Shown here: one piece after another, positions 1-64,000 of the stretch
How positions within the stretch are numbered: position 1 is the stretch's first letter
Layout: each line of letters starts with the position of its first letter
Source: Cucumis sativus
Taxonomy: Eukaryota > Streptophyta > Magnoliopsida > Cucurbitales > Cucurbitaceae
DNA length: 64,000 nucleotides
Reading direction: 5' to 3'
Assembly (NCBI RefSeq): GCF_000004075.3
Contig: NC_026660.2
Coordinates: forward strand, 18,557,837 to 18,621,836
The notes under the pieces: model-generated
Told to the model about the DNA's origin: nothing
Databases searched by the model: none
The model's input: only the letters and a program-made list of their open reading frames with translations
Made by a program: the position numbers and the translations under genes

Positions 1-18
1 CCCTTATGCTGACTATAG

Positions 19-3000
19 CTTTGGAAATCTTATATTAAAAAGCCAATGGTAATTGTTGGACCAAGCCTTGGTGCTGCTGTTGCTATTGATTTTGCTGTCA
101 ATTATCCAGAAGCTGTATGTATCTACCAGCTGGAATTTATGACTACAAATTTGAAGTTATATCCTCATGTAAAGTCATTCCAGAGAGTCTTCCGTCCAAT
201 ATAACGAGATTATTTCAGGTCGATAGGCTTGTGTTGATTGATGCAAGTGTATATGCAGAAGGTACAGGAAACTTAGCTACCTTACCAAGATCGATTGCCT
301 ATGCTGGGGTGAGACTTTGCTTACTTCTGTGAACATTACATCAAGTGTGCCAATGCTAAGCACATTTGATGAGAGATTGATTTTATGCAATTACAATTTA
401 CAAAACCACAAAATTTACTTCATCTGTACATCCTTTCCCATCCATTTTACCATACCATTATTGCATCACCACATGCTTTCATGATAATTCTTCTGCTAAA
501 ATCTTCTGGGAGAGAATCGTTCTACTAATTTTTTATCTACAAATTTGATTTTTTGCAAAGAAATTGACAGTTTCTAGGGGGGAAGATTTTTACACTTGTT
601 TCTTTTCTGAAAAATCGTCTTGGAGACACTTCTTATGTTTGCTGATTTCTATGTAAGTCATAAGTTTTTTAAACTTTTTTATCAGGTATTTTTATTGAAG
701 AGCATTCCTTTGCGCGTATATGTGAATGTTTTGACCTTCACTGGTATACCATTTAGTACCAGCCTGGATTGGGCCAATGTAAGTTTTCCCCGACATTAAG
801 GTGCATGTTTATCATGTAGTTGTTGACTTGATGTGTATTTTGTGATATTGGAAGTTTTGCTTGACATGAAGATAAAATGTCATGTCCATAACCAATTGAC
901 TTACATCCTGCTTCGACTGTTCTCCTTCTACTCTACTTATATTTTATTAGATTGGCCGCCTGCATTGTTTATTACCTTGGTGGGAGGATGCGACTGTTAG
1001 TTTTATGTTAAGTGGGGGATATAAAGTCAGCAGCCAGATTGAAAAGGTTAGCACAACTCTTTTGCAATATGGTTGTTGGAAAATGCAAAATGTATCTTGT
1101 TTTTTGAATTAGAAAATTGCAAATATATTGGTGATCATAAGGAAAAGTTTCCATTCCTCGTCAAGTTATGTAGGCGTTTTCATCAAGGGTTGTTGGAATG
1201 TTTTTTTGTTCTAAGGTCATTTTCATATTGTTCATTCGACAATTATCATATCGACATTTGAGAATCATTAGGTACTTCTGAGAGTTACGTGCATTTTGGT
1301 TCAACAGGTGAAGCAGAAAACGCTTATTATATGGGGTGAGGATGATCAAATCATCAGCTACAAGCTTGGAGTGGTTAGTGTTGTAATTTAGAATTCAGAA
1401 ACGTATATGTCTTATTCTCATTGAGTCAAAGCAATGTTACATATTTATATAGAGAATAAACTAAACCCTAGAGACTAAGTAAAATTACAATAAAGGACAT
1501 ATGTATATATATATATATATCATAACACTCCCCCTCAAGCTGGAGCAAATATGTCGATCATGCCCAGCTTGTTGCACAGATAGCTTATCCTTGTTCCATT
1601 TAAAGCTTTAGTTAGAATATCTCCCAATTGTTCTCCGGTCTTCACATATCCTGTGGACACCAACCCATCTTGGATTTTCTCACGAATGAAGTGACAATCC
1701 ACCTCAATATGTTTAGTTCTTTCATGAAATACTGGATTAGATGCAATATGAAGTGCAGCTTGATTATCACACCATAATTTAGCTGGCACGGTAATACTGA
1801 AGCCTATCTCAGATAATAGTTGGTGAATCCATACTATTTCACACACAGATTGTGCCATAGCTCTATATTCTGACTCAGCACTCGAACGAGAAACAACATT
1901 TTGTTTCTTACTCTTCCATGAAACTAAGTTTCCACCTACAAAAACACAATATCCAGAAGTCGATCTCCTATCCTCACGAGACCCCGCCCAATCAGCATCA
2001 GAAAAACATTCAACTCTCGTATGTCCATGATCTTTGTATAGGATCCCACGTCCAGGAGCAGCTTTTAGATAACACAAAATCTGCTCTACTGCAGCCCAAT
2101 GATCCACTGTAGGGGAAGACATGAATTGACTTACAACACTTACAGAATATGCAATGTCTGGTCGAGTCACTGTTAAGTAGTTCAACTTCCCAACTAATCT
2201 CCTATATCTCTCAGGATCTTTACATAATTCTCCTTCTTTAACAAGTTGCTGATTTGGCATCATTGGAGTGCCACTTGGTTTGGCGCCTAATTTTCCTGTT
2301 TCAGACAACAAATCAAGTACATATTTTCGTTGAGACAAATAAATACCTTTCTTGCTTCTCATCACTTCAATGCCCAAAAAATATTTCAATTGGCCCAAAT
2401 CTTTTGTATAAAACTGACCCTGAAGGAAAGTTTTGAGAGACGAAATACCCAATACATCATTTCCAGTAATAACAATATCATCAACATATACAACTAGTAG
2501 AACTATACCCTTCTCAGATCGGCGATAGAAAACTGAATGATCAGATGTACTCTTCTTCATACCAAAGCATACAAGGGCTTGACTAAACTTACCAAACCAC
2601 GCACGAGGACTCTGTTTCAAACCATACAGAGATTTTCGAAGGCGACATACTTTATCACTCTCCCCCTGAGCAACAAACCCTGGTGGTTGTTCCATATAAA
2701 CTTCCTCTTGAAGATCACCGTGAAGAAAAGCATTCTTAATGTCAAGTTGATGCAACGACCATTTATTGGTAGCAGCCATGGAAAGAAATAGGCGAATGGA
2801 AGTTAACTTGGCAACCGGAGAGAATGTATCTGAATAATCAGTGCCATAGATTTGAGCATAACCTTTGGCAACAAGGCGAGCCTTTAAACGAGCCACTGTT
2901 CCATCAGGATTCATCTTGACAGCAAACACCCATTTACAACCAATGGCCTTCTTTCCTGCAGGACGAGATACCAAATCCCAAGTACCATTATCATCTAAAG

Positions 3001-6000
3001 CAGTCATCTCCTCAATCATTGCATTTTGCCAGCCAGGATGAGACAAAGCTTCATGAACAGAGTTAGGAATAGATGTGGACTCAAGAGACGTAATAAACGC
3101 ATATGTGGAGGGAGATAACTGGTGATAGGAAATAAAGGAAGAAACGGGGTAAGTACACTTGCGTTTACCTTTGCGAAGAGCAATGGGAAGATCATCACTT
3201 GGCGCTGGATCACATGATGAAGGAAGCATTGATGGAGGACATGAGTCTGAAGGTTGTGGTGGAGGTCGTCGGGAGTAGACTTGAGAAATCAACGGGCGGG
3301 AAGGAGACACATCAGTAGACAAGGATGGTGTGGGAGAGGTAACCTCATATATAAAAAGATTGTCATCCTCCCCCTGACACAAACTCGATGGTGATGAAGT
3401 AAAGGGTGTATCTTCAAAAAAGACAACATCAGGCGAAACCAGATACCTTTTAAGGGTAGGACAATAACAACGATAACCCTTTTGAACACGTGAATAACCC
3501 AAGAAGATACACTTCAAGGATTTGGGATCTAACTTAGTATGATGAGGACGAACGTCACGAACAAAACAGACACAACCAAATATCTTAGGAGCAATAGGAA
3601 ACAAATGCTTGGTAGGAAAAAGAACACGATAGGGAATCTCACCATTAAGAACAGAGGAAGGCATTCTATTAATCAAAAAACAAGCTGTAGAGACAGCATC
3701 AACCCAAAAGATTTTTGAAACATGCATTTGAAACGATAAAGCACGGGCAGTTTCAAGTAAATGCCTATTTTTCCGCTCTGCAACACCATTTTGAGATGGA
3801 GTGTCAGCACAGGAAGATTGATGAATAATGCCATTTTCACACAAGTAAGAGCCAAGAGAATGAGAAAAATATTCACCCGCATTATCAGTACGCAAAGTTT
3901 TGATAGAGACATTAAATTGGTTTTTTATTTCAGTATGAAAGGCACAAAAATGAGATAATAACTCAGAACGATTTTTCATTAAATATAACCAAGTTAGACG
4001 AGAATGATCGTCAACAAAAGTAACAAAATAACGAAAGCCTGTTTGAGATACAACTGGACACGGACCCCAAATATCAGAATGAACTAACTCAAATGGAGCA
4101 ATTGCTCGTTTATCGACTCGAGGACTCGAACTAAGACGATGAAATTTCGCAAATTGACACGAATCACAATTTAAAGAGGACAAAGACCTAAATTCTGGAT
4201 AAAGTTTCTTCAACACAAACAAAGATGGATGACCTAAACGACAATGGACTTCAAAAGGAGAGGGAACGACAGGACACGCCACAGCTTGCGATACTTGATG
4301 ATCAAAGAGATAAAGGCCTCCTGACTCATATCCTCTACCAATAATCTTCTTCGTCACACGATCCTGAAACAAGCAATAACCAGAAAAGAACATGACAACA
4401 CAATTTAGGTCATGAGTAAGTTGACTAGTAGAAATTAAATTAAAGGATAAGTTAGGCAAATGTAACACAGAAGAGAGAGAAAAGGATGGGGTAAGGTGAA
4501 TAGTGCCAGAGCCAAGAACAGAAGATGTGGAGCCATCGGCCAATGTAACAGATGGGAAAGGGGCAGGGGACAACGGTCTAGAAAATAGGTGAGAATTACC
4601 TGTCATATGAGCTGTGGCACCAGAGTCTATGACCCATTTGGTAGATGATGTAAGAAGACACTTTATATTACCTGGGGCAACAGTGGATGCAATCGGAGTA
4701 GAGGAAGATGACGCTTGTAATGACTCTTGGTAATTCTGAAACTTAGCAAACTCATCTGCAGAAATAGTAACTGACGCCTCTGGTATATCGCATGTGGAGG
4801 CTATCTGAGCATGTTGAGATCGTTGACTATTCTTATATAGCAATTTCCGACAATCACGTTTCATATGGCCTGGCTTACGACAGTAGTTACAAACAATCTC
4901 TACAGACTCTGGTTTTCGATGATCAGTACTATTCCTCTGAGGTGCCCGAGGGTTATTGTTCTTGCTAAAGAGAGCACTACTGGGTTGAGGAATAGACACA
5001 CTAGTCGGAGAGCTTTCAATGCGAAGGACTCGAGTGAAGGCATCATCTAATGATGGAATCTTGGAGTCAGAGAGAATCTGTGTCTTTGCCATTCCAAATT
5101 CAGGTAAGAGTCCATTCAGAAAAATCATAACAGCCATCTTCTCTCGTTGAACTTGTTGAACTTTAACATCAGGACTAAAAGGTAACAACAAGCCAAGCTC
5201 GGCAATGATCTTCTTAAGCCGCATAAAGTAGCTGGTGACAGACTCAGCTTTCTGTTCCGCACGAAAAAATTGCATACAAACTTCAAACATTCTATGCACT
5301 TGCTCTTTACCTGAGTATAGAAAATCCAAAAATTCCAAAAGTTCTTTAACAGACTCACAGTGATCAACCAATCCAATTATCTCACTCTCAATTGAATTCT
5401 TGATCTGAAGATATAAACGGGCATCATCACGAAGCCAATCCTTCTTCTGCTTTGCATCTTTTGGGGGATCTTCAGTCATATGATCATCCATATCAGTACT
5501 TCTCAAATAAAATAAAATTGTCCGACGCCAATCGTAATAATTGGATCCATTTAACTTATGTTCTGTGATCTTAGAGGCCAAGGGAATAACGTTGGAGACT
5601 ACCAAATTTTTTATGTCGGCCATATTGAAGTCACACGTTGATTGTAGTCCACTCGAACAAAGAGAAAATCAATCCAAACAGCTGCAAAATTGGAAAAAGA
5701 GACAAAACCAATCGTGTAACCTTCGGTTTTCGTCAAACCCGAATGTTATTTGATAGACCCAATGGTACAGACTGGCAGGAAACAATGGTTCGAGACAAGC
5801 CCAGAAGACAGAAGACAAATCGGACTTCTCACGCGCTCTCACGCGCCGGCGCGTGGGTGAAGGTGACGATGATTCCGGCGGCGCGTGAAGGTCACGCGCG
5901 GTGTTTTCCGGCGATCGGCGAAGACAGACTTGGGCGGACGGAGGTGGTGCTTCTTATGGTATGGGCGGTGTCGACAAATGGTCACCGGAAGGTAACCCAA

Positions 6001-6595
6001 ACTCCAAACCTAATGGAGGTTGACAAATGGTCACCGGAAGGTAACCCAAACTCCAAACCTAATGGAGAGCTCTGATACCATGTAATTTAGAATTCAGAAA
6101 CGTATATGTCTTATTCTCATTGAGTCAAAGCAATGTTACATATTTATATAGAGAATAAACTAAACCCTAGAGACTAAGTAAAATTACAATAAAGGACATA
6201 TGTATATATATATATATATATCATAACAAGTGTTATTGTAATTCTGAAAAATGAGACTTGGATAGAAATTGAATTGGGTTGACAGAACAGACTGACAAAC
6301 CCCTTGAAACTAAGTAATTGAAACAAAATAGAGATTGAATGTGAAATACTTTGTTGTCTTTTGTCTTTTGAATTGAAACATATATAATAATATTGTTACA
6401 AATAGAATAACTTCTCATTAGTTGAAATATGCAATGCAGAGGTTGCACTGTGAGTTGCCAAATGCAGTTATTCGTCCAATAGCCGAATGCGGGCACCTTC
6501 CTCATGTTGAGAAGCCAAATCTTGTTGCCAAATTGATTACACAATTTGTTCATGAAGATTCCAGAAAAGAGGTTCAGTTTGTTAACAGTGAATAA
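19..6595 (+). CDS. alpha/beta-hydrolase family protein, 3' part (5' end outside window)
   Basis: Six exons are visible: 19..114, 219..308, 686..778, 951..1046, 1308..1373 and 6440..6595 (stop TAA). All introns are phase 0 with GT-AG ends, giving 198 residues of the C-terminal part. The fold is recognised from the nucleophile elbow GPSLG (visible residues 14-18), the acid-region motif WGEDDQ and the final histidine motif CGHLPH, the usual Ser-Asp-His set of alpha/beta hydrolases. A basic/hydrophobic start (LWKSYIKKPMVIVG) precedes the elbow, as in the family's strand before the nucleophile. The substrate cannot be told from sequence; many plant relatives are chloroplast or cytosolic esterase-like proteins. 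The last intron (1374..6439) contains a complete Ty1-copia element in antisense; without it the intron would be about 215 bp. The open reading frame itself is undamaged. Confidence 0.88.
1382..1527 (-). repeat. 3' LTR of the copia element
   Basis: 146-bp terminal repeat starting TGTAATTTAG and ending CATAACA on the plus strand (TG...CA). It contains a (TA)n run near one end. The adjoining bases 1528..1538 read as the purine tract TTGAGGGGGAG on the minus strand, which is the usual primer for plus-strand synthesis. The LTR begins 8 bp after the donor of the host exon 1308..1373. Confidence 0.95.
5973..6068 (-). repeat. Tandem 49-bp repeat in the copia leader
   Basis: Two near-identical copies (5973..6021 and 6022..6068) begin GACAAATGGTCACCGG on the plus strand and sit between the primer-binding site and the coding frame. 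They lie in the untranslated leader, close to where packaging or dimerisation signals would be expected; a role is only a guess. Confidence 0.85.
6069..6080 (-). other. Primer-binding site of the copia element
   Basis: Directly beside the 5' LTR the minus strand reads TGGTATCAGAGC, the common copia primer-binding sequence complementary to the 3' end of initiator tRNA-Met. Confidence 0.92.
6081..6228 (-). repeat. 5' LTR of the copia element
   Basis: 148-bp terminal repeat, identical by eye to the other LTR except for one more TA unit in the internal TA run. Followed by the right copy of the AGTGT target duplication at 6229..6233. LTRs under 150 bp are at the short end for plant copia elements. 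Confidence 0.95.
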
Positions 6596-7108
6596 TTCTT
6601 CTTTGCACATGCTTACATTTTCTTCATTTTATTAACGAATTTGCTTCACCCTGCTCATGGATTTTCAACCCTGACGTGTGTTCTTCTGAGGGCTGGAAGG
6701 TGCTCTACATGTTTGAAATCCAATAAAATATGACGTCGTCAATATAAACCCAAACAAAAAATCTGCTCTTGCTTGTTTCCTTTTCCTTATGATGGTGGAA
6801 ATAAACCCCTCCCTCGAAATCAAGACAAGTAATCCTAAGTTGATGGATACATATATCTTCGATCAAGAAGTTCTATCCGTCTATGTTATTAGGTAAATAA
6901 TATTCTGTCCATTAGAATGGTGCACTGTATTGGGGAAAGGAACCAGATGATCTCATTTTGATTCTCGGATTGTTGTGGTCTTGGTGGGGCCTTGGTCTTT
7001 CGAAATTGATGTTCCTTCTTCATTGGATCTTTTATCCTAAGTTTATGGTAAAGTTTTATGGACCAATTTTGAATTATGGGATTTTTTTCACTTTTTTTTA
7101 GAAAATAA
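6596..7108. other. Intergenic, 3' flank of the hydrolase gene
   Basis: Contains the presumed 3' UTR of the hydrolase gene and ordinary AT-rich DNA, with no open frame or structure that I can support. Confidence 0.5.
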
Positions 7109-7993
7109 GGGTCCGTTTGGTAACGTTCCAGTTTATGTTCACTTTTTAAGAAATAGAAGTGTTTGGTAACGTTTTCTGTTTCTTGTTCTAAAAAAAATAT
7201 AAACGTTTATCATTTTATAAAGAATTATTGGGAACAAAAAAAGTAGTGTCACCCGTTTCCGTTTTTCAATTATTTCTATTGGTTTTTTTTTCTCAATTAT
7301 TTCTATTGGTTTTCTTTTCTTTTTTTCAATTCTTTTTATTGATTTTCTTTTCTTTTTTCTCAGGTTTCATTTTCCTTTCCAATTTTTTTTCTATTTCATT
7401 TCCATTTTCCATTTTTCTTTTGTGATTTCTTTTTTCTTACTCTTATTTTCATCTTCTTTCCCAAATAACCACTTGCCTTTTTCTTCATTTTATTTCCATT
7501 GTCTTTTTCAAATAATCATCATCTTCCTCTTCCTCTCATTGCCTTTGATGTCTTCCTCTTCCTCTCATCATCTTCCTCTACACGACGCATTCTTCTTCGT
7601 TGGATTTGGGTTTTTCTCTTCCTCTTTGGGTGAATTGTGTTTTCGTCGAATTTGTGGGTTTTTGTCAGATATGTGTCTTAATTGTGAGTTTTTGTCTTCC
7701 TCTTTGTCTTGGGTTTTAGTCCTCTTCATCGTGAGTTTTCGTCTTCCTCTCGTCGACTATGTTCTTCATATCTCAATCTTCATCTCATTCACCATAAGAT
7801 TACAAGAAGACCTTCTCTAAGTTTGATAATCTTATGTTTTATGTTTAATGGATGACATATATTAATCACACACATTTTCTATTTCTATTTCTTTTTTAAG
7901 GAAACCTAAACCTTAAACAGTTATCAAACACATTCATGTTTCTTATTCTTAAAAAAGAAGGAACAGGGAACAAGAACGTTACCAAATGGGCTC
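7109..7993. mobile_element. Tourist-like (PIF/Harbinger type) non-autonomous element
   Basis: The left end reads GGGTCCGTTTGGTAACGTTC and the right end, read on the other strand, GAGCCCATTTGGTAACGTTC, so the terminal inverted repeats agree at about 17 of 20 positions. The trinucleotide TAA flanks both ends (7106..7108 and 7994..7996), the 3-bp target duplication expected of PIF/Harbinger elements. The 885-bp interior is pyrimidine-rich (TTTTCTTTTC and TCTTCCTCTT words) and carries no transposase. It is therefore a deletion derivative or MITE-like copy. The family is assigned from the ends only. Confidence 0.8.
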
Positions 7994-7996
7994 TAA

Positions 7997-9579
7997 AATA
8001 TTTCACATTTTAGCTTCGATGTTTAGATTGATAAAGATGGTAGTTAATTGGTATTAGATAGTTCAATATCATTATTAACTTCTTAAAAATAAATGGACCA
8101 ATTGGTTAACTTGAAAGAATAACATACCTATACCTCTTCTAATAAAGTTGGAGATTTGGATGGCTGTAGAGGACTAAGTTTGTCAATGAATTCTATTATA
8201 AGTTTGTGTTAAATAATTTTAAGTATAATCGAGTTCATTCATAAAGTTATACATTTATTAAGAAATACATCTCTCTCCATTATTTTTTTTTTCTTTATAG
8301 AACCCTAAACATACCAACTCAATCATAGCATAATAGCATTGACCAAAAGTCATAGGGAAAAAAAAATAGTGATTAGACTACACCTAATCTCAATATTCTT
8401 TTATCCAAAGTAAAAATGTAAGTAAAAAAGTTTTTACTTTTTCTATAACGAAAGGTGATGGTCGGCAAATTGTTGAGATGGAAACCTTACTAACCACACA
8501 CAATTATATAATATATTAAAAATGATAAATATTACTAACACACAATTATGTAATATATTAAAAATGAATGATTTATTCCTTTGTAAATGATAAAATTATT
8601 AAAAAAATATTTATAAAATATAGGAAAGTTTCATATTTTATAAATGATAAAAATAAACTTTTATCACTGTTAATATCATATTGATGATATTGCTGATGTT
8701 TGTTCTAGTTTATTGTAAATAGAATGTTAAATTTGCATTCCAACCAAAAATTAAGTCAAATGTGTTTTATTTTTCTCCAATGACTATTTTCTTTCTTTAG
8801 TTAAATAGATTAGTGAAATTGCTTTTTTTCCATCTTGTCAGATTGAATTAATTAAGATTCCAAAAACATTTTTCAAAATTAAAGTTTCACTGGCCAATAT
8901 GAGTTTATAAAAAATTGTTGTCATACAACATTTACTCATTAAATTCTGGGCATGAGTCTATATAGCAATCAAACAAATAGTTGGTAGGTAGTTCATTAGT
9001 CTATTCACCACACCAAATGTCAAGTGTTGTTTGGATGAGTTTAAAAAACTCAAAATTCTTTTAAAGATTTATATACATAACCTCATTATTAAAGTTGGGT
9101 ATCATGTGTTTTCATTCCATTTCTTGTCCCACCCATGTTGTCATCCATTCACCTCATAAATATGGACCTTATATAAATCTTAAAACTATATTTACCATAA
9201 TCAAATTCCCATAAACTACTTACTTAGAGCATATTGAGTAACACAACTCATACGACTTTATTATTAAATGAAGAAATTAATAATGAACAAAAGAGCAGAA
9301 TAATTGATTAGTGGGTACAAAGTCCCATTAAATTAAGGAAAATACAGCCTCTATTAGATACACAAAAGTGAAAAATATCTAAGAGGATCAGGTTCCATTC
9401 TAGTAGAAAAATCATACCACCACTCAATAAGGAATCAAATTCTCCACCCTTTTCTTCTTCTTTTCTTTTTCTTTTTTCCTTTCCACAGCAAAGGACATTA
9501 GAAAACAACCTTCCTAGCTTTTCCTTCCATCCATCCATTCATCCAAACAAATCAACTAATGGCCTCCATCATGGTTAAC
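7997..9579. other. AT-rich intergenic DNA and 3' flank of the X8-GPI gene
   Basis: No gene is supported. It holds a 42-bp tandem duplication (8497..8578) and simple A/T runs. The part just before 9580 is the presumed 3' UTR of the minus-strand X8-GPI gene. Confidence 0.5.
8497..8578. repeat. 42-bp tandem duplication
   Basis: The segment starting CACACAATTATATAATATAT is repeated once, 42 bp downstream, as CACACAATTATGTAATATAT, with few differences. Confidence 0.8.
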
Positions 9580-11485
9580 CTAACAGAACATTGACAACCA
9601 AAATGTCACAGTAGCTGTGAAGAAGAACAAGTTAGAGGCTGCTGCATTGAGACCTGCAGCAGCACTGCCATCCATACTGTTCCCGCCCAGACCGACACCG
9701 CCTGTTGGGCTTATCCCATTCCCGAACACTGAAGGGGAGGTTGTGCCAGGAGTTGTTGTCGACGGTGGTGTTGTTGATGGGTTTGTTGTGGTTCCTGGTG
9801 TCGTGCCGGGAATGGTGGTTGATGGAGTGGTTGATGGGGTGGTGCTAGTCGGGGTACCTGTAAAACTGAAAAGAAAGGGAAAGGAAAAAAGAAATGAGTG
9901 TTTGAAAATTATCGATTGACATGAAAGCTTAAGTTAACTGGTGACAATAAATTTAATATTATATCAACACTTTCAACACCTCTCTCACATGTTGAGCTTA
10001 GTGATTTGTAGAAGGTGATACAAGTGAAAATATCATTGTAGGGGTTTGAACACAAGACAAGTGTGTAACAATAGAGCTATTATCTTGGAGAAAGAAGAGG
10101 ACAGAGATGACAAAGAAAAACCATATCAACATCAGACAGCTTGTATTCTTAGTCTAGCAAGTTGCAACAGTTAGAAGAAGCGGTTTTAGACATTATCGAT
10201 GATATTAATAGATCATATCTACGGTTTAGAAACTGTGAGAGGGAGACTGCAAAACTAAAAGTTAATTTGTTAACAGATTCTACCCATAAGATAATTTTCA
10301 TCCAAAGTAATATATTACAAAAACATTTTCAACAATTGTAACTTTCCAAGGGGAAAAGATATTCAATAAAGCCAAGCTTGATCATTGAGAAAGAAGGGGA
10401 AGGGAATTGGATTCTTGATAGATTTTTTTTTTTTACTTTCTTTTCTTTTCTTACATCAAGCAGAAGATTCTCACCAACACCAACTCGAAAAGTAAAAAAA
10501 AAAAAAAAAAAAAAAAGACAACTTTGGGTTAAAAAAAGTCATTGGAATATGCCACTTTGAGAAACAAATTCTCAGTAAAAAAAAATGGAGATATTTGAGG
10601 ATTGTTTAAGAGACCAGTGCTTTACTTTTCCTTAAACCTTTTCAAATTTCAACTCATCCAAAACATTGATTCTCAGGTAGTCTTTGTTTCTTATTAAACA
10701 AAATATTCAACTCAAGCCCACTTTCCATTTTGAACATTGTTGAACAGAAAAACACAATCTAAAAAGTTGAATGTGAGATCAATTCTTCAAAAACTGAAAG
10801 AGAGTGAAGAAATTGAAATGGGTACCTGGGACTGGAAGGATAAACACACCCAGAAGCTACGGCTGTAAAAGAAAAAACACAAGAAAAACAAGAAAAGACC
10901 CAAAAGAAATGGTAAGTAACAAAAAAAAGAACCAATTGATGAAGAAGATGAGTAAAAATGGAAAATAAAAATCTAATACCAGGAGGAGATTGGCTAGGCG
11001 AGGCAGTGCCTGAAAAATCACAACTCCCTTGAACCTGACCCTTTCTTTGAAAATAGCTATTAACAGCATAACTGCAATGATCTTTCACAGTATTGGGTTG
11101 ATAACAAGGGCCATTTTGAAGGATTGGTGTACAATCAGCTCCAGCTCCACAAGCATAATCCAAACTTTTCTGAAGGGCTTGATCACTCAGTCCATCTTTA
11201 CAAATGCAATAAGTAGCACCTAAACAAGATTCCAGAAAAAGGGTTCATCAGATTTTTTTAAAAAAAAATTAACCCAACAGCTTATTTTCTAATTTCCACT
11301 GATTTCTTGAAAACCCTTCAGAGGGTTTCAACGATTCTTGTGTAAAACCTCATTTTAAGCTGCAGAAAAACTTCAAATGGAAGCCAGTAAACAAAACCAA
11401 GAAATGAAAATGAAGATTCCAGAAGCTTACTTGAATGGGAAGTGAAGGCCAAGAATATCAGATAACAGAGCAAGAGAACCGCCAT
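9580..11485 (-). CDS. X8-domain GPI-anchored protein, plasmodesmata callose-binding (PDCB) type
   Basis: Four coding exons, read from high to low: 11485..11431, 11219..10980, 10862..10826 and 9865..9580 (205 aa). Phases 1, 1 and 0/2 match exactly. Residues 1-17 (start MAVLLLCYLIFLAF) form a signal peptide. The X8 domain follows (TYCICKDGLSDQALQKSLDY to QGSCDFSGTA), with cysteines in the family's pattern and the hallmark ACGAGADC and NGPCYQPN. Next comes a Thr/Pro/Ser-rich linker and a hydrophobic C-terminus (NLFFFTATVTFWLSMFC) preceded by small residues, typical of a GPI signal. X8 domains bind callose (1,3-beta-glucan); PDCB proteins sit at the neck of plasmodesmata and limit cell-to-cell movement. 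The third exon is only 37 nt. The exact PDCB number cannot be assigned. Confidence 0.93.
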
Positions 11486-14400
11486 GGTTGAGGAAAGATT
11501 CTGAGAGAGTACAGATGAGAGAAGAGAAGAATTGTGGATTTAAGAGAAGTGGCAAAACCGGAAAAAAGAGAGAGAAAGAAAAAGAGAATTATGGGACAAT
11601 GGAGATTTCTAGTGAGGAAGAGAATGTAGAGGGCGGTGCCAGTGTGTCTCTATTCACCTTTTTTTTTCTCTCTTCTATCCTACTTTTTCAGTTATGATAT
11701 TTCTAGATAATTTTATACTTCCAAAAGTTAAAACATTATTTGTTTCAACAATGAACTATTTTGGGTTAAAAGAGTATAAAATTTTGCTTACTTTGGACTC
11801 TGAAGCCAAAAATTTTAGGATTTCAATTCATGGGTATGAGATTTGAGAAAGTTATTGCTATTATTATTATGATATATGTTTTGGGTAATGATTGAACCAA
11901 AGAAAATGAGTCTTATAAAGTTGGGGTTTTGATTATTTTGATTGATGATTAAGAGAGGAAGGTTTGGATTTGGATCATTATCACCCATTAGTGAAAGGGA
12001 AGAGAAGCTTAGGTATAAATAAGGATGCAGCCAAAATGATCAAGGTGGCAAAAATTGACAGCAAAAGTTTGAAATTTGGGGTTGCTTTGTAGTTACTTTA
12101 CTTTTCTTGAGAGGTGGTTGAAGTGATGAATGGAATGTGGAATTTGATATTCTCTAGGGATTGTGAACACACACATAACAACATAACTCTAAGATGCTTT
12201 GTAATTTGTACTTGTTATATGTACTAAAGTGAGTATATTGAATTACATATCTATATATAAATCTTCCTAACTCATTCCTATAAAATATTGTTTGAAACAT
12301 ATCTATATTTTGAAGGACGAATATTTATCAATTTGATCTCTTACGATGGATTCAAATATAGTAACCATGCTAAATAATATAAAATACTCACACACTCTAT
12401 AATGGATTTCAATAATGCCTCGAAATCTTGAAAAGATTTATTTTTTCCCATTGAACTTTGTGTTTAAAAAAGCTCTCGGTTCGTTAAAATAAAATCAAAA
12501 TTAATACAACGATTACTATGTGAAAATTGATTTTGTATGTGAATTTATGTTCCATTGTCACAAAGCATAGGACCATAAATTTAAATCCTTCATTCTTACC
12601 GATCTTATGATTACTAAGACATTTGCATGTCAATTAGAATATCATTATAGAGTATTGAGTTTAGGAAGATGTTTAATCAATAAATAATAGTATTTAGTAT
12701 AAATGTATGTAACTCAACTGACATAAATCTTAGTATTTTAGTCGTAGATTCTCTCATCTTACCTATCGTAAAAATGAATAGTAGTATTTACAAGACACAC
12801 AAAAGATATTTTTATAAGTTATCAAGATGAACATGATTCAACTAGCATACGTAATATATTATAAATTTATTAACGAGTATATAATACTTTAATCGGTTCT
12901 TTGTTCAATAATGTACAAATATTTTAACTCTAGGTCAAGAGTTTATGTTCACAGTAGTTGAGTTGTATTTAGGTCGGATGATATTTTAAAAGTTAAATAT
13001 ATATTTTTTTAAAATATAATTAAGTTGTTTATATTTATATCCAAATTGCAATTGTCTTAAAAGAATTAGACTAATTTAGATCTATTTGATGTCTTAGTAG
13101 GAGGATGAGAATGATTTTATTTTTTAAATAGTTCGAAATAATTTTGTAGTGTTTAAAATTTGTTTAAACAAAATTATGCTTTTAACTTATAAAAATTTAA
13201 TTTTAATTATGGTTTGAAAATAATGTTGAGAGGTGTAAAATCAAATATTATATTGATTTTGAAAATTATTAAAACCGTATTTGAATTATGTTATATAATT
13301 ATTGATTTGAACTATTTTCAATCAACAAACGACTATTGCAATTTTTTTAATTTTAAAATTGACTACGCAAATGAGATATATTTTGTATAATACTCACGAG
13401 TTACAAATGAGATAAATGATCTGTTGGCTCGAACCACTTTATTTTATGATAATTTTAGGTTGTTTTGGTTTCAATTCTTCTTCTAACTTAAAATATGGCT
13501 ATGGATTACGTTTGTCGTATTATTAATGTGATGCTGATTAGTTTGCAATAAATTGTTTATTTTAAACTAAATAATAATAAAAAAAAAAGGCTTAGATCCC
13601 AGCAATGGACGGTATGCTTCATTTCACATTCCAATAATTATTACGTGGAAGAAGAAGGATTTGATTTTTTTTGTCATAAAATAAAAACGATAGGATGTTT
13701 TTTTTATTTACTTAAATACAAAAAGAAAAAAAGAGTTTACATGTTCGAGAGAAATAAATAATTTACTTAAATACGAAAGAAAAATAGGAAGAATAAAGAT
13801 ATTTTTAAATATGACAAAATAAATTAAAATGTTTATAAAATATAACAAATTTCAAAATTTATCAATAAAATATACTAACGACAAACATCGATAGAAATTG
13901 ATAAAAATTTTATCAATAAATTTTGTTATCACCAATTTTATCATTTATAATAACTTTTTAAATTGTTATTAACCATGGTGATTATCTATCATTTTCTATT
14001 TACTAAAAGGGTGATTAATTTTCAAATTTATTTCAATGTTTTATTTGTACTAAATAAGTGACATTATTCATTTGTTAAAGTTGTATAAATGAAGGAGCGA
14101 CCATTTGGACTTAAATATATATATGTTTTAATGGTGCATTAAAATTTATTTGGCTTAGATGAAACTTTGCATGAATTTGGGTGCTCCGACTATTTTTCGA
14201 AAAACAAAATGCAATGTAATTAAACCATAGTTTATGATAAAAATTGTTACGAGCTAGTCTGGGAGTGAAAAGCTGGTCCATATTTTACTTATTGGAAGAT
14301 GTGATAATAAAATGTTAAAATTGGAAGAGTAGAAGCTTTTGATAAAAGCCATATATGCAAAATAAAATAGTTCGGATTTTAAGAGAATGTCACGTGTCAT

Positions 14401-14559
14401 GAGATGTGGGTTATTAAGATATTTAGACTAAAAATGTACTATAATACCCTTCTAAGCCCAGGCCTCTATGATGGCTTCTTCTAGCCCATCGCTCAAGGTG
14501 TCAAAAACCCTAAACAGAATACACTGACGCTACCTCTTTCTTCTTCATTTTCACCCCCA
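11486..14559. other. Divergent intergenic region between X8-GPI and PPR genes
   Basis: About 3 kb of AT-rich DNA with no supported gene. The start (11486..11650) is the purine-rich leader and promoter of the X8-GPI gene. Around 13800..13940 lies AT-rich DNA containing words such as TATAACAAAT, TTGATAAAAA and AAATTTTGTTA, resembling the inverted-repeat element at 37.9 kb. The last part is the promoter and leader of the PPR gene. Confidence 0.55.
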
Positions 14560-14633
14560 ATGCCATTTCTCCAGATTTGATGCTCCATCCATGGCGTCCA
14601 AAATGGCGATTCTCTCTAGAACTCATTCTCTAA
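14560..14633 (+). promoter_or_regulatory. Two overlapping upstream ORFs before the PPR start codon
   Basis: uORF1 (14560..14580) has six codons and ends in TGA. Its last A is the first base of uORF2's ATG (TGATG). uORF2 (14580..14633, 17 codons plus stop) overlaps the main ATG at 14591 in another frame. If transcription starts upstream, both would lower initiation at the main ATG, with leaky scanning needed. The transcript start is not known from sequence. Confidence 0.5.
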
Positions 14634-17600
14634 TCAGAACCACAAGCCTCAACAATGTCTGCTTCTTCAAGCCCATTTCCACCTTCACATATCTCTCTCA
14701 AGAACCTCAGCTCGTTAATGAACCAGTGGACATTTCTTTAACTCCACTCCCACCGAATCCCGCCTCTGGTAGTCCACTTTACAATGAGAACTGGCGGAAT
14801 CCGCTCAACAACTATTCTATGGCTCAGTCTATGATTCCGGATGGTTTTCTTAGCCAATCCCCGAACTATCGTATTCAAGCATTGTCTCAAACGCTTGATG
14901 TTCAAGGCTTGTTGAGTGTTTTTGCTGATTGGATGGCTTCCCAGCGCTGGGAAGATATGAAGCAGTTGTTTGAGTTTTGGATTCGGTCGCTGGATAAGGA
15001 TGGGAAGCCTAATAAGCCAGATGTTAACTTGTATAACAATTATTTGAGGGCTAACTTGATGTCTGACGCTACGCCTGGAGTGCTTCTTGATTTACTGACT
15101 CGAATGGAGGACTATGCGATCTCACCCAACACTGCATCATTCAATTTAGTATTAAAGGCGATGTACCAAGCTAGGGAGACCGAGGCTGCTGAAAAATTGC
15201 TTGAACGGTTAGATTTTGAATCCTTTTCGTCATTCAATCTTCAACAAACTTGTCGTTTTTTTTTACATGTCAACTGCTTTTGTTCCGCGTGCCTCTAGAT
15301 TGACCTCTTTATGGAATTCCTATATTATTTCTTGTTCATTGGGAATTCAACGTTCAAACTTCAATGGAGCTTCGAGATACTGTGTATGCTTCTTTGGCTA
15401 TAGCACTATAAGAAATAGGATTGGTACCTAAGAAATTGACAAATCCTGAAGTAGAGCACTTATCAATCAGATTGAATAATCTTTGAATAGATGTTCGAAT
15501 AGATGTGTAAACGCAAAAGATCACACTGACGTTGGTGAAACAACAATGCAAGATCAGCAGTATCATTGAGGTATCTTAAAACCCATATGGAAGCAACTAC
15601 GTGATTCGCATGAGTATGTGTATGACTATGCAGGGTGAAGTTAAGACAGTGAAAAACACCAATTAAAGCTTGATAGTTCCGAGCACCAGTAGAAGAGCAA
15701 ATAGCTCCACCATCAGAAGTTTGTTGTGCAAGAGGAGTGGGGCAAGACTGAGCACCAATCATGCCAGAATGTTTCAAAATGTCCTTGGTATAATTTGCTT
15801 GATGGAAAAAAATGCTCGCCTTTATACAGGAGATCTCAAGACCATGAAAGTGCTTTAAAATACACAGATCAATCATGCAAAAATGAAGCTTAAAATAAGA
15901 GCATTGACATAAGAAGGATAAATTATGGGGGACAACTTGCCTAACTCTACAACATTTGGGTGTTAAGGAAACTCGCAGAAAATTAATTCCTAACTAGTTG
16001 GCCACCAGGGATTGAACCCTTAACCCCTTAGTTATTGAAACTATGTATCCTTTTTCAACACTATGCCAACCCATGATGATTAGAAGGATCAATCTCAGTT
16101 AAAATGATATCATGAACGTACAATAACAGAAAATAAATATGTAATTAACCACCATGGCTTGTTACAAAAAGATAGGCACTGGTCAAGTATAGTCTGTCCT
16201 GTAGACTTCTTAACCTTAGGGCTGAAACTTTTGTCATAAACCACAATATCACACCTTTTTATTCGTACCCTATAGCAATGAGTCATGCCTTATATTAAGC
16301 GCTACCATTTTGATTTCTCTTAATACGATGCACCTATTTTTGTCATGTTGCAATCATGCTTGGTGCCAAAGGAGAGAGACCAAGTATTCTGCTTCACTGA
16401 AACACCATATTCTTTGCTCATTGCTTGTTTCCAAATATCCAATTTAGAAGCCTTTTTACAAGGGGAATGTTCCTCTTGAATAGAATCAACAGTAGCAAGA
16501 AAGATCTTCTTTGAAATACCAAGTTCACTTTTTGTTTCTTATTATTTTTTTTATAAGAAACATTATGAAGTAGGGGAAACCCCAAACACCTAAAGGTGAT
16601 TACAAAAATAAGAACCAATTAGAGACAAGAAAGGAGAGACTATAGTTCTTAAAAGGGTGTCCAGTTTTGCACCAATAAAAAAGCAGTAGATAAAACAATG
16701 TCCCAAAAAGAAGTAAAAGAAGAATTAGAGTCTTGAAACAGCCACTTATTTCGCTCCGTCCATAAGGTTCAGAAGAAAGCACGAACAATAGCCAACCAAA
16801 TTGTCTTTTTGTACCCCCCGAAAGGGTGACCCACCAAGAAGGAATCAAGGATGCCCTTAGTATTAATGAAATGAGTGATCGACCTACCAAAAGCATCCAA
16901 GATGATGTTCCAAAACTGAGTAGCAAATGAACCTTGCACGAAAAGGTGAGATGCAAATTCCACATTATTTTGACAGATCACACACCAAGCAGGAGAAAGA
17001 GACATATACGACATTTGGCATTGGAGACAATCGACAGTGTTAATGGCATCGTGGCCAAGCTCCCAGAAGAAGATTTTAATTTTCTTTGGGTATTGATCAT
17101 ACTAGATAACAAAATAAAGATCTATAGTAGAGGACCCAATTGAACTAGTTAAATCATCAATGGAGATTAACAGTAAAAGATGTAGAGGAATCAATGGTCC
17201 AACTCCAAGAATCAGGAACCATAGGAAAGCGAACAAGAGCCAAAATAACAGTTAAGGAGGCCTATTCCAGAATTTCAGAATAAATAAAATTACGGCGAAA
17301 ATGTAAATCCCAAACCTCAATAGTATCACGCCACGTCTCGGCCACAAAAATATCTGGAAGATCAGAAAGTCGGAACAAACAAGGGAATTTCACTGAGAGA
17401 GGACCACCACCAAGCCAATGATTTGTCCAAAAGGAAATGTTCGAACCCTATATTGAGACAAATTTTTAGTTCAAGGAGCAACAAGGTCAATTGTTTTGCA
17501 AATGAATCTCCACAATGACTTTGAAAACACATTAATACATACGATCAATCACAAGAGGGGAAATAATACTGAGCTACAATGAGCATGCGCCACGATGCAT

Positions 17601-20600
17601 CCATCTTCATTTAAAAACAGTTTTATCCATTTGGCAAGGAGAGTAAAATTGCGATGATAGAGACTACCTACATTCAGGCCACCGAGAATCTCAGGGCATG
17701 AGTAGTAGGCCAATTCACATTATGCATACCATTCTCACCACAAGAACCATCCCAAATGACGTCACGAATCAGCTTTTCTAGGCGATTAATAATCTCATTA
17801 GGAGCATGGAAAAGAGAAAATTATAAGTGGGCAAACTCGAGAGAGTGACTTGTATAAATAAGGGTCTAACGACCACCTTTGGAGATATGGACATACTTCT
17901 AGTTATGAAATTTGTGCTGAATCCTCTCAATAACCGGGTTCCATAGAGTAAGAGAGTTTGATTTGGCGCCAAGAGGAAGGCCAAGGTAGGATGTTAGCCA
18001 ATGACACTTTTTGCAACCAAAAGAAGTCACCATCCAGTCAATATCACTATTAGAAATGTGAATACCCAACAATTCAGTTTTGGTAAGATTAATGGCAAGT
18101 TCACTTTTGATTGCATCAAATGAGAATTGTGAGTAACATTGTTTAAAACATCAACAAGCTCAACACTGGCTATGATACAATCACAATATTCTCCAAGAAC
18201 ATGTTCAACGTTAAAAACAGTGACAACAACAAAAGTAATGGTCTGTTAGGGACAAGAACCTTAGAGAACCACATCCCAAAAGCCAACTATTGGGGTGGGA
18301 GAGTCGAGACACTTAAGCATAGTGGTCATCCCATTTGTAATGTGGGACAAAAACATCTTGTACTACCTTGGTTCCTAACATAGCATCAGACAACCACTAA
18401 ATGGCAATAGTGTTATCAACTGCAAAAATAGATTTAATATTATGCTGCAAATTAGGAGAAACATTAGTTAAAGCATCACCAATTGTTTCTACAAATTGTG
18501 TGTTGAGTTGCGGGATAAAAGAAAAAATGGTGAGGGAAAAGACAAAGGTGAGTTAGAAACATAAGAGGAAGTAACTTTAGGGGTATCAAAAGGGAATAAG
18601 GTAACATAAAAAGGAAAGTGACGAGAACGAGATTTGTAAAGACGACCACCGGCGGATTTATCATAGGGTCAGAGTCCCTCTTCAACTTTATGCTCTTTAT
18701 ATTACATATATAGAAAAAATTGAAATAATACGAATTCTAAAAGTTAGCCTAATGGTAAATCTGTCTCCTAGCCCCCTCCCCTTCATGACCTAGGTTCAAG
18801 TTCTACTCCATATATTTTTTTAGATTAAAGCCTCTTATCAATAAAATTTCTAGATTTGCCACTAACGACGACCATTTGGTTAGTTGAGAAGTTGTGGGGA
18901 AATCGGTGCACCAAGCATCACAGGGGTTAGAGCTACAAAATTTAAGGTTACGTAACAAAGTCTTGTTGGCTAAATGGTTGTGGCCTTTTGCTCTTGAGCT
19001 CGAATCCTTGCGGCAAAGGATTATTGTGAGCAAACATGACCCCATTCATATGATTGGGTTCGGGTGGTGAAAGGGGTTAAAGGCACCTATCGAAATCTTT
19101 GGAAAGATATTTTTGTTGAGCTCCATTCCTTTTCCCCATCTTGCTCATTGTGTGGTGGGGGATGGTAAGGAAATGCATTTTTGGGTAAATTGTTGGGTGG
19201 TGGATAGGTCTCTCTTCATTGTTTCTTCATTTGTCCTTTTTGAAAAATTGCGCCGTGCAGACTTTTTGGTTCCGTCCAAAATTTTGTTTATTTTTCCTTT
19301 GGTTTATGTGAACCGTTGAACATTAATTAGGGAAATGGTAGATGTGGCTTTCCTTCTTTTCTTGGTGGAGGGTTTTGACTTTTGGGAGAAGGGATGCATG
19401 TGTTTGGAGTCCTAACCCTTTGGTGGGCTTTTCTTGTAAATCATTCTTGAGGATCTTATTGGATTCCTCTTTTGTCGTTGATTCAGTCATTAATGTTTTA
19501 TGGAGGACTAAGATTCCAGATAAAGTCGAGTTCTCTTTTTGGCAAGTTTTGCTTGGTCGTGTGAGTAAATTGGATAAGCTAATGAGAAAGATGCCTTCGT
19601 TAATGGATCCTTTTTGTTTTATCCATTGCCTGAAGGTGGAGAAAAACTTGGATCACCTTCTTTGGGAGTGTCCATTTGTGAGTTCTTTTTGGAATGATCT
19701 CTTTAAGGAGCGATATATCACTGGCGTCAATGAAAAAATCTTGTTTCTGTTTGTTTTATTTTAAAATGACACCTGTTTGTTGGAGGTGGATGTGTAGGCT
19801 GTGGGCACATGCTTTTTTTTCTCTTCCAATTTCTCTCTCTAAATGAAAAATGCCCTTACTTTGAAAAAAAGATCCAAGAGAATGATTGATATACACATGC
19901 ACCCTCCGTTTCTTATGAGAACATTCATTCTAGAGTTGAGAAGATTTTCAGTAAGCCATTTAAGCAGCAAATTTACAAGCTGACTCGAGGATAAGACCAA
20001 GTATACTTTGAATAGTCAACAAAAATAGACATGGTAGGGCAATCTATGTCTTTTGCCATGCACAATGTTCAAAAGAAAAAAAAGTCATACAAAAAGATGA
20101 TTTCAAAGAACGATGAACAGTGTTGAGGGTGGGGTACTTGGATGGCCTAACTGGTTATGACACAATTGGAATTAACGTAAACATAGTAATTGAAGCCATT
20201 TATAGATTTTATTGAGTTTTTCTTACCTGATTTACTATCAACTTTACATTTCTGTACAACAACAATGGCCTTTGACATCATTGTCATTAGTTATGGCCTT
20301 TGAACATAATTTTCTTTCTTGTTATCAGTATGTTGCAGACAGGAGAAGAGTCAATGCCTGATGATGAATCATATGATTTAGTAATTCGAATGCTGTTGTC
20401 AACATATCAGATTGATGCTGCCTTGAAATATATTGACTTGACCTCAAAACCAGGTCATATGCTGTCGTTGAAAGCATTCAGTGAATGTGTGAGGAGCTGT
20501 GTTAGAAAAGGCAGGCTGGACACACTGGTGTCGGTAATTGATAAGTGCAAGGTAATAGACCAGTTCAATTGATGGCTAGGAAATTTATTTATTTATTATT

Positions 20601-22804
20601 ATTATATTTGCTTTTTGCTTTTTGCTTCATTACTTTTCCTGATGGTGCAACAGGCAACTGTCGAAAATAAAGCTCTTAGCCCAACATGGAACTCGTGTTA
20701 TGATATTGCTATAGCCGCAACTCAACAGGATAATAGTAAACTAGCTTACTATGCTCTTGAATTTATGGCCCAATGGATTGCTCGAGGTGAAAATGCAAGG
20801 CCTCCAGTTCATCTTTCAGTAGACGAAGGATTAGTTGTATCCACTCTTGGAACTGCAGGTAGAACCTACAGTTCCTCTCTTTTAGATGCAGCTTGGTCAG
20901 TTCTAAAGCGCTCATTACGGCAAAAGAAGGTTCCAAATCCTGAATCTTTTCTCGGAAAGATTTATACTCTTGCATCACTTGGGAATCTGCAGAGGGCCTT
21001 TAGTACTCTACGTGAATTTGAAGAGGCTTATAGGAATTCTGATGATGGATCTTGTGAAGATATGTTTTCTCCGTTCACTTCTTTACATCCATTAGTTGTG
21101 GCGTGCTCTAAGAAGGGTTTTGAGACCCTGGACTTGGTATAATTTTTTACCAGTAAAAATTATGAATATGCAGTTTCCATATTTCCTTTTATAAGTAATG
21201 TAGATCAAAATATAATATGGTATCATGCATCCTTTATCGGTCTAGCAATGTATCAATATTCATATAACAAGAAATTGTTAGGCCTTCTGCAAGTTCTTAT
21301 ATCTAACCACTAATCAGGACTTGAAGCGTTTCAATAAAATTTGATATTGTTAAAAATTACTGTATAAGCAACATTACTTTTATTGTTTGAGACCTGAGTT
21401 TGACTTGAGCTGTACAACTTGAACGTATGAACATTCAGTATCATTATGGAGGGGTGGGAGACAGGTGGTAAATACACTTTGAAAAATTGAATGTAGAAAA
21501 CAATTGTAGTATTATGATATTTTCTTCATGTATATCATTTCATCTTATGTATAATATTATATTTTTCTCCTTTCAAATCTAGGAGATAGCTTTCTTTGTC
21601 AAAGCCATTTACGGGCGTTCATCAAATAATAAATTTTGTTGTGGGAGGTCTAGAAGAATATTTACTATTACTAGGATAAAAGTCAACGGAGGCAAGTAGA
21701 GTGCAAGTGTACCTCTCACAGGATACGAACATAAAAGGTCATGTGATGTGTTTCGTATTAGGTACCTGGCATGCTTCCCTTGTTGAAAGATCTTCAATGA
21801 CTAAATTAATAAGTGCGTGATAGCTATGTATTTTATTCTTTCCTTTAATTCATCAGAGTTACCTATCTAAGTTTCTCTCCTTTTTCAGGTTTATTTTCAA
21901 CTGGAAAACTTAAGCCGTGCAGATCCTCCTTACAAGTCTGTTGCTGCATTGAACTGTGTGATTTTAGGCTGTGCAAATATATGGGACCTTGATCGTGCAT
22001 ACCAAACGTTTGAAGCAATCGGTTCAAGTTTTGGTTTGACCCCCAACATCCATTCATACAACGCTCTGATGTATGCATTCGGAAGGCTAAAGAAGGTCAG
22101 CCTTTAACCTTTTATGCCACTTCCTTATTCACTCACAAAAGCACACATGCAATTAGCTGCTGAAATTCCATTGACTGTACTGGATGAATGGTGGCTGAAA
22201 AAAGATAACAAACGACACGTATCATTTATGGGTTAGGTTGCTATGTCTTTGTTGCAAGAGGGGACTAAATACGCGTAGTGAAAATTTAGGGGTTAATTGC
22301 GCAATCGAGTATTTCTTATGTACATCACACACATCTAGACCATATAAACGGAAAATTTTGCTGACTTCTATGGTCACTTGGCAGACATTTGAAGCTGCAA
22401 GGGTATTTGAACACTTAGTAGGTTTGGGCATCAAACCAAATGCAACATCTTATTCATTGCTTGCTGATGCTCATCTCATTAACCGCGATCCCAAATCTGC
22501 TCTTGCTGCAATCGATAATATGGTAAAATTATTGTTTCAATTGTCTTGTATATCTTCGTAGTTTTGTGTTTTCTTTCACGGTGGTGCTAATTGCGTCACA
22601 AAATGTTTCTGCAAGGTAACGGCGGGATTCGCACCTTCAAAAGAATTGCTGAAAAAGGTGAGGAGGCGATGCATTCGAGAGCAGGATTACGATAGTAATG
22701 ATAAGGTGGGAAACCTGGCCCAGAATTTCAAAATTCGAATGGGATCAGAGAGCCGTAGGGATATTCTATTCAATCTGAACTACGGCAGCAATTATGATGC
22801 ATAG
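14591..22804 (+). CDS. Mitochondrial pentatricopeptide (PPR) repeat protein, At1g26460-like
   Basis: Six exons: 14591..15207, 20329..20551, 20654..21136, 21889..22095, 22385..22522 and 22616..22804, 618 aa. Phases match at every junction (LLER|MLQTGEES across the first). The N-terminus (MASKMAILSRTHSLIRTTSL) is rich in Arg/Ser with no acids, like a mitochondrial presequence. The body has degenerate PPR/TPR helical pairs: PDVNLYNNYLRANL and SPNTASFNLVLKAMYQARE near residues 145-200, TPNIHSYNALMYAFGRLKK and KPNATSYSLLADAHLINRD near 495-560. From memory it matches the conserved single-copy Arabidopsis protein At1g26460 (about 630 aa), a mitochondrial PPR reported among mitoribosome-associated proteins; the last point is recall, not evidence here. 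Intron 1 (15208..20328) is 5.1 kb because of nested transposons. Confidence 0.9.
15926..16078 (-). mobile_element. Au-type SINE (tRNA-derived), 3'-truncated
   Basis: Read on the minus strand it begins with a tRNA-like head: box A-like TGGCATAGTGTTG and box B-like GGTTCAATCCC. The family body then follows (GGTGGCCAACTAG, GAGTTTCCTTAACACC, AAATGTTGTAGAG, GTTGTCCCCC). This matches the Au SINE as I remember it from many angiosperms. The usual last part after GTTGTCCC is missing. It lies within the reverse-transcriptase part of the copia fossil. Confidence 0.82.
16533..18096 (-). mobile_element. 5'-truncated L1-type LINE fragment with 12-bp target duplication
   Basis: The minus strand encodes the back half of a plant LINE reverse transcriptase (ending of the palm with LGLPLGAKSNSLTLW, then GGRLTLIYTSHSLE), followed by a zf-RVT-like region (CVICQNNVEFASHLF) and the typical C-terminal end near 16600. 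A short A-rich tail follows on that strand at the low-coordinate end. AAGTTCACTTTT flanks both sides (16521..16532 and 18097..18108), a clean 12-bp target-site duplication. Several stops and frameshifts make it dead. The 5' truncation and tail are normal for LINE insertion. It inserted into the copia fossil. Confidence 0.85.
18649..18866. mobile_element. Small 218-bp element with 8-bp target duplication (hAT-like MITE candidate)
   Basis: GACGACCA occurs directly at 18641..18648 and 18867..18874 on either side. The ends are imperfectly inverted (GGCGGATTTA at left; TGGCAAATCTA when the right end is read backwards). An 8-bp duplication fits hAT elements. The interior holds GTTAGCCTAATGGTAAA and GACCTAGGTTCAAGTTC, which resemble tRNA-type box A and box B, so a SINE origin cannot be excluded. 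Confidence 0.62.
18880..19868 (+). mobile_element. LINE 3' fragment, opposite orientation
   Basis: Plus-strand translation gives plant LINE C-terminal sequence: GLELQNLRLRNKVLLAKWLW (around 18925..18985) and, in a longer frame 19342..19764, a zf-RVT segment (LWRTKIPDKVEFSFWQVLL, later NLDHLLWECPFVSSFWNDLF). Frame changes and stops separate the pieces, for example after about 19050. It ends in a short A run near 19861..19868. No target duplication was found. It is unrelated in orientation to the LINE at 16.5-18.1 kb. Confidence 0.78.
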
Positions 22805-24691
22805 GTAAAACTTCTAAAGGAGCAGTGCGCACAATCAAAATAATCCAAACACGATCAGCATCTTAACTAAAACCTTAAAAATCTGTTTATTCCATGAATT
22901 TGATTTTGATTAAATTTAGTAAATGGTTTTGTAGGATCACCATTCCTACTTGGAAAATCTGAACTGCGGTAATTGGTATGTCAAACCTGCTAGAGTTTGT
23001 CTCTTAAATTAAATGCTATCCTGTATTTGTAAATTATTAGAGTCTACAAGCTTCTCAAGTACGGCAGGATGAATGTTAGGATCATGCCTTCTTTTCTCTC
23101 ATTATAGATTCAAATTATATTTGTTTTTTGTTCCCTAAAGTTCAAATTAGAGAAGCAGAACTGAGTAGTTCAGACATTTTGATTTTGACGAATAATATGG
23201 CCAACTGATTTCTATGACCCTGTCAGCAGTTTTTGACCTATTAAAGTTCGTTTCTCAAAATTTATAGTACTACGACAGTATAAATACTTTCTATTTATTG
23301 TCTACCACTTCAACAAGCACTTGTGGAAATGAATAGGGAATTTGTAAAGGTGAAATTATACTTATACTGTGAACAAATGGGAGTTTGATAGTTATGAGTT
23401 GTGTGCCTTGCAATTATTTTTTTTACTTAAAGTAAGCATGTCATAATTTAATTTTAATTTTTGAGCAGAAAACCTTTTAGGTATAATTTAACAATCTAAT
23501 TTAACTTAAAAAGATTTAACCACATAATTAGAATGAATTTGATTAAGTGTATCAATTTAGTTTTTGGTTAAGTTTAGTTACAATCCTCATTAAGGTTTTC
23601 CACAATTTAGTTCTTAAGATCGACACCAAGATTGCCATCAAATATTTAGTGAGATTGAACTCATTTTTCCTTTTCCTTTTTTTTTATTTTTTATTTTTAA
23701 TGTAATTTTAACTTCTTTTTTTTTAAATTATTGAATATCCTAACACAAGCGATAATATGGAAAATTGTTTTAAGTGAAACTTTTATAAATATGATAAAAA
23801 ATCATAATTTATCAAGATGTATTATGATTATCATAACGCAGATAAACACATTAAAATTTACAACACATTTAAGATAATGCATTAATTTGTTGTTTTTTCT
23901 GAAATTTTAACAAAGTGCTTCTTCACTTTTTATCTTCAATAATTATGCGGTTTATATATAATTTAATTCTATTAATGAAAAGTTTTTCAAAGGGTAAAAT
24001 TTTATTCCATGCAATTGGAGTCGAGGTTTTAGAATCTTTGACCCCTTCCTCTCCAAAATCTCTCACCCAACAGTTCATTTGTTTTTGTTGTTGGACATAT
24101 GCAACAATAGCCTCCTTCCTTAATGGTCATTCAAACATAATACTTAGCGATACATGTTAATGTTAATGTAAATTCATACCCTTATTGTCAACATGAGCTT
24201 AGCTTATTTCATGTTCGTGTTGAAAAAGTTATTCCAAATAAAAACGAGAAAAAAAAATTGAGAAGTTAACCAAAAAAAAATTAAGAACAAAAGAATTAGC
24301 ATTGGAAGCTCCAAATTGAAGAAAAATCATGAACTAGAAAAATTTTATTGTGCGAAAGATTATTACAACCACACAAATTTCTCCATGACTTCAATTATAA
24401 AAGCACACAAAAAACATTACCACACTCACATGACAAATGGAGATGATTTTGAAATCAAAGGGTAGAGACTTATTTTACGGTAAGATTTGCAACTCAACTT
24501 CTAATATTTTGTCAAAATCCAACAATGTACATTACATCCTTCTTCCAACGCCTCCAGCAGTGGGGTCATCCCCTCCTCCTCGCCCTCTTCTTCATCCTAT
24601 CCTCGTCCCACATTTTCCCTTTCCTTTCCTTTCTATCCCTTCTTTACTTCTCTGCTTATTATATCGTATGAGTGAGAAATTATCAAAATGT

Positions 24692-24790
24692 AACATTGTG
24701 TATGGGATCTTGTTTGGACTACTCTCAAGTCAGAGTTAACATTGTGTATGTAAGTTTGGATCTTGTTTGGGCTACTCTCAAGTCAGAGTT
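24692..24790. repeat. Tandem duplication, about 46-53 bp units
   Basis: A unit starting AACATTGTGTATG and ending AAGTCAGAGTT occurs at 24692..24737 and again at 24738..24790. The second copy has 7 extra bases (TAAGTTT) after the first 13. Confidence 0.9.
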
Positions 24791-24844
24791 CAGGTTTTTT
24801 AGCTATAATTCTCTCAGTTCTCTTGATCAAACTCCTCACTTCAA

Positions 24845-24904
24845 CATTTATAACATATCAATTGATCTAAGCTCCATTTATAACATATCAATTGATCTAA
24901 GCTC
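24845..24904. repeat. Perfect 30-bp tandem duplication
   Basis: The 30-bp unit beginning CATTTATAACATATC and ending TCTAAGCTC is repeated twice in tandem without a mismatch. Confidence 0.93.
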
Positions 24905-25811
24905 GTTTTAGCTATCAAAGCCTAAAATCTGGTCTTTCTTTTTATTATTGTTTTTTCAAACATGAACTAAGTAGGAAAGGGAAAAATTAGAGTCTTATAA
25001 TACCAAAAATATTTGAAAATATTGTCATCAATACAAATAAAATTTATATTTAGCTCTTGAAGTCCATTTATAAAACCATATCTTTGGTAGAATTTTAATA
25101 ATATACCATATCACTAGTAAGTTTATGATCAATAGAATTTGCTGCTATATCTACAAAAGTTTAAAAGATGTTATTATACAAAAGTGTTATCCAATACAAT
25201 TTTTCCAATTAATAAAACAAGATAGATTTTAGTTAGCAAAATTAAGTAATAGATATGATTGAGAATTTTGTATATAATACATCAAAACAACAATGGAAAA
25301 GATGAAAATATATATAATCATATAGTAATATTATTATATAAGATATGGCGTAGAAGAAAAGAAAAGTGAAAGGAAGAAAAAAAAGGAGAGAAGTTTGTGG
25401 ATATACTTGGATACAATAATTATATAAAAGTGTATTACAATAATAATAAAATGTTATGATTCAATGCTCCACCACTTGATGTTTTTTTTTTTTTTCTTCT
25501 AAGGAATGAGTAAAATGAAAACAATGAGTGGAAAGAGATGAGATGAATGTTTTTGTTTTAAAAGTAAGTTGAAACAAAGAAAAGGGTAGGAAAAAAAACT
25601 CCCAGCCTTTTCTTCTTAATATAGATTTTTTAGTTGGTTTTTTAAAAAACGCCGCAATGAATTGAATTGTTTTATTGTGCAGTCCAATCCCCACACTGTG
25701 TTTTAGAGAGAGAGAGAGAGCTATTTTTTAAAATTTCTCTTTTAAAAAGGAACAACACACTTCTTCTTCCATCTCAACACACATCATTTGTGTAGTTTGC
25801 CCATCAATCTT

Positions 25812-28607
25812 TCATTTGCCTTGCTGGGCCTGCTTATTCATTTCATTAAATAATCAAACATTACTTTATACTTTATTCAACTTTCAAAAAATCTTAAAAA
25901 GAAAAAGAAAAAATTGGTTTTAGTGGCTTACCTCAGGTTCAGCAGGTTTGGATTCCTCAGCTTTGAAGTTTTCGTCACCTGTTGAAGTTGTTCGTTTGTG
26001 TATCAGAACTTTATTGGAGGAAGCCGGTAAGGAAAAAAAAATTTGAATTACGTTTATAAATACTACTTTCATTTATAGATGTATAGTAACCTGAATAAGA
26101 ACTTTATAGGAAAAGGCAGTAAAAAAGTTTTGAGTAAAAGCTTGATATTTTGAAAAACCTTTGTAAAAAAAAAAAGTTGAGTTTGTTTTTAGAATTTGAC
26201 TAAAGAATTCAAATAAGCATAAATTACAAAATCAGGAAATTAGCGATAGATTCAAACATGAAATAAGATATTATTTAGAATCAATTGTGAGATTATACCG
26301 CCATCTTCAGGCAAATCGGAGGTCCAGAGGGTGAGATTGTCTCTCAACAGCTGCATGATCAGAGTGCTGTCCTTGTATGATTCCTCACTCAAGGTATCCA
26401 ACTCTGCAATTGCCTCATCAAAAGCTTGTTTAGCCAAATGGCAAGCTCTGCAAGAGAAAAGAAAATGGCATAACATTACAAGGGTGAAGGGTTTTCAATG
26501 GCAGTATAAGAACTGAAAACTAGTAGGATTCTATTGACAATACCTCTCAGGAGAATTCATAATCTCATAGTAGAAGACAGAAAAGTTGAGGGCAAGGCCA
26601 AGACGGATTGGGTGGGTTGATGGGAGTTCGGTATTAGCAGTGCCTGATGCAGCCTGTTACAAAAATGGCATTAGAACCTCAAACAATTGCAAAGGAGGCT
26701 ATTGTTCTTTATATTTATGATGTGAAACTTGAATGTTATAAAGAAAATAAATGCCTCATATCCCTTCAACGACTGATCAGCAGCCTCTTTTCTATCTTGA
26801 TCTGTCTTGAACTCAGCAAGATAACGATAGTAGTCACCTTTCCTGAAATCATGGATGCCATGGCAGTAACTACACCATACTAAGACTGGCTAAAACACAT
26901 TAGGATCAAATTGTACGCATGACTAACTCATATTATAAGAAAAGGGATGGACAAGAAAATAATTAGATCAACCATATTCTTATCAACCTAGCTATGGCCT
27001 ATCTGATAGATTTTGAGAATGAACAGAACATATATCCCCAGCATTGGGGCGTGCGAAGCCTCCTGTGATGTACTTAGGTGGAATCAAAGGCTACCGATAT
27101 TCAAAAAAGAAACATAGGAAAACAGAAATTCATCAGTATCAAATTTGCACCATTTGGATTAGAATTATAACAAAAATTATTTAGCCAATGATGAAAAGTA
27201 CGCAGAGCATCAAAATTGGGATTGGTTGCAAGTACCAAAAAAAAAAAAAAGAAACTCACATCTTGTAGTAGAAAACAGTGGCTTCTGCAGAGGATGAATG
27301 AGGGACTAGATGCTTGTCAATGATAGAGAGAATATCACCACAAATCTTTGTAAGCTCCTCCTCCACTTTTTGGCGGTAACCCTTTATCAATTTTACAATG
27401 TTCTCATTCCCCTTAGACTCCTCTTTCTGCTCAATCGAAGACATGATGCGCCAAGAGGCTCGTCGTGCACCTATGACATTTTTGTACCCCACAGAAAGAA
27501 GGTTCCTCTCCTCTACAGTTAGTTCGAGGTCAAGTTTTGCAATATTCTTCATACACTCAACCATTTCTGCATCATTGGACTAATCAATCAAACTCCGTAA
27601 AGAAAAACCTTCACCACACAGATATGGAACATCCTCCAATGACTCAACAAAACAACAAGGAATTAAATTAATATCGAGAACCTAACATAGGCAGGTTACT
27701 GTAAGGTCCAGTAACTGATAACTTCTCATTTCTCAAACGCAAAAGCGGCACACACAAAAGTTGAAATCCTAATGAATCAAGATTGCAACTACAAACTCAA
27801 CATGAAAAGCAATGCCAAAGCCTACAAGAACCTAGAAAACAACAACAATTTCCCGTTCACATTCCAAAACAGAATCATTATCCAAAACAAAACAACAGAT
27901 CATTGGCAAATAAATCATCATTTCAACTACAAATTCAACATGAAAAGCAATGCTAAAACCTAAAAAAATCGAAAAAATAATTTCCGTCAACACTTCCAAA
28001 AGCAAAATCATAATCTATGCAAAACAACAGATCATCAGTGTAAATCAGCATTTCAACCACAAATTCGACATGAAAATCAATGCCAAAACCTTAAGAAGGA
28101 GAGAGAGAGGCTAGAAAAGAACCTCCACAAGTTCCCGTCCACATTTCCAAAAACAAAATCGTAATCCAAAACAACAGATCATTACCAACATCAATCAGCA
28201 TTTCGACTACCAATTCAACACGAAAAGAAATACCAAAACCTAAAAGAACCTAGAAAACAACATCAACAATTTCCATCCACATTTCCAAAAACGAAATCAT
28301 ACAACAGAGAATTAGCAATATTAATCACCATTTCAACCACAAACTCAACATAAAAAGCACCACCGAAACAAAAAATATATATATATATATACAGAGAACG
28401 TAGAAAACAAGATCATAAAGCAAAGCAAAACAAAACAACAGATCATTAGCCATATCCTGATCAAAGGAAAGAAACAATGCAGCAGAAAAAAAAGAAAAGG
28501 AGCAATAGTGATGGTGGAGGCATGTGTGTACCGTCATAGCGTTCGGCCTGCTCGGCGAGTTTGGCCATGTAAACCTGGGTCTCTCTTTCCTTCTCGGCGG
28601 AAGACAT
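25812..28607 (-). CDS. 14-3-3 protein
   Basis: Seven exons from high to low: 28607..28532, 27566..27260, 26842..26755, 26653..26544, 26447..26299, 25978..25932 and 25829..25812, 264 aa, all phases consistent. 14-3-3 proteins are dimeric cytosolic/nuclear adaptors that bind phosphoserine/threonine motifs. Signature one is [20 protein letters not shown]. The second is spread over [11 protein letters not shown] and [20 protein letters not shown]. Groove residues Lys (SVGYKN), Arg (GARRASWR) and RY (YYRYLAEF) are present, and DNLTLWTSD ends the core. Two points are unusual. The intron after KGYE must use a GC donor (GAG|GCATTT) to give the family sequence KGYEAASGTAN. The last coding exon is only 18 nt (AQQGK then stop), placed by splice signals and phase, so the very C-terminus is less certain. 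Reading on past exon 6 instead would end VSH. Confidence 0.93.
27780..28455. repeat. Minisatellite of about 130-150 bp units in 14-3-3 intron 1
   Basis: Five degenerate copies, anchored by CAACTACAAATTCAACATGA-like words at 27786, 27924, 28054, 28204 and 28334 (spacings 138, 130, 150, 130). Each is followed by AAAACCTAAAAGAACCTAGA-like, TTCC(C/A)GTCCACATTTCCAAAA-like and CAACAGATCATTA-like segments. It fills most of the 965-bp first intron. The last copy holds a (TA)n run. Confidence 0.88.
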
Positions 28608-28776
28608 TGTTACAGAGAGTGAGGTTGGGGGGAGAAAAGAAAGTGAACAGAGAGAGAACCAGAGAAGAAAGGGAAGAAGAAGAAGAGAATATAGAAAGGA
28701 AGAGAGAAGGGGGAAGAGTCGGGGGAGTTAAGACGAGAGGAGAAAATGGAGGTTTTGGGGAATGGAGGAGGAGAAA

Positions 28777-28822
28777 TGAACGAACGAACGAACGAATGAA
28801 TGAATGAAGAAGAAGAAGAAGG
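28777..28822. repeat. GAAC/GAAT then GAA microsatellite in 14-3-3 leader
   Basis: Tetranucleotide GAAC repeats shift to GAAT and then to GAA triplets. On the gene's strand this is a CT-rich tract about 170-215 bp before the start codon. Confidence 0.9.
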
Positions 28823-30597
28823 AAGACTGAATCTGAACCGTTGGATTAGTTGGAGAGGTTCTGGTTGTGGTTGTACGTAATGCAAAAAGCGCGAAAATTG
28901 TGCTTTGCCCTTTCAATTCCATTTATGGCTTCTTCTTCTTCTCCCTCTTCATCTTTTTTCTCCCTCTTTTTTCTATTTCCGGTATTTTTCTTCTTTTTTC
29001 TTTTTCTAAATATACTTATTTTTCTTATTTTCTTTAATTCCGATTTAAATATTTGAATCCTATTTTGTGATTTTTTTTTAATCAGATTAATTGATGAAAA
29101 TTAACGTGGTATTGGATAGGTTTAAATTGAGATTTCAACATCATTTACTTATTTTATTTATGTATTTTTCTATTACAACCATTACGGAATAGATGAATAA
29201 ACATCTAGTCTTTAAACATGGAAGTTATGTTAATATTACTCACTTTATAGCTTATTCACTTCAATTGATACGATAACTCTTGTGTAAATTTTGGTTACGT
29301 AAGCAACTCTGTATTTGTAAAAAAGAAGAAGATTTCATTCGTTACTAGAAGTTGGAGCAAAAAATTTATAGTGCTGCTGTTAGGACACATGAGCCTTTGG
29401 AGGAGACCATTGATTTTTGATGCAAAGTCATATGAAGGTTTACCATCGATATTGTAAATAATATCAATGATGTCCTTACTTGTTCGATAATCTTTTACTT
29501 TTTAACGTAAAGTTCATTTATGTGATTTAAAATGCAATTGTTTAAGATAATAAATAGAATATTAGTCCTTACTTCAACAACTATTTAATGAAGTTGAATC
29601 CATCAACCTCATAAAAATTAATCGATATCTATTCTATGAAACTATAAAGTTGAAATTTAAAATAGAGGCATTTATTTTCAATTCAAACGTTCCAATATTA
29701 AGTAGTAAAAGTTGATCTTGCCTTTTAGAATTTAAAGGTAAGACATTCATGTCAAGAATGTTAAACATGATTTTATAGTCGTGAATTTATACTTTGATTG
29801 TCTCAAGTATGAAGTAACATATCCTCAATTATGGGAAGTAAATCCTTACTAAAGTCAAAGTTTCAGTGATAGAAAAGTTATTCATTGATGTTACACATAA
29901 TTTGTTGTCTATATTGAGAATGAAACTCTTAAAATGCCAAATTGAGGAAAAGAAAAGATATGTAAATGCTAGGGTTTGTTGTTATAATAAAGATTGAAAG
30001 AAGAGTTTGGATATAGGTTAAGATTATATTCCGTTGGTAGAATGTCTTTCCAAAATAAAGTTTGTATTATTTAAGACCAAGCTTAAAATGGAACGAATGA
30101 CAAATTATTGGGATGATAGAGATTTGATCTTAGAAATAAGCGAGAGGATGAGGGAGGAGAGTGACAAGCCAATCCATGTACGTAAAGTTACGTTTTGTAA
30201 TTTCAATTGAATTTGAGGTCGGTAAAAGGTAAAAACAAAACTCCATTTCTAGAGTATGGCAACTCTCATTTTTCCAGCAAACCCAATACTTAGGCAGATG
30301 AGCTTATGCTTAAAAGAATCCGAACTCTTTTCTACTCTTGAATTTAAACATTAATTGTAAGAATTAATGCATACTTTTAAAAAATTTGCTGCCAAGTATC
30401 ATCAAAAGAAACACTCAGTTACAGAATATCAAAAACCATAATCAATAAACTGTTGTTTATTCCTTAATGACTATAAGACCAGAATGAATCTGTTAGCAGA
30501 TTTGCACCATTCAAGCACAGATGATGAATCAACCAATATGGTCAAATTAGAAACTACCTCCTTGTGTTGCTCTTTTATAGTTAACGACCACTGAAGT
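28823..30597. other. Intergenic region between 14-3-3 promoter and RUS3-like 3' end
   Basis: The first part (to about 29050) is the pyrimidine/purine-rich promoter of the 14-3-3 gene. The rest is AT-rich with no open frame that I can support. A faint resemblance to copia protein around 29.85-30.1 kb was not strong enough to call. Confidence 0.45.
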
Positions 30598-33500
30598 TCA
30601 ATCGATTTTCCTAGACCCCCAGTTTGCTCTCCAACAAACAGAAGGAGAAAGTAGACGATCTGTTTTCCACCCTGATATCTTCAGCTACAAGGTAATGGAA
30701 AGGTGTAAATGCAACGACAATTACAGATATACTGAATGTAAAATTACGAAAATATTGTCTTGAGATTGTATTCTTGAAGTCGTTCGTGAGTTTCTTGGTA
30801 AGAAACCGAGCTTTAGTTGAGAAATATGATGGTTCTGCTAGATGGTTCAACTCCTTTTTCAGTTTCCCTTCAGCCAAAGGCTTGAGATTTGAAGTTAGAA
30901 ATGCCTTTTTTTTTGTACTCTACTAATTGGATAGAATACTAATACGAAAGGTCTATTGAGATTCATCCCTTCGTGTCACTCTGATTCATCCCTCCAAAAA
31001 AACACTAGAACTAAAGGGAAAAGGCAAATGTTGTGGGAGTAAAAGTAAAAGCTGCCAATTAAGTGGTCTTTTATTAGCTTCTTTTGAGGAAGTTAACGAG
31101 TGAAAAGGCTAAGAGAATAAGAAAGGAAACGAAAACTTGGCAATTTACAGAACTTCAGAAACATTAAAGAGAGAGAATACCTTTTCAATAAAACATTCAT
31201 AATGTTTATCCATCCATGACATGCTTTCAAAATATCTGGACTCCTGATCAGGAACATAAGCCATAACAAGTGCATGAACGAATGATTGGAAGATGTCATT
31301 AGCAGTTGCATCTTTTTGCACAATAACACTGATAGTTTCCTTCCTCTCCACTAGAAGGTACTTCTCTGGCAACCAAATAACATGTGATCAGATGGGGGTG
31401 ATAAAATACAGCTAGAAACTTAAATATTTAAAACCATTCCAACCTTGTTTATCGTTATTATTAGCACCTGCCAAATGCAACAGCTCCTTTCTGTACCACC
31501 ACCATAATGTTATTATGCCATTTTCATTTTATGGACTGTAGGGGAAAGGAAAGAAAGAAAGAAAAAGATGACAACTAACTGGACAAAATTCAGTCTTCAA
31601 ATTGCACGTGTCCTTTAAATAATACTAAATGTCTTGAAACTTGAAACAGATGTACCGTATTTGATTGACCTATTTAAGAAGTAATCGTGTAGCTAATATT
31701 TTTCAAAAGAGAAAAAAGGGAAACAATACATAAATGTATTTAGTACAATTACAACCACTATTATTTTCGCTTCCACCTATGCAAGCATTTTAAATACTTG
31801 GGAGCTCTTTAAATATCGAGTCTAGTAATAATTGCTTCCAAAGCTTGTCCATTTGAAACCTTTCTTAGGCTCTTTGGCTTTTAACCTGCTCCTCATTCAT
31901 ATATCAAGCGATCTTTTTGTCTGTATCTAACTAATAATAAAAGAAAATAGTGCAAGCACCGTAAAAAGTTGCAGGAACAATATTGGCCAAAAACATATCC
32001 ACTGCTCCTTTATTATGCATGTTAAGAAGGCATTTTTTGTGCGATCACAGAAAACTTTACGAAGTTCATGAGCTGGTTAAAAAAAGCTCACATTTCTGTG
32101 TGATGAAGAGAAGAGATCCTCGCTCCTAACCGTACACGTGTATGGATTAACTTAATGCTCCTTAAACTCCATGATGAAGCCCATGCGGGTAAAACATGCT
32201 CCATCATAGAAACCTGTTGAGGAGAGAGAACTGAATGCAGGTTCAGTCGCAGGATTTAAATTTTCTTTAAATAAGAGACTAGAAAACAGCGAATTTTTAT
32301 TTATTTCAGAAAGAGATAAAATATAGAAGAATTTTACCGCATAAATCACAAATCTCAACATGTGTGCACATACATACATAAAAATAGCGTCGGAATCATA
32401 CACAAAATGAAGCAGAATAAGTAACACCAGGAAAAAATATAGACATTGGGCATCATCACCTTCGGCAGTCTGAATATAATGCTGCAAGGCAATCGAACAC
32501 CTCTGAGGGTTGAGTGAAGTCAAGGAAAGGCAACAAACAGCCTTGTAATTTGCTGCACAAAGTGACAAGCAGAATTTTTACAAAATTGTGACACGATTAC
32601 TTAGGCACTTACGAAATCTGTCATCACTTCATAAAAATATATTCTCCCTCTCTTTTCTCTTCATGGAGACGAATAAACATTTTGAACCTAGAAGCCTTAC
32701 TTAGAAAATTTTGATTAAGAAACATTGACAACGTGTTCATAAGAAATGATGGTCTAAATTTTGAACTTTTACCATTTAGGAAATTTAAAAATTAAATATC
32801 ACGTCAATATAGACTATAAAGTGAGGATTTGCTCAAGCAAATAACATATTTATCGCATAAAGTATTAACTCAACATTTAATGAAAAACTCACCGTACATA
32901 TGAAACATTGTGAGGGACAGAAAAGAAAGCCAGATGGCCAGTGGGCATCCCATGGTGATACGAGCAAGAAGCATACCAATCGCCATGCCTATCATTGTTG
33001 CTACTGTTTCTTGACTTCCTTCCTATTGGTGCAAGATTGACAATTGTCATTACAATATATCCGGATCAGAGTTCATTCTTCACCTGGAAAGTGGCTAGCT
33101 CTATACCTTGGCAGATATATCAGCAGCATTATTCTGAAGGGCAAAATGTTGTGTTAAAGCAGCTCTAGTAGCTCCACTTGCCACACCGGCTGATTTGGAT
33201 TAAAATCTATAGTTAGCATAAGAATTACATCCAATTAATTAGGATATTAGGGTGCATGAATTAGCACGTGTTCCCACCCTAACAACCAACAATACCCGCC
33301 TTTTCTGGACTTGAGTTTCCATTTTCCTAAAGATTTTTTTTGCTTATTGTGGACACCTTTATGCTAGACGAGGTTATCTTTTAAGTACTAGTTCTACAAT
33401 CTGTGTTGGATGTTTTTTAGCAAGAATTGTCGTACTCGAATTGGCGTTGGTCACTGCTGAGTCAACATTTGGGTGCTTTGTTAGTTGAACTTTATATGCT

Positions 33501-35648
33501 CTATTGATTGGTTCAAGGGTAATTTTCTTTTTTTTTTTGATGAAAATGTACAAATTTACTAATCAAAATTTTAGGTTTAATTCAATGAAACTAATAATAA
33601 AAGTTTAAATTGATTCCCGAACTGATATGAAATATGAGATAGATGTCAAATTTAAAAATGATTTTTTCCCTATAATATAGCAATGTTTACAACAACGTAC
33701 AAACGTGATATCAATTGAAAACCCCCAAACTTTACATGATAATACCATATTTAGATGCAAATTTCCAAAATTCCCATGGACTTACTGAATGATCTTGACA
33801 AGCTCCCCAAGCAAACGATAAGCATAAATGCTGAAGGAAACAAGGGGGAAACAAGGTCCATCAACATACCTGTTTAGTACAAAGTTGGTGGTTATCTTAA
33901 GACACAAGAGTCAATGACAAGTGAAAATGCTAGGTGTTGTTGCCTTTCCAGAAATTAGAGATAAATTTACTAAAAAATTCCAGGGCCAGTATTGGCACAA
34001 TATTCAATAAGATCCAAATTTGCAGTTACGAGCCATGGCTGTAGGTTAGATTGCTTGGCTATGAACAAAAGTTAAAAGCCAAAACATATGATACTTTACA
34101 TTACAATGGAAACTATCCACGGAAAGGTTAATAAACGAAAAATCAGGGGTTATTGAGTATCACTTATCCGTTAGATATCCGTTTGCCTGTACTTGTCATA
34201 GTAAGACAACTTATTGCAGGTTCAGTAAAGAATAAGGGGAAGAATGCACATACCAAGATCATTCATGAAATCTGCAACCAAGCGCCACATTTTGGCATTG
34301 CTGTCCAGATTAGATCCCTGAAATGTACAATTGTCGTTGCTATGACATAATCAACAAAGAGAAACCATAATAAAAATGGTGAACACAATTCTAGACTACT
34401 CTATAAGTCTTGAATTCCATACATATTGTTACTCTAAAATATTGAAGCTGATAGGAAAAGATTAAGGATAAATTTATTACTTTATTTAAGCTATTGGGGA
34501 ACAAATATTCCACCAAGTTAGTTACCATGCATGTAAACCAAACATATGTTTCTTTACGATTACAGAAGAATATAGCATACCTGGTAAAATGTGAATAAGA
34601 TGCCTCCAAGCATTCCAGTTAAATCCCTTAAAAACCACTGGAAAAGTTGAAAAAAGTTATAGATGTCTATTTTCTTCCAATCCACAAAGTCTTGAGATCG
34701 ACTATTAAAAGTTCCATTACAAATTTACCTGAAATGTAGCACCAATGACAGTTGCTGATTGCTCTCCAACCCCAATGGCACTCAGGAGAGCCTAGGAAAG
34801 ATTAGACGTAAATGCATATTAAATTTAGAAGAAACTAAATTGCACATTTTTTTTATAAGAAATTTTAATTACGCCTTACTTGGGTAGAGAGCATGGTCCG
34901 AATGTATGTTGATAGACCCTGACAGAGAATGAAAATCATAACTCGCTATTCTAACTATAAAATATTGCAATATTAAACATAAAATTGTCAAATGTTATTT
35001 TTTCTTCTATGAGTATCATGGCCAGGTTTTACATATCTCGACTAGTCTCATGGCTGTTTATGCCTACATTTGATTGTCGAGAAAACACTTAAGAAGTAAA
35101 ATCCTTGGTAACTAACAGAGGTTGCTTGAACACATTCCCTCAACGGTTTGTATTAATTACATTGGCGCAAATTCATGGTGGTTAGAACTCCCAAATGTAA
35201 AAGGAGAGAAACATGTAAAATGAACTTTTACCTGCAATGAGTCCCATATTTGAAAAGGAACATAATCGGGGGTCACACTACTAGGAAACCCCTGCAATTA
35301 AACGAAAGATTGATAATAAGAAAGCCAAACAAACAAACAAAAGTACACTGCCTAGAGTCATAGAAATCCAAACACAAGCTTGCCTCCGGTACAAACGCGT
35401 CAAAGAATCGTCTCCACACAAGTCTGAAACGGGAACCAGATCTATAGATAGAAACAGGAAAAGGAAACTTCAATCAAAAAGTTCCAAACGCGGTGAGTGG
35501 AATCTGAGAGGGAAAGGGAATCAGAACAGTGCCTCTGAATGAGGAGGGAAGGAGAAGCGGATATAATGGCAGTCTTCCGAAGCTCCGACGAAGAAGAACC
35601 ATTATATTCTTCCAGTATCACTTCTGATTGAAAATTTTTCCCACCCAT
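30598..35648 (-). CDS. RUS3: ROOT UVB SENSITIVE family protein (DUF647), RUS3-like
   Basis: Fifteen exons from high to low: 35648..35533, 35441..35384, 35291..35232, 34918..34880, 34791..34729, 34637..34581, 34317..34254, 33869..33786, 33189..33107, 33022..32893, 32552..32460, 32230..32092, 31490..31444, 31365..31181 and 30684..30598; 434 aa, every phase fits. The DUF647 core is clear: LVWRRFFDAFVPEGFPSSV, PDYVPFQIWDSLQGLSTYIR, ALLSAIGVGEQSATVIGATF, QWFLRDLTGMLGGILFTFYQ, NAKMWRLVADFMNDLGMLMD, SGATRAALTQHFALQNNAAD. The C-terminal GWKTDRLLSP is typical of the family. RUS proteins work in early seedling development; RUS1/RUS2 link to UV-B sensing, vitamin B6 and auxin. RUS3 is chosen from remembered similarity and length (about 440 aa). 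Introns 1 and 2 both need GC donors (AGAG|GCACTG and GGAG|GCAAGC). Confidence 0.92.
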
Positions 35649-36689
35649 ATGATGTATTCAAAGCTCGAATAACTTATACTCTAATTTAATTCAATCAAAT
35701 GAATCGCACTGAAATTAAATATCTAAAACTAATCAGAATAGCATTCAATTCATAATAAGAAAGCTTTTGAACCTCAAAACAATTAAGCTTTCGAGCTTAC
35801 CACCAGATTTCAACTGCTGTAGATCAGAATTGTCATGAGCTTGCGTCGATGGTAAGTTTCCTACTGAGACGAAGAAACAAAATTAGTCGCCCCGTCGGAC
35901 GAATGGGTTTTGTGAGGTTTGTAAGATTGAAAAGGATGATCGAATTTCTGCCGGAAATGAAGTTCTGCCAATGGCTTCCACCAATGAGTGAAGAGTTGAA
36001 CACTGGAGAGCTATTCGCTGACGAAATGGAAATATTACGTCATAAATGAGATTTAAAATAAAACTTCGATAAACTTAGGTGACCACGTGGTATGTGAGAA
36101 GTCACGTTTTGCACCCCTACAAATAAATGAGACGTTAGAAATTACAAAACAAGTCATAATAATTAAATCGATAACATAGTCCAATTTACATCTACAAAAA
36201 TTAGAAATTTGATTATTTTTGCTATTTTTACAAAATCACAAATTAATTTGTCACCTAATACAATTTTTCTACAAAAAGAATTATACTTTTACAAAATATT
36301 TTCTCAAACATTTTTTCATCTACGTGGATTCATAAATTTTATATAACGAGACTAGACATTGTATAATAAACACTGTTTAAAACATATTTTAACTTTAATA
36401 ACATTAACTGATAATAAAAAATACTGACAATTTCCATATTATGTTTGTAATGTAAGCGTGTGAATTTAAAAATTGCATCACAAAAATATAAAAGAAATAA
36501 TAATAATTCTTTTGTGAAATGTCATCACGAGAATGGAAGTTTAGATTGTTGATTTTGTTATAATGTGGGCCGAGCAATAAATTTAGTTTAAATAAAACAT
36601 TATTTAATATATATGTTATCGTGATACTTTAAATTTAATATTGAAATATAAAAATTAATAATATAAGAAGACACGCGCTTTTCATACTT

Positions 36690-37500
36690 GTTAAATCTGC
36701 CCCGGTTTCCATCCATGTTTTTTTAATTTTCTTATCAAAACGTTTCTCAAAAACTCATTTCACTTCAATTTTGTTTTTTTTCAAAATCATTTCTAAAACA
36801 TTTTTTCTACTTTGTTTTTTCAAAAAAAAATTCTTGTCCATTTTATGAAAAAAAAAAAAATTCCCTCCAATTTTGTTTTTCAATATATTTTTTCGGATAT
36901 TTACTCTCTTTCTTAAAATAGGTATTTTCAAAAGTAAAAATAAATAGATAAATTATTTAAATTTTATAGAACAAAATCGTTAAAAAAACAAAATTTATTA
37001 CCCTTTATTTTTTATAAACGGTGAATATTTCATTAAATATTATATTTTTTACAATTTTTCTTCTCAAACTCTATTTTGAAAAATTTTCCTCAAATATTTT
37101 TTCTTATTTGTTATTTAAAAAAATATTTACAAAAGTTTTTTTCAAATTCTTTCCACATACAATTTTTGTTTTCATAAAATGTTTCCGAAAAAAGGTTTTC
37201 TCAAATTTTTTTATTCTCTTTTCCAAAAAGCTGTCTCCAAATTTTATAATATATTTATCGAAAACATTTACTTAAACGTTTCTTCTTCTCTTTTTTTTAT
37301 CAAAATTACAAACATTATCTCAAACTCCTTTTTACAAAAAAAAAGAAAAAAAAACGTTTCCTTAGATTCTCTTCATTTCATTCTTCGTTTTTAAAAAATA
37401 TATTTATTCTCTGTGTGTTTTAAAAAATGTTTTCCCAAACTCTTCACTTCAAATTTGTTTTTCCAAATAATTTCAAAACGTTTCCTTAAAAAAAATTTAC
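36690..37500. repeat. Degenerate T-rich repeat tract
   Basis: About 800 bp of recurring words such as TTTTTCAAAA, CTCAAA(C/T)TCTTTTC, ACAATTTTTGTTTTC and AACGTTTC, at irregular spacing of roughly 35-50 bp. The plus strand is strongly T-rich. It looks like a decayed low-complexity tandem array; open frames across it are incidental. Confidence 0.6.
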
Positions 37501-50699: not shown

Positions 50700-52379
50700 T
50701 CAATTGATAACAAAATTTGAGATCTGTTATTGATAAATATGAATCGTTGTTTATTAGTGATATTGATAAATATAAAGTCTATTAGTGTTTATCATTGATA
50801 AAACGTAAAATTTTGTTATACTTCATAAATAATTTTAACAGTTTTGCAGTTTTCCATTTTTTAAAAATATCCATCAATTTTAAATCAAACCCTTCATAAA
50901 AAGAAAAAATAATCAAACTTTCAATTCGTATCAATTTAAACTTTATACTAAAAATTCTAAATTTTTGTAATTTATTTTGAGGATTTAAATTGATATAGTT
51001 ATTCGTTGAAAGTTTAATTGATATAGATAAAAGAATAGTATCAATAATAATAAATTAAAAGTGTGTAAAAAATTAAAAAAGAAAGAAAAGAATAGAAAGT
51101 ATATTATTTTAGTAATTAAATGATTTTTTTTTAAAAAAGGGAGAGTGTAATAAATAAATAATTGGAGTATCTTGGGAGACTGCGTGCTAGGTACGAGTAC
51201 ACCACTCTCTCCACTCTCATTTCTTCCTTCCTTCCCTCTTAACTCCCAGGTTCCCCTCAGATCCCATCGTCGCCGGAAGGTTTGCTCCTCAAATTCATTC
51301 CTTGTCTCTTAGATCTTCTCTTTATCTTTCTGTTTTCCTCTTTTTAATCCACAATCTACCTTTGTTTTCCCCCCCATTTTCTTCTTCCTTCATCATCTAC
51401 CATTGTTTTATCGCATTCCTTCTCTAGATCTACTACTTGATTCATTCTCTTTGGATTTTCCTGTTTCTCCTTCCGGGTACCTCTCAATTGCTGAAACTAT
51501 CAGATCTTGTTTCTTTCGCATCTTTGATTTTGTTCTTTTCTGACTGTGCTTAAGGGTTTTGCAGGATCTGTGGTATATGCCTACATTTTAACTGTTTCTT
51601 ACTTTTTGGTCAAGTGATCGGTTTTTGAGATGGGTTTTTACGCTAGAACTTAGTACTCAGCTCAGCTGGGATATTCTTCTTGTGTTCCTGTGTGGGTTTT
51701 TTACTGTAAACAAATTAAATCAAATCACACCACTGTATGGGATTAGTATAACTGGTTGTTTTGTTTTGAAATTGATGCTATTGTTAATGGCTTCATGTGT
51801 CTTGTGTTCCGTTTTTCAATGTCTTGTTTGTCTTGGTATAATCTTTTTGTTTGGAGATCTATTGCTCTTACTATATCTTCTTTAATTTCATCACGACAGC
51901 TTTAGGCCTTGTCAGTATCTTCTTCATTTAGGTTGGGATTTATTTATTTATTTATTCAGCTGGCAGTCTTTACCACAGAAACAGGTCTTGTGGCTAGTTT
52001 TTCCAATATATATATATTATACCATCGTAAAAGAATATTATTATTATCTCAGACCTAACTGTTGAAAGTATGAGTCGTTAGATACCAAAGTTAGAAAAAC
52101 CCATGAACTGTTACGACTAAGGGAATTAACATGAAAACATGGATCAAGTGTGATGTTCAAACATCAAGTTTGATGTTTTATTATAGTAGAGGCTTGAGTT
52201 TTACATTTTAACTCGAGATTTCTTTGGATACTTGATAGGACTATTTGCAATATATGAGATCCTTCAGCCATCGATTTTCACTCATTTATGTTCTCAGTCT
52301 TCTGATCTTTATTATTATTCTTTTTCCTGGTTGTAAGGCAAGCTTCTGAGTTGTGACATTTCAAAGAAACCGAAGTGCC
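50700..52379 (+). other. Promoter, leader and probable leader intron of the SPIRAL1-like gene
   Basis: 50705..50880 has AT-rich words (CTATTAGTG, TTATCATTGATAAA, AAATTTTGTTATA) like the inverted-repeat element at 37.9 kb. From about 51200 a pyrimidine-rich leader begins (CTCTCCACTCTC, CTTCCTTCC). A likely leader intron runs from the donor after GCCGGAAG (near 51280) to an acceptor just before TTCTGAGTTGTGACA (near 52340). Confidence 0.55.
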
Positions 52380-53113
52380 ATGGGGGGTCGTGGAGTTAGC
52401 AGTGGTGGGGGGCAGAGCTCACTGGGGTACCTGTTTGGTGATGGAGATGCTCCTAATGCAGGTGCACCAAAAGGTGGCCGCCAAGCACCGCCGCCTCCAA
52501 GTGAAGCGAAGACTATATCCAAACCAGCAGTGTCTAAACCTGCTGCTACTGCTTCACCACCTGCAGATATTTCCAAGCAGATTCCAGCTGGTATTCACAG
52601 TAGCTCATCAAACAACTATTTGAGGGCAGATGGTCAAAACACTGGCAATTTCATAACGGTATAGCTACCCTTTATGAGTATTCTGCAATTTATTTGGTCT
52701 AATTTGACTGCTAGCATGTTGCCGATGATTGATACATATATAATCTTGGATTAGGGTCCATATTGCACCTATTTAGTTTAGCATACGATACGTCAATTGC
52801 AGTTTGCTTGGATTAGATGTTTACTGCACCTATTTATCTAGTCTCGTCCTCCTCTTTCTACCTATCTTTGAATTGTACGATCCAAGAGTAGTAGCCAAAC
52901 GGGCATGTGCTAAAAGAAGATTGTACTGTAACTGATCTTTTGCCAAAATGGGACCATGATATACCTTGATATGATATAATCAAAAAGGGGATTATAGTGA
53001 TTTATTAGCTTTGTTTGTGGATGGTGCAGGATCGGCCTTCAACCAAGGTTCACGCCGCCCCGGGCGGGGGATCTTCTCTGGATTATCTGTTTGGTGGTGC
53101 TGGTGGAAAATGA
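52380..53113 (+). CDS. SPIRAL1-like microtubule-associated protein
   Basis: Two coding exons, 52380..52658 and 53030..53113, joined in phase 0, give 120 aa; Arabidopsis SPR1 has 119. The conserved N-terminus MGGRGVSSGGGQSSLGYLFG and C-terminus GGGSSLDYLFGGAGGK are the two related terminal motifs of the SPIRAL1 family. The middle is a Pro/Ala/Ser-rich linker (PPPPSEAK, KPAATASPP). SPIRAL1 proteins bind plus ends of cortical microtubules and maintain directional cell expansion; the family acts redundantly. The ATG at 52380 is chosen because it starts the family motif; an upstream in-frame extension has no ATG. The gene sits between two divergently oriented tRNA-Asp genes. Confidence 0.96.
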
Positions 53114-54105
53114 AACCTGCAAATCAGAACTAAATAGAGCTATTTGACGATCCATTTTATGTGAATTTTTATATCGTGTCGAAGGGGCAATGTTTTTTTT
53201 TCTTCTTTTCTTCCATCTGAAACGATACTATGGCAGGACGATATGCTTTTCGATGTAATGTGTAGATGCTTATGGTTTCTGCTCTCTGTTCTTGGGTTTG
53301 ATTCAGTCAAAATTTTATTTTGGATTCATGAAAAGCTGTTGTGAGCTATCCGTGTCTGTCAAGGATCTTTCTTACAAGTAATGCATAAACTCTCTTTTAT
53401 CTTCATGGTCTTCTATTTCTATTCAGATTAGCTCCATTTCTTCAAACTCCAAATGACTTCTTAATCTAAAAGGCAGAAACATAGATTGAACTTTTCTTCA
53501 TTCTTTCTTCTTAAACTAATTGGTTTTGTGAAGTTGTTGGATTTATCAACAATATCTTGAATGGAATTTAGTATAACGGATCAAAATGTACATTAAATTA
53601 CATCATCGGAAAAAGAAAAAAAACTCACAAGTTTCAATTTTTACATTTATAGAAATTTAAAAAAATTACTTAAAATTTGTAATTGGAAAATTCATAATTT
53701 TATAATCTTTTTACACATTATGTAAGTAATTATTTTTAATTTGGAAAGCTACTATTACTTGAATTTTGCAAATCAATCATAATTAAGATAGTTCTATAAA
53801 ACTAATTGTAATCATTTTATCAAAACATTGTCAATTACTATAATGTTTTACATATAAACCTAATATCACACAATTTGTAATCTTTTCTAACTATTTAAGT
53901 AATGATTTAAGGTCACGTCTACCTCTTTATAAACGTAATCCATTGATCATAACCTAAAAGGATTACTATTATTGTTACTATAACAATACAAAAAATTATG
54001 AATGTCACATTTACCACTATCGTTATCATTAGGGTCTAACTAAACAGAATTACAGAAATTATTATTTGTTTAAATCAAAAATTAATTTGTGCACTATCAA
54101 AGGAA
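53114..54105. other. 3' UTR of SPIRAL1-like gene and spacer
   Basis: The first 250 bp or so are the presumed 3' UTR. The rest is AT-rich DNA with nothing recognisable before the tRNA gene. Confidence 0.45.
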
Positions 54106-54177
54106 GTCGTTGTAGTATAGTGGTAAGTATTCCCGCCTGTCACGCGGGTGACCCGGGTTCGATCCCCGGCAACGGCG
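54106..54177 (+). tRNA. tRNA-Asp (anticodon GTC)
   Basis: Identical by eye over all 72 nt to the minus-strand copy at 50628..50699, including discriminator G. CAA lies just upstream (CTATCAAAGGAA) and TTTT runs follow within 15 nt (CGTTTTAATTTTTT), fitting Pol III start and stop signals. Both genes look functional. Confidence 0.97.
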
Positions 54178-55323
54178 TCGTTTTAATTTTTTGTTTTCTA
54201 CGTGTCTTTTAATTACGATTAAATTAAATAAGAAAGTGAAAGTATATTTTTAGTCTTTGGATATAGTTTTGATTTGGTTCATATATTTTAAATTTTATTT
54301 TTCAATTTTCAGATTCTGAGTTTAGATTTAATTTACTTCTTTTGTTTTAAAAGATTTTTTTTTTTTTGAGTTAAGGTTTATTAATTAATTTTAAAGATTT
54401 AAAAATATAATAATTAAAATTAAAATCTCAATTGGTTATTTTTAAAGATAATGTAATATTGAAACTATTTACATATTTTGTAAATAATTTTTATTTTTAT
54501 TTTTGGTATTCCTAACAATTGTCATTTTTCGTAATTATTTTTAGTATTCCATATTTTTCTCTATTTATGTTTATTGTATATTATCCTTTATAATAATTAT
54601 AAATTCCCTTAAATCTCGCCTATTTTCCTTTATATACCAAACACAAGAAAAATGGTGCAATGTGGCATATGTTTTCCCATCAATTTAAAAGATGTCTTTA
54701 TCACACATACATCAAACTTGCCTGCTCTTTCCTTACAGATTTAAAAGAAAAATGTCTTTATCATAAGTCAAATCATAAACATTACAAATATAAAGTTGTT
54801 TTCTTTATCCTTGATTCAATTTTTGCATTCAAATATAGTCTCAATTCAAATATAGTAGTAGTCGTAGAACTTTAACTAGTTGTTTGAGATAAAAGAATAG
54901 AGTTATAAAATCATAAATCCATAATAAAAGAAGTTAATAAAATATATAATCGGATGTTTCTTTTAGTTTTGAAGTCGAAATCCAAAAACTCTTTAGACTA
55001 AAGAAAGAAAGAAATTCATTTCTAACTTCAAATTTTCAAATTTCAATAAATAAATGAAAGAGAGAAAACAACCGCCGGCAAATTAACTCTTTTGTAAACT
55101 ATTCAATGAAGGGCACAATAAAATTAACAAAAGCTACCCATGTTATTGATCTCAATTCAATGTTTGGGAAGAGAAGGATACACAAAATAAATAACAAGCA
55201 ACATTCTTCTAAGCCTTAAATTATACTGAAGGGGAAAAAATATGGCATAAGTAATAAGAAAACTAGCAAAAGACTCATCAAATCTATTGCATCCAAATGT
55301 GTTTCCCTTGTTCCTTACAAAAC
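54178..55323. other. AT-rich spacer and 3' flank of the RGP gene
   Basis: No gene supported. The last 250 bp are the presumed 3' UTR of the minus-strand RGP gene. Confidence 0.45.
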
Positions 55324-57534
55324 CTACTTCTTGGCAGGGCCGTTGGAGTCCCCTCCAGCAGAGTTGAGCTCATCCCAAGCTTCAATCCAAGTGACCATTG
55401 CCTCAGACAGCTTAAGGAAGTAAGGATCGATGGGGCCGAGTTTCTCCTTCACTAGCTTCGACAGTTCGATGTAGCATTTCTGAACCGTTGTGCATTCTTT
55501 TGGGAGGACGACCGACTGGAAGAACGGGATTATGTCTTCTTGCCAGAAGATACCTTTGTACTCCTTTTTGAGGTTCACGAATGGGTTGCTGGCTTTGCTG
55601 TGCCATATGTAGGGAAGCCCTGTTTTCACTCCCCATCCCAAATGGTCACAAATTACCTGCAACAAGTTCATTAATCAATACTTTAACTCTGCATTTGGCT
55701 AGAGAGAAAGAGAAAAGGGTCACATTTTGGGTATATATACCTTAACACACCAACCGGCCCACATGTCGTCGTATCTTCCAATTGGCTGGCCATCACCCAT
55801 GAGTCCAAAATACATAGCAGGTCCAATCAGTTCACGGTTGAAAGCAAGATTCATTCCACACATGGGAAACAAGGTTCCCTTGGGAATTGTCAAGACTGCA
55901 TCTACATACCTGATTTACAAAGAACATCTCAATAATTTATGCATATTGGAATAGAAGGAAACATATCGGTGGTCGAGCTAAACTAATTGGAACACAACAG
56001 CAATAATCCATACACACCTGGAGTTTCTTTCACGAGGCTTAACGAGCTGTGTAGGAGCATCGTAGTCAGGGATGTTAAGCCAAAGTCCATGAGAAACTGC
56101 AGTTGGGACACCCTCACGGAGACTGAAAGGGTATCCACGCACAAAGTCCGCACCTTCTCTATATGGATCATACAGAGTGTTGAAGAAATTTGGGGTGGCC
56201 GGTGATAGAAGGTTCTTTATGTGCTGCTCGAGCGCATTGATATCTTTGTCTGAGGGGTCCTTTGCAACCTGCAATAACGGATTTACAAGAAACCATCAAA
56301 TGTTGATCACCTACAGATCAAGACAGAGCTGCAGAATATGTATTTAAAGGTGCAAACAAATCACTTCCATCCCATTCTCTCAGTCAGCAACAGGTACTTC
56401 TCAACCACTCATCGGTAACAAAAGATGTAAACCACAGGGTGGTATAGAAGGCCAACGTCATTCACAAAATAACCATTAAACCAAATGCTATTGCTGCTTA
56501 AACGGAAAGATTAAAGTAAATTCATTCTCCCTACTAATATTGACCAGAAGATAAAAGGGGTTGCTTGGGACTCATTTAAAGAAGCTTATGTTTCGTTGGA
56601 TCAAAAGAACTGTTTCAAACAAACAAGCATTTCAACAAGATCTGTTTCTCCCTCGCATATACAAATTCAACAGCAGTTAACAATTTTGCAAGAGAACCGG
56701 GTTGACCACACAAGTCATCAATCGCTAAGACCGAAACCTGTTCGACAACTATTTGGTTTTTGAAAAGTATACTAGTTTTCACAACACATTTGAATTTACA
56801 TCCAAAATCTAAAAAAACTAATTTTATTTTATAGTTGTCAAACCTTAACTTGGATTTTGAATATTCACTCCCAAAGAGTAGACTACAACAGAGTGAAAAC
56901 ATGGTATGATTAGTGTTTATAAGCTTTATTTTTAAAAAAAAACAAAGGGTTAACAGACGGAGCTTGTCAAATTCAGAAAAGAAAAAAAAAAGAATCAAGG
57001 GAATGAAAGGAAAAGCATAATTGAACAACCACATGAAGAAGTCAGAACATGAAAATCCAGAACAACCCCCCGAAATAAAAAGCTCATTGCAACAATCAAA
57101 CAAACAAGTAGATCTACAAAACACTGGACATCCCTATGAACACAGAACACAAGTAAATCAAAAAATCAAGCACAAGAAAACTCCAAAAAGCAAAATCAAG
57201 CAGATCTTACAAAGCAATCATCATCAATTGTGAAGATGTACTTCTTCTTGGAAACCATATAGCCAAAGCATCGACAAGCAGAATCCTTAAATGAAATGCA
57301 AGAGGCCTTGGGACCCAGAATCCGATTGATATCATTCCGATTGTAGAGTTCATAGTCGAATCCTTCTGGAACCTTGATAGTCTTTGAAGGGTCCCCATCT
57401 TGAACAATGATCAAATGATATTGCTCGAAAAAGGGTCTCCACATCTCCAAGAAATCAAGGTTTCGGATCGTGGGGATGACAATATCAAGTTCATCTTTCA
57501 AAAGGGGAGTGGGTTTGACCGAAGCTCCCGCCAT
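55324..57534 (-). CDS. UDP-arabinopyranose mutase / reversibly glycosylated polypeptide (RGP)
   Basis: Four exons from high to low: 57534..57211, 56268..56018, 55909..55741 and 55656..55324; 358 aa against 357 for Arabidopsis RGP1, phases consistent. The sequence follows the family from the start: [34 protein letters not shown], the metal/nucleotide-binding DDDC at the end of exon 1, and [14 protein letters not shown], in which R152 corresponds to the reversibly glycosylated Arg158 of RGP1. [20 protein letters not shown] and [13 protein letters not shown] follow. The enzyme interconverts UDP-arabinopyranose and UDP-arabinofuranose on the cytosolic face of the Golgi, feeding arabinan, arabinoxylan and glycoprotein synthesis. 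There is no signal peptide, as expected. The class (RGP1/2 rather than the divergent RGP5) fits full conservation of these motifs. Confidence 0.97.
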
Positions 57535-59807
57535 TGTTGACCAATTAACAAAGCTGCAAAAGCTTCAATCAGAGAGAGAGAGAGAGGGAAGGACTTGGGT
57601 TAGACTTGGAGCGAAGAGAATGGAGAAGATGATTATATATATATACACACACAGAAAAAAAAAAGGGATTTGGATTTGTTTTGAGTAAATTTGAGATTCT
57701 TCTTGGGGCATTTGGACATTTGGATTTTTGGATCCCGATCTGCCCCCTTTATTTTTCTTTATTATTTTCACTCCAACTAAATGTTTAACCCAAAGCTTAC
57801 GTTTTACAATATCGATATCTATCACATGGCCAGATCTTAATTTTACGAAAAATTTTGATAAAAATAACAACAAAATATTAATTTTAAGAGATATTTTCTA
57901 AAAAAAATTATAGAAATAAAATCCATTTCAATACGTAAATTTAAATTAGTAAATAACTATTTTATTAACTTTACAAAATATACATGTCAAAAATTCAAAT
58001 AACTATATTATATTTATATGAGTGATATTTTGAGGTTTATTTTTTGTGTTTTGAAAACTTTTATACAATACAACGAAAATATCAATTGACTCTATATATT
58101 AATATCGAATCTAAGAAAACATGAAAATATCAACGTGGTGATGAAAATTTAATACTAAGTTATAAAACACTTCGATAATTTTGATTTTTAAGAAAATGAC
58201 CCTTTATTTGTTTTTTTTTTTTTTTTTTTGAATAAGAAGTAGTAATCTGTTAATTAATAAACTGAATTGTTACAGGCTAAAATTTAATAATTAAATTGTT
58301 AAATTAATCAAAATTTAGGAAAGAAAATGTTTATATATATAGGTGGCCTTTTTCCATTGGGGTTTGAAATTGAATTAGGAAAGTGATGACCAATGGAGTA
58401 ACGTTGTTTCCATTTGAATAGAATTTTATTCAAATGGAATTTAATGTGATGGTTTAATGTTTTAAATCACCAAAATTGGTAACTCATTCTTCATTCTCTC
58501 TAAATATATATATTACAGTAAATTTCTAACTTTGGATATTAATCTCATTTGTGGTTTACCTCTTAAAATATAAAATATTTCCGCATTTATTATAGAACGT
58601 GGATAGTTTTGTGTAACATAAAAAAAAAATATATATATATATAGATCGAGAATAATTCTTTGATACGTCTTTTTAGTGAGACGAACTAAAACAAAGAAAA
58701 CAATAACAAACATGGATATTCCAAAAGTATATGGATCGAAATGGACAAAATTTAAATTAACGAGGCTTCAAATTAATCAAGTATATATATTCTTGTTTTA
58801 TTTTTCACTAATTTTCTACAGCTATCTCATCTAGTTTTATTCACTCAACTTTTTAAATGTTGAACGGAGTGCTTAAACTCTCATATTTATACTTTTTAAA
58901 GTATCTAAACTTAAAAAAAAAACGTAATCATTAACTCACAAACTGGTTGAAAAAAGTACTTATGTTATAAATTGAAAGACTAGACGTTACTCAATTAATC
59001 CAAACATTAATTCTTCTAATAAATAGCTTCTTTTGTGAGAGGAAGCTAAATAAAGAATGCATACTAAACATAACCATCAAATCAACTGTTATTAATTTGA
59101 AAGTTAATGCAAATGACAAAATATTTACGTAATATATCGAAATTTTAGATATTATCGCTGTTTGGGAGAGTATAAAATCTAAAATTTTATTTTATTCTAT
59201 AAATATTTTAATTTTTTATATTATGATAATTTAAAATAAAATATTAAAAATGTAAACATGAAGGGAAAAGAAGATTTAAATGAAAAATGAAAGAAGAAAA
59301 AAAAAAGAATGGAAATGAGAACGTAAAGAAGAGGGTTAGTGGAAGTCAGTTATGTTGACAATTTTGTATGACAGCTATTAAATTTGGCGTATTAAATATG
59401 TGATTTCCTTTTATTTCTCTTTTTAATTATTAGGGTTTAGGTTAGACATAGGACCAGAATTTCATATATATATATATATATATAATTTAATTTAGGTTAG
59501 AATCACTTTTAATAACTTTCTTACAAAGCATTACTTTTAGTTCCTAACCTACGAAATTAATTAGTGTGAAAATTTAAGGAGGTTTATTGCATAAATAAAT
59601 GCATAAACTAATGGGTAATATAAAGTTTGCATTATAAAATAAAAGGCTAATTATAATTATTAGTAATTTTAAAAATAATAATTAACTATATACATAATTT
59701 TAAAAAAATTACAAATATATCAATTACATAAGACTTATTAGATTTTGACAAGTTGGAATTAAATTATTACAAAATTGAAAGTATAATAATTAAATAGTTA
59801 ATATGGG

Positions 59808-59810
<3 letters not shown>

Positions 59811-59842
<32 letters not shown>
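59811..59842. repeat. (TA)16 microsatellite
   Basis: Uninterrupted TA dinucleotides for 32 bp. Confidence 0.95.
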
Positions 59843-59847
<5 letters not shown>

Positions 59848-59975
59848 TCGGTTTTAAAGTTATTTTATTAATGTTTAAAATTCTGTTTTTTTATTAAAAA
59901 AGACAGCTAAGATGGTTAAGAAAGGAGAGATAGAATGTTAGAACGTGTCGAAGAGCCACACCCTTAGGCCTTAGC

Positions 59976-59999
59976 GCAGCCGCAGCCGCAGCCGCAGCC
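59976..59999. repeat. (GCAGCC)4 microsatellite
   Basis: Four perfect hexamers, GC-rich in otherwise AT-rich DNA, about 500 bp before the cytochrome b5 start codon. Confidence 0.95.
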
Positions 60000-60491
60000 A
60001 GCAAGAAAGGGACAAAGGAAAGGCGTTCTCACGTTTGAATCCCAATCTTGGCTCTCTCTCTCCCTCCCTCCCCCTCCAACTTTCCTCCCTCTACTTCTTA
60101 CGCTTTTATTCTAATTCCCCATATCCCATCATTCCCCATCTCATCTCTCTCTTCTTCCTCTCCCATCTTCTTTATTCTTTTTTCCTTTTTCCTTTTATTT
60201 TATTATACTCTTTCTATTTAATTTAAAAATTACTAGGCTAAAATTCACATAAATAAAAATATATATGTTTTCTTTTGTTCATCATGATACTCACATTTTT
60301 TGTTGGGCTTTTTGTTTCTTTAGTAAATACTCCTATGGCCCAACGAAGGAATGGATGAGGCCCAAAGCCCACCAAGAAGTTCGATATTTCGAGGGCCAGT
60401 TCTTCAAAAAAGAGAAGAAAAAGAAAAAAATCCGATCGTGGTCGAACCAACCCGCGGCGGCGATTAGTCGACCAATCGCCAAAAGGGATCG

Positions 60492-62488
60492 ATGCCGAGC
60501 ATTTCGGCCCTCTATTCCATTCAAGAAGTCTCACAGCACAGTTCCAACGACGACTGTTGGATCATTATCGATGGCAAGGTACGGCCCTGACAATCTTCAT
60601 GGCCTCCTATAGTTTTATTTTCCTCATCCCTATATGATTCTTATGTAATTTCCTCTCTGGGTTGTTTTCGGTTCATGCTTGTTTTTGTTCTACTTGTGAT
60701 TCTAGAGATGTAAACTGAATTCAATTTTTATTGTTGATGATTGTCTTTTTGGGTTGGAGAGGTGGAGAGTTGAAGCTATAGTTTGACTGGAATTACCTGA
60801 ATTTGTCAATGTAATGGAGAGAATAGCAGCACACAAGCATATGATGTCCAAGATTCTTTGATTTATGTTGTTGATGGTTTGTAGGTTATCTGGATTTTAG
60901 GTAAGTGTTGATTATGATAGCTGTAAATGATAAGGAACATAAGTTAATTCTAAATGAGATCCTATTTAGAATAAAGTAATTATCTGTCAATATAGGTATG
61001 AATCATAAACTACTTTAAGAGGTGAAATCTGAGAAAGGCTATTGGCTTGAATTTCTCTTCTCCATCTAAAATATATTCTTCAACACTCTAAGATTCGTGT
61101 TGTTCCCACTCTTGGAGGCAGAGTGGAGATAACAGGATTCAGTGTTTTTGTGAATTAGGCCTGGGCTGTTTCATTCTTTTCGAAAAGAATGATTAGGACT
61201 TTCCCCTTCTATTAGCTAAGGAAAATAAAATTTACTAAGCCCAAATGTTTTTATTTTCTATAGTCCCACTTCAACTATGCTTTTACATTATTTATGTAGC
61301 ACAAATTTAAGTTTGCCCCTTAGAAAACCCAAAAAAAAGTTTGCACTTCCTTTTTTCCTCCTTACGCTTGAGCGCTGAAAGACTATTGTTGCACTTTATT
61401 AGGCCCCGAGCTTTAAAAAACATTGGCCCAATTAGAGTAGAAGGGAAAAAAGGAAGGATGGATTTGAAAACCCAACCAACAACATGGTTCACATTTGAAT
61501 CAGTAGATATATTTTAATGCTCAATTCATTGTCATGTCAAACGTTTAGGATTAACAATACTAAAGTAATGGGTTACTGTACTGAATTCAAATAAGACTAA
61601 AAGTTTCAATCTCCTCATAGAACTTATGTTAGTGTTTGAATCTGAGAATTTGCTTGAGTGGATATGTCATTTCTTATGATTTGTTGATTTCAAATTCTTG
61701 AGAGGTAATTGACTTTTTCGTGGGGTCTTTGAAACATTGGCCCACCATTTCCAGAATCTTTTTAAAATTTATGTGCTCATTTTCTTTATGGCAGCCTTTC
61801 AGTCAAGTCATCTAGTTTGTCAAAAATTGTGAATGTCTTTTCTATGAAAGAATTGTGTTTGAGGATGAGAAGGATGAGTCCTATCACTCATATTTTTCCT
61901 AGCTCACCATCTTTGCCACAAAAAACTGATATTTTCATTTTTACTTTATATTTGAGTCCCATGATCAGTTTTCTGTCGACCATTGACACCATTCTACGAC
62001 ACGTCAACCTCTTCTAACCATTTTGTGTGTTTTCTTTTAACGTATCTTCTCCAAGAGGACACACTTTGTCATTGCTTTAAATTGATATATTATCATTGTT
62101 AGGTATACGATTTAACTTCATATTTGGATGAGCATCCTGGTGGAGATGATGTTATTGTGGCTGCAACTGGTATGATTTTACTTTGTAATGTAAATTTCTC
62201 TACCAAATTTGAACAGTTACAAATATAACTTTTTGTCCTATCAAAGGCAGAGATGCCACGGATGATTTTGAAGATGCTGGTCATAGCAAAGATGCCAGGG
62301 AGTTGATGGAGAAGTTCTATATCGGCTTGCTTGATACATCTTCCTTGGATAGCCTAAAACTTGAAACGAATCAAGTAGACGGTTATGCAACTCGGGTTCA
62401 GACCTTGACAAAGCAATACTGGAAGGCCCCTGTTGCAGTAATTGGTATTTCTGTGGTACTTGGTTGGGCATACTTGCGCAAAAAGTGA
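60492..62488 (+). CDS. Cytochrome b5, tail-anchored
   Basis: Three exons: 60492..60578, 62103..62169 and 62247..62488; 131 aa, phases consistent. The heme-binding domain has SQHSSNDDCWIIIDGKVYDL, the HPGG motif with axial His40 (YLDEHPGGDDVI) and the second axial His64 (DAGHSKDA), followed by MEKFYIGLLD. The C-terminus APVAVIGISVVLGWAYLRKK is one membrane helix with a basic end, the form of an ER (sometimes plastid or mitochondrial) tail anchor. Cytochrome b5 passes electrons from NADH- or NADPH-reductases to desaturases, hydroxylases and P450s in the ER. Intron 1 is 1.5 kb and shows no recognised element. The start codon is the first in frame after an upstream region without ATG in that frame. 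Confidence 0.95.
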
Positions 62489-64000
62489 TTCCTGTGCCAA
62501 TTAAAGGCTGTTGGCTTGTTGAGTTGAGAGAGTTGGTCTCATTTTTGCTTCTTGAAAAACTTCATATTCGTTTCAATATATTCATACAATGATTGTGGTA
62601 GGTTCTTTGTTCCTTAGTAGTACTGTAGAAAGGATTATTTTCTTGTTAATTGGTAGGTTTGTTTATTTGTTTCCATAGTTTCATTAGATGGGAGTTGGGA
62701 AAATGGTTTCGGGTTCAATGGAGTTTGATCCAACTCCATTGTCTCTTTTTGACCAAACTATATATACTGTTCTCTACATGCAGCAGTTAATTTTGAGCCT
62801 GAAGACATGTGACATCTTATACTTCTACAAGAGAATCAAACAATCCAATGAGACAAATAATATCAAAATGCTATATCGAATCAAACTGTTATCATTTGAT
62901 AACCCTTCTGTTTTTAATTTTGAAATTTATGCTTGGTTTTTTCTCTCAATTTTCTACTCATAGTTTTCATCTTTATTTGAAAAGAACATTCAATTTTTTG
63001 AAACATGAATAGAGGTGGGACAAGAATTTAAATAAAACAGTTACGAATGTGAATAATGTGAGATTTGCTTTCATAGAACAATAAACCAAAGCAAAATCGA
63101 TTTTGCATCCTTGTAGAAACAACAGTTTATTGGTTATTGGTGTTTCCTGATCTAATGTTGTTGAATCTAATCTTCTCTTAAGGCAAAGTAAATCTCTTAT
63201 CAAAGTTTACTCGTTAATGTAAAGTGATCGCAATAAGAACATATATATACACACGTAAAGATGGTGATGGTAAATTTGCTATGAAGGCAATAAGAACATA
63301 TATATATATATACAAATGGAGTTAGGTCTGATTTTTAATTTTGGGTTGAGTTGGATTTGATTGTTAGATTATTTACTTTTTTTCTTGTTTTTTCAAACTT
63401 TTTTTTTATCAACTTAAAATACTTAAATTTGTTTACAACACATATTAATAACTAAAATTTCATAATACTAAAAGGTTAAAAATCAAAATCCAATATATCT
63501 GTTACAAACTTCAAATAAACATCTAACAATAGGTATGATTTATGAACGGTGATATTTATAAGTTACAATTTGTATCTTAATAATGTTAGAACTTTAGTTG
63601 GATTAGGTTAACTCGAACTTTAAAAATTGCAACCCAAACTCAATCCACCTAAAAATAAAACATAAAAAGAAAAGAAAATTAACTCAACGACTAACATCAA
63701 ATTAAAAGTAACCCAACCCGGGTTGTTTGAGTTATTTAAACAACCCTAGAGGAAACTTTGCTAAAAAATTACCAACAATAGTCTCTATACAAAATTTGAA
63801 TTAGGGACTTGTGAATGAAGGAAAAAAAAAACCTAAAATTGGGTACAATAATAAAAGTGGAATTTATTTATATATCTATTAAGAATCCATGTAAAATTCT
63901 GCCTATATAATAAAAAGGATGGATCAATAAAATGAAAGGAAACAAACGCAAATATACTGAGAACTATTTATTTAAAAATCCAAATACTTGGGCAATTGTG
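62489..64000. other. 3' flank of cytochrome b5 and AT-rich intergenic DNA
   Basis: No gene supported. A short local duplication (GCAATAAGAACATATATAT at about 63230 and 63288) is seen. Words such as GGGTTGAGTTGG and its inverse (CAACCCAAACTCAATCC) at 63340 and 63630 hint at an old inverted-repeat element, not called. Confidence 0.45.

Follow-up and report, generated by a model that had tools for sequence, protein, structure and literature searches.

The window analysed here, a stretch of 64,000 nucleotides from C6 of the cucumber (Cucumis sativus), begins within a gene on the + strand that encodes an alpha/beta hydrolase. Six exons of this gene lie in the window (its earlier exons lie upstream), all with lengths divisible by three, and their joined translation corresponds to the C-terminal portion of such an enzyme (Pfam Abhydrolase_6, E 1.9e-15). 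The exon at 19–114 (+), an open frame with a Pfam Abhydrolase match, carries the motif GPSLG and, like those at 219–308 (+), 686–778 (+) and 951–1046 (+), is in phase 0 with ag/gt borders; the latter two match a related hydrolase gene on C4 at 52% and 78% at the protein level, and the exon at 951–1046 is followed by the donor GTTAGC. The penultimate exon (1308–1373, +), recognized by its frame and by an exon of equal length in the C4 gene, encodes 22 amino acids and is followed by the donor GTTAGTGT (1374–1381), and the last exon (6440–6595, +), delimited by frame, borders and structure alignments, carries the motif CGH and the stop codon TAA. These last two exons, which a preliminary description of the locus had already named, are both in phase 0 and continue one another in a single hydrolase frame. 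Among the matches listed, solved hydrolases align without a gap across the last exon junction (three alignments), and their motifs align with GPSLG, GEDD and CGH, which we take to be the nucleophile, the acid and the histidine of a catalytic triad; the nucleophile serine is replaced by alanine in two of the three solved-hydrolase alignments listed. The CGH histidine, encoded in the last exon and therefore beyond the inserted element described below, is probably catalytic.

The last intron (1374–6439, +) measures 5,066 bp with this element and 214 bp without it. The element is a structurally complete Ty1/copia retrotransposon of 4,847 bp that lies antisense to the hydrolase gene, as follows from its long terminal repeats (LTRs), its primer-binding site, its polypurine tract and a frame holding gag, integrase and reverse transcriptase in copia order. 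Its 3' LTR (1382–1527, −; 146 bp) and 5' LTR (6081–6228, −; 148 bp) have TG...CA ends and differ solely in the length of a TA run, by one unit, and they are bordered by two copies of the target-site duplication AGTGT (1377–1381 and 6229–6233, +). The primer-binding site TGGTATCAGAGC (6069–6080, −), which presumably matches initiator Met tRNA, the usual plant primer site, adjoins the right LTR, and just after it the element's leader contains two 49-bp tandem units (5970–6067, −) that are 98% alike. At the other end a polypurine tract (1528–1545, −), containing TTGAGGGGGAG on the − strand, adjoins the left LTR. A single Gag-Pol frame of 1,377 amino acids (1535–5668, −) matches the Pfam models RVT_2, rve, Pol_BBD, gag_pre-integrs, Retrotran_gag_2 and SH3_retrovirus, with zf-CCHC scoring just under its curated cut-off, and the domain order is of the copia type, with rve (525–622) ahead of RVT_2 (894–1137). 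A chance pattern is excluded, since the paired LTRs, the exact duplication, the primer-binding site, the polypurine tract and the open reading frame all agree. The small size and short LTRs of the element would, we assume, fit the Ale lineage of Ty1/copia.

The Copia element beside the splice donor, as claimed in the preliminary description, is real: a base-by-base check of coordinates agrees with the donor GTTAGT at 1374–1379, with the 5-bp duplication that makes up donor bases +4 to +8, with an LTR starting at 1382 directly after base +8, and with the growth of the intron from about 215 bp to about 5.07 kb. Two further claims stand in part. The cut had been placed inside the extended donor consensus, and the break in one strand presumably fell between +3 and +4, but the insertion point itself lies between intron bases +8 and +9, just past the stretch that pairs with U1 (−3 to +8), which is unchanged because the insertion falls after +8. 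The duplication had also been credited with preserving the donor; the donor is indeed intact, but staggered integration and fill-in yield such a duplication in any LTR insertion, so that its keeping the donor is automatic, and we reject a special role for it. Nor does the proximity of the insertion to the donor need a special cause, because 16 of the 214 positions of the empty intron (7.5%) are no more than 8 bp from one of its ends. The effects on splicing efficiency or antisense transcription of the host gene that the description called likely, though unproven, are hypothetical. It makes no mention of the doubled locus, of the probable catalytic histidine that goes if the last exon is lost, or of the LTR-borne stop and AATAAA motifs on the host sense strand, all of which are treated below. 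The + strand of the window has 2,999 GT sites. Ranked by U1 pairing energy, the donor at 1374 (−7.1 kcal/mol) is among the best 2.6% of these, and 6.3% of them equal or exceed its plain U1 match count of 7/11; it falls inside the range of the hydrolase's four other donors in the window (−3.5 to −9.3 kcal/mol). Six + strand GT sites within the element equal or surpass its pairing with U1.

The related gene on C4 (C4:6775326–6796662) contains a 22-aa exon that ends in GTG before the donor GTGAGT, and its next exon begins with RLHCELPNAV, as in the C6 gene. The shared intron position in the C4 gene makes it very probable that the donor at 1374 is genuine, and it is, judged from the sequence, probably in use. 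The matching C4 intron is 3,625 bp long (1207–4831 of the C4 extract). Of six frames scanned in this region, including that of the last exon, three match RVT_1, Integrase_H2C2 and Retrotrans_gag, and one of the three also matches the PBP_like model; all of these matches are below the Pfam cut-off, and the reading of the intron content as Ty3/gypsy debris is therefore weak. The C4 intron probably holds weakly recognizable Ty3/gypsy-like debris from an independent insertion into the same intron. The later exons of the C4 gene are preceded, at a distance of about 20 kb, by two early ones; a counterpart of exon 219–308 is not among the matches to this gene, which may be hugely expanded or decayed. 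It is a speculative and very improbable extension that the last intron of this gene pair would be a repeatedly tolerated landing place, having independently received a young antisense Copia in the C6 gene and Ty3/gypsy-like sequence in the C4 gene, and that both genes may control their expression by having to splice out a heterochromatic intron in order to reach the exon of the active site.

The insertion appears recent, as the two LTRs show no substitution in 146 aligned bases. Under an alternative rate of 1.3e-8 substitutions per site and year, its age would be at most about 0.8 My at the 95% level; under the rate of 4.5e-9 per site and year used in PMC9456015, it would be at most about 2.3 My. 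A search of the genome (226.6 Mb in 88 contigs) with the LTR gave 227 candidates, and all of the 40 that were scored, including the element itself and its twin described below, showed 94–100% identity; the family is therefore large and young. In two other family copies whose right ends were read, the duplications share only 4 bases each, and one LTR end is shortened; among the copies read, a clean 5-bp duplication is thus found only at the hydrolase locus.

The locus is present twice in the assembly of C6. Positions 1–13362 of the window form the end of C6:18495968–18571198, one of two copies of a 75.2-kb stretch (the other being C6:18420288–18495467) that are 99.83% identical, and probably represent a contig overlap. 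The element and its donor accordingly recur 75.7 kb upstream (100% over 167 bases), as do both insertion flanks save for one base, with the element at the same base in both copies. Exactly 500 N lie exactly between the ends of the two copies, an arrangement that resembles two contig ends that overlap, and these are the only N among the 221,836 bases examined. The copies differ by 52 substitutions and 57 indels. Of the substitutions, 42 fall in the first 10 kb, eight in the element and two elsewhere; within window positions 1–13362, all eight substitutions fall in the multi-copy element (p ~0.0003 if evenly spread, in a post hoc test). Six other family copies were compared: both bases are present among them at site 1943, and both are present at site 2426 among the four whose alignment covers that site. 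From the first 10 kb, a 491-bp piece with five of the 42 substitutions occurs identically at 40 places, itself among them (40 scored of 91 candidates). Among the indels, 49 of 57 are of 1 bp; runs of at least two equal bases hold 42 of the 49, compared with 53% of all bases; window positions 1–13362 contain four 1-base indels, two in the element and two outside it (986 and 9407), and the difference at 986 falls, in the upstream copy, in a coding exon. The Chinese Long v3 cucumber assembly is reported to consist of PacBio contigs polished with Pilon (PMC6582320), and this pattern of substitutions and indels would be accounted for if short reads had polished the repeats unevenly. The doubled stretch most likely reflects two overlapping contigs that were left unmerged, and hence a false duplication, so that the "second" insertion is the same insertion; on the overlap evidence we rejected both a second independent insertion and a duplicated gene. 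Genome searches for a retrocopy or an empty site found none, either with the right flank (both of two candidates were the two overlap copies) or with the left flank (all three candidates were the two overlap copies and one exon of the C4 gene).

Two alternatives bear on whether the locus has been described correctly. The 75.2-kb pair could be a true, very recent tandem duplication at whose junction the assembly broke, giving two genes with the same element, and both the shared insertion base and the differences between the copies could be read in that way; we consider it very improbable, as the copies meet exactly at the 500-N gap, the substitutions of the window part are confined to a repeat, the 491-bp piece has its 40 identical places among the candidates scored, and the indels, including the one in the upstream coding exon, resemble long-read errors. 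It is more improbable still that the exon model is wrong and that no exon truly ends at position 1373, before the donor at 1374. This donor is imperfect, with T at +3 and T at −2, which such an error would accommodate, but the frame is continuous, the intron position is matched on C4, and the protein alignments over the junction (three listed) are ungapped.

We thus consider it likely that a recent antisense Ty1/copia insertion at +8/+9 has left the donor intact and the intron mostly still spliced, and that its upstream twin is a contig overlap. A recent element integrated antisense into the last hydrolase intron, between its bases +8 and +9, and the staggered cut and fill-in duplicated AGTGT, which is why the donor, with its full U1-pairing stretch as read in the sequence, is intact. 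The 5.07-kb intron, element included, would then most likely still be removed by splicing between the unchanged donor and the original acceptor, and some transcripts may be lost through 3'-end formation in an LTR, or through retention of the intron, which would deprive them of the last exon and of the histidine that is probably catalytic; the copy of the locus 75.7 kb upstream, judged from the assembly, is most likely the unmerged overlap of two contigs and would involve no second insertion. The main alternative concerns the balance between these fates, and holds that the insertion largely breaks the gene, either because transcripts end or are polyadenylated in an LTR or because the intron is retained; the resulting protein would lack the histidine that is probably catalytic. 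On the host sense strand each LTR carries two AATAAA motifs (1455, 1489, 6154 and 6188), but five further AATAAA occur elsewhere in the element, and the motif is a loose signal in plants. A retained filled intron would stop translation after five residues (stop at 1389–1391, inside the left LTR), but the empty intron, if retained, would also do so, after 18. In favor of disruption, an intronic Copia LTR is reported to cause termination in RPP7 (PMC7529245), and intronic LTR elements are reported to accompany lower expression in the cucurbit Gynostemma pentaphyllum (PMC9456015); against it, donor and acceptor are both intact here, and an intact antisense intronic Copia of 4.77 kb, the soybean RAC, is reported to be spliced out (PMC6712407). 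Taken together, we regard a largely broken gene as unlikely, and favor the reading of an intron that is mostly still spliced.

The soybean RAC, in the alpha-SNAP gene of rhg1-a, is the closest precedent found for the hydrolase insertion: it too has an uninterrupted polyprotein open reading frame, it separates exons 1 and 2 by about 5 kb instead of about 400 bp, and its splicing out was reported to leave no overt effect on transgene mRNA or protein (PMC6712407). It differs in lying in intron 1 rather than in the last intron, in that it is not known to lie at a splice site, and in that its expression was measured (PMC6712407). COPIA-R7, in intron 1 of Arabidopsis RPP7, is likewise an intronic Copia with an LTR usable as an early polyadenylation site, but in RPP7 the choice of polyadenylation site is reported to be governed by EDM2 and H3K9me2 (PMC7529245). 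The intronic LTR elements of cucurbits belong to the same class of event in the same plant family, although PMC9456015 is a genome-wide survey and is not known to mention this gene. In Arabidopsis, about 3% of transposable elements are reported to lie in gene bodies, mostly in introns (PMC4417168). The top-ranked results of a literature search included no publication on this hydrolase gene or on the insertion. The insertion was correctly read in the preliminary description, yet it is an ordinary plant genome event of a well-known kind. As a clean and young intronic retrotransposon located directly past the U1-pairing stretch, it could serve to test how far an insertion downstream of a splice site disturbs it. 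The locus also cautions that, through an unmerged contig overlap, a single insertion may appear as two in a reference assembly, and such overlaps could yield false gene duplicates.

Elsewhere in the window there are two genes for tRNA-Asp (GTC) in inverted orientation, at 50627–50709 (−) and 54095–54178 (+), which lie 3.4 kb apart and are 96% alike over an 84-bp alignment. Positions 27771–28359 hold a degenerate tandem array whose units measure about 130–140 bp.
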